This document shows positions 1-64,000 of a stretch of DNA of 64,000 nucleotides, in pieces. The notes beneath the pieces are model-generated. The model searched no databases, was not told the origin of the DNA, and was given only the letters and a program-made list of their open reading frames with translations. Made by a program: the position numbers and the translations under genes. Source of the stretch: Planctomycetota bacterium (GTDB lineage Bacteria > Planctomycetota > SZUA-567 > JAKLDR01); NCBI GenBank assembly GCA_022703445.1, contig JAKLDR010000012.1:1-64000 (forward strand), written 5' to 3'. The first letter of the stretch is position 1. Each line of letters opens with the position of its first letter.

Positions 1-39
1 GGCATGATCTGGTACTTCCGCCGGAAGAAGTGGTTCTGA
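1..39 (+). CDS. C-terminal end of a probable CorA-type Mg2+/Co2+ channel (partial)
   Basis: Only the last 12 codons are present, ending in TGA. The peptide is hydrophobic and then basic, reading GMIWYFRRKKWF. A membrane helix followed by YFRRKKW at the extreme C-terminus is typical of CorA-family magnesium transporters. The identification rests on this tail alone. purC begins 27 bp downstream on the same strand, so the two may be co-transcribed. Confidence 0.4.
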   Translation, partial: GMIWYFRRKKWF

Positions 40-66
40 CAGCCTGAGAACAAGGAGCGTTCCGAG

Positions 67-969
67 ATGAGCAACCCCGTCCTGCGCACCAACCTGCCCG
101 AGCTCAAACTGGTGAACCGCGGCAAGGTCCGCGACGTCTACGACCTGGGCGCCGATGGCCTGCTCTTCGTGGCCAGCGACCGGATCTCGGCCTTCGACTC
201 GATCCTGCCCACCGGGATCCCCGACAAGGGCCGGGTGCTGACCGCCCTGTCGCTCTTCTGGTTCGACTTCACCAAGGACATCATCCCCAACCACTTCATC
301 TCCGCCGACCTGAAGAAGATCGGCCACGACGTGCTCAAGCACCAGGACCAGCTGGCCGGGCGGAGCATGCAGGTGGCCCGCTGCGAGATCCTGCCGATCG
401 AGTGCGTGGTCCGGGGATACCTGGCCGGCTCGGGGTGGAAGGAGTACCAGAAGTCCGGGACGGTCTGCGGCGTGAAGCTCCCCGCCGGCCTTAAGTCGGG
501 CTCGAAGCTGCCCGAGCCGATCTTCACTCCGTCGACCAAGGCGACCAGCGGCCACGACGAGAACATCTCCTTCGAGCGGACCGTGGAGATCATCGGCCGC
601 GAGCGCGCCGAGGGCATCCGCGCGGCCAGCCTCTCGGTCTACCGGGCGGCGGCCGACTACGCCCTCAAGCGCGGCGTGATCATCGCCGACACCAAGTTCG
701 AGTTCGGCATCCGCGAGGGGCGCCTGACCCTGGCCGACGAGGTGCTCACCCCGGACAGCTCGCGCTTCTGGCCGGCCGCGGGGCACACGCCCGGCGGCGA
801 GCAGCCCTCCTTCGACAAGCAGTTCGTCCGCGACTACCTCGAGACCTGCGGCTGGAGCAAGGAGCCGCCGGCCCCGCCGCTGCCGGACGAAGTCGTCGCC
901 AAGACCCGCGAGAAGTACCTGGAAGCCTACCGGCTGCTGACCGGCCGCAAGGAGCTGCCGGCGGTCTGA
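67..969 (+). CDS. purC: SAICAR synthase (phosphoribosylaminoimidazole-succinocarboxamide synthase)
   Basis: This 300-residue cytoplasmic protein catalyses the ATP-dependent joining of CAIR and aspartate to give SAICAR in de novo purine synthesis. The family landmarks are visible in order: an N-terminal [10 protein letters not shown] nucleotide-binding loop (about residues 19-28), [12 protein letters not shown] (about 37-48), the central [16 protein letters not shown] block (about 111-126), and IADTKFEFG followed by [12 protein letters not shown] (about 205-234). The length fits the longer, eukaryote-like and planctomycete-like form rather than the roughly 240-residue form of many bacteria. 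The ATG start follows AAGGAG-like sequence. No other purine genes are nearby, so it is not in a pur operon. Confidence 0.95.
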
Positions 970-1033
970 CCGGGCGCCGACGGTCGGCGGCAGGCGCGGG
1001 TCCCCGGTCTCCGGGGCGGGCCATCCGCCGCGC

Positions 1034-1062
1034 TTGACAGCCCTCCCCCGCAAAACTAGAAT
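1034..1062 (+). promoter_or_regulatory. sigma-70-type promoter of the membrane-complex operon
   Basis: TTGACA at 1034-1039 and TAGAAT at 1057-1062 are separated by 17 bp. Transcription would begin near 1069 and serve the gene starting at 1094 and the cluster behind it. An in-frame GTG-type start at 1034 would lie inside the -35 box, which argues for the ATG at 1094. Confidence 0.75.
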
Positions 1063-1093
1063 CCCCGCGTTCCCCGGACCGCCTGGAGATCCG

Positions 1094-1429
1094 ATGTTCT
1101 TCGCCCCAGTTGAGCTCAGCGAGCAGCGCCGCGACGAGATGGTCGAGCAGGCCGCCCAGGCGGTCGTGCGCCGGCGACTGGAGTCCCCCGCACTGGTGGC
1201 GCTGGAGATGACCCCGCTGTCGGTGATCGGCGCCAACCTGGTGATGCTGAGCACCCCGCTGGCCGGGCCCTTCCTGGGCTGGCGCTTCTGCGACGAGCTG
1301 GCCTTCTTCATGATGGACCGGTCCAACGTCGCGCGGCTGGCCAAGCGGATCGAGGCCCTGGCCGCGGGCTCCTCCAGCAACCCGCAACCCGCAACCCGCA
1401 ACCACGCCTCTGAAGGGCCGGCCCGGTGA
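1094..1429 (+). CDS. Small conserved-looking protein heading the membrane-complex operon
   Basis: A 111-residue protein of unknown function. It has an N-terminal charged helix (ELSEQRRDEMVEQAAQAVVRR), a hydrophobic middle (about residues 40-65) that could be one membrane-associated helix, and a basic helix near residue 80. The ATG at 1094 follows a consensus promoter and a GGAG sequence. Its stop codon overlaps the GTG start of the next gene by 4 bp, so it is translationally coupled to the DUF6754-like protein and is probably part of the same complex. The last 16 or so residues (SSSNPQPATRN...) are encoded by a tandem repeat and are probably not part of the folded protein. Confidence 0.65.
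   Translation: MFFAPVELSEQRRDEMVEQAAQAVVRRRLESPALVALEMTPLSVIGANLVMLSTPLAGPFLGWRFCDELAFFMMDRSNVARLAKRIEALAAGSSSNPQPATRNHASEGPAR
1376..1403 (+). repeat. Tandem 'cgcaacc' phrase repeat in a gene's 3' end
   Basis: The heptamer CGCAACC (or CCGCAAC) is repeated about four times without spacers. The same word occurs, in both orientations, inside tsaB at 62461-62493 and 62657-62686. No inverted partner arm lies close by here. The tract is translated as the low-complexity C-terminus of the upstream gene. Confidence 0.75.
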
Positions 1430-4008
1430 CCCCTCCCCCGATCGTCCACGCCAGCTGGGCCATGATGGTCCTGTCGGTGCTGCTGCTGGCTCCGCCGATC
1501 GTCTTCATCTTCATAGCCAGGCGCGGCCGGCAGCTCTACATCCGGCGCATACCGGGCATCGACGCCATCGAGGAGGCGCTCGGGCGCGCCACCGAACTGG
1601 GCCGGCCGATCGTCTTCACCACGGGCATGACCGGCCTGGACCAGCTGCTCTTCGCCATCCTCGGGGTGCTCTCGCACATCGGCAAGAAGGCCGCGGCCTT
1701 CGGCTGCCGGCTGATCGTCCCCCAGCGCGACTACGAGGTCATGCCCGTGGTCTCCGAGACGGTCCGCGAGGCCTTCCGCAGCGCCGGCCGGCTCGACGCC
1801 TTCAACCCCCAGGACATCCGCTACCTGTCACCCGAGCAGTTCGCCTTCGCCTCCGGCTACATGGGCATCGTCCACCGCGAGAAGGCCGCCAGCTGCTTCA
1901 TGTTCGGCGACTACGCCGCGGAGAGCCTGGTGCTGGCCGAGGCGGGTCAACAAGTGGGCGCCATGCAGGTGGCCGGCACGGTCTCCTACAACCAGGTGCC
2001 CTTCTTCCTGACCAGCTGCGACTACACCATCATCGGCGAGGAGGTCTACGCCGCCGGCGCCTACCTCTCGCGCGACCCGGCCCAGCTCGGCTCGATCCGC
2101 GGGCAGGATGTGGCCAAGCTGGTGGTCCTCGGGACCGTGGCGGCCGGCGTGGTCTTCGCCACGGCCTACTCCTCCATGCGCTCCGACCCGCGCGAGGGCA
2201 CCAAGTACAACTCGCCCTTCTCCCAGATGCTCTACGAACAGCCCAAGCAGGCCAGGGCCGTGGCCGACTTCGAGGTCGAGAGCGCCTTCCGACCGCCCAA
2301 CGCCCCGACAGCCGAGGACCTGGCCGCCGGCCAAACCTCCGGGATGCCGGCCGAATGGTCCCCCGCCGACCTGGACCAGGACCTGGGCCGCATCCGGGCG
2401 CGCTACGGCAGGAAGGCGGTCCGCGCGGCCGGGATGCTCCGGGGCGTTTCGGCCGACTCCGCCGCCCTGGCCGCCCGGCTGCGTTCGGGGCTGGCGCTCG
2501 TGGCCGACGAGGCCGCCCGGGCCGAGGCCTCCGCGCTGGCCGGCCGCCTCGACGAGGTGGCCGGGCGCGCCACGCAGGAATCCGCGGCCCTCAGGGCGCA
2601 GCACCGCACCGACCTGGCTGCCCTGGCCGTGGACATCGCCTCGCGAGCGCGCCCCCGGGCCGCCGAGCTGGCCGGGCTGGAACTCGCCACCCTGGGCGAC
2701 TGGGTGGACGACAACGAGAAGCTGGCCGGGGACAATGGCAAGGCGCTGGTGGCGCGAGCCCAGAGCGTTGTCCGCGACAACCCCGAAGCCGACGCCACCC
2801 GCATCGCCCGCGAGCTCCGCGCCGCCCGCCAGGCCTGCTATCGGGCCTGGTTCGCCCGGGCCCGCGCCTACACCCTGGAAGCCGAGCGCGCTGCCGAGGG
2901 GCGGACGCCGACCTTCCTGGGCAACCTGGCACCCGCCGACGGCGGGCTGCCCCTGACCCTCGACGGCACCAGGTCGGCCAGCGGCCGGCTCATGCCTCTG
3001 TCCTATGCGTGGAAGGTGTCGTTCGCCTCTGGCGAGACGTCCGAACACCAGGGCCCCCAGGTCAAGGTGCCTTTCACCAAGGCCGGTGACTGCCTGGTGT
3101 TCCTCAAGGTCTCCGAGAAGCCCTCCCGGCCGCGCTCCATGGTCCTGGCGCTCCTGACCAACGAGCCCACCGACGTCCGGCACGAGACCATCGCCGCCGG
3201 CACGACGTTCAACTTCTCCTGGCGGATGCCCAAGGACGCGCGTCCCGGGAGCGCGGAGATATCCTGGGACTTCGGTGACGGAGGCCCGGTGGTCTCCGGC
3301 AAGGAAGGCAAGGCACTGGCCCAGACGCACACCTACGCCGACCCGGGCAGTTACCGGATGACCGTGGAGGTGCGCTACCTCCGGGACGACAAGCCCGCAG
3401 CGGCGGCCGCAGCGGCAGCCGCCGCCAAGGCCAAGGCCGGTTCGGGGACGGCCGCACCGGGGCTCATGGCGCTCCGCGCCGACGTGGCGGCCGGCCTGAC
3501 CGGCATCTGCGACCGCCTGGCCGAACTGGAAGAGTGCCTGGCCGACATGAAGTCCGACACCGACGAATACGCCAGCCGTCTGGAGACGTTCGGCAAACTG
3601 TCCCCCGAGGCCTGGCCGGACCGCGAGAAGGTCGCAAGCCTGGGCAAGACGGCCGGCGAACTGCGCGTCTGGACCGCCGACCAGAACAAGGCCCTGGGCA
3701 AGAGCCTCTCCGCCGTCGGCACGCTGGGGGCCGCCAAGCCCGCCGAGCCGCCGGCCGGCGCCAAGCCCGAGGCGACTCCGACCGGCGACGCCAAGCCCGC
3801 GGCCGGCAAGAGCTCCGAAGGCATCCCGTGCTGGAACCGTTTCCGGATCTACTGGAAGGTCGTCAGGCCGGAGGAGCACGAGTCGAGAATGGTCATCCGG
3901 GTGCGCGACGTCCCCGAGAAGCTGCCCCGCGCCCCATGGGAGCCGCGGCCCAAGCCCCCCGAGCCCAAGCCGGCTGAGGCCCCGGCGGCAAAGGAGGCGG
4001 GCAAGTGA
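1426..4008 (+). CDS. DUF6754-like membrane protein with PKD-like domain
   Basis: An 860-residue membrane protein starting at a GTG that overlaps the previous stop. Residues 10-30 form one membrane helix, followed by a conserved-looking cytoplasmic-type domain (about 50-260) with the motifs GRPIVFTTGMTGLDQL, GCRLIVPQRDYEVMP and GEEVYAAGAYLS. I believe this is the DUF6754 family, but that is from memory. A second helix lies near 228-245. Residues 300-480 are Ala/Arg-rich and probably helical. Residues 590-660 contain a PKD-like beta-sandwich (SWDFGDGGPVV, then HTYADPGSYRMTVEV). A long Ala/Pro/Lys-rich tail ends the protein. It probably anchors a multi-subunit membrane complex with the next three genes. 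The function is unknown. Confidence 0.7.
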   Translation: MTPPPIVHASWAMMVLSVLLLAPPIVFIFIARRGRQLYIRRIPGIDAIEEALGRATELGRPIVFTTGMTGLDQLLFAILGVLSHIGKKAAAFGCRLIVPQRDYEVMPVVSETVREAFRSAGRLDAFNPQDIRYLSPEQFAFASGYMGIVHREKAASCFMFGDYAAESLVLAEAGQQVGAMQVAGTVSYNQVPFFLTSCDYTIIGEEVYAAGAYLSRDPAQLGSIRGQDVAKLVVLGTVAAGVVFATAYSSMRSDPREGTKYNSPFSQMLYEQPKQARAVADFEVESAFRPPNAPTAEDLAAGQTSGMPAEWSPADLDQDLGRIRARYGRKAVRAAGMLRGVSADSAALAARLRSGLALVADEAARAEASALAGRLDEVAGRATQESAALRAQHRTDLAALAVDIASRARPRAAELAGLELATLGDWVDDNEKLAGDNGKALVARAQSVVRDNPEADATRIARELRAARQACYRAWFARARAYTLEAERAAEGRTPTFLGNLAPADGGLPLTLDGTRSASGRLMPLSYAWKVSFASGETSEHQGPQVKVPFTKAGDCLVFLKVSEKPSRPRSMVLALLTNEPTDVRHETIAAGTTFNFSWRMPKDARPGSAEISWDFGDGGPVVSGKEGKALAQTHTYADPGSYRMTVEVRYLRDDKPAAAAAAAAAAKAKAGSGTAAPGLMALRADVAAGLTGICDRLAELEECLADMKSDTDEYASRLETFGKLSPEAWPDREKVASLGKTAGELRVWTADQNKALGKSLSAVGTLGAAKPAEPPAGAKPEATPTGDAKPAAGKSSEGIPCWNRFRIYWKVVRPEEHESRMVIRVRDVPEKLPRAPWEPRPKPPEPKPAEAPAAKEAGK

Positions 4009-4667
4009 GACGCCTGCTGGTGATGCTCGTGACCCTCCTGGCGGGGGTCTACTTCTTCGTCCAGTTCTTCCTGCCCAAGGACTTGTACATCTTCGGCGAG
4101 TTCTACCAGTGGGGCCGGTACGAGAAGGAGGTCTTCGACTTCGTCCGGGTGATCTTCGTGATGTCCTTCGGGCTGGGCATCATCAACCTGGTCCGGGTCT
4201 ACGGCTATCAGATCGTCCGGGGCCGGCCGGGCTGGGTCAACGGCGCGGTGCTGCTCCTGGCCATGGTCGTCACCATCGTCGCGGGCATGTGGGGCAAGTT
4301 CGGGCAGAGCGACGGCATGGCGTCGTTCTACGACAAGTTCCTGTTCGGCGGGCTGATGAACAACCTGAGCTCGGCGATGTTCTCGCTGCTGGCCTTCTAC
4401 ATGGCCAGCGCGGCCTACCGCTCCTTCCGGGTCAAGAGCTTCGAAGCCGCGCTGATGATGGGCGCGGCGCTGGTCATCATGATCGGCCAGATCCCGCTGG
4501 GGTACCTGGTCACCGAGCAGGCCCCCCAGGCCCGCAACTGGACCATGCAGTGGATCAGCACCCCGGCCTTCCGCGGCATCGCCTTCGGGGCCATGGTCGC
4601 CGGGCTGGCCATGGCCATCCGGATGTGGCTGAGCCTCGAGAAGACCAACTTCGGAGGGGGCAAGTGA
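4005..4667 (+). CDS. Polytopic membrane protein of the DUF6754-like operon
   Basis: A 220-residue integral membrane protein with about six predicted helices (near residues 5-22, 45-62, 77-95, 115-135, 148-165 and 190-208). It starts at a GTG overlapping the preceding stop codon, and its own stop overlaps the ATG of the next gene, so the cluster is translationally coupled. A conserved-looking loop FGEFYQWGRYEKEVFDF lies between the first two helices. No enzymatic motif is visible. The context suggests a membrane subunit of a complex with both neighbours. I do not recognise the family. Confidence 0.75.
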   Translation: MRRLLVMLVTLLAGVYFFVQFFLPKDLYIFGEFYQWGRYEKEVFDFVRVIFVMSFGLGIINLVRVYGYQIVRGRPGWVNGAVLLLAMVVTIVAGMWGKFGQSDGMASFYDKFLFGGLMNNLSSAMFSLLAFYMASAAYRSFRVKSFEAALMMGAALVIMIGQIPLGYLVTEQAPQARNWTMQWISTPAFRGIAFGAMVAGLAMAIRMWLSLEKTNFGGGK

Positions 4668-5614
4668 TGGCCGGCGAGCGCCGTTCCTTCTCCGAGTGGC
4701 TGCTGGCCATCGACCGCCGGCTAGTCTACCTGCTGGTGCTCGTGGCCCTGGCCGTCCCGCTGCTGGCCGCCGAGTTCGCTCCCTACACCGCCCGCAAGCT
4801 GACCCTGCCGCCGGCCCCGCTGCGCGGCGCCCGGCAGCTCTTCGACCGGGTGGAGCGCATCGTCAACGAGCGCCAGGAGGCCGGCGCGGCCTACGACAAG
4901 ATCGTGCTGATCTCCGCCGACTTCGGCCCGCAGACCCGCGCCGAGCTCTACCCCATGCTTGAGTGCACCGTCCGGCACCTGATGATGCGCCGGATCAAGT
5001 TCGCGATCATGACCAACGTGCCCGACGGCGCCGGCTACTGCAAGGAGGTGCCGGAGAAGCTGGCCCGGGAGCTGGGCTGCGAGTACGGCAAGGACTGGGT
5101 CAACTTCGGCTACAAGCCCGGCGGGTCGTTCCTGGTGCGCCAGATGGCCGCCAAGCTGCCCGAGGCGATCAAGACCGACTACAAGGGCGAGAAGGTCGAA
5201 AGCCTCCCCTGCATGACCGGCATCAAGGACGCCGGCAACGTCAGCCTGCTGGTCGAGATCACCGGTCTGGTGGGCATGTTCGGCCGCTGGCCGGCGTTCT
5301 TCTCGACGCCGACCTCCCGTCCGGACATGGCTCACGGCTGCACCTCGGTGTCCATCCCCGACGCCTACTCCGACCTGGAGAGCGGGCTGATCTGCGGCCT
5401 CTTCGAGGGCATCGCCGGCGCGGCGGCCTACAACGACTTCCTGGAGGGCATCCGCGATCCCGAGAAGGACCCGCCGGCCTCCCTCGCCGCGCGGGTACAC
5501 ATGACCGGCCAGACCGTGGCCCACGTGCTGGTCATCATCTTCGTGGCCCTGGGCAACGCCGGGGTGCTGCTGTCCTGGTGGGCATCGCGGCGGCGCGCGG
5601 CCGGGAACGGGTGA
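4667..5614 (+). CDS. Bitopic membrane protein with a large alpha/beta extracytoplasmic or cytoplasmic domain
   Basis: A 315-residue protein with one membrane helix near the N-terminus (about residues 20-36) and one near the C-terminus (about 285-302), enclosing a soluble domain. The domain contains YDKIVLISADFGPQTRAELYP, FAIMTNVPDGAGYCKEVP and DWVNFGYKPGGSFLVRQM, which look like strand-loop elements of a Rossmann-like fold. The pattern resembles domain halves of the DUF6754-like protein two genes upstream. The start shares one base with the previous stop, giving a tight operon. The function is unknown. Roles in sensing or in assembling the complex are both possible. Confidence 0.75.
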   Translation: MAGERRSFSEWLLAIDRRLVYLLVLVALAVPLLAAEFAPYTARKLTLPPAPLRGARQLFDRVERIVNERQEAGAAYDKIVLISADFGPQTRAELYPMLECTVRHLMMRRIKFAIMTNVPDGAGYCKEVPEKLARELGCEYGKDWVNFGYKPGGSFLVRQMAAKLPEAIKTDYKGEKVESLPCMTGIKDAGNVSLLVEITGLVGMFGRWPAFFSTPTSRPDMAHGCTSVSIPDAYSDLESGLICGLFEGIAGAAAYNDFLEGIRDPEKDPPASLAARVHMTGQTVAHVLVIIFVALGNAGVLLSWWASRRRAAGNG

Positions 5615-5618
5615 CCAG

Positions 5619-6329
5619 GTGAGCGCCATCAACTGGGATCTCTGGGGCGTCCTGGCCGGCGGCTTCTGCGTGCTGTCGATCTACTCGTTCCTCTGGAAGG
5701 AGAACCGCTTCTACCGGTTCTTCGAGCACGTGTACATCGGAGTGGCCACGGGCTACGGCGTGGTCGAGACCATCTCCAACTTCGTCTGGCCAGACTGGCT
5801 CAAGCCCTCGCTGGGCCTGGACCTCCAGCCCTGGGAGTCCTACCAGTGGTGGAAGGCCTACCTGTTCGTCGCGGCGGCCATCGGCCTGCTCATGTACTTC
5901 ATGCTCAGCCGCAAGCACAACTGGATCGCCAGGATCGTGATCGGCCTGGGGCTGGGCATCGCCGGCGGCATGGCCTTCCAGGGCTTCTTCGGCGGGTTCT
6001 TCCCGACCCTGGTGGACAGCTTCCGGCCGGTCGTGGCCCACAGCTTCGACCCGGCCACCGGCGCGCCCCGGCTCAACTGGTGGCTGATGGGCGGAAACGT
6101 GCTCTTCCTGGCCACCATGCTCTGCGTCATGACCTACTTCTTCTTCAGCTTCGAGCACAGCAAGCCCGGCATCAAGCAGGCGTCGGCCATGGGCCGGTGG
6201 CTGATGATGGTCACCTTCGGCGCATTCTTCGGCTCGACGGTCATGGCCCGAATGGCCCTGCTCATCGACCGGCTCCAGTTCATGATCCACGACTGGTACC
6301 GGGCGATCGGCAGCGCGTTCGGCGGCTGA
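5619..6329 (+). CDS. Polytopic membrane protein, last gene of the DUF6754-like operon
   Basis: A 236-residue protein with about six membrane helices (near residues 10-28, 38-55, 84-100, 106-130, 158-175 and 195-215). A short aromatic loop FLWKENRFYRFFEHVYIG follows the first helix. GTG is used as the start, 4 bp after the previous stop. Together with the three genes upstream it makes a compact set of one scaffold-like and three membrane proteins. No transporter or enzyme motif is visible. I do not recognise the family. The next gene has its own promoter, so the operon ends here. Confidence 0.75.
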   Translation: MSAINWDLWGVLAGGFCVLSIYSFLWKENRFYRFFEHVYIGVATGYGVVETISNFVWPDWLKPSLGLDLQPWESYQWWKAYLFVAAAIGLLMYFMLSRKHNWIARIVIGLGLGIAGGMAFQGFFGGFFPTLVDSFRPVVAHSFDPATGAPRLNWWLMGGNVLFLATMLCVMTYFFFSFEHSKPGIKQASAMGRWLMMVTFGAFFGSTVMARMALLIDRLQFMIHDWYRAIGSAFGG

Positions 6330-6399
6330 GCCCGCTTCGGCCGGACGCATTCCTGACCCGATCGCTCCGCTTTGCCGCCCTTCCGCCGGGCAAACGGAA

Positions 6400-6428
6400 T
6401 TGCATAGCTCACCGCCATGTTCTAGAAT
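6400..6428 (+). promoter_or_regulatory. sigma-70-type promoter of the homocysteine-synthesis operon
   Basis: TTGCAT at 6400-6405 and TAGAAT at 6423-6428 lie 17 bp apart, followed by a short leader with AGGAGG at about 6451-6456 and the ATG at 6462. Confidence 0.7.
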
Positions 6429-6461
6429 CCGTCGCGTCAGCCGGTCCATAGGAGGGCACCC

Positions 6462-7688
6462 ATGCCCAAGACGATTGCCGAGATCAACGAACGCATCAAG
6501 TCGGGCAAGGCCGTGGTGGTCACCGCCGAGGAAATGGTGGCCATCGTCCGCAAGGACGGCCCGGCCGCGGCGGCGAAGAAGGTCGACGTGGTCACCACCG
6601 GGACCTTCGGCCCGATGTGCTCGTCGGGCGCCTACCTCAACTTCGGCCACCCTTCCCCGCGCATCAAGATGCAGAAGGTCTGGCTCAACGACGTGGAGGC
6701 CTACACGGGCCTGGCCGCGGTCGACGCCTACATCGGCGCCACCCAGCTCCGCGAAGGCGACCCGGAGAACTCGCGCTACCCGGGCGAGTTCCCCTACGGC
6801 GGCGGGCACGTCATCCACGACCTGGTGGCCGGCAAGGAGGTCCACCTCAAGGCCACCAGCTACGGCACCGACTGCTACCCGCGCAAGGAGGTCGCCACCT
6901 GGATCACGCTCGGGGAGCTCAACGAGGCGGTGCTCTTCAACCCGCGCAACTGCTACCAGAACTACAACGTGGCGGTCAACGCCTCGGACCGGCCGATCTA
7001 CACCTACCTGGGGCAGCTCCGGCCGAAGCTCGGCAGCGCCTACTACTGTTCGGCCGGGCAGCTCTCGCCGCTCCTGAAGGACCCGACCTATCGGACGCTG
7101 GGCATCGGCACGCGCATCTGGCTGGGCGGCGGCGTCGGCTACGTGGCCTGGCAGGGCACCCAGCACAACCCCGGCGTGCCCCGCGACGAGCACGGGGTGC
7201 CCAAGGTGCCGGCCGGAACGCTCACGGTGATCGGCGATCTCAAGCAGATGAAGCCCGAGTGGCTGGTCGGCGTGAGCCTGATGGGCTACGGCACGAGCCT
7301 GGCCGTGGGCATCGGCACGGCCATCCCGATCCTGGACGAGGGGCTGGCCCGCACCGCCGGCCTCTCCGACGAGGAGCTCTTCGCCCCGATCGTCGAGTAC
7401 AGCGACTGCTACCCGAACCTGAAGAAGTCGCCGGCCTGGGGCTCGGTCAGCTTCGCCCAGCTCAAGAAGGGACTCATCGAGATCGAGGGCAAGAAGGTCC
7501 CGACGGCGTCGCTCTCGAGCTACCCGAAGGCGGTGGCCATCGCCGAGGAACTCAAGGCCTGGGTGATGGCCGGGAAGTTCCTGCTGACCGAGCCGGTGGC
7601 CCCGCTGCCCGGCCCGGAGAGCGGCATCAAGTTCCAGCCGCTGAAGGTCCGCGAACGCCGCAACGACGACATCAAGCTGGCCAAGTAG
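6462..7688 (+). CDS. L-aspartate semialdehyde sulfurtransferase (DUF39, homocysteine synthesis)
   Basis: This 408-residue cytoplasmic protein belongs to the DUF39 family. Studied members (Methanosarcina MA1821) insert sulfide-derived sulfur into aspartate semialdehyde to form homocysteine, bypassing homoserine activation. The motif GTFGPMCSSGAY places a conserved cysteine at residue 53. A second cysteine, C138, sits in SYGTDCYPRKE. Both correspond to positions expected to carry catalytic sulfur in the family. GTRIWLGGGVGYVAWQGTQH (about 215-234) is another family block. The next gene, 14 bp downstream, encodes the usual partner with a NIL domain and two 4Fe-4S clusters, which confirms the assignment. 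A promoter lies directly upstream. The pair is most common in anaerobes. Confidence 0.9.
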   Translation: MPKTIAEINERIKSGKAVVVTAEEMVAIVRKDGPAAAAKKVDVVTTGTFGPMCSSGAYLNFGHPSPRIKMQKVWLNDVEAYTGLAAVDAYIGATQLREGDPENSRYPGEFPYGGGHVIHDLVAGKEVHLKATSYGTDCYPRKEVATWITLGELNEAVLFNPRNCYQNYNVAVNASDRPIYTYLGQLRPKLGSAYYCSAGQLSPLLKDPTYRTLGIGTRIWLGGGVGYVAWQGTQHNPGVPRDEHGVPKVPAGTLTVIGDLKQMKPEWLVGVSLMGYGTSLAVGIGTAIPILDEGLARTAGLSDEELFAPIVEYSDCYPNLKKSPAWGSVSFAQLKKGLIEIEGKKVPTASLSSYPKAVAIAEELKAWVMAGKFLLTEPVAPLPGPESGIKFQPLKVRERRNDDIKLAK

Positions 7689-7702
7689 GGAGGCGCCGAG
7701 AG

Positions 7703-8116
7703 ATGCGCACCAAGCGATACGTCCTGACCTTTCCCCCCGAGGAGGTCGAGTCCCCGGTCATCTACCACCTGGTCAAGGAGTACGACGTCAAGCCCAACAT
7801 CCTGCGGGCCGCCATCAACCCCCGCGAGCAGGGCACCATGGTCCTGGAGCTCAACGGCAAGAAGGAGAACCTGGACAAGGCCCTGGAGTACCTCAAGGGC
7901 CTGGGCGTGATCATCGAGCGCCTCGGCCAGGACATCGCCATGAACCAGGAGCGGTGCATCCAGTGCGGGGCCTGCACCGGCTTCTGCCCGACCGGCGCGC
8001 TCGACTACGAGCGCCCGGCCATGAAGGTGGTCTTCAACGAGGACAAGTGCATCGCCTGCGAGCTGTGCCTGACCGCCTGCCTGACCCGGGCGATGGAGGG
8101 GAAGTTCAGAGGCTGA
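7703..8116 (+). CDS. NIL-domain 4Fe-4S ferredoxin partner of the sulfurtransferase
   Basis: A 137-residue cytoplasmic protein. Residues 1-75 form a NIL domain, an ACT-like ligand-binding fold also found in methionine ABC transporters. Residues 80-130 are a two-cluster ferredoxin with CIQCGACTGFCP and CIACELCLTAC. The second site has the usual CxxCxxCxxxC spacing but lacks the proline that usually follows the last cysteine. In Methanosarcina the homologue (MA1822) works with the DUF39 protein to make homocysteine, presumably supplying electrons for the sulfur transfer. The gene begins 14 bp after its partner and ends 13 bp before the convergent HDOD gene. Confidence 0.9.
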   Translation: MRTKRYVLTFPPEEVESPVIYHLVKEYDVKPNILRAAINPREQGTMVLELNGKKENLDKALEYLKGLGVIIERLGQDIAMNQERCIQCGACTGFCPTGALDYERPAMKVVFNEDKCIACELCLTACLTRAMEGKFRG

Positions 8117-8129
8117 GCCGCCTCCGGCC

Positions 8130-9032
8130 TCAGCCCCGCCCAGCCGCCGCTTCCAGCGCGAAGACCTCCAGCGTCTCGGCGATGCGTTCCGCGAAGACGT
8201 CCCGGAGCTGAGCCAGCGCCGGCCCCATCAGCCCCAGCCGCTTCTGCATCTCCCCGAAGGCCTCCTGGGAGATCCGCTCCGGGTTGACATCGCAGTAGCC
8301 CACCCCGGCGCGCGCCACCAGGATCTCGCTCATGGCGGTCATGCAGCCCAGCAGGTTGTCGAGCAGCCTGGGACCGCCGTGGTGTATGGCGACGGCGCCG
8401 GCCGTCTGCTCGGAGAACTTCCACCGGTTCAGGATCAGCCCGCCGACCTCGGCGTGGGTGAAGCCGAACTGCTGCCGCTCGGCGGTGGTCAGGGAGTCCT
8501 TGAGCATGAAGGCCGCGGCCGGCACCTGCGGCCACTTGTTGGGCAGGTACTGGTCCTCGATGATGATGCCGATGTCGTGGACCAGCCCGGCCAGCAGCGC
8601 CTCGCCGGCCAGCTGCCGGATGCCCGGAACCGGGCAGACCGTGGTCATGGTCTCGTTCATGGTGCCGACGGCCACCGAGTGCCGCCAGAGGTTGAGCCGG
8701 CTGTAGCCGTCCTTGTCGGCGCCGCCGGTGAACATGCCGGCCACGCCGATGGCCGTGGCCAGGCTGCGCACCTGCTTGGTGCCCAGGCGGACCACCGCGC
8801 CGCCGATGTCGCTGGTCTTGCTCATGAAGCCGAAGAAGGACGAGTTGGCGGTGCGCAGCAGCTTGGCGGCCAGCACCGGGTCCTCGCCGATCGCCGCGGC
8901 CAGCATCTTGCTGTTGGCCGCCGGGTTGTGGGTAAGGTCGATGACCTTCCTGACCACCTGGGGCAGGGTCATGACCTCCCCGACCCGCCTGACCAGCGCC
9001 TCGGCGCGACTGTCCCCCGGAACCAGAGCCAT
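8130..9032 (-). CDS. HDOD-domain signalling protein
   Basis: A 300-residue protein with an HDOD domain (about residues 15-215), a catalytically inactive relative of HD phosphohydrolases used in bacterial signalling. The typical opening TLPQVVRKVIDLTHNPAA, then AAIGEDPVLAAKLLRTANSSFFG, and a later GEALLAGLVHDIGIIIEDQ are visible. The metal-binding HD pair is reduced to HD in LVHDIG. A GTG 12 bp further upstream could also start the protein, but GTGGAG there makes a good Shine-Dalgarno for the ATG at 9032, which I prefer. It is a single-gene unit in a convergent arrangement with the sulfurtransferase operon. The partner proteins are unknown. Confidence 0.85.
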   Translation of the reverse strand: MALVPGDSRAEALVRRVGEVMTLPQVVRKVIDLTHNPAANSKMLAAAIGEDPVLAAKLLRTANSSFFGFMSKTSDIGGAVVRLGTKQVRSLATAIGVAGMFTGGADKDGYSRLNLWRHSVAVGTMNETMTTVCPVPGIRQLAGEALLAGLVHDIGIIIEDQYLPNKWPQVPAAAFMLKDSLTTAERQQFGFTHAEVGGLILNRWKFSEQTAGAVAIHHGGPRLLDNLLGCMTAMSEILVARAGVGYCDVNPERISQEAFGEMQKRLGLMGPALAQLRDVFAERIAETLEVFALEAAAGRG

Positions 9033-9105
9033 GGTCGTCTCCACAGCAGCAAGGACCCAGACGTCCCCGGGCGCCCTGGCGCAGCCGGGCGCAACCTCCG
9101 CAGGA

Positions 9106-10578
9106 TCACTCCGTGCGGTTGGAGAGCTCGAAGCTGTCGAAGGCCGCCTTGCAGTCCAGGGTGCGCAGCGTCAGCCGCAGCCCCTCGAACTTGCCGATGC
9201 CCGGGGCGTTGAGCCTGGGCAGCTTGGTCTCGTCCACGGACAGCGCGAACTCGTCGCCCTTGAGACCGCAGCGGATGCGCACGCGCTTGTCGGCGGTCAG
9301 CTTGAAGCCGGCCTCCTTGACGGTGGTCACCTTGCCGTCGATGGAGGCGAACGCCGAGTACCCGTCGTCCCGGCTGAAGGTGAAGCCGATGGAGTTGCGG
9401 GCGTCCTTGACCAGCACCACCGACACGGCGCCCTTGCCGCCACGGTCGGTCAGGTCGAAGAAGAGGCGCAGCTCCCTGGCCTTCAGCGGGCTCTTGGCCA
9501 GCGTCAGCTCGCCCTCTCCGTCGGCGCTGTCCTGGACCAGCTCGCTCCTGAGGATCAGCCAGCGGCCGCCGCGCGCCTCCCAGTCGAGAATCTGCAGGCC
9601 CTGGCTGAAGTCGTAGGAGAGCAGGTTGAGCTGCCCGGCCAGCACCTTCAGGTAGTAGTCGGCGCGCTCGAAGAGCTCGGCGTCCGCCCGGGCGGCCATG
9701 AAGCGCGGGGCGGCGGCGTCCTTCTTCCCCTGGCGCAGGAAGAGTATGCCCAGGGCCAGGTGGTCGGCGGGCTTGAGGCCGTAGAGGCTGAAGATCTCGA
9801 CCAGCCGGTCGGGGGCCATGTCCTTCCAGGCCAGGTCCTGGCCGGCGCCGGTCACGATCACGCTGAGCTTGGCCTCGTCGGCCTTGACGATCTCGCCGCG
9901 GACCTTCCAGCCGGTCAGGTCGGTCAGCTGGAACGGGGTCTTGAGCGGGCTGCCCGCGGTGGCTCCGACCCGGGCGATCAGGCCGGCGAAGAGCGCCCGA
10001 ACGGCCTCGGTTTCGGCGGCCAGCCTGGCGGCCGGCTCGGCCCACTTGGTGCCGGCCAGCTCGTCCCGGCCGCGCTCGGCGGCCTTGGCCGCCTCGGCGA
10101 AGCGCCAGGCGGCGAAGGCCTCCTCGGCGCGCTTCTTCGCCCCGGCGTAGCCGGCCTCGGCCGCGGCGTCGTTGCGCTCGATGGCCTCGCGGGCCTTGCG
10201 GGCCCATTCTGGGCCGGAGTTGCGGGTCAGCAGCTCGGTGTAGAGCTCCAGCGCCAGGTCGTAGCGCCTGCGCTGCGAACAGGCCTCGGCATTCTCCCAG
10301 ATGGTGGCCAGCTGCTTCTCGGCGGCCGCCTCCATCGAGCGGATCTCGCTGCGGGCGGTCTCCGCCTGCGGGGCGTCCGGGTAGGCCTCCAGGAAGGAGC
10401 GCATGGCCGTCCGGGCGGCGTCGATGTCGCCCCGCACCTTGGCGGCTCCGACCTCCTTCTGGCACTGACCCCAGGCCTTGACGGCCTCCGGGGAGGCCTC
10501 CCCCGAGGCGGCCGGAAGCCCCGCCGCGGCCAGGGCGGCGGCGAGCGCCAGGGTGCCGAAGAGCGCCGCGCGCCTCAC
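9106..10578 (-). CDS. Exported protein with a C-terminal beta-sandwich, unknown function
   Basis: A 490-residue protein with a clear signal peptide (residues 1-26, cleavage after AASG or nearby). Residues 30-240 are Ala/Glu-rich and helical, resembling degenerate tetratricopeptide repeats. Residues 330-487 look like an all-beta, LamG/DUF1080-like sandwich (LRLFFDLTDRGGKGAVSVVLV and RVRIRCGLKGDEFALSVDE). Its GTG start overlaps the stop of the TPR gene by 4 bp, so the two form one coupled transcription unit driven from the promoter at 11850-11877. A structural or glycan-related role in the envelope is possible. I do not recognise a specific family. Confidence 0.75.
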   Translation of the reverse strand: MRRAALFGTLALAAALAAAGLPAASGEASPEAVKAWGQCQKEVGAAKVRGDIDAARTAMRSFLEAYPDAPQAETARSEIRSMEAAAEKQLATIWENAEACSQRRRYDLALELYTELLTRNSGPEWARKAREAIERNDAAAEAGYAGAKKRAEEAFAAWRFAEAAKAAERGRDELAGTKWAEPAARLAAETEAVRALFAGLIARVGATAGSPLKTPFQLTDLTGWKVRGEIVKADEAKLSVIVTGAGQDLAWKDMAPDRLVEIFSLYGLKPADHLALGILFLRQGKKDAAAPRFMAARADAELFERADYYLKVLAGQLNLLSYDFSQGLQILDWEARGGRWLILRSELVQDSADGEGELTLAKSPLKARELRLFFDLTDRGGKGAVSVVLVKDARNSIGFTFSRDDGYSAFASIDGKVTTVKEAGFKLTADKRVRIRCGLKGDEFALSVDETKLPRLNAPGIGKFEGLRLTLRTLDCKAAFDSFELSNRTE

Positions 10579-11792
10579 CGCCGCACGTTCCCCGAGGCCC
10601 GCAGCGGGAAGTTCAGATGCGAGTGCTCCCGGTCGTACCAGGCGATCTGGGCCGGCATCTCCGGCTCGGAGCGCCAGCGGGCCTGGAAGTCGGCGGCCAG
10701 CCGCGCGGAGAGCTTCTCGAGGTCCTCCGGAGCCTCGCCGCGGGGCCGGGCCGGGCCCGGGGCCGGGCCGGAGCCGGCCGCGCCGCGCTCGGCGCGCAGC
10801 CAGTAGGGTTCGATGTCGGTGACCAGCCCGACCGCCTGCGGCAGGGAGCGGAAGTCGATCTCCCGGAAGCAGGCCGGCGACAGCGCCATGACGAAGGCGA
10901 AGGCGCTGCAGCCGGACTCCTCCAGGGAGTCGAGCGCCGCGAAGTACTCGCGGGCGTCGCGCAGGCTCAGGGCCGTCAGCAGTATCCGCTTGTTCTCCGG
11001 AACCTCGCCGGGCCGGCAGTAGGGCACGCCCAGCAGCCCGCCCAGCAGGCGGGCCAGGGGCTCGGAGTCCGGATCGACCGCCGCGGCGGCGTCGAAGCGC
11101 CAGCGGAAGTGGCGGCAGAACTCCGCGAAGCGCCCGACGGTGACGACCACCTCGGCCGGGCGGGAGAAGCGGCGGCGGGTCACGGCCGGCACCTTGATGC
11201 CGTCGTCGCCCGAGGACCCCAGCAGCAGGGCCCCGAAGTCCAGGTACACGCGTTCCTTCATGCCCAGGGGGTGTCCGCCCGCGGCCGCGGCGGCCAGGGC
11301 GGAGGCGAACTCCGAGTACCGCGGCAGGGCGCTCTCCCGCAGGAAGCGGATGTAGTCGGCGTCGGCCTCCAGCCCGGCGGCCCGGTCGATGTGCGTCCGC
11401 GCCTCGGCGACGGCCCCGCGCCCCAGCAGGATGGCGGCCAGGCCGAGGTGGGCGTCGGTCATCTCCGGGTTGCCCTCCAGGGCCTTGCGGTAGAGGACCT
11501 CGGCCCGCTCGGGGCGCGAGCGCCCCTCGTAGATCCAGCCCAGGTTGTAGTAGGCCAGCGGGTGGCCGGCCACGCGGATGGCCTTGCGCAGGTTCTCGAC
11601 CGCCCGGCGCTCGTCGCCCAGGCGCAGCTGGATGTAGGCCATCTCCACATAGGCGTCGGCGAAGGCCGGATCCTCGGCCACGGCCTTCTCATAGTGCTCG
11701 AGGGCGGCCTCAAGCTCGCCGTTGTCCTCGAGCTCCACGCCCCGGTCATAGAGCTCCTGGGCGCGGGACCAGCCTGAGAAATCCTCGGGCAC
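10575..11792 (-). CDS. TPR-repeat protein with a C-terminal uncharacterised domain
   Basis: A 405-residue cytoplasmic protein. At least four tetratricopeptide repeats lie in residues 5-150 (for example ELYDRGVELEDNGELEAALE and AYYNLGWIYEGRSRPERAEV). The rest, about 160-405, is an unrecognised domain with VVVTVGRFAEFCRHF and ILLTALSLRDAREYFAAL. I chose the GTG at 11792, which follows GAGGGGGG. A TTG at 11819 is a weaker alternative adding nine residues. It is coupled by a 4-bp overlap to the exported protein downstream. It is probably a scaffold or adaptor, but there is no direct evidence. Confidence 0.75.
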   Translation of the reverse strand: MPEDFSGWSRAQELYDRGVELEDNGELEAALEHYEKAVAEDPAFADAYVEMAYIQLRLGDERRAVENLRKAIRVAGHPLAYYNLGWIYEGRSRPERAEVLYRKALEGNPEMTDAHLGLAAILLGRGAVAEARTHIDRAAGLEADADYIRFLRESALPRYSEFASALAAAAAGGHPLGMKERVYLDFGALLLGSSGDDGIKVPAVTRRRFSRPAEVVVTVGRFAEFCRHFRWRFDAAAAVDPDSEPLARLLGGLLGVPYCRPGEVPENKRILLTALSLRDAREYFAALDSLEESGCSAFAFVMALSPACFREIDFRSLPQAVGLVTDIEPYWLRAERGAAGSGPAPGPARPRGEAPEDLEKLSARLAADFQARWRSEPEMPAQIAWYDREHSHLNFPLRASGNVRR

Positions 11793-11849
11793 TGCCTGGC
11801 CCCCCTCACCAACCGACAAGACGCCGCCGGCACGGCCGGCCGGGCCTCG

Positions 11850-11877
11850 TTTATAGCCGGCGGCGGGGGGTTTTCAA
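11850..11877 (-). promoter_or_regulatory. sigma-70-type promoter for the TPR/exported-protein unit
   Basis: On the minus strand TTGAAA (11877-11872) and TATAAA (11855-11850) are 16 bp apart. Transcription would begin near 11843, upstream of both possible starts of the TPR gene. Confidence 0.65.
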
Positions 11878-11979
11878 TCGTAGGAGGGCGCCCGGCGGCA
11901 GGGGTCCGGGGCGGAGGAGGCCGGCTCCCGCTGGGGCCGGCGGAGTTCGTCCCGGCCCGGAGCCTCATCGCCTTGCACC

Positions 11980-12007
11980 TTGACACCCGGCCCCTGGCGG
12001 TTATCTC
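11980..12007 (+). promoter_or_regulatory. Promoter of the yvcK-like/HPr operon
   Basis: TTGACA at 11980-11985 is followed after 16 bp by TATCTC (12002-12007). Initiation near 12014 would put a GTG at 12011 outside the transcript, which supports the TTG start at 12056. Confidence 0.55.
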
Positions 12008-12055
12008 TATGTGCCGGCGGCTGGGGCCGCCGGCTGCGGCGGGGGGACTCCTGGC

Positions 12056-13321
12056 TTGTTCCGATCTCTCAAGTGGCTCTACCCGGGCCTGAAGATCAAA
12101 CGCTGGATCCTGGTGATCTACCTGGGCGTGGTCATCTCCATGCCCGGGGCGGTCTTCCTGATGTTCGCCCTCTTCCAGCTCAAGGACGACCGCCGCTACT
12201 ACCTGCAGGCCCTGGCGGTGGCGGCGCTGGCCTTCACCATCGGCGGCGTGGTGCTCTTCACCGGCGTCTACCGGCTGCTCAAGTCCATCGGCGCGCTGCT
12301 CCAGAAGCGCGGCGAGACCTCCAAGACGCTGGTGGACATCGCCTACGAGCGCCGGTACCTCGCCCGCGGCCCCAAGGTGGTGGCCCTGGGCGGCGGCACG
12401 GGCATGAGCAACCTGCTGGCCGGCCTGCGCAGCTACACCGCGGACATCACCGCCATCATCTCCGTGGCCGACGACGGGGGCAGCTCGGGCAAGCTCCGCA
12501 AGGAGTTCGACATCCTGCCGCCCGGCGACATCCGCAAGTGCCTGATAGCTCTCTCGGACGACGCCCCGCTCATGGAACAGCTCCTGCGCTACCGCTTCCC
12601 GGAGGAGGAGCTCGGCGGCCACAGCTTCGGCAACCTCTTCCTGACCGTGCTCACCCGGCTCTCCGGCGACTTCGGCGAGGCGGTGCGCGAGGCCAACCGC
12701 ATGCTCTCGGTCCGCGGCCGGGTGCTGCCGGCGACGCTGGAGAGCATCCAGCTGGTGGCCACCCACCCGGACGGCACCCAGACCGTCGGGCAACGCAAGG
12801 TCAGCGAGTCGGCCCGGCCCATCGAGCGCATCCGCCTGGAGCCGACGCCGCCGCGGGCCGCCTCGGACATCCTCCGGGCCCTGGCCTCCGCCGAACTGAT
12901 CGTCATCGGCCCGGGGAGCCTCTACACCAGCGTGATACCCAACCTGCTCATCCCCGGCATCCCCGAGGCCATCGCCGCCCGGACCGGGGTGAGCGTCTAC
13001 GTGGCCAACGTGGCCGCCACCGAGGGCGAGACCCTGGGGATGGGGCTGGCCGATCACATCGCGGCCATCGAGAAGCACGTGCCCCTGCGCTGCATCGACT
13101 GCGTGCTGATCAACACCGGCGAGCCGGACCGCAGCGCCGCGGAGGCCTTCGCCGCCAAGTCCAGCCGGCGGATGCTCACGGACGACGAACAGGCGCTTGC
13201 ACAATCCTCCGGCTACCGGTACATTAGGGAGGATGTCGTTGACCCCATCAACCCGGCGTGGCACAGCCCTCCGAAGCTGGCCCGGGCGCTGATGGAGATC
13301 GTCGAGAGTCACCGGGAGTAG
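12056..13321 (+). CDS. YvcK/CofD-like protein (putative gluconeogenesis/cell-envelope factor)
   Basis: A 421-residue protein with two N-terminal membrane helices (about residues 15-38 and 47-68) followed by a CofD-like Rossmann domain. Motifs include VVALGGGTGMSNLLAGLR, ISVADDGGSSGKLRKEF and PGDIRKCLIAL, then VIGPGSLYTSVIPNLL, the UDP-sugar/nucleotide-binding core of YvcK. In Bacillus, YvcK is needed for normal growth on gluconeogenic carbon and for placing cell-wall enzymes. The TTG start gives MFRSLKWLYPGLKIKRW, the usual opening of the membrane-anchored form, and has GGGGGA upstream. It is followed by an HPr gene 8 bp downstream. Bacillus likewise keeps the HPr paralogue crh near yvcK. Confidence 0.88.
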   Translation: MFRSLKWLYPGLKIKRWILVIYLGVVISMPGAVFLMFALFQLKDDRRYYLQALAVAALAFTIGGVVLFTGVYRLLKSIGALLQKRGETSKTLVDIAYERRYLARGPKVVALGGGTGMSNLLAGLRSYTADITAIISVADDGGSSGKLRKEFDILPPGDIRKCLIALSDDAPLMEQLLRYRFPEEELGGHSFGNLFLTVLTRLSGDFGEAVREANRMLSVRGRVLPATLESIQLVATHPDGTQTVGQRKVSESARPIERIRLEPTPPRAASDILRALASAELIVIGPGSLYTSVIPNLLIPGIPEAIAARTGVSVYVANVAATEGETLGMGLADHIAAIEKHVPLRCIDCVLINTGEPDRSAAEAFAAKSSRRMLTDDEQALAQSSGYRYIREDVVDPINPAWHSPPKLARALMEIVESHRE

Positions 13322-13329
13322 CACCCCGC

Positions 13330-13611
13330 ATGAGCGGCGAGACGGTCGAGAAGATCGCAACCATCAAGAACAAGTACGGGCTGCACGCCCGTCCGGCCAC
13401 CCAGTTCGTGGAACTGGCCAGCCGCTACAATTGCGACGTGGTCCTCCTCCGGGACGGCGAGGAGGTCAACGGCAAGTCCATCATGGGCCTGATGATGCTC
13501 GGCGCGGAGATGGGCACCCAGCTCACCGTGCGCTGCTTCGGGGCCGAGGACGCCCCGGAGTGCATCGACCGCCTGGTGGCGCTGATCGACGCCAAGTTCG
13601 GCGAGGAATAG
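13330..13611 (+). CDS. HPr-family phosphocarrier protein
   Basis: A 93-residue cytoplasmic protein. The active-site motif GLHARPATQFV places the phosphorylated histidine at residue 19. The second signature GEEVNGKSIMGLMML places the regulatory serine at residue 50. HPr carries phosphate from enzyme I in the PTS, and the serine site can be phosphorylated by HPr kinase. No enzyme I or EII genes are in the window, so a regulatory role with the YvcK-like neighbour is as likely as sugar transport. The ATG at 13330 is 8 bp after the yvcK-like stop, so they share a message. The unit ends at the terminator at 13633-13660. Confidence 0.92.
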   Translation: MSGETVEKIATIKNKYGLHARPATQFVELASRYNCDVVLLRDGEEVNGKSIMGLMMLGAEMGTQLTVRCFGAEDAPECIDRLVALIDAKFGEE

Positions 13612-13632
13612 CCGGCCGCGAACGCCAAGCGA

Positions 13633-13660
13633 AAGGGGCGGGCCTCGAGGCCCGCCCCTT
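13633..13660. terminator. Bidirectional intrinsic terminator between HPr and recA
   Basis: A perfect 28-bp GC-rich palindrome (arm AAGGGGCGGGCCTC, self-complementary about its centre) lies between the convergent HPr and recA genes. It is followed on the plus strand by a short T run (CGATTTT). Being symmetrical, it can serve both genes. Confidence 0.8.
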
Positions 13661-13692
13661 CGATTTTGGCGGCACTCCGCGGCGCGGCGCGG

Positions 13693-14781
13693 TCAGCCCT
13701 CGGCATCGTCTCCGGACCCACTCAGGGCCGCCCCGCCCGCCACCATCACGGCGTCGGCCTCGCGGACGGCCTTCTCCAGCTGGGCGCAGACGTCCTTGTT
13801 CTCGCGCAGGAACTGCTTGGCGGCCTCGCGGCCGTTGCCCAGCCGGGTGTCGCCGAAGGACAGGTAGGCGCCGCTCTTGGAGACGGCGTTGGCCGCCAGG
13901 GCGCCGTCCAGCACCGAGCCCTCCCAGGAGATGCCCGAGCCGAACATCAGATCGAACTCGGCCTTGCGGGCCGGCGGGGCCATCTTGTTCTTGACCACCT
14001 TGGCGCGGACCACGTTGCCGATCTCGCGCTCGCCGTCCTTGATGCCTCCGATGCGGCGCACGTCGATGCGCACCGAGCTGTAGAACTTGAGGGCCCGGCC
14101 GCCCGGGGTGGTCTCGGGACTGCCGAAGAACACGCCGACCTTCTCGCGGAGCTGGTTGATGAAGATCACCGTGGTGCGGGTCTTGGCGATGATCCCGGTG
14201 AGCTTGCGCAGCGCCTGGCTCATCATCCGGGCCTGCAGGCCGACGAACTGGTCGCCGGTAGCTCCCTCCATCTCGCTCTTGGGCACCAGCGCCGCCACCG
14301 AGTCGACGGTGATCACGTCGACCGCGTCGGAGCGCACCAGCCGCTCGACGATGTTCAGCGCCTGCTCGCCGTAGTCCGGCTGGCTGACGTGCAGCTCGTC
14401 GGTGTTGACGCCGAGCTTCTTGGCGTAGCCGGGGTCGAAGGCATGCTCGGCGTCGATCAGGACGGCGTTGCCGCCGGCCTTCTGGGCGTTGGCCATCACC
14501 TGGAGGGCCAGGGTGCTCTTGCCGGAGCTCTCCGGCCCGAAGAATTCGACCACCCGGCCGCGGGGGATGCCGCCGATGCCCAGGGCCAGATCCAGGGTCA
14601 GCGCGCCGGTGGAGATGGTGCCGCCCTCGAACTCCATCGAGCCGTCGCCCAGGCGCATGATCGAGGTCTTGCCGAACTCGCTCTGGATCATGCCGATGGC
14701 GCGCTCCAGGGCCTTCTTCCGGCCGTCCTCGGGGGTCTCGGTCTTCTTCTTGGCAGAAATGACTTTGGTGTCCTTGGCCAT
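13693..14781 (-). CDS. recA: RecA recombinase
   Basis: A 362-residue cytoplasmic DNA-dependent ATPase for homologous recombination and SOS induction. The Walker A loop GPESSGKST is at residues 82-90. Other hallmarks are [11 protein letters not shown], the Walker B region [27 protein letters not shown] (loop L1 region), [19 protein letters not shown] (loop L2) and [12 protein letters not shown]. Full length and highly conserved. The gene stands alone with its own promoter (14842-14869) and shares a terminator with the convergent HPr gene. No LexA-box consensus was recognised near the promoter. Confidence 0.98.
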
Positions 14782-14841
14782 GCCAGAAATCTCCTATCGC
14801 GGTCCTGCCGACAATTCACGCAACCGTCGTGACGGGTCCGG

Positions 14842-14869
14842 ATTCTACCCCCGCGCCGGGGGGCGTCAA
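14842..14869 (-). promoter_or_regulatory. recA promoter
   Basis: On the minus strand TTGACG (14869-14864) and TAGAAT (14847-14842) are separated by 16 bp, about 60 bp upstream of the recA ATG. Confidence 0.7.
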
Positions 14870-14973
14870 CGCTTTTTCCGCAGCCGGCCGCACCCCGCCG
14901 CCGAAGCGCGGCTCAAGCCTTCGCCGCCGACAGCCGATGGAAAAGGAGGTCTCGTGAGCGGAGGGTCGGCCCC

Positions 14974-15135
14974 ATGCCCAATGACTTCAAGCTGCTCCAG
15001 GCGGCCCTGCGCATGGCGCTCCGTGACCCGCACTCGGTCGGCCAGAAGGGGCTGTCCATAGTCCTGGGCGCCGGTCAGCTGCCGCGCCCATCCGAACGCT
15101 TCGTGCGCCTGCCCCGCCCCCGCCGCACCGCCTGA
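14974..15135 (+). CDS. Possible small basic protein of 53 residues
   Basis: An ATG-initiated reading frame with a GAGGG sequence 8 bp upstream, lying in the gap between recA and the ECF sigma gene. It starts MPNDFKLLQAALRMALRD and ends in a basic tail (RLPRPRRTA). The amphipathic opening and short length fit a small regulatory or ribosome-associated protein, but no family is recognised. A stronger Shine-Dalgarno (AAAAGGAGGT at 14942) points to a GTG at 14954 in another frame, which soon stops. It ends 14 bp before the convergent sigma gene. Confidence 0.35.
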   Translation: MPNDFKLLQAALRMALRDPHSVGQKGLSIVLGAGQLPRPSERFVRLPRPRRTA

Positions 15136-15148
15136 GCCGGAAGCGCTT

Positions 15149-16840
15149 CTACTTCAGCCAGTCGGCGAACGCCCCAGCTTTGATGGTTCCGGTGGCCTCG
15201 TCGATGGCCTCCACATTCTGCCCGGTCAGACTGTTCAGGGTGAGGGCCAGCATGCGGAGCAGCGCGGTCCGGGAGCCGATCTCCGGCGTGTTGCACTTGC
15301 GGGCCAGCTCCACCAGCTCCGGGACGAGCTTGCGGTCGCCCAGGACGCCGATGATCCGCACGGAGTCCGAAATCAGCCGCGCGTCGGAGTTGCTGGTCGC
15401 GTCGATCGCCGGTCCGGGCTTGAGCACCGGCGCCGCCTTCTTGAGGACCGCGAGCAGGTCGGCCGCCGCGACCCCGTCGCCGGCGCCCTCCATCATGATC
15501 AGGGTGTTGGCCAGCAGCACCTGGTTCGCGGCGTCGGCCAGGTTTCCGGCCGCGCGCTCGAGTTCGGCGCGCCGGGCGGCCAGCCAGTCCCTGCGCGGCT
15601 TGCCCCTGGACTTCTCCCACCAGGCCTTCCAGGCGGCGGTCAGTTTGTCGCCGGCCGCCTTGTCGAGCTCCTCCCGGTTGCCGGGGTCGGGCAGCATCCC
15701 GCCGCCCGCCGGGTACTGGCCGAGCGACATGCCGGCGATCACCGCCAGCGCCTGGCTGGCGCGCCCGCGCACCTGTCCGCCGCCGCCGTCCATCTCGATG
15801 CCGGCCGCGGGCAGCTCCGCCGCGTCGGCGAGCATGTCCAGGAGCAGCGGGACGACCGCGTGCAGTTCGTTGTCGGTGAGCCCGGCGAAGGCCTTCACCT
15901 GGCGGTGGGCGGCGACCAGGTTGGCGTCGCTCGGTTCGGTCCTGAGCGCCTGGAGCAGCTCCTTGGCCCTGGGCGTGAGCTCGGCGACGATGGGGGCGTC
16001 CGCGGCGGCGGCCGGGGGGCCGGCCTGCGCGGAAGAGGCCCCGACGGCCACGGCGGTGCCGATCCCGGCGGCCAGGACCGGCCCCAGGATCAGCGCCGCC
16101 AGCTTCAGCTTGGCCCAGAACATGGCCTTGAGGGCACCGTCGGCCAGGGCGATGGCCGACGCCGTGGTGGCCGTCGCGGCCGCCCCGCCGACCGCGGCCG
16201 TCACTCCGGAGATGAAGCCGGCGGGCAGCGCCGCCGCCGACTCTCCCGCGCGCGCGGCCAGCAGGGTCAGGAGCGCCCCGGCGGTCAACTCCCGCTCGCG
16301 GCCGGCGAGCCGCTCGCGGAGCCGCTCCAGGGCCCGCGCGCAGCGGTTGGCCACGGTGCTCTCCGGCAGCCTGAGACGCGCGGCCGCCTGGCTCTGGGAG
16401 AGTCCCTCGTAGTAGCACAGCACCAGCGCCTGGCGGTAGTGCTCGGGCAGGGCATCGAGGTGCGCGTCGATCCCGGCGGCGGCGTGGGGGCGAGTGCTGC
16501 GGTCTCCGGGCGAGGCGGCATCCGTGCGGCGCATGGGGGGAACCTCCTTTTCGTGGCGGGTGCGGGTGGCCCGGTCGCGCCGGGCGGTGCGGGCAACGAA
16601 CAGCGCCGAGCGGTGCAGCCACGCGCCCAGGTCGCCCTCTCCGGCGAGCGCCCCGGCCTTGCGGAAAAGAAGGATGAAGACCGCCTGGGCGGCGTCCTCG
16701 GCGTCCGGCCCCGCCCCCAGCAGCCCCCGGCAGGTCGCCAGGATCATCCCGGCGTGGCGCCGGAGGAGCTCATCGAAGGCCCCGGCCTCGCCGGCCAGGT
16801 GGGCCGAAAGCAGCTCGCGGTCCGTCAGCGTTGCGGGCAT
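15149..16840 (-). CDS. ECF-type sigma factor fused to a membrane helix and a C-terminal domain
   Basis: A 563-residue protein. Region sigma-2 occupies about residues 8-80 (LLRRHAGMILATCRGLLG, DAEDAAQAVFILLFRK) and sigma-4 about 130-180 (LPEHYRQALVLCYYEGLSQ and LRLPESTVANRC, the helix-turn-helix). A hydrophobic stretch near 240-275 probably crosses the membrane. The remaining 290 residues are an unknown, presumably extracytoplasmic domain. Membrane-tethered ECF sigma factors with large extra domains are characteristic of Planctomycetota. The fused domain may act as a built-in sensor or anti-sigma device. The protein shares its sigma-TM layout with the fusion at 52568. The start has GGAGGAAG upstream. 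An exported thioredoxin-like protein lies upstream on the same strand. Confidence 0.82.
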   Translation of the reverse strand: MPATLTDRELLSAHLAGEAGAFDELLRRHAGMILATCRGLLGAGPDAEDAAQAVFILLFRKAGALAGEGDLGAWLHRSALFVARTARRDRATRTRHEKEVPPMRRTDAASPGDRSTRPHAAAGIDAHLDALPEHYRQALVLCYYEGLSQSQAAARLRLPESTVANRCARALERLRERLAGRERELTAGALLTLLAARAGESAAALPAGFISGVTAAVGGAAATATTASAIALADGALKAMFWAKLKLAALILGPVLAAGIGTAVAVGASSAQAGPPAAAADAPIVAELTPRAKELLQALRTEPSDANLVAAHRQVKAFAGLTDNELHAVVPLLLDMLADAAELPAAGIEMDGGGGQVRGRASQALAVIAGMSLGQYPAGGGMLPDPGNREELDKAAGDKLTAAWKAWWEKSRGKPRRDWLAARRAELERAAGNLADAANQVLLANTLIMMEGAGDGVAAADLLAVLKKAAPVLKPGPAIDATSNSDARLISDSVRIIGVLGDRKLVPELVELARKCNTPEIGSRTALLRMLALTLNSLTGQNVEAIDEATGTIKAGAFADWLK

Positions 16841-16889
16841 GCGGCCTTCCTCCTGGTGGCCATTCTACTCCGGGCCGTCCGCAACCGGA

Positions 16890-17744
16890 CTACATTTTCT
16901 CGAGTTTCCCCGGAAGCGGCTGGGGCGCGGTGTCCGGGTAGAGTTCCTGGGGGACGATCATCCCGACGGCTCCGGCGGCGCCCGCCGCGGCCGGGGCCGG
17001 GGCCGGACGGGCGGGTTGAGCCGGGCCTTCGGCGCAGGCCGCCCTGGCCTTGAGATCCTCCCAGGTCTTGACGGTCTTGGGCAGCTCCATCAGCCACTGC
17101 TTCACCTGGGGCACGCTGGGCGCATGCAGGGCGCCGAGGGCCTCCCCGCCCGGCGTCAGGAAGACCACCGTGGGGTTGGCGCCGGCGCCGTACTTGAGGG
17201 CCAGCTCCCGGTAGGACTTGAGGGCGGCCTGGTGCTTCTCCTGCAGGGCCCGCTGCTCGGCGGCGGGCGTCCCGGCCGCGACGGCCGGGGCCGGAGGCGG
17301 CAGCACCTTGACCGGCACCGCCCTGCACTCGACGAGCAGCTCGCGCAGCACGATGTGCTCGAACGTGCCCGGGGCGCGGCACTCGGGGGTGGTGAAGACC
17401 ACGATGACCGGCCGCTTGTCCTGCCGGCCCTTGGCCAGGCCTTCGTCGAGGGCGTACCAGGCCAGGTCCGGCAGGGCCTCGCCCGACGAACCGCCAACCG
17501 CTACCGACCCTCCTCCGCCGCCGCCTCCACCCCCGCCAGGCGTCGGAGCCGGCCTGGGAGCCGGAGCCGGGGACGGGGCCGGAGCGGGCCGCGGGGCCGG
17601 GACCGGCAGCGGCCGGTAGACCGGCGGGGGCATCTCTATCGGCGGCCGCGCGGACTGCACGGCCTGGGCGCTGCCGCCCAGCGCCAGGAAGAACCCGCCG
17701 GCGCCGGCGAGCCACGCGATGGATCTGCTGAAGACCGTACTCAT
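16890..17744 (-). CDS. Exported thioredoxin-like protein with Pro/Gly-rich linker
   Basis: A 284-residue protein with a signal peptide (about residues 1-28), a Pro/Ala-rich linker (about 35-70), a run of about ten glycines near 72-81, then a thioredoxin-like domain (about 90-235). The fold is suggested by KRPVIVVFTTPECRAPGTFEH and NPTVVFLTPGGEALG. A single cysteine (CRAPG) replaces the CxxC pair, so classical disulfide exchange is unlikely. The C-terminus is again Ala/Pro-rich. The gene is upstream of, and on the same strand as, the ECF sigma fusion, about 50 bp away, so they may be co-transcribed. An envelope stress role is possible but unproven. Confidence 0.72.
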   Translation of the reverse strand: MSTVFSRSIAWLAGAGGFFLALGGSAQAVQSARPPIEMPPPVYRPLPVPAPRPAPAPSPAPAPRPAPTPGGGGGGGGGGSVAVGGSSGEALPDLAWYALDEGLAKGRQDKRPVIVVFTTPECRAPGTFEHIVLRELLVECRAVPVKVLPPPAPAVAAGTPAAEQRALQEKHQAALKSYRELALKYGAGANPTVVFLTPGGEALGALHAPSVPQVKQWLMELPKTVKTWEDLKARAACAEGPAQPARPAPAPAAAGAAGAVGMIVPQELYPDTAPQPLPGKLEKM

Positions 17745-17899
17745 TGCTCACTCTCCTCGAACCAAGCCAGTCCCGCTCCCCGCACAACCGGGGTTCACCT
17801 GTGAATGGCGGCGGGGCGGCCGGGGGCTCTCAACATTCCGGAGGAATCCCGTGGCGCCGACCGCCACGCCGGGCCGGCCGGCGACCCCGGGCTCTGACC

Positions 17900-17928
17900 T
17901 TGCAGCCCGCGCCGGGCGGGCCGATAAT
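17900..17928 (+). promoter_or_regulatory. Promoter of the SPFH/zinc-ribbon pair
   Basis: TTGCAG (17900-17905) and GATAAT (17923-17928) are 17 bp apart, followed by AGGAGG at 17968-17973 and the ATG at 17980. Confidence 0.55.
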
Positions 17929-17979
17929 CCCCGCCGCGGGAACGGCGCCGGGGGTTGCCCGGCCGGGAGGAGGATGCCC

Positions 17980-19080
17980 ATGGGCCTCTGGGACAAGCTG
18001 CGCGGCGAACTGATCGACATCGTCCAGTGGACCGAGGACCGGCCGGACACGCTGGTCCACCGCTTCGAGCGCTACGGCAACGAGATCAAGCACGGCGCCA
18101 AGCTCGTGGTCCGCGAGGGCCAGGCGGCGGTTTTCGTCAACGAGGGCAAGCTGGCCGACGTCTTCCGGCCGGGCACCTTCACCCTCGAGACCCGGAACCT
18201 GCCGATCCTCTCCACCCTTTTGGGCTGGAAGTACGGCTTCGAGAGCCCCATCAAGGCCGAGGTCTACTTCGTGACGACGCGGGTCTTCACCGATCAGAAG
18301 TGGGGCACCAAGAACCCGATCATGCTCCGCGACCCGGAGTTCGGCCCGGTGCGCCTGCGGGCCTTCGGGACTTACACCTTCCGGGTGACGGAGCCGGGCA
18401 AGCTGATCCAGGAAGTGGTCGGCACCGACGGGCGCTTCGCCTCGGGGGACATCGCCGAGCAGCTCCGCAACATGATCGTGGCCCGCTTCTCCGACGGCCT
18501 GGGCGAGAGCAAGATCCCCATGCTCGACCTCGCCGGCAAGTACGACGAGCTCGGCGCCTTCATGACCGGGCGGATCGGCCCGGAGTTCGCGAGCTACGGG
18601 CTGGAGATCAGCAAGTTCCTGGTCGAGAACATCTCCCTGCCTCCGGAGGTCGAGGCGGCGCTCGACAAGCGCAGCTCCATGGGCATCATCGGCAACCTCA
18701 ACGCCTACACCCAGTTCCAGGCGGCCAACGCCCTGACCGACGCCGCCAAGAACCCCGGCGGGGCGGCGGCCGGCGGGATGGGCATGGGCATGGGCGTGAT
18801 CATGGCCGGCCAGCTCGGCCAGAGCGTCGGCGCCGCCGGAGCCCAGCAGGCGGCCGTCCCGCCGCCGCTCCCGGCCGGACCGGCCGGCTTCTTCGTCGGC
18901 CTCGGCGGCCAGCAGTCCGGCCCCTTCGACCTGGCCGCGCTGCGCGGCATGGCCTCCGCCGGGCAGCTCCGGGCCGACACGCTGGTCTGGCGCGCGGGCA
19001 TGGCCCAGTGGACCCCGGCCGGGCAGGTCGCCGAGATCGCCGCGCTGCTCGGCCAGTCCCCGCCGCCGCTGCCGAAATAG
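17980..19080 (+). CDS. SPFH-domain protein with C-terminal GYF_2 domain
   Basis: A 366-residue protein. It begins MGLWDKLRGELIDIVQW, typical of the virion-core-protein-like branch of SPFH (stomatin/prohibitin/flotillin) proteins. The SPFH domain spans about residues 30-245. A Gly/Met-rich hinge follows, and residues 305-360 form a GYF_2/DUF4339 domain (GQQSGPFDLAALRGM, then LVWRAGMAQWTPAG). I chose the ATG at 17980 because AGGAGG sits 6 bp upstream. The ATG two codons earlier has no spacing. The next gene encodes a zinc-ribbon membrane protein, a frequent partner of this SPFH type. Such pairs are thought to organise membrane-associated assemblies. Confidence 0.85.
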   Translation: MGLWDKLRGELIDIVQWTEDRPDTLVHRFERYGNEIKHGAKLVVREGQAAVFVNEGKLADVFRPGTFTLETRNLPILSTLLGWKYGFESPIKAEVYFVTTRVFTDQKWGTKNPIMLRDPEFGPVRLRAFGTYTFRVTEPGKLIQEVVGTDGRFASGDIAEQLRNMIVARFSDGLGESKIPMLDLAGKYDELGAFMTGRIGPEFASYGLEISKFLVENISLPPEVEAALDKRSSMGIIGNLNAYTQFQAANALTDAAKNPGGAAAGGMGMGMGVIMAGQLGQSVGAAGAQQAAVPPPLPAGPAGFFVGLGGQQSGPFDLAALRGMASAGQLRADTLVWRAGMAQWTPAGQVAEIAALLGQSPPPLPK

Positions 19081-19085
19081 ACCGC

Positions 19086-19130
19086 AGACTGCAGGCTGGA
19101 GGCTGCAGGCTGCAGGCTGCAGGCTCCGGG
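19086..19130 (+). repeat. Tandem 'ctgcagg' phrase repeat
   Basis: The heptamer CTGCAGG (GGCTGCA) is repeated about five times, with slight variation, in the 96-bp gap between the SPFH and zinc-ribbon genes. It runs into a small hairpin formed by AGGCTCC and GGAGCCT at about 19120-19140. It belongs to the phrase-repeat group described in the findings. Confidence 0.75.
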
Positions 19131-19176
19131 AGGGAGCCTCGGCGCACAGCCGCCTGTCCGCACCAGGAGCCGGTCC

Positions 19177-20334
19177 ATGGACGAAACCGAGAGCGCCCCG
19201 GAGCAGCCGACGGAGACGCCCGCCCCTCCGGTGGCTCAGGCCGTGCCCGCCCAGCGCGAGTATCCCTGCGCGCAGTGCGGGGCGAAGGTCAGGTTCGACC
19301 CGGGCGCCGCGTCGCTCAAGTGCCCCTACTGCGGCGCCGAGGCGGCCATCCCGCAGTCGGCCGAGGATGTCGCGGAACTCGACTTCAGCGCCGCCCTGAC
19401 GGCGCTCGCCGGCGCCGAGGACACCTGCCAGGCACCGGACTCGGCCTGCTCGTCCTGCGGGGCGCGGGTCGCGCTCCCTCCGGGGGACGCCTCGGGGGCC
19501 TGTCCCTTCTGCAGCAGTCCGGTCGTGGTCGCCGGCGGCTCGGCCCGGCGCATCAAGCCCCGGTCCCTCCTGCCCTTCAAGGTGACCCGCGAGCAGGCCT
19601 GGGCGGGCTTCCGGAAGTGGATCACCGGGCTGTGGTTCGCGCCGAACGAACTCAAGCGCTACGCCCGCGAGGAGGAGAAGCTCTCCGGCGTCTACGTCCC
19701 CTACTGGACCTACGACAGCCGCACCACCTCCTGGTACACCGGCGAGCGCGGCGAGGACTACTGGGCGACCGAGTCGTATACGACCACGGTCAACGGCAAG
19801 TCGGTCCGCCGCACCCGCCAGGTGCGCCGCACCCGCTGGTACCCGGCCAGCGGCGTGGTCTGGAACAAGTTCGACGACGTGCTGGTGCTGGCCTCCAAGT
19901 CGCTGCCCCGGGAGCGCGCCGAGGAGCTCGAGCCCTGGGACCTGGAGAACCTGGCGCCCTTCAAGGAGGACTACCTCAGCGGCTTCCGGGCCGAGTCCTA
20001 CGGGGTGGACCTGGCCGAGGGCTTCGAGGCCGCCAAGGGCATCATGGACGAGGGCATCCGCGCCTCGATCCGCCGGGACATCGGCGGCGACCACCAGCGG
20101 ATCCACTCGGTGAAGACCCGGTACGAGGGCATCACCTTCAAGCACCTGCTCCTGCCGGTCTGGGTGAGCGCCTACCGCTACCGTGACAAGGTCTACCGCA
20201 TCCTGGTCAACGCCCGGACCGGAGAGGTCCAGGGCGAGCGGCCCTGGAGCTGGGTCAAGATAACGCTCCTGGCGCTGGGCATCGCCGGCGGCATCGCCGC
20301 GGTCATTTCCGTGCTGGCGTCATCCACGCGCTGA
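19177..20334 (+). CDS. Zinc-ribbon membrane protein paired with the SPFH protein
   Basis: A 385-residue protein. An acidic Pro-rich start is followed by two zinc ribbons, CAQCGAKVRFDPG...CPYCGAE (about residues 30-55) and CSSCGARVALPPG...CPFCSSP (about 90-115). The central domain (about 125-345) carries GVYVPYWTYDSRTTSWYTGE and LLLPVWVSAYRYRDKVYRILVNARTG, hallmarks of zinc-ribbon proteins that databases sometimes mislabel as helicase-like (PriA) proteins. One membrane helix ends the protein (about 360-380). No helicase motifs exist. It follows the SPFH gene after a repeat tract and is probably part of the same unit. Confidence 0.82.
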   Translation: MDETESAPEQPTETPAPPVAQAVPAQREYPCAQCGAKVRFDPGAASLKCPYCGAEAAIPQSAEDVAELDFSAALTALAGAEDTCQAPDSACSSCGARVALPPGDASGACPFCSSPVVVAGGSARRIKPRSLLPFKVTREQAWAGFRKWITGLWFAPNELKRYAREEEKLSGVYVPYWTYDSRTTSWYTGERGEDYWATESYTTTVNGKSVRRTRQVRRTRWYPASGVVWNKFDDVLVLASKSLPRERAEELEPWDLENLAPFKEDYLSGFRAESYGVDLAEGFEAAKGIMDEGIRASIRRDIGGDHQRIHSVKTRYEGITFKHLLLPVWVSAYRYRDKVYRILVNARTGEVQGERPWSWVKITLLALGIAGGIAAVISVLASSTR

Positions 20335-20345
20335 GCCGATCCGAG

Positions 20346-20408
20346 GTTTCAGGTGTCAGGTGTCAGGACCTAGTTCGGGTCTCCGGCCTCTGACACCCGG
20401 CACCCCTC
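20346..20408. repeat. Inverted 'ggtgtcag' phrase repeat between convergent genes
   Basis: Left arm 20346-20367 contains two direct copies of AGGTGTCAGG. Right arm 20387-20408 carries the complementary words CTGACACC and GGCACCCC. The loop is about 20 nt. The hairpin sits exactly between the convergent zinc-ribbon and NHL-D genes and could act as a terminator, although no T run follows. The right arm touches the NHL-D stop codon. Confidence 0.7.
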
Positions 20409-23400
20409 ACGGCACCGCCGCCGTCTCCGTCGCGGCGTAGTCCAGCTTCACCCTGAGTATTCTCTTGTTGATCACGTCGCCGACGTAGGCATAGCGGTCG
20501 GTCACGGCCACGCCGATGATCCAGGCGAAGCCCAACTCCGGCTTGGCGAGGGGGCTGACCAGGTCCTTGGGGTCGCCCTCCTTCCGCGGCCGCAGGAACT
20601 TGCCGGCCGGATCGAGGACGTAGCTTTCCGGGCCGCAGTTGTCCTGGTTGCCGTAACCGCCGATGGAGGTGATCTCGTTGCCGTTGGTGTCGAGCACGCC
20701 GACCCGGAAGCGCCCGGTGTCCGGCGCGAAGGTCCGGCCGAAGTCGTCGACGTCGAAGTCCGAGCCCACGCAGTGGCAGTGGTCGCCGCTGTTGACCTGG
20801 CCGAGCGGCGAGAAGCCCGGCTTCCACCACAGCGCGCCCTGCAGCTCGGCGGCCCCGCCGAGGTGATAGGTGGTGGCGGCCACCGGCTCCCGCTTCATGG
20901 CGCCGGGGAGCTTCTTGTCCGGCCCGTCCTCGGCGTTGAAGTTCCAGACCAGCTTCGAGTCGGCGTCGCCGATGCGCACCCAGTCGATCGCGAAGGTGCC
21001 CTTGGCGGCGTCGGTGGGCTGGAGCCCCAGGTGCCAGACGCTCTCCCTCCAGTCCTTCTCCCCGGAAAGGTCGAAGGTGTACTCGGCGAAGTCGCCGTTC
21101 GGCTTTATCTCCACGGTCTTCTTGAAGCCCGTCGAACAGGACTCGGAGTAGTTCTCCTTGACGCGGTGCCAGGTCAGCGTCGCCTGCTTGCCGTCGGTGT
21201 CGTTCTTGAGCCGCACCGTCACCTTGGCGTGGGCGGCCGTGTCCACCCAGAGGTCGCCAGGGAAGGACACGGTCGCGGGCGCTCCGGCGACCGTCCCGGT
21301 CAGGCTGCCGCCCGCGGTGCGCAGGTCGGGGATGTTCACCTTGAAGCCGTGGGCCGCGCAGGACCAGCCCTCGTACATCAGCGGAGAGCCCAGCCGCTTG
21401 GAGGTGAACCAGGCCGCGCCGCCCTCCGGGCCGAACTTGATCACGCTGCCGTAGATCCAGTCGAACCAGTGCTCGGCAACCTTGCCGCTGACGTGGGGCT
21501 TGAGCTCCGGAGGGAAAGGCTGGCCGAGGGGCTTGATGGACTCCATGATGTACAGGTTGCCCTTGAGGTCCACGCGCGGCCCGTACATGGCGTCGCTGAC
21601 GCAGTGGATGACGGTGCGCTTGAAGCGACCGTCGGGGCCGTAGACCTGCACGGTCATCAGGCCGTGGTACTCCGGTCCCCAGGCCCGCACGTAGATGTCG
21701 CCCTTGCGGTCCACCGAGAAGTCGCGGTCCCAGGCGGTCGTCCCGGTGTTGCCCACCGGCAGCCGCCCGAGCAGCGCCGGGTTCTTGAGGGTGGCCTCGA
21801 ACGGCTTGGGCTTGCCCTCGCGGTCGAAGCGGATGATCGGCTGGGCATGGTCCACGGCGACGATGTCGCCGTCCGGGCCCAGCCGGTGGGTGCGCCCGCC
21901 CGCTCCGCCGTAGGCCGGGTTGCCGACCAGCCGGACCTTCCCGGTGGCCTCGTCGAGCAGGCGGAGGTTCCCCGCGCTCTCGTCCTTGGCGACTACCTCC
22001 CGCCGCCAGGGGTCGGTCGCCGGGCGCTTGAAGTGGTGCTCCGAGAAGCTCCCCGCCGGAGTCGCGTCGCCGAACTTGGCGCCCTGGTCCTCGCACCAGA
22101 CCAGCGAGCGCCCCGCCCAGATGGCGCTGGCGCAGCCCACCCACAGGGCCGCCGGGGAGGCGGACGCGTCCAGGGCGAAGGTCAGCTTGACCGTGGGCCG
22201 GTAGGCGCCCGCCGGAGTCTTGTTGATCATGGCAGCGAAGTCGGCGCGCGCGACCTCCTTGGGCTTGTCCCAGCCTGAGAACTTGACCAGCGCACTGTCC
22301 CCGCTCTGCACGTAGACCTCGCCGCTCTTGGGGTGGACGGCGAGCCACCCGGGCGACGGCACCGGGAAGCTCCCCGCGACGGACTTGTCCTTCTGGTTGA
22401 GGACCAGCACGCGGTTGTTACCGCCGTCGGCGACCAGCAGGTGACCCTTGCCGTCGACCGCGATGCCCCGCGGTTCGTTGAGGTGGGCGTCGTCCGCGCC
22501 CGGCTTGGCCGCTTCGCCGAAGAAGGTCTCGAGCGGCCCGCGGTCCGGCAGCTTGGCCGCGTAGACGGCGTGGGTGGGCTGGGACTTGTAGAGATTCCCC
22601 GAGGCCAGCCCCGAGATATAGACGACCTTGGCGCTCTCGTCGACCGCCAGGCTCGCGTAGGTGCCCCGGAAGCATCCTGCAGCAGTCACCGCCGTCCCCC
22701 ACACCAACCCGGTGCCCAGCGCCGGCCCGGCGAAGGAGCTCTCCGGGATGCCGCCGTTGGTGTCGAGCAGCGCCAGGCGGGCCGGCCCTGCGCGCATGTA
22801 GCCCTCCATCCCCGGGACGACCGCCAGGACGATCCGCCCGTCGGAGGTCACCGCCGGCTGGTGGGGCACATCCTCGCAGCCGTAGAACGACATGGACGTG
22901 GCCCGCTTGACGAGCGGACTGAGTTCGCCGGCCGCGTTCAGGAACGCGCCCTCGGGCTTGGCCCGCTCGAGCGGCGTGTTCGAGGGGAACGGCTTGATGG
23001 TCTTCTCGTAGGCACCGCCCCGCCGGAAGACGTGGATCTTGCTGGCGTTCCAGTGGTCGGACCACACGTCGGTCTTCGCCAGGACGTAGACGCGGCCGTC
23101 CGGCCCGGCGGCCATGCCCAGGACGTCGCCGATGCGGTTCGGGCCGGTCCCGTCCTTGTCGTCGAAGGCCAGGCCGCCCCAGGAGGCCTTGAGGCCCAGG
23201 CCGACGCGCACTTTGAAGGGCCCGCCGGCTGCGGGCTTGCCGTCGTCGTCCTTGCCGTCCCACTCCAGGGACTGCTCGAGCGCGCCGGCCTTGAGCGGCT
23301 CCGGCGCGTTCTTGCCGAGGACGCCGGCGGCCAGGTGCCGGACGATCGCCCCTTTGGCGTCTTCGACATAGACGGCCACGTCGGTCTCGCGGTCGACGGC

Positions 23401-23574
23401 AAAGCTGATGGTGGTCTTGTCACCGGCCTTGGTCACCGCGGGCTTCTTCGCGAAAGCCGGCGGCGCGGCGGACTCGGCGGCGGAGGCGCCAGATACTAAC
23501 AAGAGCAGAAGGCACTGAGGCACTAAGGCACTGAGGCACTTGGTGAGCGCGGCCAAGTTCCTTGACGTCATCAT
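20407..23574 (-). CDS. Secreted NHL-propeller protein, paralogue D
   Basis: A 1055-residue exported protein, the last of four tandem paralogues. The signal peptide (about 1-38) contains TKCLSALVPQCL, which is encoded by one arm of an inverted repeat. Then come an Ig-like FlgD-type domain (about 40-140: DRETDVAVYVEDAKG, RHLAAGVLGKN, GGPFKVRVGLGL), a beta-propeller with NHL repeats (for example EPRGIAVDGKGHLLVADGGN), an inserted carbohydrate-binding-like sandwich ending in FAIDWVRIGD (about 780-900), and a C-terminal part with CHCVGSDFDVDDFGR and GYGNQDNCGPES. The ATG at 23574 has AAAGGA upstream. A TTG at 23592 is the alternative. The substrate is unknown. Glycan or polymer binding at the cell surface is an inference. 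Confidence 0.8.
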   Translation of the reverse strand: MMTSRNLAALTKCLSALVPQCLLLLLVSGASAAESAAPPAFAKKPAVTKAGDKTTISFAVDRETDVAVYVEDAKGAIVRHLAAGVLGKNAPEPLKAGALEQSLEWDGKDDDGKPAAGGPFKVRVGLGLKASWGGLAFDDKDGTGPNRIGDVLGMAAGPDGRVYVLAKTDVWSDHWNASKIHVFRRGGAYEKTIKPFPSNTPLERAKPEGAFLNAAGELSPLVKRATSMSFYGCEDVPHQPAVTSDGRIVLAVVPGMEGYMRAGPARLALLDTNGGIPESSFAGPALGTGLVWGTAVTAAGCFRGTYASLAVDESAKVVYISGLASGNLYKSQPTHAVYAAKLPDRGPLETFFGEAAKPGADDAHLNEPRGIAVDGKGHLLVADGGNNRVLVLNQKDKSVAGSFPVPSPGWLAVHPKSGEVYVQSGDSALVKFSGWDKPKEVARADFAAMINKTPAGAYRPTVKLTFALDASASPAALWVGCASAIWAGRSLVWCEDQGAKFGDATPAGSFSEHHFKRPATDPWRREVVAKDESAGNLRLLDEATGKVRLVGNPAYGGAGGRTHRLGPDGDIVAVDHAQPIIRFDREGKPKPFEATLKNPALLGRLPVGNTGTTAWDRDFSVDRKGDIYVRAWGPEYHGLMTVQVYGPDGRFKRTVIHCVSDAMYGPRVDLKGNLYIMESIKPLGQPFPPELKPHVSGKVAEHWFDWIYGSVIKFGPEGGAAWFTSKRLGSPLMYEGWSCAAHGFKVNIPDLRTAGGSLTGTVAGAPATVSFPGDLWVDTAAHAKVTVRLKNDTDGKQATLTWHRVKENYSESCSTGFKKTVEIKPNGDFAEYTFDLSGEKDWRESVWHLGLQPTDAAKGTFAIDWVRIGDADSKLVWNFNAEDGPDKKLPGAMKREPVAATTYHLGGAAELQGALWWKPGFSPLGQVNSGDHCHCVGSDFDVDDFGRTFAPDTGRFRVGVLDTNGNEITSIGGYGNQDNCGPESYVLDPAGKFLRPRKEGDPKDLVSPLAKPELGFAWIIGVAVTDRYAYVGDVINKRILRVKLDYAATETAAVP

Positions 23575-23626
23575 GTCGTCATCCTTTCCCAACTTGGTGC
23601 CTTAGTGCCTCAGTCCCTCAGTGCCT
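23509..23626. repeat. Inverted 'aggcact' phrase repeat flanking the NHL-D start codon
   Basis: Arm 23509-23544 is a tandem run of GGCACTGA/GGCACTAA. Arm 23591-23626 is its reverse complement (GTGCCTTAGTGCCTCAGT...). The 46-nt loop holds the ribosome-binding site and start of NHL-D. One arm encodes part of the NHL-D signal peptide. The other reaches the stop codon of NHL-C. Confidence 0.85.
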
Positions 23627-26600
23627 ACCTGACCTCGCACCTCTCCTCCGCCACGTACTCCAGCTTCACCTTGAGGATGCGCTTGTTGATCATGTCGGTG
23701 ATGAAGGCGTGCCGGTCGGTCACGGCCACGCCGTTGACCCAGGCCAGCGGGATCTCGGGCCTGGCGAAGGGACTGACCAGGTCCTTGGGGTCGTCGGCCT
23801 TCCTCGGCCGGAGCACCTTCTCCTTGGGGTCGAGCACATAGCTCTCCGGCCCGCAGAAGTCCTGGTTGCCGTACCCGCCGATGGTGGTGAGCTCGTTGCC
23901 GTTGGCGTCGAGCACGCACACCCGGAAGCGCAGCGAATCCGGGGCGAAGATCCGGCCGAAGTCGTCCATGTCGAGGTCGGTTCCGAAGCAGTGGCATTCG
24001 CCGTAGCCCTGGGCGCTGACCGCCGAGACGCCGGGGCGGATCCACTCGGCACCCTGCAGCGTGCCCTGGGGCATCCAGTGGGAGGCCCGGACCGGCTCCT
24101 TCCTGGCGTCCGCGGGCAGCTTGGCCTCATAGGAGTCCTCGGCGTTGAAGTCGTAGGTCTTCTGGTCGGCGCCCGAGCCGATCCTGATCCAGTCGATGGC
24201 AAAGGAGCCCTCGCCCTTGGTGTCGCTGGGGTGGACGGCGATGGTCCGCACCAGGCCCTTCCACTCCTTCACGTCCGTCAGGTCGAAGGTGTACTCGGCG
24301 AAGTCGCTGTTGGGCTTGATGTCGACGGTCTTGATGATGGGGCCGTGGTCGCTGATGATGCCCTCCTTGGCGAGCTCCAGCAGCGCCTTGGTCCCGTCGG
24401 TGCCGTTCTTGAGGCGGATGCTCACGGTCTTGACCTTGTCGGCGTCGATGAGCGTGCCGGCCCGGCCGGAGACCAGCGCAACGCCCGGAGGGTGCGGTGC
24501 GCCCTTGACGATCTGCCCGGTCAGGCTGCCGCCGGTCGTTCGCAGGTTGGTCACCCGGCCGTAGGCGCGCCAGTTCTCGAAGTCGGCCGGGCAGAAGTCG
24601 TCGCCCGTTTTCCAGGCGGCGCCGCCGCGCGGGCCGAACTTGATGACGCTGCCGTAGAACCAGTCGTAGAGCCGGGAGTCGGCGCCGGCGAACTCCTTGG
24701 GGAAAGGCTGGTCCGGCGGCTCGACCGTGTCGAGCACCACGATGTTGCCCTTTCCGTCGACCCGCGGACCGTACATCCCGTCGGTGATCGACCAGAGCGC
24801 CACGCGCAGGAACTTGCCCTGCTGGTCGAAGACCTCCAGGGTATCGAGGCCGTGGTAGATGTGTGCCTGGCGGTTGACGTAGATCTCGCCCCGGCGGTCG
24901 ATCCAGAAGTCGCGCTCCCAGGCGCTGTTGCCGCGGTTGCCGACCGGCAGGCTGCCCTTGAGGCGCGGGTCGGCCGCCGTAGCCGGGAAGGGCAGGGGCT
25001 TGCCGTCGCGGCCGACGCGCTGCACCGGGTCGCCGGCGGTGACCCCGTAGATGTTCCCCTCCCTGTCCAGACGATGATAGCAGCCCAGGAAGCGGTTGGG
25101 CACGTTGACCGTGCTGACGGTCCCGGCCTCGTCGTCCAGGAGGCGAAACTTGCCGCCGGCGACCGTGGCTACCAGCCGGTGAGTCGGGTCCGCGCAGGTC
25201 CGGCGCGGGGTTTCCGGCCGGTAGCAGCCGGCCGGGACCGGGTCGGTGAACTTGGTGCCGTCGTCCTCGAAGCGCAGGAAGAGCGGGCCCTTCTTGGCAT
25301 CCCAGGCGCCCGCCCAGAGCACCGGCGGCTGGGCGGCGGCGTCGAGCGCGAAGTAGCTGGTCTCCTTGCGCTGCAGTCCCGGCTCGTAGGCCGAGGGCAG
25401 CGCCGCGCCGTAGGCCTCCTTGGCGTCCTTCCAGGATGGGAACTTGATCAAGCGCCCGGCCTTGCCGTAGGCGTAGACCGCCCCGGTCTTCTTGTGCACG
25501 CCGACCCAGATCGGCCCCTCCACGGGGATCGACCCGGCGAAGGAGCGGTCGGCCTCGTTCACCACCACGATGCGGTTGTTGCCGCAGTCGGCGATGAAGA
25601 CGCGCCCCTGGCCGTCGACCGCCACGGCGCGCGGGTCGCTGAGGTGCTTCTCGTCGGCGCCGGCGGCGTCGGGCTCTCCGAAGAAGACCTCCGCCGGGCC
25701 GCGCTCGGGCAGCTTGATGCGGAAGACGGCGTGCGCCTCCTTTGCAGACACGCCCTTGGCGTCCATGCTGGCCAGTCGCGTGGCGTAGAGCGCCTTCCCG
25801 TCGCCCGCCAGGGCAAGGCAGGGAGCGTCGAGCCAGCGCCGGCCCAGCGCCGGCCCGGCGTAGGACTCGGCCGGGACGCCGCCGTCGCCGTCGATGACCG
25901 TGACCACACCGCCGGCCTTGCCGGCGTCGCCGGCCATGTAGATGCACCCGTCCGGCGCGGCCGCCGGCGTCTGGAAGTTCACCTTGCTGACCGGGTAGAG
26001 CCAGACGTGCCGCTGGACGTAGGGGCCGTGCTTGGGGTTGACCATCCCGAGGGAGTTGACGAAGGCGCCGGTCGGCTTGAGCCGCTCGAAGGGAACGGTC
26101 GGCGCATAGGGCATGATAGTCTTCTCGTAGGCCCCGTCGCGGCGGAAGACCAGGGTCTTCGAGACCGAGCCCAGGTGGTAGGTGCCATGGGGCTGGCCGA
26201 CGTAGACCCGGCCGTCCGGCCCGACCGCGAGGCCCGCCACCAGGTGCTCCAGCATGTTCGGCCCGGAGCGGCCCGGCTCGGCGAAGGCCAAGCCGCCCCA
26301 GGAAGCCCTGAGCCCGAGGCCCACGCGGACCTTGAAGGGCCCGCCCTCGGCCGGCCGGCCGTCGTCGTCGCGGGAGTCCCACTCGACGGACTGCTCGAGC
26401 GCGCCGGCCTTGAGCGGCTCCGGCGGGTTCTTGCCGAGGACGCCGGCGGCCAGGTGCCGGACGATCCTGCCCTTGGCATCCTCGATGTAGACGGCCACGT
26501 CGGTTTCGCGGTCGACGGCGAATGTCACGACCGTTTTGTCACCGGCCTTGGCGGCGGCCGGCTTCTTGGTGAATGCCGGCGGCGCGGCGGGCTCAGCGGC

Positions 26601-26654
26601 CCCGGCGGGGCCAGCCAGGAGCGTCAACAGGAACAAGCTTCCGGAGATTCTCAT
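23625..26654 (-). CDS. Secreted NHL-propeller protein, paralogue C
   Basis: A 1009-residue exported protein with signal peptide MRISGSLFLLTLLAGPAGAA. The architecture matches paralogues A and D: FlgD-like Ig domain (DRETDVAVYIEDAKG), NHL propeller (DPRAVAVDGQGRVFIADCGN), an inserted sandwich ending FAIDWIRIGSG, and a tail with ECHCFGTDLDMDDFGR and GYGNQDFCGPES. The ATG at 26654 follows GAGGGGG. The frame stays open far upstream into the next gene, but the signal peptide and ribosome site fix the start. It is 26 bp from paralogue B, so the two are in one operon. Extracellular polymer recognition or degradation is plausible but unproven. Confidence 0.82.
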   Translation of the reverse strand: MRISGSLFLLTLLAGPAGAAEPAAPPAFTKKPAAAKAGDKTVVTFAVDRETDVAVYIEDAKGRIVRHLAAGVLGKNPPEPLKAGALEQSVEWDSRDDDGRPAEGGPFKVRVGLGLRASWGGLAFAEPGRSGPNMLEHLVAGLAVGPDGRVYVGQPHGTYHLGSVSKTLVFRRDGAYEKTIMPYAPTVPFERLKPTGAFVNSLGMVNPKHGPYVQRHVWLYPVSKVNFQTPAAAPDGCIYMAGDAGKAGGVVTVIDGDGGVPAESYAGPALGRRWLDAPCLALAGDGKALYATRLASMDAKGVSAKEAHAVFRIKLPERGPAEVFFGEPDAAGADEKHLSDPRAVAVDGQGRVFIADCGNNRIVVVNEADRSFAGSIPVEGPIWVGVHKKTGAVYAYGKAGRLIKFPSWKDAKEAYGAALPSAYEPGLQRKETSYFALDAAAQPPVLWAGAWDAKKGPLFLRFEDDGTKFTDPVPAGCYRPETPRRTCADPTHRLVATVAGGKFRLLDDEAGTVSTVNVPNRFLGCYHRLDREGNIYGVTAGDPVQRVGRDGKPLPFPATAADPRLKGSLPVGNRGNSAWERDFWIDRRGEIYVNRQAHIYHGLDTLEVFDQQGKFLRVALWSITDGMYGPRVDGKGNIVVLDTVEPPDQPFPKEFAGADSRLYDWFYGSVIKFGPRGGAAWKTGDDFCPADFENWRAYGRVTNLRTTGGSLTGQIVKGAPHPPGVALVSGRAGTLIDADKVKTVSIRLKNGTDGTKALLELAKEGIISDHGPIIKTVDIKPNSDFAEYTFDLTDVKEWKGLVRTIAVHPSDTKGEGSFAIDWIRIGSGADQKTYDFNAEDSYEAKLPADARKEPVRASHWMPQGTLQGAEWIRPGVSAVSAQGYGECHCFGTDLDMDDFGRIFAPDSLRFRVCVLDANGNELTTIGGYGNQDFCGPESYVLDPKEKVLRPRKADDPKDLVSPFARPEIPLAWVNGVAVTDRHAFITDMINKRILKVKLEYVAEERCEVR

Positions 26655-26680
26655 GAGTCCCCCTCTGCAACTGCCCGGGC

Positions 26681-29224
26681 CTACTGCACCGTGCAGTTCT
26701 CCTCCGTCGCGTAGCTCAGCCTGACCTTGACCACGCGCAGGTTGATGGTGTCGGCCACGTAGGCGTAGCGGTCGCTGACCGCCACGTAGACCGGCCAGGC
26801 CAGCGGGATCTCCGGGGCCTTGAGCCGGGCGTCCGGGCCTCCCGAGTCCAGGTTGCCGTAGTGGCCGAATGCCCCGATCGGATTGTTGGCCGTGTCGACC
26901 ATCTCCACGCGGAACTGCCCGAGGTTCGGATAGAACACCCGGCCGAAGTCGTCCACGTCGAAGCCGGCGTTCTCGCAGTGGCAGCCCTCGGAGCCGATGC
27001 CCCAGGTCTGCGAGTACGGAGAGAACCCGAAGCGCACCCACTCCGCGCCCTGCACCGTCCCGTTCTTGAGGCCCCGGCAGTAGGTCCCCGGGTAGCTGAA
27101 CTCCTCGCCCGGCTTCTTGGCCAGAGCCTCGGGCGGCTCGCCCTTGGCCGCCTTCGGCAGCTTCTTCTCGTACCAGATGGCCCCGCCCTCGGGCGGGAAC
27201 TTGATGATGCTGCCGTAGATGTAGTTGTAGGGGTCGACTTCCTTCGGGTTCTGGATCGTGCGCTTGCCGTCGAAGAACTCCGGGCACATCCGGCCCTTGG
27301 GCTTGACCGGCTCCGCCACGTAGATGTTGCCCCGCGCGTCGACCCTGGGGATGGCCCGGCCGGTGCACTGCCACAGGGCCGTGCGCTTGGCCTTGCCGTC
27401 CAGGCCGTGCACGTTGAGGCAGGTCAGCCCCTCGCCGGGATCCACGACGTAGATCTCGTCCTTGCGCACGGCCAGCCGGTTGTCCGGCCCCAGGGTCATG
27501 ACCGCGTGGGTCAGCCCCGTGTTCTTGGGCCCGTTGTCCGGCGCGCCGTCCCAGGGAAGCGGCTTGGCTTCGCGGGTCCAGCGCATCATGCCGTTGGGGT
27601 AGCCCATGGTGACGAGGTTGCCGTCCTCGCAGGGCACCACCTCGCAGTTGCCCCATCCGGTGACCCGCGTCGACCAGTTCGGGTTGGCGGAGACCACCGT
27701 CAGCTTCCCGCTGGCCTCGTCGATGCGCACCGGCTGGCCCCCGGTCTGCAGGTGCAGCTCCCCGCGGGCGCGGTCCATGCGCAGGTCCTTGGGGCCCGCG
27801 GCCATCAGCGGGCTGTACCGCTTGCGCAGTTCGTCGCGGAGGACCAGCTTGCCGTCCACGTCCTCGAAGAAGTACATGCCCTGGGAGGTGTACAGGGACT
27901 GCGCCCAGATGCGCACCGGCTGGCGCGAGGCGTCCACGGCCAGGAGCGGCCTGGCCCACTGCCGGTGGCTCTCCCGGGGCATCTTGGCCCGGCAGACCTC
28001 GCGCCCGGTCTTGAGCCCCTCGAACTTCACCAGCTCGTACTGGAGCTCGTCCTTGGTCGCGCAGACCACGTACACCGCGCCGCTCTCCGGGTCGGCGCCG
28101 ACATAGCGCGCGGAATCGACCTTGAGCTCCCCCGCCGGGCTGCCGTCCTTCTCGCGGAAGGCGGCCACCCGGCCGGCCCGGGGATCGACCACGTAGAGGA
28201 GGCCCCCGGCGCAGGCGATGTGCCCCGGCGCGGCCACCGGCGGCTCCTGCCCCGCCTCGGCCGTCGGCTTGCCGAGGAACGGCGCGGCCTCGGCGCGCGT
28301 GGCCAGGTCCACCCGGTAGACGCAGGGCAGCGGTTCGCTCTCCTTGCCCTTGACCCGGGACGCTCCCGAGACGTAGAGGTAGCGGTCGCCCTCGCCGACG
28401 GCCAGGTACCAGCCGGCCACGCCCTTCTCGAAGAGCGCCCGGCTCAGGAACTCCGGATAGGGCGAGCCCCCGTCGGCCGAGAGGCTGGCCAGCAGCCCGC
28501 CGCTGAGCATCCAGTGGACGCCGCCCTTGCTGTCGACGGCCGGGTTGGAGGACAGGCTCCGTCCCCGGCCCGAGCCCTGGGGATCGGGGTAGAAGTTCAG
28601 CGACTGCCAAGAATGGATCCGCGGCACCAGGCGGCCGGCCTCGTCCTGCATCGCCCCCATGGCCCTGGTCTTCTCGCCGGGGACGTCCGCGGGGAAGGGC
28701 AGCAGCATGCGCCGGAAGCGTCCCTCGCGGTCCAGTACCTTCACCTTGATCCCACCCTGGTTGAAGTTGGCCGCGCCGTCCCGGTAGAACACATAGACGC
28801 TGCCGTCCGGCCCGCCCGCGAAGGTCTCGAGGCCGGTCACCACGTCCGGGTTATTGAGCAGGAAGCTCTCGAACTTGGGGCTCAGCCCGAGCGCCACGCG
28901 GACCTTGAAGGGGCCGCCCTGGGCGGGCTGGCCCCGGTCGTCCCGCCCGTCCCACTCGAGGCTCTGGGCCAGGCCGGGCTTGAGCGGCGCGGGGGCCTTG
29001 GCGCCAAGAACCCCGGCGGCCAGGTGACAGACCACCTTGCCGGCGGCGTCCTCCACGTAGACGGCCACGTCGGTTTCGCGGTCGACAGCGAAGGAGACGG
29101 TGAACTTATCACCGGCCTTGGCCGCGGACGGCTTCTTGGTAAACGATGGCAGGGCGGGCTCGGCCGCCATCGCAGCCGCTGCCATCAGGCCCAAGGCCAG
29201 CGCGCTCATCAGCGCCACGCGCAT
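26681..29224 (-). CDS. Secreted NHL-propeller protein, paralogue B (short form)
   Basis: An 847-residue exported protein with signal peptide MRVALMSALALGLMAAAAMA and the same FlgD-like Ig domain as its neighbours (DRETDVAVYVEDAAG, HLAAGVLGAKAPAPLK). It is about 160-210 residues shorter because it lacks the inserted carbohydrate-binding-like sandwich. In its place is a short segment around EALAKKPGEEFSYPGTYC. The tail motif is CHCENAGFDVDDFGR, and the NQDNCGPES block is reduced to GHYGNLDSGGPDA. AGGAGG precedes the ATG at 29224. It is the most divergent of the four copies and may have a different ligand. Confidence 0.82.
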   Translation of the reverse strand: MRVALMSALALGLMAAAAMAAEPALPSFTKKPSAAKAGDKFTVSFAVDRETDVAVYVEDAAGKVVCHLAAGVLGAKAPAPLKPGLAQSLEWDGRDDRGQPAQGGPFKVRVALGLSPKFESFLLNNPDVVTGLETFAGGPDGSVYVFYRDGAANFNQGGIKVKVLDREGRFRRMLLPFPADVPGEKTRAMGAMQDEAGRLVPRIHSWQSLNFYPDPQGSGRGRSLSSNPAVDSKGGVHWMLSGGLLASLSADGGSPYPEFLSRALFEKGVAGWYLAVGEGDRYLYVSGASRVKGKESEPLPCVYRVDLATRAEAAPFLGKPTAEAGQEPPVAAPGHIACAGGLLYVVDPRAGRVAAFREKDGSPAGELKVDSARYVGADPESGAVYVVCATKDELQYELVKFEGLKTGREVCRAKMPRESHRQWARPLLAVDASRQPVRIWAQSLYTSQGMYFFEDVDGKLVLRDELRKRYSPLMAAGPKDLRMDRARGELHLQTGGQPVRIDEASGKLTVVSANPNWSTRVTGWGNCEVVPCEDGNLVTMGYPNGMMRWTREAKPLPWDGAPDNGPKNTGLTHAVMTLGPDNRLAVRKDEIYVVDPGEGLTCLNVHGLDGKAKRTALWQCTGRAIPRVDARGNIYVAEPVKPKGRMCPEFFDGKRTIQNPKEVDPYNYIYGSIIKFPPEGGAIWYEKKLPKAAKGEPPEALAKKPGEEFSYPGTYCRGLKNGTVQGAEWVRFGFSPYSQTWGIGSEGCHCENAGFDVDDFGRVFYPNLGQFRVEMVDTANNPIGAFGHYGNLDSGGPDARLKAPEIPLAWPVYVAVSDRYAYVADTINLRVVKVRLSYATEENCTVQ

Positions 29225-29240
29225 GGGAAACCTCCTGTCA

Positions 29241-29322
29241 GAAGGATGAGGGGCGGAGGGAGGAGAACCGAAGCCCCGAGGCCGGCCTTCCAACCCTCCA
29301 CCCTCCACCTTCCACCTCTTCC
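29241..29322. repeat. Purine/pyrimidine phrase repeat between NHL-B and NHL-A
   Basis: A purine-rich stretch at 29241-29266 (GATGAGGGGCGGAGGGAGG) faces a pyrimidine-rich tandem run at 29287-29322 built from CCACCCTCCACCTTCCACC. They are imperfectly complementary. The tract fills the 98-bp gap between two operon genes. Confidence 0.6.
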
Positions 29323-32300
29323 TCACGGCGCCGCCACCGCCTCGACCGCGGCGTAGTCCAGCTTCACGCGCAGGATGCGCTTGTTCATCACGTCGTCCAC
29401 GTAGGCGTGCTTGTCGGTCACGGCCACGCCGACGATCCAGCCGAAGGCGATCTCGGGCTTGGCGAAGGGGCTGACCAGGTCCTTGGGGTCGTCGGCCTTC
29501 CGCGGGCGCAGGAACTTGCCGGCCGGATCCATGACGTGGCTGTCCGGGCCGCAGTTGTCCTGGTTGCCGTAGCCGCCGATGGAGATGATCTCGTTGCCGT
29601 TGGTGTCGAGCACCCCGACCCGGAAGCGCCCCGTGTCCGGCGCGAAGACCCGGCCGAAGTCGTCCACGTCGAAGTCCGAGCCGGTGCACTGGCACTGGCC
29701 GATGGCTCCGGCCAGCACCGGCGAGAACCCCGGCTTCCACCAGCGGGCGCCCTGCAGCTCGACGGGGCCCTGGCGGTGGGCGGCCAGTTTCTCCCGCTTC
29801 ATGGTGGCGGGCAGCCGGCGCTCGGGCGCGTCCTCGGCGTCGAAGTTCCAGACCGTCGCGCCGCCCCCTTCGCCGAGCCGGACCCAGTCGATCCGGAAGG
29901 AGCCGGCGGCCGCGCTGGTGGGGCAGAGGTTCATCCGCCAGATGACGCCCTTCCACTCCGCCTCCCCGGACAGGTCGAAGACATACTCCGCGAAGTCGCT
30001 GTTGGGCTTGATCGCCACGGACTTGGTGAAGCCGACGTCCGAACCCAGCCGGAACCAGGTCAGGGTGGCCTTGTCGCCGCCGCTGTCGTTCTTCAGGCGC
30101 ACGGAGATCTTCTTGAAGGCGGCGGTGTCGTAGCCCCTCCGCGGGAAGGCCAGCGTCGCCGGCCCCCGGGCGAAGGTCCCGGCCAGCGCGCCGCCGGTCG
30201 TCCGGAAGTCGGACACCCGCTGCTTGCCGTCGGGGGAGTGAGCCTGGCCGTAGCCGATGCCCCAGCCCTCGTAGGTCATGGCCGTGAAGTCGCCCGGGTT
30301 CCAGATCGCGCCGCCCTCCGGCCCGAACTTGACGATGCTGCCGTAGATGTTGTCGAACCACATCTCCTGGACCGGGCTCAGCCGCCCCGCGAACTCGTCG
30401 GGCCAGGGTTTGGCGGGGTCCTTGCAGGGTTCCATCAGGTAGATGTTGCCGCGCGCGTCCACCCGCGGGCCGTAGCCGCCCTCGCGCGTCTCGTGCACCG
30501 CGATGCGCTTCAGGTTCCCGTCCCGGTCGTAGACGTGGACGGCGTGGAGCCCGTGGTAGACGGCCCCCTGGGCCTTGACGTAGAGGTCGCCGTTGCGGGC
30601 CACGCCGAAGTCGCGCTCCCAAGCGGTGGTCCCGTTGCAGCCGTAGACCAGGCGCCCCCCGCGCAGCCACGGGTCCTGGAGCGTGGCCGCGAACGGCACG
30701 GGCTTGCCGTCGCGGTCCCAGCGGCAGATGCCGGCGCCCTGCTCCCAGTGGTCCTGGGCGTAGATGGATCCGTCCGGGCCGAGACGGAAGCTGCGGCCGT
30801 AGTTGAACAGCCCGGGAACGTCCCGGATCTTCCCCGTCTCCTCGTCCAGGACCCGCAACGGGTACCGCCCGTACGCATCCGTGCCGGTTGCGCACGCCAC
30901 CAGGCGGTGCGTCGGATCGGAGGTCGGCCGGTTGACCAGCTGGTCGAAGAAGCACTTCGCCGGGACCGCATCCGAGAACTTGTCGCCCAGGTCCTCGCAG
31001 CGGACCAGGGCACGCCCCCCGCTGAGGGGGCTCTTCTGTCCCACCCACACGACCGCCGGATCCGCGGAACAGTCCACGGCGAATGTCGTCCCGACGCCCC
31101 ACCACCACTCCTTGCCGATGCCTTTGCGCAAACCGACGTAATCGCTTCGGGCCAGTTCCTTCGGATTCTCCCACCCCGAGAACTTGATCAGGATCGTCTG
31201 CTTGCTGCAGACGTAGACCGCGCCGGTGCGGGGGTGGGCCGCCACCCAGGAGGGCGCCTCGACCGGGATCGAGCCCGCGAAGCTCTTGTCCTTCTCGTTG
31301 AGCACCAGAATGCGGTTGTTGCCGCGGTCGGCGATCAGCAGGCGGCCCTTGCCGTCCAGGGCCACCGCGCACGGGTCGTTGAGGTGCGCGTTGTCGCTGC
31401 CGGACTTGCCCGGCTCGCCGAACCAGACCGCCGCCGGCCCGCGCTCCGGAAGCGGGGCGGTGTAGATGGCGTGGTGCGTCGGCTTGGCGTGGGGGTGGTC
31501 GACCGGCCCCAGGCCGGCGATGTAGACCGATTTGCCGTCGGCCGACGCGGCCAGCACCGGATAGTAGGCAAAGCCCAACTGGGCGCTGCCGCCCAGTGCC
31601 GGACCTGCATAGGTCGGGTTGGGGATGCCGCCGTCGGCGTCCAGCATGGCCAGATGGGCGATCAGTCCGCGCTGGTTGGCCCCCGAGGTCGCCGGGACGA
31701 CGGCCAGGACCAGTCGGCCGTCGGGCAGCACCGCGGGCTGGTACCCGAAGAAGGCATCGTCGTGCGAGTAGAGCGAAAGCCCGCTCGCCCGATGGATCAG
31801 CGGGTTCATCGCGCCGTAGGAGTTGACGAAGCCCCCGCCGGTGCGCCCCGCCGGCAGGTTCGCCGGGAAGGGCTTGAGGGTCTTCTCGTAGGAGCCGTCG
31901 CGCCGGAAGACGTGGATCTTGTACAGGTCCCAGTGCCCCGACCAGACCGCGCCCTGTTCGACGACGTAGACCCGCCCGTCGGGACCGGCGGCCAGGCCGA
32001 TCACGTTCTCGATGTGGTTCGGCCCGGTCTGGTCCTTCTCGGCGAACGGCAGGCCGGCGTAGCTGGCCTTCAACCCGGCTCCCACCCGGAACTTGAAGGG
32101 CCCGCCGGCCGCGGGCTTCCCGTCGTCGTCCCGGCCGTCCCACTCGACGGACTGCTCGAGCGAGTTGGCCTTGAGCGGCTCCGGCGGGTTCTTGCCGAGG
32201 ACGCCGGCGGCCAGATGCCGGACGACCTTTCCGGCCGCGTCCTCCACGTAGACCGCCACGTCGGTCTCGCGGTCGACGGCGAAGGTGACGGTGGTCTTCT

Positions 32301-32415
32301 CACCGGCCTTGGCCGCGACGGGCTTCTTGGCGAACGAGGGCGGAGCCGGTTCCGCCGACCGGGCCGAAGCCGCCGCCAGGATCAGTGTCGCTGTGCAGGT
32401 CAGCGCGAAGCGCAT
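29323..32415 (-). CDS. Secreted NHL-propeller protein, paralogue A
   Basis: A 1030-residue exported protein, the first propeller after the regulator gene. It has signal peptide MRFALTCTATLILAAASARS, a FlgD-like Ig domain (about 25-130), an NHL propeller with DPCAVALDGKGRLLIADRGN, the inserted sandwich ending FRIDWVRLGEGG, and a C-terminal block with QCQCTGSDFDVDDFGR and GYGNQDNCGPDS. It is most similar to paralogue D. The start has AAAGGAGG upstream. The four paralogues and the regulator run in the same direction with gaps of 26-143 bp, so they look like one regulated operon. Confidence 0.82.
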   Translation of the reverse strand: MRFALTCTATLILAAASARSAEPAPPSFAKKPVAAKAGEKTTVTFAVDRETDVAVYVEDAAGKVVRHLAAGVLGKNPPEPLKANSLEQSVEWDGRDDDGKPAAGGPFKFRVGAGLKASYAGLPFAEKDQTGPNHIENVIGLAAGPDGRVYVVEQGAVWSGHWDLYKIHVFRRDGSYEKTLKPFPANLPAGRTGGGFVNSYGAMNPLIHRASGLSLYSHDDAFFGYQPAVLPDGRLVLAVVPATSGANQRGLIAHLAMLDADGGIPNPTYAGPALGGSAQLGFAYYPVLAASADGKSVYIAGLGPVDHPHAKPTHHAIYTAPLPERGPAAVWFGEPGKSGSDNAHLNDPCAVALDGKGRLLIADRGNNRILVLNEKDKSFAGSIPVEAPSWVAAHPRTGAVYVCSKQTILIKFSGWENPKELARSDYVGLRKGIGKEWWWGVGTTFAVDCSADPAVVWVGQKSPLSGGRALVRCEDLGDKFSDAVPAKCFFDQLVNRPTSDPTHRLVACATGTDAYGRYPLRVLDEETGKIRDVPGLFNYGRSFRLGPDGSIYAQDHWEQGAGICRWDRDGKPVPFAATLQDPWLRGGRLVYGCNGTTAWERDFGVARNGDLYVKAQGAVYHGLHAVHVYDRDGNLKRIAVHETREGGYGPRVDARGNIYLMEPCKDPAKPWPDEFAGRLSPVQEMWFDNIYGSIVKFGPEGGAIWNPGDFTAMTYEGWGIGYGQAHSPDGKQRVSDFRTTGGALAGTFARGPATLAFPRRGYDTAAFKKISVRLKNDSGGDKATLTWFRLGSDVGFTKSVAIKPNSDFAEYVFDLSGEAEWKGVIWRMNLCPTSAAAGSFRIDWVRLGEGGGATVWNFDAEDAPERRLPATMKREKLAAHRQGPVELQGARWWKPGFSPVLAGAIGQCQCTGSDFDVDDFGRVFAPDTGRFRVGVLDTNGNEIISIGGYGNQDNCGPDSHVMDPAGKFLRPRKADDPKDLVSPFAKPEIAFGWIVGVAVTDKHAYVDDVMNKRILRVKLDYAAVEAVAAP

Positions 32416-32445
32416 GATGGGCCTCCTTTGAGATCGACGGCAAGG

Positions 32446-32534
32446 GTTTGTGAGTTTGTGAGCATGTGGGTGTGTGAGGACGAGGGCCAACACCCCACCT
32501 CGCCCGTACACACACGCACACACCCACACACCCC
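32446..32534. repeat. Inverted 'gtgtgtgag/cacacac' phrase repeat between regulator and NHL-A
   Basis: Arm 32446-32479 repeats GTTTGTGAG/GTGTGTGAG words. Arm 32507-32534 is a run of ACACACACGC/CACCCACACA that is complementary to it. The loop is about 27 nt. It occupies the 143-bp gap between the regulator and the first propeller gene and could affect the mRNA downstream of the regulator. Confidence 0.75.
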
Positions 32535-32558
32535 TGGACTTCACGGCGCCGCCACCTC

Positions 32559-33659
32559 TCACGTCCTCAGCCTCGCCGGCACGCGCACGCGCAGCGGCGG
32601 CAGCTCCGGATGAGCCCAACGTTCGGTCAGCACGGCCATGGCCGAGTCGGCCATGGCCCGCAGGCTCCAGGTGACCGCCGGCGCGACCTGCCCCCCGGCG
32701 AAGCCCGGCGCGTAGTCCCTGTCGTAGAGCTCCTCGGCGCACCAGCCGACCATCTGCAGGTCTCGGCCGAGAACCAGCCCGGCCTCGTCGGCGACCTGCT
32801 TGATCGCTGTGGCGTAGATGCTCCAGAGCGCGACCACCGCCTCGGGGCGGCCGCGGCCGGACAGCAACCTGCGGGCGGCTTCCAGGACGCCGCCCTCCGG
32901 ACAGCTGAAGACCAGCTCGGGGTTGAGCATGGCGTTCTCGCCGAAGAGCCCGGCCGCGAAGCCCCCGAAACGGTCCAGCTCGTGCGTGCTGCGGTCATCG
33001 GGCCCGAACCAGGCGATCCGGCGACAGCCGAGCTCGTGGAGGTGCCGGGCGGCCAGCATGCCGCCGTGATGGCCGTCCTGCATGACCGAGTCGAGGCCGC
33101 AGCCCTCGATCCAGGAGTCGACCATCATGGCCGGCACCCCCGACTCGCGGACGGCGCGGATCATATCCTGGTCGTGGGTGTCGATGATCACGGCGGAGGC
33201 CCGCGCGGTCTTGACGCGCGCCAGTATCCCGGCCGGATCCAGGGACCCGCCGCCCATGGCCAGGAGCGGCCAGCCGCGCCGGTCGGCCGCGGACTGCAGC
33301 TCCCTGACCAGGCCGACGTGGAACTCGTCCCACTGTTCCGGAGCTCCGGGCGCGCCGCGGACGAAGGCGATCGGGCAGCCCCGCGCCGGGTCGTTGGCCA
33401 GGCTCAGCACCCGGTAGCCCTTGCGCGGCTCGGCCCGGATGAGGCCGTCGGCCTTGAGACGCTCTAGCGCCCGGCGCACGGTGGTGTGGGCCACTCCGTG
33501 CTCCGCGGCCATCTCGCGCTCGGTGGGCAGGAAGCGGCCGACGGAGATCTCGCCGGACAGGAGCTGGCTGCGCAGCCGGTCGTAGACCTGCTCCGAGCCG
33601 CGGCCCGTGCCTGAGTTGCTCTGTCGCCCCTTCTTGCGTGCTAGTGCAGTGCTAGTCAT
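32559..33659 (-). CDS. GntR-type regulator with LacI-like sugar-binding domain
   Basis: A 366-residue transcription factor. The N-terminal winged helix of the GntR family covers about residues 20-90 (VYDRLRSQLLSGEISVGRFL, then TEREMAAEHGVAHTTVRRAL). The C-terminal domain (about 95-365) is of the LacI/periplasmic-binding type, the layout of AraR-like repressors (HLHELGCRRIAWFGPDDRST, then SCPEGGVLEAARRLL). Such proteins usually respond to a sugar or oligosaccharide. It is the first gene of the propeller operon, and four phased TGCTAG repeats overlap its start, suggesting autorepression and control of the propellers by a sugar-like ligand. Confidence 0.85.
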   Translation of the reverse strand: MTSTALARKKGRQSNSGTGRGSEQVYDRLRSQLLSGEISVGRFLPTEREMAAEHGVAHTTVRRALERLKADGLIRAEPRKGYRVLSLANDPARGCPIAFVRGAPGAPEQWDEFHVGLVRELQSAADRRGWPLLAMGGGSLDPAGILARVKTARASAVIIDTHDQDMIRAVRESGVPAMMVDSWIEGCGLDSVMQDGHHGGMLAARHLHELGCRRIAWFGPDDRSTHELDRFGGFAAGLFGENAMLNPELVFSCPEGGVLEAARRLLSGRGRPEAVVALWSIYATAIKQVADEAGLVLGRDLQMVGWCAEELYDRDYAPGFAGGQVAPAVTWSLRAMADSAMAVLTERWAHPELPPLRVRVPARLRT

Positions 33660-33688
33660 GGTGCTAGCTCCTATGCTAGGCTACTATA
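33639..33688 (-). promoter_or_regulatory. Phased TGCTAG operator repeats and -10 element of the regulator gene
   Basis: TGCTAG (CTAGCA on the coding strand) occurs at 33639, 33650, 33662 and 33674, that is every 11-12 bp or about one helical turn. A TATAGT -10 box on the minus strand lies at 33688-33683, so the repeats cover the start of transcription, the ribosome site (AGGAG) and the first codons. No strong -35 box is visible. An AT-rich inverted repeat (TGATACT...AGTATCA) is at 33720-33741. Confidence 0.6.
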
Positions 33689-33935
33689 CACGGCATGATC
33701 TGTCTTGTTGCTGATAAAATGATACTCTTGTGCAAGTATCAGAATATTAGGATGATAGATGCGATAGAGCGGGCCTGCCTGGCTGGCGTTAGGGCCGGAG
33801 CCCGCGCCGTCGGCGGATGCCGTAGAACCACCTCGCACTCATTAAACGATGCCCGGGCAGGGTGGAAGACCGTCTGAGTGATCCCGCACGGATGGCTCGC
33901 CGCCGGCCAGGACCTTCTCCCGGCAGCCGAGGCCG

Positions 33936-34397
33936 TCAGGCCTCTTCCTGCGGAGCGCCCTGTCCCTCGCGGCGCTTCTTCCAGGCCTCGGCCTCGCACT
34001 CGGCCATGGCCTTGAAGCCGCGGATCACCAGCATCACCGGGATGGCGTAGGCCACCACCGAGATCAGCCGGCCGGCGAAGGGGTAGCCCATGAAGAGGAT
34101 CTCGAAGGCCAGGTAGAACACGGCCACGGCGCCTCCGGCCACGATGCAGCTGACGATGGCCGCCTTGCTCCGCGCGACCAGCACGAATATCCCGCAGGCC
34201 AGGTTCACCGCCGCCATCAGGGCCATGGGAACGCCGAAGACTATCGAGCGGGCCACCCCGGCCACCGGCGGAGCGCTCTGCAGCCCAGTCAGGGTCAGAT
34301 AGGACCCGATCCCCAGAAAGACACCCATGAAGACCGCGAAAACGCCGACCTCGGTTATGACGCTGCGCGTTTTGGTCCCACTGGGCTCGCTTGCCAT
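33936..34397 (-). CDS. Small membrane protein with four helices
   Basis: A 153-residue integral membrane protein. Hydrophobic segments lie near residues 18-38, 50-72, 78-100 and 108-125. A charged C-terminal tail (ECEAEAWKKRREGQGAP) is probably cytoplasmic. I chose the ATG at 34397 with AGGAGG 8 bp upstream. No motif or family is recognised. It lies 50 bp downstream of the pseudokinase gene on the same strand and may be co-transcribed with it. The 276 bp between this gene and the regulator are unusually AT-rich for the window and hold no convincing gene. Confidence 0.65.
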   Translation of the reverse strand: MASEPSGTKTRSVITEVGVFAVFMGVFLGIGSYLTLTGLQSAPPVAGVARSIVFGVPMALMAAVNLACGIFVLVARSKAAIVSCIVAGGAVAVFYLAFEILFMGYPFAGRLISVVAYAIPVMLVIRGFKAMAECEAEAWKKRREGQGAPQEEA

Positions 34398-34447
34398 GAT
34401 CACGTCCTCCTCAATGAATAAGCTCCGGCTTCATCCAGGCCCCTGAC

Positions 34448-36301
34448 CTAACGCCCGAAGCTCCGGCGCCGGCGGTACTTGCCGGTGCGGATCACCGCCC
34501 GGGCCTTGGGCCGGCGCCCGGCAGGCTTGGCCGGGCTCGACGACTGGGTCGGGGCGTCGCCGTCGACCTCCTCGATCACCTCGACCTCGTCGACCGCCCC
34601 GGCCTTGCCCGCCGCCGGGACGGCCGATGGGGGGGCGATGCGGATCGGCGAGAGCCCGCCGGCCAGGGACTTCAGCCGCGCGCCCACGTCCGCCATGGAC
34701 GCGGGCCGCTCGTCGGGCTCCGGGGCGAGCATGGCGCAGACCAGCGCGCAGAGCCCGCGCGGCAGCTTGGGGTCGATCTGCTCGGGGGGCACCAGGCTCT
34801 CCCGGGCCAGGCGCATGAGCACCTCGGCGGTGCCGGAGCCGCTGTAGGGCGGCCGGCCGGTGAGCATGTGGTAGAGCACCGCGCCCAGCGAGTAGACGTC
34901 GCTGCGCGCGTCGGCCCGGGCCGGGTCCACGGCCACCTCCGGCGCCAGGTAGAAGGGGATGTTGACCGCCTCGCGGCCCAGGTAGCGGAGGTTGAGCACC
35001 GCGTCCTTGGGCACGCCCAGGCCGGAGAGCCGCGCCGCCCCGCGCTCGTCGATGATCACGTTGCTGGGCCGCACGTCGCCGTGGACCACCCCGCGCTCGT
35101 GGCCGTAGCGCAGGGCCTCGGCCAGCTGGCGGGCCACGTCGATGGCGTCGGAGGCCAGCATGCGCCCGACCAGCTCCAGGTGGCGCTTGAGCGACTGGCC
35201 CTCGACGAACTCCTCGGCCAGGAAGATGCGCCCGCGGTCCACGCCGATCTCGAAGACGCGCTTGAGGTTGGCATGCACCAGGTACACGGCCTTCTTGCCG
35301 GCCTCCCGGAAGGCCCGGGCCATCTTGCCGTCGGGCGTGCCGTCCGGGCGCAGGACCTTGAGGGCCACCATCTCGCCGCCGGGCAGCCGCCGGGCCTTGC
35401 AGACCGCGCTGACCGCGTCGGAGCCCAGCCGCGACACGATCTCGTAGCCGCCGATCCGCAGGGGCTCGCCCTGGTCCGCGGACTTGGCCGGGTCGACGTA
35501 GTAGTAGCCGCCGGCCGCGTCCTCGCGGATCTCGACCAGGTCCTCCTCGCCGGCCGCCCCGGCCGCTCCGGCCGGGGCCTTGGCGGCGGCGGCCTTGGGG
35601 CGGTCCTGGGCCGGAGCCGGGGCCGGCGCGGCGGGCGGCGCCGCGACCGGCTCGGCGTGCACGGTGGTGGGCCGGCGCCTGGCCGGGGCGAGCAGCCGCG
35701 GCGGGGTGAGGGCGGCGCCGTCGTCCGGCGGGCACCACAGGGTGCCGACCACGCCCAGCGGGGCGTTCTCGGCCGGGCCGGCGGCCGCCTCGTCCAGCGC
35801 GATGGCCGCGTTGCAGCGCGGGCAGGCCAGGCGCACCCCGGCGCGGAAGCGGACCACGTTGAAGTGGGACTTGCAGCCGGAGCAGCCGACGATCCGCTTG
35901 CCCTGGGCGCCCAGAACCACCCGGACCTGCGAGGGCCGCAGCAGGCCCAGGTCCACCAGGATCTCGCCGAGGCCCGCGCGCGGCTTGCCGGCGGCGTCCA
36001 TGCCCCGCTGCGCCTCCAGGGCCCGCTCGAGCCCCGCGGCGTCGATCAGCCGCCAGCGCATGGCGATCTCGCCGAACAGACCGTCCCGCCGGGAGCGCTG
36101 GCCGTCGAGTATGGCCCGGACCTGCTCGGCGCTGAGGTAGCCCTTCATGATCAGCATCTCGCCCAGCAGCGGCACCTTGCCGCCGTACTCGCCGTAGCGG
36201 ATCTGGAGCCCCAGGCACTCGGTGAGTTGTTCGTCGGTGACCAGCTTCTCGGCCAGCGCCAGCCGGCCGAAGAGCAGTTCGCGGATCGGAGCCTTCGCCA
36301 T
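34448..36301 (-). CDS. Predicted pseudokinase with two MshEN-like domains and a zinc ribbon
   Basis: A 617-residue cytoplasmic protein. Residues 5-70 and 75-137 look like two MshEN/GspE-N-type modules (LAEKLVTDEQLTECL, LGEMLIMKGYLSAEQV and LGEILVDLGLLRPSQV). A zinc ribbon uses C140, C143, C160 and C163. A Pro/Ala-rich linker leads to a Ser/Thr kinase fold (about 283-545). The ATP lysine is present (K315 in ALKVL) and HRD reads HGD (407-409) with N414, but the DFG motif is replaced by SGLG (426-429) and the glycine loop is degenerate (LGSDAVSAV). APE and SDVYSLG are kept. Loss of the metal-binding aspartate predicts little or no phosphotransfer, so a binding or scaffold role is likely. Confidence 0.8.
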   Translation of the reverse strand: MAKAPIRELLFGRLALAEKLVTDEQLTECLGLQIRYGEYGGKVPLLGEMLIMKGYLSAEQVRAILDGQRSRRDGLFGEIAMRWRLIDAAGLERALEAQRGMDAAGKPRAGLGEILVDLGLLRPSQVRVVLGAQGKRIVGCSGCKSHFNVVRFRAGVRLACPRCNAAIALDEAAAGPAENAPLGVVGTLWCPPDDGAALTPPRLLAPARRRPTTVHAEPVAAPPAAPAPAPAQDRPKAAAAKAPAGAAGAAGEEDLVEIREDAAGGYYYVDPAKSADQGEPLRIGGYEIVSRLGSDAVSAVCKARRLPGGEMVALKVLRPDGTPDGKMARAFREAGKKAVYLVHANLKRVFEIGVDRGRIFLAEEFVEGQSLKRHLELVGRMLASDAIDVARQLAEALRYGHERGVVHGDVRPSNVIIDERGAARLSGLGVPKDAVLNLRYLGREAVNIPFYLAPEVAVDPARADARSDVYSLGAVLYHMLTGRPPYSGSGTAEVLMRLARESLVPPEQIDPKLPRGLCALVCAMLAPEPDERPASMADVGARLKSLAGGLSPIRIAPPSAVPAAGKAGAVDEVEVIEEVDGDAPTQSSSPAKPAGRRPKARAVIRTGKYRRRRSFGR

Positions 36302-36387
36302 GATTCAAGACCTCCCCAGTGACCTGCGGCGATTATCCCCGGCCGGGCCGGCCTGACAAGGACCGCGGAACCCCTTGCGGTGGCGAG

Positions 36388-36622
36388 CTCTCAACGCAGA
36401 GGTCGCAGAGGTTCGCAGAGGCCGCAGAGGACAGACCGGAGGGGAGAATGGAAGGCGGAGCCGCTTCATCTCCTTCGATCCCGCCTGCGGTCGGGTCGAG
36501 GAAGCCGAAGCAGCTCCTTCGGGAGCGTTCCGCTCCCTGCGCGGCTGTTGCCGCGCGCTTCTCTGTTGACGAAAACCCACTCCTCTGCGACCTCTGCGCT
36601 CCTCCGCGGCCTCCGCGTTGAG
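36388..36622. repeat. 235-bp element with inverted 'cgcagagg' arms
   Basis: Arm 36388-36430 (CTCAACGCAGAGGTCGCAGA...) and arm 36582-36622 (...CTCCGCGGCCTCCGCGTTGAG) are reverse complements with few mismatches, over about 41 bp. Between them lie about 150 bp with smaller internal hairpins (for example CTTCGGGAGCG...CGCTCCC). The element fills most of the 390-bp gap between two divergent genes and contains no credible coding sequence. The layout is that of a small non-autonomous palindromic element. No target-site duplication was recognised. Confidence 0.8.
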
Positions 36623-36653
36623 AATGCCCGCCGGCACGAAGGAAGATGATCGG

Positions 36654-36683
36654 TTCTTGAAAAGCGCGGCGCGGGGTGATAAT
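36654..36683 (+). promoter_or_regulatory. Promoter of the aldo/keto reductase, possibly leaderless
   Basis: TTCTTG (36654-36659) and GATAAT (36678-36683) are 18 bp apart. The ATG at 36692 begins only 9 bp after the -10 box and has no Shine-Dalgarno, so the transcript may start at or next to the start codon. Confidence 0.45.
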
Positions 36684-36691
36684 CGCCGGCC

Positions 36692-37807
36692 ATGAAACTC
36701 ATCGACTTCGGCCGCCGCAGCGGACTGCGCGTCGCCCGGGCCAGCATCGGCGGGATGCGCCTGCCGGAGGACCACGACCAGGCGGTCGCGGTCATCCGCC
36801 GGGCCATCGACGCCGGCATGCGCTACATCGACACCAGCCGCGGCTACGGCGAGAGCGAGGTCAAGTTCGGCAAGGCCCTCAAGGGCGGCTACCGGGAGAA
36901 GGTCATCCTCAGCTCCAAGTGGTCGCCCTGGATCCAGAAGGTCGAGCCCGACGACGCGCCCACCGCCGACTGCATGCTCAAGCGGATCGAGGACTCGCTC
37001 CGGCGCCTGGACGTCGACTGCATCGACTTCTACCAGGTCTGGAACGTGCACAGCCCGGAGCTCTTCGAGGCGGCGACCAGGCCGGGCGGCACGCTCGACG
37101 GCATCCGCCGCGCCATGAGCGAGGGGCTGGTCCGCCACACCGGGATGACCGCCCACGACAAGCCCGCCAACCTGCTCGCCTACCTGCCAAGCTGCGACTG
37201 GTGCGAGGTGCTGCTGCTGAGCTACAACCTGCTGGACACCTCCTGTGCGCCAGTCCTGGCCGAGGCCCATCGGCTGGGCATGGGCACCATCGTGATGAAC
37301 CCGCTGGCCGGGGGCAGGCTCGCCGGCACGAGCCCGGAGCTCGAGAACCTCGCCCGCGAGTGCGGCGCCAAGAGCGTGCCGGACCTGGCCCTGCGCTGGC
37401 TGCTCTCGAACCCGGACATCGACACCTACATCTCGGGGATCAACAAGCCCTCGGACGTCGACGGCGCCGTCGCCGCCGCCGAGGCCGGGCCGCTCGCGCC
37501 GGAGGCATATGCCCGGGTCAACGCCTTCGCGGCCGCGAAGTCCCGCACCGCCGTGGGCTACTGCACCGGCTGCGGCTACTGCAAGCCCTGCACCCAGGGC
37601 ATCGACATCCCCGAGGTGATGACCCGGATCTACGAGGACCGCGTCTGGGGCCTCAAGGACGCGGCCGCCGCGCGCTACCGCCGGATGGGCAAGCCGCGCG
37701 CCGACGCCTGCACCGACTGCGGCAACTGCGAGGCCAAGTGCACGCGAAGCCTCAAGATCAGCGACGAGATGAAGTATGCGGCGGGGAACTACGAACTGAA
37801 GAAGTAG
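36692..37807 (+). CDS. Aldo/keto reductase with C-terminal 4Fe-4S ferredoxin domain
   Basis: A 371-residue cytoplasmic oxidoreductase. The TIM-barrel reductase covers about residues 1-285, with AGMRYIDTSRGYGESE (catalytic Asp and Tyr), LSSKW (Lys) and YQVWNVHS (His) matching the AKR tetrad. The C-terminal part has CTGCGYCKPCTQGIDIPEV (about 291-309) and CTDCGNCEAKCTRSL (about 340-354), a ferredoxin-like pair typical of the Fe-S aldo/keto reductases of anaerobes. The substrate is unknown. The gene stands alone between the palindromic element and a small membrane protein gene. Confidence 0.9.
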   Translation: MKLIDFGRRSGLRVARASIGGMRLPEDHDQAVAVIRRAIDAGMRYIDTSRGYGESEVKFGKALKGGYREKVILSSKWSPWIQKVEPDDAPTADCMLKRIEDSLRRLDVDCIDFYQVWNVHSPELFEAATRPGGTLDGIRRAMSEGLVRHTGMTAHDKPANLLAYLPSCDWCEVLLLSYNLLDTSCAPVLAEAHRLGMGTIVMNPLAGGRLAGTSPELENLARECGAKSVPDLALRWLLSNPDIDTYISGINKPSDVDGAVAAAEAGPLAPEAYARVNAFAAAKSRTAVGYCTGCGYCKPCTQGIDIPEVMTRIYEDRVWGLKDAAAARYRRMGKPRADACTDCGNCEAKCTRSLKISDEMKYAAGNYELKK

Positions 37808-37982
37808 ATGGGCCAGGCCCCGGGCCTATCGAGACTGGGGATGAGGCAACGGAGCAGGGCCGCAACCACCTGGTTCCGGACCGGCCGCTGATGAGACCTA
37901 ACCTCCTCTGACGCCGACCGTGAGTTTGGACAGGGTTTCCGGACCGAGGCTATTGCCCCCCTCCTTCGGCCCCGCCGAGGAG

Positions 37983-38390
37983 TTAGGTGCTGCGTCCCCG
38001 GCACTGCCCGCGCCCCCGGCACTGCCCCATGAGATATTCAAACGGGAGCGTTCCCCACCACAACACGCTTCCGAGAGCGAAGAGAACGCCTGCCTGAGAA
38101 AGTCTCGCCCCCTTGACGGCGAGAGGCGCGGCAACTGCCAGAGCACAAAGCAGCATGCCAAATCCTCTTATTCCTGCGAGTATTCTCTGCGCCATGGTCT
38201 CCCCACCAGATCCACGGAACAGTATCCATATGTTGAGGATGGCCGGAAAGATGAAGACCACACCGACAGCAGACAACAACACGCTTCGCGAGAACTCCCA
38301 TTCAAACGGCGTTCCCGCGAGCCAAAGAACGGTACCGCCAACGATAATGGCAAGTCCTGCGATCAGCGCGAACATCACCAATTCGAACAA
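37983..38390 (-). CDS. Small membrane protein in a lower-GC patch
   Basis: A 135-residue protein with about four hydrophobic helices (near residues 4-26, 36-58, 72-92 and 98-115). A TTG at 38390 begins it. An ATG at 38375 is an alternative that removes five residues. The region is visibly lower in GC than its neighbours, suggesting recent acquisition. The C-terminus GQCRGRGQCRGRST is encoded by a short tandem repeat (CCCCGGCACTGCC twice at about 37994-38026) and is probably not conserved. No family is recognised. Confidence 0.55.
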   Translation of the reverse strand: MFELVMFALIAGLAIIVGGTVLWLAGTPFEWEFSRSVLLSAVGVVFIFPAILNIWILFRGSGGETMAQRILAGIRGFGMLLCALAVAAPLAVKGARLSQAGVLFALGSVLWWGTLPFEYLMGQCRGRGQCRGRST

Positions 38391-38515
38391 GAATCACTTC
38401 ATGGTCTCTCTTGCGAACAATGATTGGGGTAAGCCCACCTTTTCACAGGTCCGCGGACGGTCACACGCCTGAGCCTCTGCAGTGACTATAGCCCAGCTCG
38501 CACCGGCGCACAAGA

Positions 38516-38533
38516 GCGGAGACTTCGCTCCGC
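38516..38533 (-). terminator. Hairpin downstream of the alpha-barrel protein gene
   Basis: GCGGAG-ACTTCG-CTCCGC forms a 6-bp stem with a 6-nt loop about 45 bp beyond the stop of the gene ending at 38578. There is no long T run, so it may terminate weakly or protect the 3' end. Confidence 0.4.
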
Positions 38534-38577
38534 AACCATCTGATTGCGATCCTTGCCTCCCGCGCAGCCGCCCGCCT

Positions 38578-39726
38578 CTACTTGCAGGTCAGATACCGCC
38601 CCTGTCCCGCGAAGAGCTTGAGCAGGACGATCAGCGAGTAGGCCGTCGAGCGCAGCCAGATCTTCCGGTCGCCGTGCTCGTTGATGGCCCCGCGCTGGCG
38701 GGGTTGGATGGAGCCGTCGTTCTGCCGGGCATAGAGCGCCGAGAGCGCCGCCTCGACCGCCCCGGCCCGGGCGGTCGCCGCGCGCACCAGGCCTGCGCCC
38801 TCGTGGAGGGTGTTCAGGACCACCGGAATGCAGGCGCAGCTCTCCTCGAAGTGGCCGTCCTCGCGCTGGGCGGAGAAGACCGCGTCCAGGAAGCGGTTAA
38901 CCGCCGCGAGGTACTCCGGCTTGCCGGTCGCCCGGTGGGCGCAGAGCAGCCCGAGCGTGCCCAGGTCGTCGTTGGCCCGATGCAGCCCGCCCTGGGGGTC
39001 CTTCTCCGGCGGCTTCTTGGTGGCCCGGTCGACCGAGCAGAAGAAGCCCGACGGCTGCTGGATGTGCCGGACGAAGTGGTCGGCCAGCCGCACGAAGAAC
39101 GGGCCGGTCCACTTGGCGTCGCCGGTGGCCTTGCCCAGCTGGTAGAGGAAGTTGAGGCTCCCGCCCTGGAAGCTGCCCTGCAGGTCGTTGCGCATCTGCG
39201 GGCCGCCGTCCATCCAGGGGCCGAACTGGTGGCCCCAGAGCGGCCAGCCTTCCTCGTCGCAGCCCTTGGCGAGGAACCACTCGCCCCAGAGGCGCGCGCG
39301 CTCCAGGTACTCGGCGTCGCCGGTGTGCCTGTGGAGCTCGATGAAGCCCCAGGCCGCCGAGAGCGCGTCGCGGGTGTAGCACCAGGGGGTGAGCGGGGTC
39401 ATCTCCCGGATGGCCCCGTGCTGCTCGGGGCGGAAGGGGTCCAGGATCTGCAGCGACTTCAGGTACTCGCCGAGCCGCAGGGCGGCCCGCTCGTAGCGCG
39501 GCTCGGAGAAGGCCCGGCCCGCGGAGAGCAGCCCCATGGCCGAGAAGGCCATGCTCCAGTTGCAGGGCTCCGACTCCCTGCCGAGATGGTCGACGCCGAA
39601 GGGCAGCGAGCCGGCCGCCGGGTCCGAGTCCAGCCAGGGCCGCTGCGTCTGGAACATCCACTCGGCGATGCCCCGGGCGCACTCCAGGCCGCGGGCCTTG
39701 AGGTCGTCGGAAAGGATCATGTTCAT
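38578..39726 (-). CDS. Predicted (alpha/alpha)6-barrel glycosidase- or epimerase-like protein
   Basis: A protein of about 382 residues with repeated helical hairpins rich in aromatic residues (CNWSMAFSAMGLLSAGRAF, DALSAAWGFIELHRHTGDAEYLERA, GDAKWTGPFFVRLADHFV, GKPEYLAAVNRFLDAVFS). This pattern fits six-hairpin glycosidases and relatives such as GH88/GH105, AGE epimerases or glucuronyl C5-epimerases. I cannot name the family. No signal peptide is visible at the ATG I chose (39726). The frame remains open upstream through VAGPVQSGNTWFGNLQ, and no good ribosome site is present, so the start is uncertain. It lies downstream of a thioredoxin lipoprotein on the same strand. Confidence 0.6.
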   Translation of the reverse strand: MNMILSDDLKARGLECARGIAEWMFQTQRPWLDSDPAAGSLPFGVDHLGRESEPCNWSMAFSAMGLLSAGRAFSEPRYERAALRLGEYLKSLQILDPFRPEQHGAIREMTPLTPWCYTRDALSAAWGFIELHRHTGDAEYLERARLWGEWFLAKGCDEEGWPLWGHQFGPWMDGGPQMRNDLQGSFQGGSLNFLYQLGKATGDAKWTGPFFVRLADHFVRHIQQPSGFFCSVDRATKKPPEKDPQGGLHRANDDLGTLGLLCAHRATGKPEYLAAVNRFLDAVFSAQREDGHFEESCACIPVVLNTLHEGAGLVRAATARAGAVEAALSALYARQNDGSIQPRQRGAINEHGDRKIWLRSTAYSLIVLLKLFAGQGRYLTCK

Positions 39727-39820
39727 CTGGAGATTCCCAAACCATGTGTTCCCGGACTGGACCGGTCCCGCAACGCCCTGGTTCGCTATGGAGTCCGCCG
39801 GACCCCGAGGAGCTCTAGCG

Positions 39821-40801
39821 TCACCCAGCCTCCGTGGGCTTGAAGCGCAGCTTCTCGTCGGCCAGCCCCAGGAAGGCGCTGATCGCGCCGGAGGCCGCCG
39901 CCGCCGTGAAGGAGCGCCGCTTGACGACCTTGAGCTGGCCATCGAGCAGGTAGTAGAAGGGCACCGCGTCCAGGCCGTAGGCCCGGAAGATGGCCCCGTC
40001 GGCATCGTGGACCACCGGCACGCCGGGGGCCAGCTTCTCGTAGACCGGCCGGCTCTCCGCCGGGGCCGCGCCGCGGCTCACAATGGCCACGTTCACGCCA
40101 CCGCTCCGGTGGGTCTCGGCGAGCTTCCGGAGGTTGTCCAGCTCCGCGACCGTGAAGGGGCAGGTCGTGTCCGAGAAGAAGAGCAGCGTGGCGCGCTCGC
40201 CGCGCAGCGCCGCCAGGCCCAGCGCCTTGCCTCCCAGGTCGGCCGCCGCGAAGTCCGGCGCCGGCCGGCCCTCGGCGACCAGCGGCAGGGAGTAGCTCTT
40301 CTTGGGGGCGCCGGGCTTCTCGGCGAGGATCTCCCCGACCATGCCCCGGAGGCGCTCGGCGTCGCAGCCGCCGGCGAAGCGCAGTTCGCCGTCCCGGTCC
40401 AGGACGTAGAGCGTCGGGTAGAAGAAGAATTCGAGCTCGCCGGCCAGGCGCCGGCCGTCGTCGACAATCCGGCGGTAGGGGTGCTGCCAGCCGGCTGGCG
40501 GCTTGTAGTCCTCGCCGGGCAGCGGCACGTCCACCCTGAGGACCGTCACGCCGGAAGGCTTGACCGGTGCGTAGTCGTCGAGAACCTGGGTGGCCCGGGC
40601 GGTGCCGGGGCAACCCTCGCGCCCCAGGAGCAGGACCACGACCTGGCCGCGGTGGCCGGCCCGGAGCCCGTCGAGGGCACCGCGTCCGACAGCGGTCCCC
40701 GCCGGGCCGGGCTCCGGCCGGCATCCGGTCAGGACAATTGCGACGAGCGCGGACAGCGCTACGCGCGCAACGTCGAGGGCGATCCTGATCGTGACTGAAA
40801 T
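39821..40801 (-). CDS. Thioredoxin-like lipoprotein with two modules and no canonical start codon
   Basis: About 326 residues. The first canonical start (GTG at 40639) would cut the protein inside a beta strand (VVVLLLGREGCPGT). The same frame continues upstream and encodes a lipoprotein signal: basic start, hydrophobic core VALSALVAIV and lipobox LTGC. No ATG, GTG or TTG exists between an in-frame stop near 40876 and 40639. An ATT at 40801, 16 bp after the preceding gene, is my best start. The first thioredoxin-like module (about 55-170) has GCPGT in place of CxxC and FFFYPTLYVLD. The second (about 175-320) is peroxiredoxin/TlpA-like (TTCPFTVAELDNLRKLA). It is probably an envelope redox protein. 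Confidence 0.6.
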   Translation of the reverse strand: MSVTIRIALDVARVALSALVAIVLTGCRPEPGPAGTAVGRGALDGLRAGHRGQVVVLLLGREGCPGTARATQVLDDYAPVKPSGVTVLRVDVPLPGEDYKPPAGWQHPYRRIVDDGRRLAGELEFFFYPTLYVLDRDGELRFAGGCDAERLRGMVGEILAEKPGAPKKSYSLPLVAEGRPAPDFAAADLGGKALGLAALRGERATLLFFSDTTCPFTVAELDNLRKLAETHRSGGVNVAIVSRGAAPAESRPVYEKLAPGVPVVHDADGAIFRAYGLDAVPFYYLLDGQLKVVKRRSFTAAAASGAISAFLGLADEKLRFKPTEAG

Positions 40802-40817
40802 CGGATCGAGCCCGCCA

Positions 40818-41084
40818 CTAACCCTGCGGAGCTGCCGAGGCAGCGCCGACCGCGGTGAGCACTGTCCCCAGAATCAGCAGCCCGAGTCCAGCCAACTGGA
40901 TCAGGAAGCCCTTCTTGGCCACGCCCCAGTTCATGATCACGAAAATCAGACTGACCAGCGGAACGAACAGGCTGCCGAGCCCCCAGAGAACGCTCACTTT
41001 GAACGCCTGGATCAGAACCATGATGGCGCCGACGAAGGCCACGATGCCGCCCACAATCGTCAGGATAAGCCCCACAGTAGCCAT
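40818..41084 (-). CDS. Small membrane protein of three helices
   Basis: An 88-residue hydrophobic protein with segments near residues 3-25, 32-50 and 62-82. The ATG at 41084 has GGGAGGG six bases upstream, which fixes the start even though the frame stays open further. It precedes the thioredoxin lipoprotein by 16 bp and is probably co-transcribed with it. It resembles generic three-helix small membrane proteins, and no function can be assigned. Confidence 0.65.
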   Translation of the reverse strand: MATVGLILTIVGGIVAFVGAIMVLIQAFKVSVLWGLGSLFVPLVSLIFVIMNWGVAKKGFLIQLAGLGLLILGTVLTAVGAASAAPQG

Positions 41085-41209
41085 CTCAGACCCTCCCGAA
41101 AAAGACCCGGTTCCGAACGCTCCCGACTGCTTCGGCAATCGGGCGACTTTCTTGGCTATCGTCCGCCAGGATCTTCACGCAAGAGCTCCCGCCGCCTGAT
41201 TCCCCCAGC

Positions 41210-41950
<741 letters not shown>

Positions 41951-42062
41951 GTCCACTCCTCCTGTCTCGAGACGTCTCCGGCGGAAACCAGTGTATCCGG
42001 CCAGGGTCTCGCGTCAACCGGCGGCGAGTGGCCTGTCGGGACATCAGCCGGTTAGATATGCC

Positions 42063-43469
42063 GTGAAAATCCCCGCGCTCGCCGCCCTGGTGCTCGTTCT
42101 GGCCTCGTCCCTCGCCGCGGCCGGCGAGCCCCCGGTGACCATCACCATCGACGGCGGCAAGAAGCGCCAGGTCATCGCCGGCTTCGGCGGCACGGTCGGG
42201 TGGATCTACCCGACGAAGGAGAAGCTCCCCGAGGTCGCCGATCTGCTCTTCAAGGACCTGGGCGCCTCGATCCTGCGCATCTCCGCGCTGACCAGGAACG
42301 GCGACCCCTCCGACGAGGGCTCGCCCGAGCCGGAGAACGACAACGCCGACCCCCGGAAGATCGACTGGCAGCGTTTCGACTTCGAGGCCTGCGAGGCCGA
42401 ACAGGCCGCGGTGGCCAGGGCGGCCGCCGAGCGCGGCCTGAAGACCATCGTGGCCGCCAGCTGGTCGCCGCCCGGCTGGATGAAGGAGAACAAATCCCGC
42501 AAGTGGGGCGGGGCACTGAAGCCCGGCATGGAGGCCGAGCTCGGCGAGCTCTGGACCGCCTACCTCGTCTGGATGAAGAAGCAGGGCGTGGAGGTCAGCG
42601 CCATCGCCATTCAGAACGAGCCCGAGGTGCGCTGGTCCTACCCAACCGCCGAGTTCACGCCCGAGGCGCTCGACAAGACCGCCCGGGCGGTGGCCGCGCG
42701 GATCCGCGCCGAGAAGGGCGCTCCGGCGGTGAAGCTCCTCGGCCCCGAGGTCAGCCAGCTCGGGCGGACCAAGCCGTACCTCGAGGCCATGAGCAAGGAG
42801 ACGCTCGCCGAGACCGGGGCGGTCTCGGTGCACGCCTACAGCCTCTCGGTCGACTACCACGATATCGACGCCTACCGGAAGCTCTGGCGCGAGGCCCGGC
42901 CGATGTTCGCCAAACTCCGGAAGCCGCTCTGGCTGACCGAGCTCTCCAACTCCCCGGGCGCCTTCAGCGGCAAGGACGCGGGCTCCTGGGCCGAGGCCCT
43001 GGCCTGGGCCCGGCACATGCACCTGGCGCTGGTCGAGGGCGAGTGCTCGGCGGTGCTCTTCTGGGGCCTGTACTTCGACAAGAAGGGCGAGGCGCTGCTC
43101 TACGCGGAGAGGAACAAGGCCGAGAAGTACGAGATCACCCCGAAGTTCCACACCTCGAAGAACTTCTACAAGTTCATCCGGCCCGGCGCGGTCCGTGTGG
43201 AGTCCTCGCCGGCCGAGGGGAGCCTGGAGACCTGCGCCTTCTGGCACCCGGAGCGCAGGGAACTGGTCTGCGTGGTCATCAACCCCGGCGGCGAGCGCCG
43301 GCTGGGCACCTTCGACCTCAAGGGGCTGGAGGGCCGGCCGAAGCGCACCGGGATGCACCGCACCAGCCGGGACGAGAAGTGCGTCGAGCTCGACGCCGCC
43401 TTCGAGATGATCGACGGCAAGTTCGCCTTCAACGCCGAGAGCGTGACGACCGTCGTCTTCTCGTACTGA
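42063..43469 (+). CDS. Exported GH30-like glycoside hydrolase
   Basis: A 468-residue exported enzyme with signal peptide VKIPALAALVLVLASSLAAA (GTG start). The catalytic barrel (about 35-380) opens with KRQVIAGFGGTVGW, the family GH30 entrance motif. AIQNEPEV supplies the acid/base glutamate and LWLTELSNSPG the nucleophile glutamate. A small C-terminal beta domain follows (about 385-468). GH30 members cleave glucosylceramide, beta-1,6-glucan, xylan or fucosides, and the specificity here cannot be read from sequence. The gene is a single unit divergent from the SOD gene. A TTAGAT-like -10 sits directly upstream of the start, with no clear ribosome site. Confidence 0.88.
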   Translation: MKIPALAALVLVLASSLAAAGEPPVTITIDGGKKRQVIAGFGGTVGWIYPTKEKLPEVADLLFKDLGASILRISALTRNGDPSDEGSPEPENDNADPRKIDWQRFDFEACEAEQAAVARAAAERGLKTIVAASWSPPGWMKENKSRKWGGALKPGMEAELGELWTAYLVWMKKQGVEVSAIAIQNEPEVRWSYPTAEFTPEALDKTARAVAARIRAEKGAPAVKLLGPEVSQLGRTKPYLEAMSKETLAETGAVSVHAYSLSVDYHDIDAYRKLWREARPMFAKLRKPLWLTELSNSPGAFSGKDAGSWAEALAWARHMHLALVEGECSAVLFWGLYFDKKGEALLYAERNKAEKYEITPKFHTSKNFYKFIRPGAVRVESSPAEGSLETCAFWHPERRELVCVVINPGGERRLGTFDLKGLEGRPKRTGMHRTSRDEKCVELDAAFEMIDGKFAFNAESVTTVVFSY

Positions 43470-43479
43470 CTCAGCTCAC

Positions 43480-43505
43480 TTCAACGCGGAGGCCGCAGAG
43501 GAGAG
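43480..43505 (+). repeat. Single 'cgcagagg' phrase arm
   Basis: TCAACGCGGAGGCCGCAGAG, just after the GH30 stop, matches the arm words of the elements at 36388-36622 and 58301-58416. No complementary arm is found within 100 bp, so this is a solitary or decayed copy. Confidence 0.6.
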
Positions 43506-43592
43506 TCCTGTGCTCGGGGACTGGGCCTTACGGCCTTGCGCGCTTCAGAGCATCGGCCCAGGCGTGCGCCCCGCTTCCCGGCCGGGACGCCA

Positions 43593-44003
43593 TCAGCCGG
43601 CGCCCTTGCGACCCCGGCGCTTGCCGGACGGCTCGTCCGCCGGTCCGGCGTCGGTCCCCGCCTTCTCCTTCCGGAACTGCAGGGCCCGGCCGGTCGACAG
43701 GCTCTCCAGGATGTCCTGGATGTCGGCGGCCAGCGCCGCGGTGGCCACCCGCACCGCCGCCCCCTCGAAGCTGGGCGCGGAGCGCCAGTCGATCCCGGGC
43801 GGCTCGGGGTGGGCGGAGTGGACGATGAAGGGCCAGAGCTCGCCCGCTGCCGCGATGGTCTCGGCCGCCACCTGCCGGACCTCGCCGTGCAGCTCGCCGG
43901 CGCCGGCCTCGGACTCGATCGCCCGGCGCAGTCCCGAACCGTGCTTCTCGGCCACCCGGCAGGCGGCCTCGTAGACGGCCTTCAGCCATTCGTTGCGTTC
44001 CAT
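43593..44003 (-). CDS. Small soluble protein of unknown function
   Basis: A 136-residue, mostly helical, Glu/Ala-rich protein (NEWLKAVYEAACRVAEKHGS...). The middle contains FIVHSAHPEPPGIDW, and the end is a basic tail (PSGKRRGRKGAG). No signal peptide or membrane segment is visible. A strong promoter lies directly upstream, with the -10 box nine bases from the ATG and no Shine-Dalgarno, suggesting a leaderless message. It is divergent from the giant PQQ gene. No family is recognised. Confidence 0.65.
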   Translation of the reverse strand: MERNEWLKAVYEAACRVAEKHGSGLRRAIESEAGAGELHGEVRQVAAETIAAAGELWPFIVHSAHPEPPGIDWRSAPSFEGAAVRVATAALAADIQDILESLSTGRALQFRKEKAGTDAGPADEPSGKRRGRKGAG

Positions 44004-44011
44004 GGCGCGGC

Positions 44012-44078
44012 ATTATACCCGGCGCCGGCGCGGAGGCAACCTGGCGGCGGTTGGCTAAGAGCCCGTCGCCGCTATAAT
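44012..44078. promoter_or_regulatory. Back-to-back divergent promoters
   Basis: Minus strand: TTGCCT (44039-44034), 16 bp, TATAAT (44017-44012), serving the gene starting at 44003. Plus strand: TTGGCT (44051-44056), 16 bp, TATAAT (44073-44078), serving the PQQ gene at 44109, which has AAAGGAGG upstream. The -35 boxes are 11 bp apart. Confidence 0.75.
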
Positions 44079-44108
44079 GTCCCCGGCCGGAAAGGAGGCG
44101 CCTCCGCA

Positions 44109-47100
44109 ATGTCCCGATTGTCGGTATCGCTGGCCTGCCTGCTGGCCCTGACCCCGGCGGCCCGCGCGGCGGACTGGCCGGCCTGGCGCGCCGACGCCGG
44201 GCGGACCGCGGAGACCGCCGAGAAGCTCCCCGAGCGCCTCGAGCTGCGCTGGAGCCGCAGGCTGCCGCCGCTCGAGCCGGCCTGGCCGGACGACATCCGC
44301 CTGCAGTTCGACGCCGGCTACCAGCCGGTGCTGGCCGGCGGCCTGGTGCTGGCGGCCTCCTCCCGGGAGGACGCCCTGCTGGCCTTCGACGCCGCCACCG
44401 GCGAGGAGCGCTGGCGCTTCGTCGCCGACGGGCCGGTGCGCTTCGCCCCGTATTGCTGGAAGGGCCGGGCCTATCTCGCCGCCGACGACGGCTGGCTCTA
44501 CTGCATCGCGCTCGAGAACGGCCGGCTGCTCTGGAAGCGCCCGGGCTCGCCGGAGCCGGGGCGGCGCGTCATCGGCAACGGCCGGCTGATCTCGGTCTGG
44601 CCGGTCCGGGGCGCGCCGGTGGTCGCCGACGGGAAGGTCTACTTCGCGGCCGGGATCTGGCCGTTCATGGGCGTCTTCGTCCACGCGCTGGACGCCGAGA
44701 CCGGCGAGCCGGTATGGACCAACTCGGGCTGCGGCGCGATCTTCATGCCCCAGCCGCACTACTCCCCGGCCTTCGGCGGGCTGGCGCCCCAGGGGTATCT
44801 GGCGGTCAACGGCGACCGCCTGCTGGTGCCCAACGGCCGGGCGGTGCCCGCCTGCCTGCGCCGGAGCGACGGCCGGCTGCTTTACTACCGGCTGGCCAAC
44901 AACGGCCAGAACGGCAACTTCTTCCTGGCGACGCGCGGCCCGCTGTTCTTCGGCAGCCACGGCCGCTTCCAGCTCTCCGACGGCGCCAACCTGGGCATGC
45001 TCCTGACCCGGCCGGTCCTGGCCGAGGGGGCCTTCTACGACGGCGAGCCGACCCCGCCGCCCAAGCCCGGCGCGACCCCCGCGGGGCCCCAGCCCCAGAG
45101 GTGGGCGGCCGGCAAGGCCGGCGATTACCGGCGCTTCACGCTGCGGGGCGACGACGCCCCGCGGATGCTGCTCAAGGCCGGGGATCGCCTGGTCGCCGCC
45201 GACGACGGGCGGGTGGCGATCCTGCGCGTCCCGGGCGCCGACGGCGAGGCTCCGGTCCGGATGTGGGAGGCCGGGATGCCGGGACAGCCCTGCGCCGCGC
45301 TCTTCGCCGGCGGCCGCCTGGTGGTGGCCACGCTCGCCGGCGAGATCCGCTGCTACGCCGCCCCGGAGGCCGGGGCCGCCGCGGCGCGGGAGCACCCGCT
45401 TCCGCCGGCCGCCGTGGCCGGGGGCGAGCCGCGCGCCGGGCGCATCCTGGAGGCGGCCGGCCGGCCGGAGGGCTGGGCGCTGGTGCTCGGAGCGCGCTCG
45501 GCGGACCTGGCCGCCGCCCTGGCTGCCGCCGGAGGGGGCCGGCTGCAGGTGGTGGCGCTGGCCGCTTCCGAGGCGGACCTCGCCGCGGTGCGCGTCGGGC
45601 TCGCCCGGGCCGGCCTCCCGGCGGCCCGGGCCGCGGCGCTGCAGGGCCGCGTCGGCTCCGCCGGGCTGCCGCCCTGCGCCTTCAGCCTGGTGGCCGTCGA
45701 CGACCCGGAGGCCGCCGGGTGCGGCGGGGGCGCCGGGTTCCTGCGCGAGGCCTTCCGGGTGCTGCGGCCCTACGGCGGCACGCTGGCCTGCCCGGAGGAC
45801 CGCTTCGCCGCCCTGGAGGCCGCGGCCGCGGAGGCCGGGCTGGACGGGGCCGAACTCCGCCGCGCCGGCGGGCTGGGCCTGGTGGTCCGGGCCCGGGCTC
45901 CGGCCGGTTCCGGGCAGTGGACCCACCAGTACGCCAACGCCGGGAACACCGTGGCCTCGGAGGAGCGGCTGGTGCGGGCGCCGCTCGGCCTCCTCTGGTA
46001 CGGCGGCCCTTCCGCCGACAAGGTCCTGCCCCGCCACGGCCAGGGGCCCATCCCCCAGGTGGCCGGCGGGCGCCTGGTGATCGAGGGCCCGGACATGCTC
46101 CGGGCGCTGGACGTCTACACCGGCCGGCTGCTCTGGGAGGCCGAGCTCCCCGGCGTGGGCAAGGTCTTCGACGTCTCCTCCCACCAACCGGGAGCCAACG
46201 CCACCGGCTCCAACTACGTCACCCTGCCCGACGCGGTCTACGTGCTGCACGGCGCGAAGTGCCTGCGCCTCGACGCGGCCACCGGCAAGACCGCGGCGGA
46301 GTTCGCCGTTCCGCCCGCGCCCGGTGCCGCCGCGGCCGCGGAGGCCTCCTGGAGCTGGCTGGCGGTCCGCGGCCGGGTGCTGCTGGCCGGGGTCTCCCCG
46401 CAAGAGTTCTACGACCCGGACTTCTCACCCGAGGAGCTGATGCGCTTCATCGGCGAGACCGAGGCCCTGGAGCGCATCCTCAAGTGGCTGGGCGGCGTCC
46501 GGGGGTTCGAGCTCCGGCCCAAGGCCGACGGGGAGCGCTCCTCGGCCCACGTGGTCCGCAACCTGAACCTGCTGCTGCGCTCGCGCGACCTGCCCGGCCG
46601 GCTGCCGGGCAAGCCGCCGGAGAACGCCGGAGCCCTGGCCGCGCGCATCGGCGTGCTGCTCAAGAGCCGGCCGAACCTGGCCGACGACGACCCCGAGCTC
46701 CGCGAGCTCAACCGCGCCCTGCTGGCCATGAGCTGCGCCGACGTCCCCGGCAAGGAGCGCCAGCCGCCCGGCGCGCGCATGACCTGGAACGGGGTGAGCA
46801 GCTCGCGACTGGTGGCCATGGACCGGACGACCGGCAAGGTCCTCTGGCAGCTGACCGCCCGGCAGGGCTTCGTCCACAACGCCGTGGCCATGGGCGGCGG
46901 GCAGGTCTACTGCGTGGACCGCCTGCCCGAGCACGTCCTGCGCTGGATGAAGTTCAACGGGCGCCCGGTCGCCGGACCGCCCCGGCTGCTGGCGCTCGAC
47001 GCCGAGACCGGCCGGGAAGCCTGGTCGATCGTGGGCGACGAGGCCTTCGCGCCCTGGCTGGGCTACTCCGCGGAGCACGACCTGCTGGTCCAGGCCGCGC

Positions 47101-48197
47101 GGCCCTCGCGGGACAGCCTGCCGGAGTACGAGAAGCGCATGGCCGTCCACCGCGCCGCCGACGGGAAGCAGCTCTGGAAGCGCGAGCTCGACTACCGCGG
47201 CCCGCCGATGCTGATCGGCGGCCGGATCCACACCCAGGAGCTGGCCCTCGACCTGCTCACCGGCCGGGCCGTCGAACGCCCGGCGCCGCTCAGCGGCGAG
47301 AGCGTCGAGTGGCGCCTGAGCCGGCTCTACGGGTGCGGCTCGCTGCTGGGCTGCCCCACGCTGCTGGCCTTCCGCTCCGGGACGGCCGGCTACTGGGACC
47401 TGCTCCGCGACGCCGGCACGGCCAACCTGGGCGGCTTCAAGCCGGGCTGCACCAACAGCCTGATCCCCGCCGACGGCGTGCTGGCCGCCCCGGACTACAC
47501 CCGCACCTGCCGCTGCAGCTTCCCGGTGCAGTGCTCGGTGGCGCTGGTCCACGACCCGTCCGTCGAGGAGTGGACCTTCCAGGGCGCGACCTGGTCCGGG
47601 AAGCCGGTGCGCCGCGCCGGGATCAACTTCGGGGCCCCGGGCGACCGGCTGGCCCCCGATGGCACGCTCTGGATCGAGTGGCCGAGCCTCGGGCACATCT
47701 CCCCGGACCTGCCGGTGGAGTGCAGCCCGGTGCGAGCGCCCGACCCGGAGGTGCTGCCGGTCTTCATGCCGCCGCCGCCCAAGCCCGGCGAGCCGGCCCA
47801 GGAGGTCAAGCCGGTCCCCGGGCCGGAGACCTTCCGGATGCACTCGCTGGAGATCTCCGGCGACGGGCTCAGATGGGTGGCGGCCTCCGGGCTGCGGGGC
47901 GTCGAGCGGCTGGCGGTGGACCTCGGCAAGGGGCCGGCCCGCCGCTACACCGTGCGGCTCCACTTCTGCGAGCCGGACCGGCTCGGGCCCGGCGCGCGGG
48001 TCTTCGACGTCCGCGTCCAGGGCAAGGCGGCGCTGAGGAACCTGGACATCGCCGCTGAGGCCGGCGGCGCGCGCCGGCCGCTGGTCCGCGAGGTGCAGGG
48101 CGTGGAGGTAGCCGAGCGCCTGGAGCTGACCTTCCACCCGGCGCGCGGCTCGGCCGCGGCGGTGATCAGCGGTCTGGAGGTCCGGCTGGAGGAGTAG
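44109..48197 (+). CDS. Giant exported PQQ-like beta-propeller protein with malectin-like tail
   Basis: A 1362-residue exported protein. The signal peptide (1-21) is followed by DWPAWRADAGRTAETAEKL, the usual opening of planctomycete PQQ-propeller proteins. Propeller blades recur (DALLAFDAATGEERWRF, WLYCIALENGRLLWKR, MLRALDVYTGRLLWEAEL, RLLALDAETGREAWSI). Around residues 440-600 an alpha/beta segment resembles a SAM-methyltransferase Rossmann fold (FLREAFRVLRPYGGTLACPE). The C-terminus (about 1245-1362) looks malectin-like (RRYTVRLHFCEPDRLGPGARVFDV). ATG follows AAAGGAGG and a TATAAT promoter. It is probably periplasmic or surface-exposed. The ligand is unknown. Confidence 0.85.
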   Translation: MSRLSVSLACLLALTPAARAADWPAWRADAGRTAETAEKLPERLELRWSRRLPPLEPAWPDDIRLQFDAGYQPVLAGGLVLAASSREDALLAFDAATGEERWRFVADGPVRFAPYCWKGRAYLAADDGWLYCIALENGRLLWKRPGSPEPGRRVIGNGRLISVWPVRGAPVVADGKVYFAAGIWPFMGVFVHALDAETGEPVWTNSGCGAIFMPQPHYSPAFGGLAPQGYLAVNGDRLLVPNGRAVPACLRRSDGRLLYYRLANNGQNGNFFLATRGPLFFGSHGRFQLSDGANLGMLLTRPVLAEGAFYDGEPTPPPKPGATPAGPQPQRWAAGKAGDYRRFTLRGDDAPRMLLKAGDRLVAADDGRVAILRVPGADGEAPVRMWEAGMPGQPCAALFAGGRLVVATLAGEIRCYAAPEAGAAAAREHPLPPAAVAGGEPRAGRILEAAGRPEGWALVLGARSADLAAALAAAGGGRLQVVALAASEADLAAVRVGLARAGLPAARAAALQGRVGSAGLPPCAFSLVAVDDPEAAGCGGGAGFLREAFRVLRPYGGTLACPEDRFAALEAAAAEAGLDGAELRRAGGLGLVVRARAPAGSGQWTHQYANAGNTVASEERLVRAPLGLLWYGGPSADKVLPRHGQGPIPQVAGGRLVIEGPDMLRALDVYTGRLLWEAELPGVGKVFDVSSHQPGANATGSNYVTLPDAVYVLHGAKCLRLDAATGKTAAEFAVPPAPGAAAAAEASWSWLAVRGRVLLAGVSPQEFYDPDFSPEELMRFIGETEALERILKWLGGVRGFELRPKADGERSSAHVVRNLNLLLRSRDLPGRLPGKPPENAGALAARIGVLLKSRPNLADDDPELRELNRALLAMSCADVPGKERQPPGARMTWNGVSSSRLVAMDRTTGKVLWQLTARQGFVHNAVAMGGGQVYCVDRLPEHVLRWMKFNGRPVAGPPRLLALDAETGREAWSIVGDEAFAPWLGYSAEHDLLVQAARPSRDSLPEYEKRMAVHRAADGKQLWKRELDYRGPPMLIGGRIHTQELALDLLTGRAVERPAPLSGESVEWRLSRLYGCGSLLGCPTLLAFRSGTAGYWDLLRDAGTANLGGFKPGCTNSLIPADGVLAAPDYTRTCRCSFPVQCSVALVHDPSVEEWTFQGATWSGKPVRRAGINFGAPGDRLAPDGTLWIEWPSLGHISPDLPVECSPVRAPDPEVLPVFMPPPPKPGEPAQEVKPVPGPETFRMHSLEISGDGLRWVAASGLRGVERLAVDLGKGPARRYTVRLHFCEPDRLGPGARVFDVRVQGKAALRNLDIAAEAGGARRPLVREVQGVEVAERLELTFHPARGSAAAVISGLEVRLEE

Positions 48198-49101
48198 CAC
48201 CCATCCCGGAACCCCATGGGGATGCGGGATGGGTTCCAGCCGCCCCATCCGGCCGCCCGGCCCGGAACTCCCGGCGGAAGGTCTCCGGCGAGAGCCCCAC
48301 TATCTGCTTGAATCGCCTGGAAAAGTGGTACTGGTCGGGGAAGCCCAGTTCCGCGGCGATGACCTTGACCGGCTCGTCGCCGGCCAGCAGCCGGGCCTGG
48401 GCACGCTGGGCGCGCATCCGCGCGAGATAGGCGGCCGGCGGAGCCCCGGCGGCCGCGGCGAAGCGCTGGCGGAGCGCCGAGTAGCTCATGGCGAAACGCT
48501 CGGCGTGATCCTCCAGGCGGAATCCGGCGTCGCCCAGGTGCGCCTCCATCAGCGCCACCACCTCCTCGACCAGCCGGCGGGTCTGGTTCTCGGCGGCCGG
48601 CTCGGTCCGCCCGCGCGAGAGCACCTGGCCGATCAGTGCGAAGAAGCGCTCGGAGATCGCCTGGGCCCGCCCGGCCTGCGCCGACTCGGCCAGGTAAAGA
48701 CACTCGCTCCAGCGCCGGAGCAGGTCCTGGTCGGGACCGACATCGAAGAACGGCCGCGCCGGATCGAGCAGCCCGGCCGCGCGGTAGCGCTCGGGGATGA
48801 AGCCGTCGAAGATGGCCCAGTGCTCGCGCCAATGGTCCTCCGCGCGCGGGCCGTAGAGGTGGCGCACGCCGGGGAAGAGAACGAAGAGCGTCCCGGCCCG
48901 GATCTCACGCCGCCCGGTCGGGGCCGACTCGAAGACGCCGCTGCCGCCGTCAAGGTGCACGAAGGCGAAGACCCCGAGCGTGCGCGGCTCCATCAGCGTC
49001 TGCTGGCCGGGCGTCCTGATGATCCGCCCGACGCCCTGTACGCGCAGGCCCATAAGCGTGGCCATGAGCTCATCGCGAGAGTCGCTTCTAACTGCCGTCA
49101 T
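48166..49101 (-). CDS. AraC-family transcriptional regulator
   Basis: A 311-residue regulator. Residues 15-160 form a cupin-like AraC ligand domain (FVHLDGGSGVFE, TLFVLFPGVRHLYGP). The C-terminal 100 residues hold two helix-turn-helix units (AERFAMSYSALRQRF and IAAELGFPDQYHFSRRFKQI, then VGLSPETFRREF). The ATG at 49101 follows GGAGGT. It is divergent from two URO-D-like genes, and the two promoters overlap, so it very probably controls them. Its last 10 codons overlap the 3' end of the PQQ gene on the opposite strand and include the hairpin at 48199-48234. Confidence 0.88.
   Translation of the reverse strand: MTAVRSDSRDELMATLMGLRVQGVGRIIRTPGQQTLMEPRTLGVFAFVHLDGGSGVFESAPTGRREIRAGTLFVLFPGVRHLYGPRAEDHWREHWAIFDGFIPERYRAAGLLDPARPFFDVGPDQDLLRRWSECLYLAESAQAGRAQAISERFFALIGQVLSRGRTEPAAENQTRRLVEEVVALMEAHLGDAGFRLEDHAERFAMSYSALRQRFAAAAGAPPAAYLARMRAQRAQARLLAGDEPVKVIAAELGFPDQYHFSRRFKQIVGLSPETFRREFRAGRPDGAAGTHPASPWGSGMGATPPAGPPDR
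48199..48234. terminator. Hairpin between convergent PQQ and AraC genes
   Basis: ACCCATCCCG and CGGGATGGGT are perfect inverted arms enclosing the palindrome CCCCATGGGG. It starts one base after the PQQ stop codon and lies inside the C-terminal codons of the AraC gene. It is likely to terminate the PQQ transcript, although no T run follows. Confidence 0.55.
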
Positions 49102-49160
49102 TCGGCCACCTCCGGCTTATGGGAACCCCGGATGATCATGGCAAAACATCCATCACATGA

Positions 49161-49203
49161 ATCATAGCATCTATTGCACTGAATATCAACGACTTGGTAT
49201 CAT
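49161..49203. promoter_or_regulatory. Overlapping divergent promoters of the AraC gene and the URO-D pair
   Basis: Minus strand: TTGATA (49189-49184), 17 bp, TATGAT (49166-49161), for the AraC gene. Plus strand: TTGCAC (49174-49179), 18 bp, TATCAT (49198-49203), for the URO-D genes. The two overlap face to face, so binding of one polymerase or of the regulator would affect both directions. Confidence 0.7.
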
Positions 49204-49248
49204 ATCTCCATGAACAGCCAATGGCAAGATGTCAACAGGAGGTCGCCA

Positions 49249-50391
49249 ATGTCCATGACTGAACTTGAGCGCTTCGATGCCTGCATGGATTTCCGGACGG
49301 CCGATCGCCGGCCGAACCACGAACTGGGAGTGTGGGGCCAGACCCGCGAGCGCTGGCAGCAGGAGGCCCCGGACGCCGTGCGGGACTTCTCCTGGGACTG
49401 GTTCGTCGGCGAGCCGGCGCTGGGCCTGGACCACCGCGAGTACCTGGACGTGAACTACGGCTTCCTGCCGCCGTTCGAGCGTCGGATCATCGAGGACACT
49501 CCCGATTACGAGGTCGCCTGGAACGACAAGGGCATCCTGACCAAGGCTCTGAAGTTCGGCAGGGCCGGCGGCACGCGACTGTGCATGGACCAGTACCTGG
49601 AATTCCCGGTCGCCCGGCCCGAGGACTTTCCGGCGGTCAGGCGGCGGCTGGTCTCATCCGATCCACAGCGCCTGCCGCGGGATCTCGACGCCCGGGCGGC
49701 CAGCCGGGCGCAGCGCGACTGCCCGCTGTGCCTGGGCCGGAACTGCGCGGCCAACGGGTTCTACTGGCGCGCCCGGGAGTTCATGGGCACGGAGAACCTG
49801 TCGCTTGCCTGGTACGACCACCCGGCGCTGCTGCACGAGATGATGGAGTTCTACGCCAACTTCATCATCGAGACGAGCCGGCCGGTGCTCGAGAGGGTCC
49901 GGGTCGACTACTTCGTCCTCAACGAGGACATGGCCATGAAGGGCGGCCCGCTCCTGGGTCCCGACACGTTCCGCGAGTTCATCTTTCCGCACCTGCGCCG
50001 CCTGGTGGAGTTCCTCCACGGGCACGGCGTCAGGCACGTCGCGGTGGACTCCGACGGCGACCCGACCGTGCTCATCCCGCTGCTCCTGGACGCCGGCGTG
50101 GATACGGTCTGGCCCATCGAGCGGGCCTCGAACGTGAGTCCGGTCGAGTGGCGCCGGCGCTTCGGCCGCGCCCTGCGCCTCTGGGGCGGCGTGGACAAGC
50201 GCGAACTCTCCAGGGGCCCTGCGGCCGTGCGCGCCCACCTGCGCGAGTTCGTCCCGCTCATCGAGGAGGGCGGCTTCATACCAACGGTCGACCACACCGT
50301 GCCGCCGGACGTCTCCTGGGACGACTTCAGATACTACATGGACGCCAAGATGGCGCTCCTGTCGGGCGATTTCGGAAAGCTGGAGGACTGA
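49249..50391 (+). CDS. URO-D family protein 1
   Basis: A 380-residue cytoplasmic protein of the uroporphyrinogen-decarboxylase superfamily, a group that also holds corrinoid methyltransferases such as MtaA/CmuA. The opening MTELERFDACMDFRTADRRP and the late block HVAVDSDGDPTVLIPLLLDA are typical of the uncharacterised, catabolic-looking branch in PVC bacteria rather than of HemE. The ATG at 49249 has AGGAGG six bases upstream. An earlier ATG at 49210 coincides with the predicted transcription start and is unlikely. It forms an operon with a second URO-D gene 3 bp downstream, under an AraC regulator. No corrinoid protein gene is nearby, so methyl transfer is only a possibility. Confidence 0.82.
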   Translation: MSMTELERFDACMDFRTADRRPNHELGVWGQTRERWQQEAPDAVRDFSWDWFVGEPALGLDHREYLDVNYGFLPPFERRIIEDTPDYEVAWNDKGILTKALKFGRAGGTRLCMDQYLEFPVARPEDFPAVRRRLVSSDPQRLPRDLDARAASRAQRDCPLCLGRNCAANGFYWRAREFMGTENLSLAWYDHPALLHEMMEFYANFIIETSRPVLERVRVDYFVLNEDMAMKGGPLLGPDTFREFIFPHLRRLVEFLHGHGVRHVAVDSDGDPTVLIPLLLDAGVDTVWPIERASNVSPVEWRRRFGRALRLWGGVDKRELSRGPAAVRAHLREFVPLIEEGGFIPTVDHTVPPDVSWDDFRYYMDAKMALLSGDFGKLED

Positions 50392-50394
50392 GCC

Positions 50395-51480
50395 ATGCCC
50401 ATGACCGAGCTCGAACGCTACCAGGCCACCGTCAACCACCGCCGGCCGGACCGGCTGCTCTACCACCTGGGCTTCACGCCGGACCTGGAGAAGCGCGTGC
50501 GCCAGGCCGAGGGGCTGGATGAGAAGGCCAGTCTCGACGCCCACTTCGGCGCCTTCCGGCCGGTCTCGATGCGCCTGAAGGCCCCGGCCGACCGAGTCGA
50601 GCCCGACTGGTCGCGCTACTTCGAGGGCGTGGAACGCCCGGCGGGCTCCTACTTCGACGGCAACGGCTGCCTGCACGTGCCGGCCGGCGAGTTCCATTTC
50701 ACCCACTACATCTCGCCGCTGCGTAACGCGGCGTCGCTGGCCGACATCGAGAGCTACCCCTGGCCGGACTACCGCCGGTACGCGCGCGAGCACATCGCCG
50801 CCGAGGTCAAGCGGGCCCACGCGGAGGGCAAGGTGGCCCGGGTCTGCTGCACGCACATGTACGAGGATGCCTGGCAGGTCCGGGGCTACGAGCCCTTCCT
50901 GATGGACATGATCGCCGAGCCGGAGTGGGCCGGCTTCGTGCTCGACCGCTTCATGGAGCGCAACCTGCTCGCCGCGACCGCCGCCGCCGAGGCCGGCGCC
51001 GACGAACTCTACACCGGCGACGACGTCGCCAACCAGAACGCGCTGATGTTCTCGCCGGAGCACTGGCGGACCTTCATCAAGGCCCGCTGGGCCAGGGTCT
51101 ACGCCGCGGCCAAGGCCATCAAGCCCGACATCCGCGTCTGGTACCACTCCGACGGCAACATCACCGAGATCATCCCCGAGCTCCTGGAGATCGGGGTGGA
51201 CATCTTCAACCCGCTCCAGCCGGAGTGCGTGGACCTGGCCGCCATCAAGAAACGCTACGGGTCGCGCATGGTGATCGACGGGGCGGTCGGCACCCAGACG
51301 ACCATGCCCTTCGGCTCGCCCGCCGACGTCCGCGAGTGCGTCCGCGACCGGATCCGGGCGCTGGGCTCCGACGGCGCCCTGATCGTCTCGCCGACCCACG
51401 TGCTCGAGCCCGAGGTGCCGGTCGAGAACATCCGGGCGTTCGTCGAGGCGTGCCGGGGGTTCGGCGCGGCAGACAACTAG
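50395..51480 (+). CDS. URO-D family protein 2
   Basis: A 361-residue paralogue of the preceding gene, starting MPMTELERYQATVNHRRPDR and with the late motif YHSDGNITEIIPELLEIGVD followed by FNPLQPECVD. The His-x-Asp-Gly element matches the position of the metal-binding loop of MtaA-like methyltransferases, but the pattern of Cys ligands is not obvious. It is 3 bp from its partner and surely co-transcribed. HemE-specific residues for porphyrin decarboxylation are not evident, so I do not call it hemE. The pair may be subunits of one enzyme. Confidence 0.82.
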   Translation: MPMTELERYQATVNHRRPDRLLYHLGFTPDLEKRVRQAEGLDEKASLDAHFGAFRPVSMRLKAPADRVEPDWSRYFEGVERPAGSYFDGNGCLHVPAGEFHFTHYISPLRNAASLADIESYPWPDYRRYAREHIAAEVKRAHAEGKVARVCCTHMYEDAWQVRGYEPFLMDMIAEPEWAGFVLDRFMERNLLAATAAAEAGADELYTGDDVANQNALMFSPEHWRTFIKARWARVYAAAKAIKPDIRVWYHSDGNITEIIPELLEIGVDIFNPLQPECVDLAAIKKRYGSRMVIDGAVGTQTTMPFGSPADVRECVRDRIRALGSDGALIVSPTHVLEPEVPVENIRAFVEACRGFGAADN

Positions 51481-51576
51481 GACGGCAGGTTCGGACCCCG
51501 GGCTCTGTCCCGCGCGTTTTCGGGTTGAACTTCCCCGAGGCCCGTGCATACTGGTGCCGGACCTGGAGGGAACCGC

Positions 51577-52383
51577 TTGGCCGGCAAGTATCTGATCGGC
51601 TGCCAGCCCCACTACTACGCCCGTCCGCTGGTCTACGCCCTGGGCGTCGAGGGGCCGCGGCACCGGGTGGTCTTCGCCTCGGCCGCCGAGCTGGCCGCCG
51701 CCCTGATGGCCGACGACCTGGACGTCGCCCTGATCAGCTCCGTGGACTTCTTCCGGCATCCCGGCCTGGTGCTCCTGCCGGACATGTCCGTGTCCGCCCA
51801 GGGCCCGGCCGGCGCCGGGTTCCTGGCCGCCCGCACCGGGATCGGCAAGCTGCACCGCGTGGGCATAGACCCGCGCGAGCCGGCGCTGGCGGCGCTGGCC
51901 GCCATCTTCATGTTCGAGAACGCCGGGATGAAGCCGGAGTGGGTGGCCGCCGGGGCCGGCGAGGCCGCCGGGGACCGCACCCTGGACGGCTGGGTGATGC
52001 CGGCCGAGGTCCATCCGCCGGCCGCGCCTCCGGGCGGGGCGCTGTTCGACCTGGGCGAACTCTGGTGGCGCTTCGCCCGGCTGCCCTTCGTCTACGCGGT
52101 CTGGGCGGCCCGCGCCGGCGCCCGGCTCGACAACCTCGACAAGGACCTGCTGGCCGCCAAGCGCGAGGGCCTGCGGCGCATGGCCGAGGTCTGCGAGGTC
52201 GAGGCCCACCGCCTGGGCGTGTCCCAGGCCGAGTGCAGCGCAGCGCTCGGGCGCTTCCGCTACGACCTGAGCCGCGTCGAGCAGGGCGGGCTGCAGACCT
52301 TTCACAAGTACGCGGTCCGCGCCGGTCTGCTGCGCGCCGCGGCCCCCGGGGAGAGCGAAGCGCTGGCGATGTATCGGGGGTGA
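51577..52383 (+). CDS. mqnA: Chorismate dehydratase (futalosine pathway of menaquinone synthesis)
   Basis: A 268-residue protein of the MqnA/MqnD periplasmic-binding-like fold. MqnA removes water from chorismate to make 3-enolpyruvyl-benzoate, the first step of the futalosine route. Features are IGCQPHYYARPLVYAL at the start, the conserved DVALISSVDFFRHPG segment (about residues 48-62) and a helical C-terminus. The TTG start has GGAGGG six bases upstream. A likely promoter, TTGAAC-18-TACTGG, spans 51525-51554. Distinguishing MqnA from MqnD by eye relies on VALISSVDF near residue 50. Other mqn genes are absent from the window. Confidence 0.8.
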   Translation: MAGKYLIGCQPHYYARPLVYALGVEGPRHRVVFASAAELAAALMADDLDVALISSVDFFRHPGLVLLPDMSVSAQGPAGAGFLAARTGIGKLHRVGIDPREPALAALAAIFMFENAGMKPEWVAAGAGEAAGDRTLDGWVMPAEVHPPAAPPGGALFDLGELWWRFARLPFVYAVWAARAGARLDNLDKDLLAAKREGLRRMAEVCEVEAHRLGVSQAECSAALGRFRYDLSRVEQGGLQTFHKYAVRAGLLRAAAPGESEALAMYRG

Positions 52384-52567
52384 GGGAGGGCACACGCGAA
52401 GAGCCGCGTGCCTGCCACCAATCAAGACTTGACTCCGATCAGCAATAACGGTTGAACCACAGCCAGAACCATGACGTTGGGACATCAGGCGGTTCGATTT
52501 CTCCGGGAATTCCTCTTCGCCTCAGCCGGGCGGCGACGGTATGAGGGCGAGGGAGGGGACAGGGGCG

Positions 52568-55500
52568 ATGTCCAGCGAACCGGATGACCGTGAGTTGCTG
52601 GCCAGGTACGCGACGGAGGCGTCCGAGGACGCCTTCCGGACGCTGCTCGCACGCCATATGGCCATGGTCTACTCGGTCTGCTGCCGGGTGCTGGAAGACG
52701 CCCACCTGGCCGAGGACGCGGCACAGGCCACATTCGTGATCCTCTCCCGCAAGGCCCGAACGCTGGGGGAGGGGACCATGCTCGCCGACTGGCTCTACAG
52801 GACCGCACAGTACGTCGCCCGGGACCTCCGCCGGAGCACAGGGCGCGCCCGCAGGCGCGAGTTGGCCGCGGCGGCCGAGTCGGCCCGGGCAGCGCAGGGC
52901 GCCGGCACCCACGCCGGCGGCGCGAGCTTCGGTCCGTCGGAGCTCCGCCCGATCCTGGACGCCGCGCTGGTGACCCTGCCGGCAAGCTCCCGCCAGGCCC
53001 TGGTGCTGCACTATCTTGAGGGCCGTTCGCGCGAGGAAACCTCCCGGATCTTGGGCTGCTCGCTCGACGCTCTGAGGATGCGCATCGACTACGGCCTAGA
53101 GAAGCTCCGTGAGAAGCTCTCCCGGCGCGGCGTGAGCTTGTCGCTCGCGCTCCTGGGAGGCTGGCTGCTCGAATGCTCCACGGAGACGCTGCCGGCCAGC
53201 GCGGCCGCCGGGGCCGAGGCCGCGGCGCTCGGCTCGGGGGCGGCTGCCGCAGCACTGCCGGCGACCGGGATCGCAACCAGTGCGCTGCGCTCGATGTTCT
53301 GGAGCAAAGTCAGGCTGCTGGCTCTCTCGGCCGGGTCGGTCGCGGGCCTGCTGGTCCTGGTCTGGGCGCTCTCCTCGGCGATCGGAGGCCCCGAGCCGGC
53401 GGTGAGCGGCGCCTCCTTGCCGCCCCTGCCTTCACCGGCCCTGCCCGGCGCGGTGTCCGCCTCGGCCAGCGCCCGGGAGACCCAGGCCGGCGATCCCGCC
53501 GGCGACGTCACCCAGGGCGCCCTGCGCTTCAAGTCGGCCGAGGGCAAGTTCATTGAGTGCCCGCTCAAGCACACCGACGTCCAGGCGGAGATCGCCGGCT
53601 TCATCGCCCGGGTCACGGTGACCCAGGAGTTCGCCAATCCCTCCAAGGAGAAGATCGAGGCCGTCTACGTCTTCCCCCTGCCGCACGAGGCGGCGGTCGA
53701 CGGCATGACCATGGTCATCGGCCAGCGCCGGATCGTGGGGCTTATCCGGAAGCGCGATGAGGCCCGCAAGGTCTACGAGCAGGCCCTGGCCCGGGGGCAG
53801 ACCGCGGCGCTCCTGGAGCAGGAGCGTCCCAACGTCTTCGTCCAGTCGGTGGGCAACATCGAGCCCGGCCAACCGGTTAAGGTGGAGATCACCTACGTCG
53901 ACGTCCTGAGCTACGACCTGGGCGCCTACGCCTTCCACTTCCCGATGGTGGTCGGGCCGCGCTACAACCCGGCCAGCTGGTCGGAGGGCGTCGGCGCGGC
54001 GCCGGCCGACGCGGCCGGAGCGTCGGGCCAGAAGACCGAGGTCCCGTACCTGAAGCCCGGCAAGCGCAACGGCCACGACATCGCGCTCTCGCTCCGGCTC
54101 GACGCCGGCGTGCCGGTCCGTGACCTCAAGTCGGTCAACCACAAGGTGCACATTGAACAGACCGGCGCGCGCACCGCGACCTGCGCCATCGAGGCGTCCG
54201 ACGCCATTCCCAACAAGGACTTCGAGCTCAGGTACAAGGTGATGGGCGAGAAGCCCGAGGTTGCGGTGCTGGCCCACGCCGGCTCTGAGGGCGACGGACA
54301 CTTCCTGCTGATGGTCCAGCCCAAGGAGGACGCCGCGGCGCTGGCGGCGCCTCCGCGCGAGTTGGTCTTCCTGGTGGACGTCTCCGGCTCGATGTCCGGT
54401 GAACCCACGGCGAAGGTCAAGCAGACCATGAAGCTCCTGCTGGCGGGGCTGGGTCCCAGGGACAAGTTCCAGGTGGTCACTTTTGAGAGCCAGGCCGAGA
54501 AACTCTTCCCAGCGCCGGTCGTGTGCAGCGAGGACAACGTCCGGAAGGCGCTGGCCTTCTCGCAGAACGCGGCCGCCGGTGGCGGCACAGAGATGCTCCA
54601 GGGCATCCGGGCGGCCCTGGGCGATCCGCCCGATCCCGAGCGGGTGCGCATCGTGATCATGCTCACCGACGGCTTCATCGGCAACGAGGCCGAGATCGTC
54701 CAGGAGGTCGGCCGGCGCTGCGGCGACCGGCTGCGCTTCTGGTGCATCGGCATCGGCAACTCGGTGAACCGCTTCCTGGTCGACGGCGTCGCCAAGCACG
54801 GCGGCGGCATGGGCAAGGTGCTGAGCCTGAGGAGCACCGAGGCCGAGGTCAAGGACCTGGTTGCCGAGGTCGTGATCAGGCTGCACCGCGCCCAGATCGC
54901 GAACCTGGCCGTCAACTGGGGTGGCCTGCAGGTGCGGGACACCTACCCGGCGAGGATTCCCGAGCTGTGGGCCGGCAGGCCGGCAGTGATCTTCGGACGC
55001 TACTCCGGCGGCGGCGCGGCGCGGATCCGCCTGAGCGGCGAGGCCGAAGGCCGGGCGGTCTCCTTCGAGGTCCCGGTGGAACTCCCCGCCAAGGACTCGG
55101 GCAACGACGCCCTGGCCGTGACCTGGGCGCGCCGGAAGATCGAGAGCCTCACCGACGAGATGGCCGTCGAGGGCGAGAACGCGAAGCGCGTCGAGGAGAT
55201 CACCCAGCTGGCCCTCGACTACCGGCTGATGACCCGCTACACCAGCTTCGTCGCCGTCGACGAGCAGAAGCTCAGGGTCGCGGGGGTGGACCTCACCGCG
55301 CCGCGCAAGATCGGCGTGGCGGTGCAGCTGCCGGAGGGGGTGAGCGAGTGGGCCATACCCGCCAACGACGGGGGCTTCGTCTACTCGCCCAAGGAAGGGG
55401 AGGCGACCGCCCCGGCCGCAGGACCGGAATCCTACGGCCACGGCCAGTGGGGATGGAAACAGACCTCCTTCAGCATAGGCACGCCGGGACTCGTGGTGAT

Positions 55501-55843
55501 CATGCTCGCCCTGGCGATTCTGATCTACTTCCTGGCCGGCCTGAGGCGCGGGCGTTTCGTATACGTACCGCTCTCCCTGGGTCTCTTCGCCTTGGCCTTC
55601 GGAATGCTCGGCACGGTGATCAGCATTCGCAACGTCTGCGAGGTCATTGGCGGAATGGCCGGCCCCGTCGATCTGGCCCTCTTCGCCGATGGCGTATCCA
55701 GGGCGCTGGTCTCCACATTCACGGGGCTCGTCGTGGCCATCGGCGGCAGCTTCTTCACCCTGATCCTCCACGCCCGAGACAAGCACCTCGACCGCCTGGC
55801 GGCCGAGGAGGACTCCGCCGACGGGGACGGCCGCGATGAGTAG
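52568..55843 (+). CDS. ECF sigma factor - VIT - VWA - ExbB/TolQ-like channel fusion
   Basis: A 1091-residue protein combining five parts. Sigma-2 is at about 18-90 (DAFRTLLARHMAMVYSVCCR, AEDAAQATFVILSRK) and sigma-4 at about 128-185 (LPASSRQALVLHYLEGRSR). A membrane helix lies near 250-271. A VIT domain spans about 317-460 (VTQEFANPSKEKIEAVYVFPL). A VWA domain (about 598-770) has the metal-binding motif DVSGSMS at 604-610. The C-terminus (about 966-1075) has three helices with the MotA/TolQ/ExbB pattern FGMLGTVISI...ADGVSRALVSTFTGLVVAI. The ATG at 52568 follows GGGAGGGG. The sigma part would be cytoplasmic, the VIT-VWA part outside. A paralogue of the last domain follows 13 bp downstream. Confidence 0.82.
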   Translation: MSSEPDDRELLARYATEASEDAFRTLLARHMAMVYSVCCRVLEDAHLAEDAAQATFVILSRKARTLGEGTMLADWLYRTAQYVARDLRRSTGRARRRELAAAAESARAAQGAGTHAGGASFGPSELRPILDAALVTLPASSRQALVLHYLEGRSREETSRILGCSLDALRMRIDYGLEKLREKLSRRGVSLSLALLGGWLLECSTETLPASAAAGAEAAALGSGAAAAALPATGIATSALRSMFWSKVRLLALSAGSVAGLLVLVWALSSAIGGPEPAVSGASLPPLPSPALPGAVSASASARETQAGDPAGDVTQGALRFKSAEGKFIECPLKHTDVQAEIAGFIARVTVTQEFANPSKEKIEAVYVFPLPHEAAVDGMTMVIGQRRIVGLIRKRDEARKVYEQALARGQTAALLEQERPNVFVQSVGNIEPGQPVKVEITYVDVLSYDLGAYAFHFPMVVGPRYNPASWSEGVGAAPADAAGASGQKTEVPYLKPGKRNGHDIALSLRLDAGVPVRDLKSVNHKVHIEQTGARTATCAIEASDAIPNKDFELRYKVMGEKPEVAVLAHAGSEGDGHFLLMVQPKEDAAALAAPPRELVFLVDVSGSMSGEPTAKVKQTMKLLLAGLGPRDKFQVVTFESQAEKLFPAPVVCSEDNVRKALAFSQNAAAGGGTEMLQGIRAALGDPPDPERVRIVIMLTDGFIGNEAEIVQEVGRRCGDRLRFWCIGIGNSVNRFLVDGVAKHGGGMGKVLSLRSTEAEVKDLVAEVVIRLHRAQIANLAVNWGGLQVRDTYPARIPELWAGRPAVIFGRYSGGGAARIRLSGEAEGRAVSFEVPVELPAKDSGNDALAVTWARRKIESLTDEMAVEGENAKRVEEITQLALDYRLMTRYTSFVAVDEQKLRVAGVDLTAPRKIGVAVQLPEGVSEWAIPANDGGFVYSPKEGEATAPAAGPESYGHGQWGWKQTSFSIGTPGLVVIMLALAILIYFLAGLRRGRFVYVPLSLGLFALAFGMLGTVISIRNVCEVIGGMAGPVDLALFADGVSRALVSTFTGLVVAIGGSFFTLILHARDKHLDRLAAEEDSADGDGRDE

Positions 55844-55856
55844 GGAGGGGCTCAGC

Positions 55857-56408
55857 ATGAGACGGAGAATCGTCCTTCTGATCCTGGCGGCCGGCGTGGC
55901 CCTAGGCGTCGCTGCACCGGCCGAGGAGGCCCCGGCCGCCGCAGTGCCAACTCCGCCACCGGCACCGGCTGCAGTCAGAGCGGAAGCGGGGCCGGAGACA
56001 GGCGCAAGGGCGCCGTGGCGCTACGGGCACACTTCTTCGAACATCGGCCTCGCGAACATTGTGGGCGCTGGCCTAGCGCTGGCGATCCTGGCCGTCTTCC
56101 TCGCCGGCTGGAAGCGCGGGCGCTTCGTATCTGCGCCACTGATCCTGGGGCTCTTCGCTCTGGGCGTCGGATTCCTGGGGATGGTGATCGGCCTGATTGA
56201 CCTATTCACGGCAGTCGCCAGTTCGGGCGGAGTCGACTCGGTCGACTTCGCCGAAGGTCTGTCCAAAGCGATGGTCGGTGCGCTCATCGGCTTGGTCGTG
56301 GTCATTTGCGGCGGGCTCCTCACCTGGATCCTCCACGCTCGAGATAGGCATCTCGACCGACTGGCGGCCGAGACAGCGGAGGACGAGGAGCAAGAGGTCT
56401 GCACCTGA
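55857..56408 (+). CDS. Stand-alone ExbB/TolQ-like membrane protein
   Basis: A 183-residue protein with a signal-like N-terminus (MRRRIVLLILAAGVALGVAAPA), a Pro/Ala-rich segment, then three membrane helices closely similar to the end of the previous gene. It shares KRGRFVSAPLILGLFALGVG, FAEGLSKAMVGALIGLVVVI and the terminal LHARDRHLDRLAAE. The pattern is that of the MotA/TolQ/ExbB proton-channel family. The ATG at 55857 has GGAGGGG six bases upstream. It starts 13 bp after the sigma-VIT-VWA fusion, so the two are one operon and probably assemble together as channel subunits. No ExbD/TolR-like partner is found downstream. Confidence 0.78.
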   Translation: MRRRIVLLILAAGVALGVAAPAEEAPAAAVPTPPPAPAAVRAEAGPETGARAPWRYGHTSSNIGLANIVGAGLALAILAVFLAGWKRGRFVSAPLILGLFALGVGFLGMVIGLIDLFTAVASSGGVDSVDFAEGLSKAMVGALIGLVVVICGGLLTWILHARDRHLDRLAAETAEDEEQEVCT

Positions 56409-56614
56409 CTTTGCGGAGATCGCCGCCCGCGACCCGATTCGCTTGCGCCGAATCCCGCACTCGACCACAGCCAGTCCTCGGCCATGGCCACCAACCCGGC
56501 CCGCCTCGGGTTAAGCCCCATTTGTCGGCCCGCAGCCAAGTCCGTCCCGTGCCCCTGGCAACTCCAGTACCGGGACTTCGCGGTCCGAACATGATCGAGG
56601 CCCCCTCGGAGCCC

Positions 56615-56642
56615 TTGACAGCCTTGCTCACCAGCCTAGAAT
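56615..56642 (+). promoter_or_regulatory. Promoter of the PAS-protein gene
   Basis: TTGACA (56615-56620), 16 bp, TAGAAT (56637-56642). Transcription would start near 56649, with AGGAGG at 56666-56671. The 270 bp from 56409 to 56678 hold nothing else that I recognise. Confidence 0.75.
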
Positions 56643-56678
56643 TGGCCCCGTTCCTGCACCGAGCGAGGAGGCACTCCC

Positions 56679-57272
56679 ATCGGCGACAAGCCCGTTGAAC
56701 TCGTCAAGATCGAGAACCAGCGCCTGCGCGAGCGCGTGACCGCCCTCGAGCAGGAGCTGGCCGATGCCCGCAGGGTCGGGGCCGCCTCCCCCCAGCAGGC
56801 CCGCCTCATGGAGCTGCTCCGTCAGAAGAACCAGCAGCTGGAGAGCAGCGCCCAGGAGCTCGAGCAGAAGGCCAAGGACTCCGAGAAGGCCGCCAAGGAC
56901 CTGGCCGCCAAGAACGAAGAGCTCACCAACAGCATGGCCGCCCTGCGCCTCTACCAGCTCATGTTCGAGAACGACCCCCACGGCCTGGTCGGCGTGGCCC
57001 CCGACGGCACCATCATCCAGTTCAACAGCTCGGCCATCCGCTTCTTCGGCTACGACCTGCACAAGCTGAGGCTCCAGTCCATCACGCGGCTCAAGCTGCC
57101 GGGAACGTCGGTGGACATCGAGGCGGTCTTCGCCGAGGCCATGAAGAACGGCGAGGCCAACCCGGTGGACTGCGTCCAGGAGGACCGCAAGGTGCGGGTG
57201 GGCTGCTTCCGCCTGGAGGACATCCGCGGCCAGCGCGGCGCGGTCTTCCGGCTGTCCGAAGTTCGCGAATGA
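56679..57272 (+). CDS. Coiled-coil PAS-domain protein with an ATC start codon
   Basis: A 197-residue cytoplasmic protein. Residues 1-90 are a long coiled coil (VELVKIENQRLRERVTALEQ..., then ESSAQELEQKAKDSEKAAKD). A PAS domain follows (about 98-195: LMFENDPHGLVGVAPDGTII, then FNSSAIRFFGYDLHKL). No output domain is present, so it probably works through a partner. An ideal AGGAGG sits 7 bases upstream of an ATC that begins MGDKPVELVK if read as Met. The next in-frame start (GTG at 56736) has no ribosome site and would cut the coiled coil. A consensus promoter is directly upstream. A DUF58/BatA-like pair follows on the same strand. Confidence 0.75.
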   Translation: MGDKPVELVKIENQRLRERVTALEQELADARRVGAASPQQARLMELLRQKNQQLESSAQELEQKAKDSEKAAKDLAAKNEELTNSMAALRLYQLMFENDPHGLVGVAPDGTIIQFNSSAIRFFGYDLHKLRLQSITRLKLPGTSVDIEAVFAEAMKNGEANPVDCVQEDRKVRVGCFRLEDIRGQRGAVFRLSEVRE

Positions 57273-57361
57273 ATGCAGAAGGAAGAATGATGAATGATGA
57301 ATGAGGCAGGAGGAGACGCCGAGTTTCGGCGCATCATCCTGTTTCTGCATTCATCATTCGT
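57266..57361. repeat. Inverted 'aatgatga' phrase repeat
   Basis: Arm 57266-57305 (GAATGCAGAAGGAAGAATGA...) and arm 57332-57361 (CATCATCCTGTTTCTGCATT...) are inverted copies with a loop of about 26 nt. The stop codon of the PAS gene lies in the left arm. The tract is markedly AT-richer than its surroundings. Confidence 0.8.
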
Positions 57362-57378
57362 AGTTCCCAACTAGCCCC

Positions 57379-58296
57379 GTGCCCAAGTACCAATACCTCG
57401 ACCCCAAGGCCCTGGCCAGGATCGGCAAGGTCAACCTCGTCGCCCGCGGGGTGGTCGAGGGCTTCGTCTCGGGCCTGCACAAGAGCCCCTACCACGGCTT
57501 CTCGGTGGAGTTCGCCGAGCACCGCGAGTACACGCCGGGCGACCCCCTGAAGCGCATCGACTGGCGGGCCTTCAGCCGCACCGACCGGCTCTTCGTCAAG
57601 CTCTTCGAGGACGAGACCAACGTCCGCTGCTACCTGCTGCTGGACCGCTCTGGCTCCATGGCCTACCGCCACCCCAAGAGCCCGATGAGCAAGATCGAGT
57701 ACGGCTGCTACCTGACCGCCTGCCTGGCCTACCTGATGATCCGCCAGCAGGACTCGGTGGGCCTGGTGACCTTCGCCCGGGGCAAGTCCGGCTTCATCGC
57801 CCCGAGGAGCACGCCCTCGCACCTGCGCGTCCTGCTCGAGGAGCTGGAGAAGCTCCGCGCCGGCGGCGGCTCCGACCTAGCCCGGACCTTCCACGACCTG
57901 GCCGAGAACATCGGCCGGCGGAGCGTGATCGTCATCCTCTCCGACCTGCTCGACGACCAGAAGGAGGTCCTCAAAGCCCTCCATCACTTCCGGCACCGCA
58001 AGCACGAGGTCATCCTCTTCCACCTGCTGGACCACGCCGAGATCGGGTTCCCCTTCAGCCAGCTGGCCGACTTCGTGGACATGGAGACCGGCGAGCGCAT
58101 CCAGATCGACCCGCGCTACGTACGCGAGGAGTACCAGCGCGAGTTCGAGGAGTTCTGCGCCGGCTTCCGGCGCGAGACCGCCCAGACCCTGGTCGAGTAC
58201 GTCCGGGTGGACACCTCGCGGCCCTTCGAACTGATGCTGGCCGAGTACCTCGCCCGCCGCCAGAAGCTGGCGGCGGCGGCGCGGTCGAGCGGGTAG
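57379..58296 (+). CDS. DUF58 / VWA-like protein
   Basis: A 305-residue protein of the DUF58 family. The family motif HGFSVEFAEHREYTPGDPLK (about 35-54), then RIDWRAFSRTDRLFVKLFED, is clear. A VWA-like fold follows with LLLDRSGSMAYR (about 91-102) as its metal site. DUF58 proteins usually sit with a MoxR AAA ATPase and BatA/BatB VWA membrane proteins and are thought to help mature or assemble other complexes. Here the BatA-like gene follows, but no MoxR is in the window. A GTG start is used and lacks an obvious ribosome site, since a repeat hairpin fills the leader. Confidence 0.87.
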   Translation: MPKYQYLDPKALARIGKVNLVARGVVEGFVSGLHKSPYHGFSVEFAEHREYTPGDPLKRIDWRAFSRTDRLFVKLFEDETNVRCYLLLDRSGSMAYRHPKSPMSKIEYGCYLTACLAYLMIRQQDSVGLVTFARGKSGFIAPRSTPSHLRVLLEELEKLRAGGGSDLARTFHDLAENIGRRSVIVILSDLLDDQKEVLKALHHFRHRKHEVILFHLLDHAEIGFPFSQLADFVDMETGERIQIDPRYVREEYQREFEEFCAGFRRETAQTLVEYVRVDTSRPFELMLAEYLARRQKLAAAARSSG

Positions 58297-58300
58297 GCAG

Positions 58301-58416
58301 CTTAACCGCAGAGGACGCAGAGGAGCGCAGAGGGTGGAATGGGCAGGTTGGCTGGAGCCGGCACCACAGATTCAGTTGAGTGCCCTCTGCGTTACTCTGC
58401 GTCCTCTGCGGTGAAA
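58301..58416. repeat. Inverted 'cgcagagg' phrase repeat
   Basis: Arm 58301-58334 (ACCGCAGAGGACGCAGAGGA...) and arm 58383-58416 (CCCTCTGCGTTACTCTGCGT...) are inverted copies, with a loop of about 48 nt. It fills the gap between the DUF58 and BatA-like genes and shares its word with the elements at 36388-36622 and 43480-43505. Confidence 0.85.
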
Positions 58417-58430
58417 GCCCTGGGCTGACC

Positions 58431-60677
58431 ATGTTCGCCAACGCCCTCATCCTCCTCGCCGCCGGCGGCGCCGCCCTGCCCATCATCCTGCACCTCATCT
58501 ACCGCAAGCGCGCCCAGGAGGTGCCCTTCAGCTCGCTGCGGTTCCTCAAGACCTCCATGAAGCGCACCGCCCACCGCAAGCGCCTCCAGGAACTGCTGCT
58601 CCTGGCCATCCGGGTGGGGCTGATCCTGGGGCTGGTGCTGGCCCTGGCCAAGCCGATCCTCGGAGCGGCGCGGATCCTGGGCGGAAGCTCGCACTCGAGC
58701 GTCGTGCTGGTCCTCGACGACTCCGGAAGCATGTCCTGCGAGCACAACGGCGAGAGCCGCTTCAAGCGCGCCAAGGCCGCCGCCGACAAGGTGCTGCGCG
58801 GCCTGGTGCAGGGCGACTGCGTCTCGCTGCGGCTGGCCTGCCGGCCGGTCTCGCCGGTGGTCGGGGAGATCACCGCCGATCGCGCCGCGGTGGCCGACGC
58901 CTTCACCCGGGCCGACTGCACCGCCGCGCGCGGCGACCTGGCCGGTCAGGTCGCCAGGGCCGTCGCCGACCTGGGCGGGCGCTCCGACGCGGACCTGGAG
59001 CTCTTCGTCCTCTCGGACCTGCAGCGCACGGCGCTGTCCACCCTCCCGGCGCGGCTGGGCTCGGCGCTGGCCCTGGCCGAAGCCCCGGCTGCCGACGGCG
59101 CGGCGCCCAGGGACCGGACCAGGAACCGCCTCATCTCCGTGGTGGTGGTCGACGTCTCCGACCCGGACTTCGCCAACGCCGCCGCGACCGACCTGGCGGT
59201 GCGCTCGCGGGCCCGGACGGCCGGCGAGCAGGTGACCATCCAGGCCCAGGTGCGCAACACGTCATCCAAGACGGTCGGCCCGCGGGCCACCCTGCGCGTC
59301 GATGGCCAGGAGGTGGACACCGAGCCGCTGGAGATCGAGGCCGGGACCACGACCACGGCCAGCTTCCCCTGCCAGATGGCCACCGCCGGCGCGCACTGGG
59401 GGTCGGTGGAGCTCTCCCCCGACTCGATGGCCTTCGACAACCGGCGGTTCTTCCACACCGAGCTCTTCCGGCGAGTGCCGGTGCTGGTCGTGGAGGCGGC
59501 CGCGCCGGGGGCGCGCCCTGCCGGGCCCCTGCCCGGCTCCTTCTACCTGCTGGCCGCGCTCGATCCGTTCGGCGCGGGCGGGGAGGGCAGGGGGCTGATC
59601 GAGCCCAAGCTCGTCGCCCCCGAGGCGGTGAATGCCGCGATGCTCTCCGGCTGCGGCGCGGTGATCCTCTCGGGCCTCGACCGGATCCCGCCGGCCCTGG
59701 GCCTGGCCCTGCGCGAACACGTGGCCGCGGGCGGCGGGCTGATCGTCTTCCCGGGAGCGAACGCCGACGGGCCGGGCTACGAGGCCGTCTTCGGCGACTC
59801 GGGGGACGGCCGCGGCCGGCTGCTCCCGGCCCGGCTCGGCGCGGCGCTCCCGGCTCCGCAGCCCAGGGCCGGCGAGGAGCCCGAGGGATTGTCCGTGGCC
59901 GGCTGGGAGCAGAGCCACCCGGTGCTGCTGCCCTTCAAGGGCCTGACCCGCACGGCGGCCTTCGGGGGCGTGCGGGTCTTCGCCGGCCGCGCGCTCGACA
60001 TCCCCGAGAAGTCCGGCGCGCAGGAACTGGTCACCCTGAAGGACGCCGTCCCCTGGCTGGCCGCCGGTTCCTACGGGCGCGGGCGGGTCTACCTCTTCGG
60101 CTCCCCGGCGGACGCAGCATCCTCGACGCTGCCCATCCAGAAGGTCTTCCTGCCGCTCCTGCACGGCATGGTCTACGACCTGGCCGAGATCCGCGAGCGC
60201 CGCTCCGAGTACCTGGTGGGCGGCACGGCGGCTCTGGCCTTCCCGGAGGCCAAGGGGCCGCTGGCCGTGCGGGTGACCTCGCCGGACGGCAAGGTCTTCG
60301 AGGGCAGGGCCGAGGGGCCCGGGGGGGCGTTCAGCTTCGGCCCGCTCGACGAGCTCGGGGTCTACAGCTACAAGGCCTCGCCGGGCGACCGCGAGGGCAG
60401 CTTCGTGGTCAACCCCGATCCGGAGGAGTCGGACCTCGAGCCGACGACCCGCGCCGAGCTCGAGAAGGCCTTCGCCGGCTTCCGGAACGTGATCTTCTGC
60501 CAGGGCGCCGATGGCCTCGAGCGCGCGGTGGCCCGCATCCGCGAGGGGCGGGACCTCTCCGGGCTGATCCTCGGCCTGGTGCTGGCCCTGGCCGTATTCG
60601 AGTGCTTCTTCGCGAACTGGCTGATGCCGGGGGCGGCGAAGGGCGATGGAGGGGCCGAACGGCCAGCCGCCGATTGA
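58431..60677 (+). CDS. BatA-like membrane VWA protein
   Basis: A 748-residue membrane protein. The N-terminus has the BatA domain: helix 1 (about 1-18), PIILHLIYRKRAQEVPFSSL, a cytoplasmic basic loop and helix 2 (about 57-75). A VWA domain follows with VLDDSGSMS (about 93-101). Further on are an immunoglobulin-like region (about 260-340), a class-I-amidotransferase-like fold common in this family (GCGAVILSGLDRIPPALGLAL), and a last membrane helix near 720-735. It pairs with the DUF58 protein upstream. Such proteins are thought to act in envelope stress or aerotolerance. The ATG at 58431 lies 15 bp after a repeat hairpin, with only a weak ribosome site. Confidence 0.85.
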   Translation: MFANALILLAAGGAALPIILHLIYRKRAQEVPFSSLRFLKTSMKRTAHRKRLQELLLLAIRVGLILGLVLALAKPILGAARILGGSSHSSVVLVLDDSGSMSCEHNGESRFKRAKAAADKVLRGLVQGDCVSLRLACRPVSPVVGEITADRAAVADAFTRADCTAARGDLAGQVARAVADLGGRSDADLELFVLSDLQRTALSTLPARLGSALALAEAPAADGAAPRDRTRNRLISVVVVDVSDPDFANAAATDLAVRSRARTAGEQVTIQAQVRNTSSKTVGPRATLRVDGQEVDTEPLEIEAGTTTTASFPCQMATAGAHWGSVELSPDSMAFDNRRFFHTELFRRVPVLVVEAAAPGARPAGPLPGSFYLLAALDPFGAGGEGRGLIEPKLVAPEAVNAAMLSGCGAVILSGLDRIPPALGLALREHVAAGGGLIVFPGANADGPGYEAVFGDSGDGRGRLLPARLGAALPAPQPRAGEEPEGLSVAGWEQSHPVLLPFKGLTRTAAFGGVRVFAGRALDIPEKSGAQELVTLKDAVPWLAAGSYGRGRVYLFGSPADAASSTLPIQKVFLPLLHGMVYDLAEIRERRSEYLVGGTAALAFPEAKGPLAVRVTSPDGKVFEGRAEGPGGAFSFGPLDELGVYSYKASPGDREGSFVVNPDPEESDLEPTTRAELEKAFAGFRNVIFCQGADGLERAVARIREGRDLSGLILGLVLALAVFECFFANWLMPGAAKGDGGAERPAAD

Positions 60678-60718
60678 CGCCGATTTGAGTCCGGGCAACA
60701 ACAACGCTGGAGGTTTTG

Positions 60719-60750
60719 CCGCAGATGAACGCGGATGGGCGCAGATGCCA
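60719..60750 (+). repeat. 'gcagatgaacgc' phrase arm
   Basis: CCGCAGATGAACGCGGATGG is a two-and-a-half-copy run of the word CGCAGATGAA/CGCGGATGG. No matching inverted arm was found nearby. It is the leader of the small gene at 60764. Confidence 0.5.
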
Positions 60751-60763
60751 CGGAGGTGGAACA

Positions 60764-61216
60764 ATGAGTAAGCCCGAGCCTTCAGATAAGCGCGAGATTC
60801 TGCGGCGCGCTGCGGAAGCGATAGGTGACCCAGAGGCCAAAGCAAAGCTTGAAAAGGAAGGAATCAGCTTAGGACCACCCATATCCTTGTCCGGCCCTGA
60901 CTTCCTGAAGCAGATGGAGGCACAAGCGCCCGACGCAAAGCCTTGGGTGACTCTCACGGTGTGCGCCAACGGTGTGTCCGTGCCGAGCAGAAGCGCGATT
61001 GAGGGACCTCTTTCTGTTTTCATTGAGGAGGCAGGCATAGGAAAGTGGAGCGGCAGCGGACAAGGGACGTTTGGAAATCAGGCGTTCTTTGACGTTTCCT
61101 ATGAAGTTGCGGATATCTCGACCGCGATTCCTCTCATTCAAGGCAAGTTGAAGGAGCTTGGCGTCGGCGAGGGCGCTGAGTTGTCGACAAGCGACGGCAA
61201 GACTTATCGGGTCTAG
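60764..61216 (+). CDS. Small soluble protein of unknown function, lower GC
   Basis: A 150-residue protein without signal peptide or membrane helices. The first 40 residues are charged and helical (SKPEPSDKREILRRAAEAIG), followed by an alternating strand pattern (PWVTLTVCANGVSVPS, then FFDVSYEVADISTAIPLIQG). ATG follows GGAGG. Codon use is visibly lower in G+C than in neighbouring genes, which suggests recent acquisition. It ends 2 bp before the convergent four-helix-bundle gene. No family is recognised. Confidence 0.6.
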   Translation: MSKPEPSDKREILRRAAEAIGDPEAKAKLEKEGISLGPPISLSGPDFLKQMEAQAPDAKPWVTLTVCANGVSVPSRSAIEGPLSVFIEEAGIGKWSGSGQGTFGNQAFFDVSYEVADISTAIPLIQGKLKELGVGEGAELSTSDGKTYRV

Positions 61217-61218
61217 TC

Positions 61219-61959
61219 TCAAGACGGCCGTGGGCCGTTCTTCCTCGCCGCACTGCGCATCCGGTAAAGCCGCTCGGTGAATCCTCCATCCTTCTCGAAG
61301 GCCTCCGCCTGGGACGCCAGTTGCCGGCGGAGCAGGTGAAGACAGACGTTCAGCAGAGAGAGCACCCCGTTGGCCACAAGGGTCGGGGGCAGCATGGTGG
61401 GCGGGATTGGGCGGGAAGGCAACACGGACCTGCACGGACGTGCACAGACCGGCACGGACGCCGGAGCGCCGCCAGACTGCGGCTCCGTCGTCGCCAGTGT
61501 CCGTCCGTGCTGGTCCGTGTCTGTCCGTGTCGCCTTCTCTCTTACCGCCTTTTCCCTCTTCACCTCGTCGGCCACCCAGACCCGGAACTCGTCCAGCGTG
61601 GCACAGCGCCGGGCCCGGAAGCGCTTGAGTACCGGGTTCTCCGGTGGCCACTCGGGCAGGCCACGCTGGCGCAGGTAGGCCTGATAGTCAAGCTGCAGCT
61701 CCTCCAGGCTGCCCTTGCCGATGCCCGTCAGCTTTAACTCGATCTTCTTTGAGGTCCCGGAGTCGGCACTGCCCTCGGCGACGTTCCGGGGGCCACTGCG
61801 CGCCGCCTGGACCATCTGGTCGTGGGTCCGGCTGCGCCGGTCGATGTACTTGTCGCAGAAGCGCACGGTCACGTCGTAGATCAGTTCGGCAAGCTGGAAG
61901 GTCTTCAACTTCCGGTATCCGCCATGCGGCGGAATCAGCCCCTCGTGCTCTATTGCCAT
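61219..61959 (-). CDS. Four-helix-bundle protein interrupted in frame by a palindromic repeat
   Basis: A 246-residue protein of the four-helix-bundle (23S rRNA intervening-sequence-type) family with a suffix domain. Residues 1-145 carry YRKLKTFQLAELIYDVTVRF, the usual opening, and ARSGPRNVAEGSADSGTSKK, the family hallmark. The suffix (about 190-246) has LVANGVLSLLNVCLHLLRRQ and GGFTERLYRMRS. Between them residues about 143-180 (TRTDTDQHGRT...PVCARPCRSV) are encoded by an inverted repeat and look foreign. AAGGAGGT precedes the ATG at 61959. The function of free-standing family members is unknown. Here the gene is not inside an rRNA gene. Confidence 0.75.
   Translation of the reverse strand: MAIEHEGLIPPHGGYRKLKTFQLAELIYDVTVRFCDKYIDRRSRTHDQMVQAARSGPRNVAEGSADSGTSKKIELKLTGIGKGSLEELQLDYQAYLRQRGLPEWPPENPVLKRFRARRCATLDEFRVWVADEVKREKAVREKATRTDTDQHGRTLATTEPQSGGAPASVPVCARPCRSVLPSRPIPPTMLPPTLVANGVLSLLNVCLHLLRRQLASQAEAFEKDGGFTERLYRMRSAARKNGPRPS
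61421..61532. repeat. Inverted 'cacggac' phrase repeat inside a gene
   Basis: Arm 61421-61460 repeats CACGGAC/GCACGGAC. Arm 61498-61532 repeats GTCCGTG/GTCCGTC in the complementary sense. The loop is about 37 nt. The whole element lies in frame within the four-helix-bundle gene, where it adds about 37 residues. Confidence 0.85.
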
Positions 61960-62050
61960 GGCCACCTCCTTCAATTCAGCGCAGGCAGTATACGGCCACT
62001 GCCTACCCCGGCAAGCCCATTGCCTTGAATCCCCCGTCGCAGCGGCGAGA

Positions 62051-62935
62051 ATGGCCGTCGCCATGAGCAACGCCGACAAGCTGCTGATCCTGGCCGTTGA
62101 GTCCTCCGCCGCCCGGAGCGCGGTGGCGGTGATGGAATATGCTCCCGGATCGCAGTCCCCTGTGCCCAGCCAGGGTCAACTGGGAACGGAGAACTGGGAA
62201 CGGGGAACCGCCATCCTAGCTGTCCGCGACTTCCCCCGCGGCGCCGGCGGCGTGGGCGCCGGCTCGCCGGCGGCGGCGGCCGAGGCGGCGCTGGCCGAGG
62301 CCGGGCGCCGGGCCGCGGAGGTCGGGCTGCTGGCCGTCTCCGTGGGACCGGGCAGCTACACCGGGCTGCGCATCGGCATCAGCTTCGCCAAGACATTCGC
62401 CTGGGCCACGGGGGCGGCGGTCGTCGCGGTGCCATCGCTCGTCGCGCTGGCGACGACCGGGGTTGCGGGTTGCGGGTTGCGGGTTGCGGGTTCGGGGGCC
62501 GCCATCCTGGTTCCCACCGCGGACGCATTTCGTGGCCAACTCTACGCCCGTGCCTTTACCCGAACCGAAACCGGCGCCCTGACCGCGCTCACCGAGGATC
62601 TGGTGCTGACACCCGGGGAGCTGATGGGGCGATTGCGTCAGCTTCCGCCTTCGGGCCAGCAACCAGCAACCCGCAACCCGCAACCGCCGTTCGTTCTCTT
62701 CGGCTCCGGCGCCGCCAAGCACCGCGCGGCCCTCGACGTCGCCGCCCGCGAGGCCGGCCTGACGCCCTCCATCTCGGATGAGCCAGGGAGCCCCTCGGTC
62801 GAGGTCGTCGGCCGGCTGGGCCTCGGACTCTTTCTGGCCGGAAAGGCCGTGACCGCTCACGACCTCGTGCCGGTTTATCTCCGGAAGACCGAGGCCGAGG
62901 AGCGCGCCGACGAGCGCGAGCGGCGCGGGGCCTGA
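62051..62935 (+). CDS. tsaB: tRNA t6A threonylcarbamoyl-transfer protein TsaB with repeat-derived insertions
   Basis: A 294-residue protein of the TsaB family, the TsaD partner that makes t6A37 in tRNA. LLILAVESSAARSAVAVME opens the ASKHA fold and SVGPGSYTGLRIGISFAKTF is the family signature. TsaB usually has 220-240 residues. The excess comes from three low-complexity stretches encoded by phrase repeats: QLGTENWERG (about residues 43-52), GCGLRVAGS (about 138-147) and QQPATRNPQPP (about 203-213). Frame is kept throughout, so the protein is probably made. The ATG at 62051 is divergent from the four-helix gene. A later ATG at 62063 is possible. murJ follows. Confidence 0.88.
   Translation: MAVAMSNADKLLILAVESSAARSAVAVMEYAPGSQSPVPSQGQLGTENWERGTAILAVRDFPRGAGGVGAGSPAAAAEAALAEAGRRAAEVGLLAVSVGPGSYTGLRIGISFAKTFAWATGAAVVAVPSLVALATTGVAGCGLRVAGSGAAILVPTADAFRGQLYARAFTRTETGALTALTEDLVLTPGELMGRLRQLPPSGQQPATRNPQPPFVLFGSGAAKHRAALDVAAREAGLTPSISDEPGSPSVEVVGRLGLGLFLAGKAVTAHDLVPVYLRKTEAEERADERERRGA
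62177..62209 (+). repeat. 'aactgggaac' phrase arm inside tsaB
   Basis: The word AACTGGGAAC(GG) is repeated about three times in frame in the 5' third of tsaB. No clear complementary arm was found next to it. Confidence 0.65.
62461..62686. repeat. Inverted 'gcgggtt' phrase arms 160 bp apart inside tsaB
   Basis: Arm 62461-62493 is GGGTTGC repeated four times. Arm 62657-62686 is the complementary CAACCCG/CAACCAG run. The intervening 163 bp encode ordinary TsaB sequence (TADAFRGQLYARAF...). Both arms are in frame and match the heptamer at 1376-1403. Confidence 0.85.
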
Positions 62936-62979
62936 AACCCGACCCAGGGGGGAGCCTCCGATTCCCAGCGAGACGAAGC

Positions 62980-64000
62980 ATTCGGGAGCCGAGTCCGTCG
63001 GCGCGCGCATCTTTCGCGCCACCGCGGTGGTGGTGGCCGCCGGACTGCTGGCCAAACTGCTGGGCGTCGCCAAGAACGTGGTGCTCGGCGCCTGGTTCGG
63101 GACCTCCGACGGGACCACCGACTGCTTCGTGGCGGCCTTCAGCATCATCACCGCCATCTACTTCGTCGGCGAGGAGTGCATCGGCCCGGCCTTCCTGCCG
63201 ATCTACATGGAGCGCCGCGACAAGGACGGCCCGGCGCCCGCCTGGCAGCTGGCCTCCACGGTCCTGAACCTCCAGTTCCTCCTGCTGCTGGCGGCGGCCG
63301 CGTCGGTCTTCACCTACGCACCGCAGATCATGGACCTGGCCACCCGCTTCGAGATCGAGGACGAGGTCGGCAAGGTCGCCGGACGGCAGGACCTGCTGAC
63401 CAACGCGGCCAGCTTCCTGCGCTGGATGGCCCCGGCGCTCTTCGGCCTGTCGCTGGCCACCGTGACCTTCATGCTGCTCAACGCCCGCAAGAAGTTCTTC
63501 TGGGCCTCGATGGGCGAGGGCTCGCTCCGGGCGGCCATGACCGGGGCCGTGGTGGCCTTCGGCACGCAGCGCTGGCTGGGACCGTGGGCCATGCCGGCCG
63601 GGGTACTCGCCGGCTCGGTTGCCAAGATCGCCACGCACCTGCCCGGGCTGTGGGACGAGATCCGCGCCCACTACCGGCTGCGGCTGGGATTCTCCGACCC
63701 GGACTTCCGGCGCTTCCTGGGGCTGATCGCGCCGCTGGTGATCGGCTCGGTCTTCGCCAAGTTCCGCGACGTCTTCAACAACGTCTACGTGATGTCCGGG
63801 GCCGGACTGGTCGGCGGCGTTTCGGCGGTGTACTTCGGCCGGAGCGTGGTCGAGACCATCAACTCGCTCTTCCCCTACTCGCTGTCGGTGGGCATGTTCC
63901 CCTACCTCTGCGAACTGGCCGAGAAGGGCGACAAGAAGGCGCTCGGCGAGATGCTCGACCGGTCCAGCCGCTTCATGGTGTTCCTCTTCCTGCCGGCCGC
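62980..64000 (+). CDS. murJ: Lipid II flippase MurJ (partial, start unresolved)
   Basis: The first 340 or so residues of a MurJ/MviN-type flippase are present, and the gene runs off the window. ARIFRATAVVVAAGLLAKLL and GAWFGTSDGTTDCFVAAFSI match the N-terminal helices and loop of the family. Further helices follow (LQFLLLLAAAASVFTYAPQI, LFGLSLATVTFMLLNARKKF, SVGMFPYLCELAEKGDKKAL). MurJ moves lipid II across the membrane for peptidoglycan synthesis. The frame has no ATG, GTG or TTG before a GTG at 63025, which would remove conserved residues. An ATT at 62980 is tentative. The sequence just upstream in another frame looks coding-like, so a 2-nt indel is possible. Confidence 0.82.

Follow-up and report, generated by a model that had tools for sequence, protein, structure and literature searches.

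A single open reading frame in a 64,000-nucleotide stretch of planctomycete DNA (the window) joins three module types otherwise found in separate genes, namely an ECF sigma factor, a VIT-VWA module and a three-helix core of the MotA/TolQ/ExbB type, and is followed by a second gene with a related core. The reading given an even chance here is that of a tethered ECF sigma factor whose VIT-VWA module has a membrane anchor on either side; the ExbB-like core would be an oligomerising anchor and not a proton channel.

Gene layout and domain composition

The interval consists of two plus-strand genes located at positions 52568-55843 (the fused gene) and 55857-56408, 13 bp apart. The fused gene is one continuous open reading frame with two in-frame ATG starts, at 52541 and 52568, yielding predicted proteins of 1100 and 1091 aa, respectively. 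Of the two, the start at 52568 has the better Shine-Dalgarno-like sequence; residue numbers of the fused protein are counted from 52541. The second gene encodes 183 aa from the ATG at 55857, which is preceded by GGAGGGG. It had been described as the channel segment alone, but its product also begins with a signal-peptide-like helix, followed by an Ala/Pro-rich linker, ahead of the three-transmembrane MotA/TolQ/ExbB-like core.

The sigma part of the fused protein contains Sigma-70 region 2 (52646-52846, residues 36-102; Pfam PF04542 Sigma70_r2, E=1.7e-9) and region 4 (52952-53113, residues 138-191; PF08281/PF04545, E about 3e-8), both above the gathering cut-offs, and assignment to the ECF class is supported by an NCBIfam sigma70-ECF score of 62.1 against a cut-off of 42.9. 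A juxtamembrane MFWSKV motif and a single transmembrane helix follow (53294-53371, residues 252-277), with the helix itself predicted from hydropathy at residues 259-277. The VIT domain (53564-53896, residues 342-452; PF08487, E=9e-40) precedes a VWA domain (54359-54811, residues 607-757; PF13768 VWA_3, E=1e-24) in which the metal-binding MIDAS is intact (DxSxS, present as DVSGS at 613, with T683 and D710); these two matches likewise lie above the gathering cut-offs. In a full-length model (pLDDT 67) the VIT and VWA domains mostly reached 85-98 and matched ITIH1, while linkers and the sigma part were low and the relative placement of the membrane parts was not given. The protein scored 472.6 against TIGR03788 (marine sortase target, NCBIfam), short of the cut-off of 551.65. 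Together with the C-terminal helices detailed below, these matches bear out the original prediction that all four parts reside in one polypeptide.

That the join is an artefact of assembly or binning is very improbable. The source assembly is fragmented (314 contigs, 81% complete, 4% contamination), but the three domain types share one open frame of consistently high GC3 (0.84-0.94), the two cores adjoin and are close homologues, and the 76 kb contig bears another gene of the sigma-TM-X family described below.

The sigma-TM-X family and VIT-VWA relatives

The genome encodes 20 further proteins of the same design, here termed sigma-TM-X, in which a sigma part, the juxtamembrane motif MFWxK(V/I/M)K and one transmembrane helix are followed by varied outside domains; read by eye, these include kelch-like, hydrolase-like, zinc-ribbon and FG-GAP-like sequences. 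The fused protein fits this family, and its nearest paralogue in the genome matches it at 48% over residues 15-263. The genome additionally has two sigma-HEAT proteins. A VIT domain, VWA domain or ExbB-like tail was present in none of the 20 other sigma-TM-X or the two sigma-HEAT proteins. The original prediction took fusions of ECF sigma factors to VIT-VWA modules to be known in PVC bacteria; none was found here beyond the window, the sigma-TM-X family being real but carrying other cargos, and the open-access papers searched gave no account of sigma-VIT or sigma-ExbB fusions.

Upstream regions of the sigma-TM-X genes are enriched in a TTTCC(N)GGAA element (TTTCC in 12 of 22 upstream regions versus 5 of 87 controls). 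The fused gene has this element in a one-mismatch version only, TCTCCGGGAATTCC (52500-52513, + strand), 68 nt ahead of the start codon. A dyad promoter search yielded no signal exceeding that of shuffled sequences. Peptidase_M50 genes are present in the genome; their adjacency to sigma-TM-X genes was considered as support for cleavage and discarded, as of the two M50 genes lying near such genes one follows trpS and looks like a housekeeping gene.

A paralogue on contig C146 shares the VIT-VWA part at 64% identity and has neither sigma part nor tail. None of the 80 nearest named VIT-VWA loci, drawn from many phyla, showed fusion to a sigma factor or an ExbB-like core, but in many of those of planctomycete type an unfused ECF sigma gene lies upstream in the same orientation. 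In one genome (G057) the VIT-VWA protein starts with a zf-HC2 anti-sigma domain and its gene immediately follows one for an ECF sigma factor; a second genome (G044) likewise has a zf-HC2 domain ahead of VIT-VWA. These arrangements indicate that the VIT-VWA module is already in use for ECF signalling. The fused protein gave no Pfam match to zf-HC2 at E up to 1, which sets it apart from the anti-sigma-fused type of IutY and ECF52. In the relatives, then, an anti-sigma protein uses VIT-VWA as its outside portion, and here it is carried by the sigma factor itself. The zf-HC2-VIT-VWA relatives suggest a role for VIT-VWA, so far little noticed, as a sensor module in ECF signalling.

Homology, divergence and origin of the ExbB-like cores

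Three transmembrane helices were predicted from hydropathy at the C-terminus of the fused protein (residues 983-1001, 1011-1029 and 1057-1075). The first, TM1 (55487-55543), is predicted to run from outside to inside and is also a helix in the models; TM2-TM3 (55577-55780, residues 1013-1080) match Pfam PF01618 MotA_ExbB with E=1e-9, and the partner core (56154-56342) matches the same family with E=4.6e-6. The corresponding scores, 38.6 and 26.8, exceed the gathering score of 22.9. A profile search of the PDB with both window copies returned TolQ/ExbB as best matches (E 0.0013 to 0.005), with MotA lower, and a model made from other ExbB-type proteins of the phylum matched both copies (1.5e-12 and 7.8e-12 when searched against a small set). 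The tail of the fused gene was modelled by AlphaFold from the two window sequences alone as three helices, with a pLDDT of 63 that gives it limited weight; in a Foldseek search with this model the top 18 matches were ExbB/TolQ chains (probability 0.69-1.00, E 0.04-1.1, none reaching 0.001). Agreement of Pfam, PDB profile search and Foldseek rules out a chance resemblance and upholds the proposed kinship; on this sequence and model evidence the C-terminal helices are homologous to ExbB/TolQ. Over about 140 aa, the two cores share about 50% identity; this stretch takes in the nearly identical LHARD(K/R)HLDRLAAE ending already noted in the original prediction of a tandem paralogue. The Zorya ZorA defence system was also considered, and no PADLOC match was obtained.

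The arrangement of three transmembrane helices with N-out/C-in orientation, typical of MotA/TolQ/ExbB, is predicted by hydropathy and the positive-inside rule, and three helices are seen in the models. Specifically, positive residues KVR precede the first transmembrane helix of the fused protein and RRGR/KRGR lies between TM1 and TM2, a pattern that predicts VIT-VWA to lie outside and both the sigma part and the tail to lie inside.

The cores depart from channel proteins at several positions. About 9 residues separate TM1 from TM2, where ExbB/TolQ have a large cytoplasmic domain. The TM3 Glu conserved in 45 of 48 ExbB-type proteins of the phylum is R1054 in the fused protein and K144 in the partner, and the conserved Pro residues at the start of TM2 and within TM3 are both replaced; the motif used to pick the 48 sequences had GTV and a Thr/Ser in TM3 as obligatory elements, so the census is informative on Glu and Pro and not on Thr. 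The proton-path Thr residues are T145/T178 in TolQ and T148/T181 in ExbB (PMC12965293). T1025 and T1059 of the fused protein align with these residues, and Met and Ala occupy the positions in the partner. No ExbD/TolR/MotB partner gene was found beside the pair or on the contig of the window, while five ExbD family matches occur elsewhere in the genome on contigs C52, C244, C270 and C245, two of them adjacent on C244.

The original prediction of a device controlled by an ion gradient would require a functional proton or ion channel of the TolQ/ExbB type, assembled from the two cores, with the flux through it moving or freeing the tethered sigma factor. The Thr pair retained in the fused core and the ExbD matches elsewhere, with their adjacent pair, speak for such a channel, which is nonetheless improbable: ExbD is not encoded alongside, the TM1-TM2 loop is absent, Glu has given way to Arg/Lys, both conserved Pro residues are gone and the partner lacks both Thr. 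From these sequence features a proton-channel role for the window cores is unlikely. A related reading, in which the sigma factor is built into an ExbB-type oligomer of a Thr-pair subunit and a Thr-less partner, with ligand binding or membrane energisation, sensed between the two membrane anchors, setting sigma activity directly, is equally improbable.

Resemblance between the two cores continues into the outside linker ahead of TM1, which is what fusion of a copy lacking its leader would be expected to leave. The genome encodes two further copies as separate genes, on contigs C80 and C178; each begins with a signal-peptide-like segment, and they are 32-34% identical to the tail of the fused gene. 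In the remaining 28 genomes of the class, a search found no full-length relative of this four-member core family. The ExbB-like tail probably derives from a copy of the neighbouring gene that was joined, without its signal sequence, to the end of the chain. In the simplest history, a small membrane-protein gene would have been duplicated in tandem and the leaderless upstream copy fused in frame to a sigma-VIT-VWA gene.

The joined form was not found outside the window in about 390 genomes of the phylum surveyed by a tail search and a sigma-TM-VIT search in which the best 4 candidates per genome were scored. A conserved gene pair was likewise not found in the other genomes surveyed (one scan scored at most seven candidates per genome), and on this survey the pair is thus not a conserved device.

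A tail that is a degenerate, neutral anchor gained by accidental fusion, on a protein that functions like other sigma-TM-X proteins and beside a second gene of unrelated role, is a possible though less favoured explanation. It is in keeping with the restriction to one genome, the eroded ExbB residues, the degenerate copies on C80 and C178, and the 20 sigma-TM-X paralogues that manage without a tail. Against it, the fused core still scores above the Pfam cut-off and retains both Thr, and the frame is intact, with a dN/dS between the two cores of about 0.5, indicative of only moderate constraint.

Proposed mechanism and comparison with known systems

In the preferred reading, that of a tethered sigma factor whose sensor is anchored on both sides, homology and hydropathy place the sigma region in the cytoplasm, connected by one transmembrane helix to a VIT-VWA binding module on the outside. 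By homology, the polypeptide then returns to the membrane as a minimal three-helix core of the TolQ/ExbB type. The two proteins may associate through their ExbB-like cores, which would serve as oligomerising anchors and not as a proton channel, and VIT-VWA would then be gripped at both ends within an oligomer. VIT-VWA could sense or bind something outside, and binding or strain on it might alter how the sigma part is held. The sigma part would be released by cleavage at the transmembrane helix, or a shape change could let it engage RNA polymerase. In favour of this reading are the predicted topology, the 20 sigma-TM-X paralogues with varied outside domains, the zf-HC2-VIT-VWA relatives, the core homology running into the linker, and the presence of Peptidase_M50 genes in the genome; occurrence in a single genome, the low confidence of the C-terminal models and the only moderate constraint between the cores weigh against it. 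IutY is a tested precedent for a tethered sigma factor activated by proteolysis (PMC8999054), and in IutY and ECF48/52/53 as a group proteolytic activation of tethered sigma factors is shown or expected (PMC8999054). The fused gene shows how a family of tethered sigma factors can acquire, through gene fusion, new sensors on the outside and another anchor in the membrane. If the core truly contributes, it would represent an ExbB scaffold used outside energy transduction.

The closest known parallels are IutY/ECF243, ECF48, ECF52 and ECF53, which likewise hold an ECF sigma factor, a transmembrane helix and an outside domain in one chain, with proteolytic activation proposed (PMC8999054). These carry a fused anti-sigma/ZAS or carbohydrate-binding domain (PMC8999054), whereas the window protein has VIT-VWA and a second membrane domain, and a ZAS domain was not found. 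The planctomycete ECF sigma factors ECF57 and relatives, which carry WD40 or other domains at the C-terminus, are likewise lineage-expanded paralogues of a sigma factor plus extension (PMC8999054, PMC8567305); a VIT-VWA or ExbB-type extension of them is not described in the literature searched. The ITIH heavy chains and the TIGR03788 family share the order of VIT then VWA with MIDAS, but do not usually occur in one chain with a sigma factor or an ExbB core. With TolQ/ExbB/MotA, the window cores have in common the TM2-TM3 sequence motif, the topology and, in the fused copy, the Thr pair; they differ in the missing large cytoplasmic loop, the change of Glu to Arg/Lys and the lack of a neighbouring ExbD, and the core of the fused gene, unlike those proteins, sits behind an outside domain.

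A TTTCC motif upstream of the sigma-TM-X genes

Within the window's genome, TTTCC was present upstream of 12 of 22 sigma-TM-X genes (an ECF sigma domain, single membrane helix and varied outside domain), scored from -100 to -31, versus 5 of 87 control intergenic upstreams (Fisher 8e-7, or about 8e-4 corrected for 1024 5-mers, the motif having been picked post hoc from the same data). Among the five controls with TTTCC, two lay upstream of ECF sigma genes. Examples from the sigma-TM-X genes include the upstreams at loci L218, L219, L222, L223 and L225; that of the sigma-VIT-VWA-ExbB-like fusion gene has a near match to the TTTCC(N)GGAA element, with one mismatch (window 52500-52513). This sequence enrichment suggests a common promoter or autoregulation of the family, which has another member in the window (15149-16840, minus strand).

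ExbB-like and ExbD genes elsewhere in the genome

Two further stand-alone ExbB-like three-TM proteins were encoded at L091:6720-7268 and L092:152-703 (minus strand), both more degenerate than the window copies. Proteins combining LRTWRPM with a TM helix occurred on L092 and elsewhere on the contig of L091, and some of these also had HEAT repeats. Two ExbD genes lay side by side on contig C244 (6664-7577), on which no MotA_ExbB Pfam match was found.

Gene neighborhood and VIT-VWA relatives

Two tandem URO-D-family genes (window 49210-51480) and a VitK2_biosynth (menaquinone biosynthesis) gene (51544-52383) precede the fusion and its ExbB-like partner, and a DUF58-BatA type cluster (56736-60677), in which a gene with a PAS domain comes before those for DUF58 and BatA/VWA, follows directly 3'. 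In relatives, a zf-HC2 anti-sigma domain and VIT-VWA were joined in one protein (L046:3416-9539; L049:5282-8848), immediately preceded in L046 by an ECF sigma gene; VIT-VWA appears to be a sensor module for ECF sigma factors.
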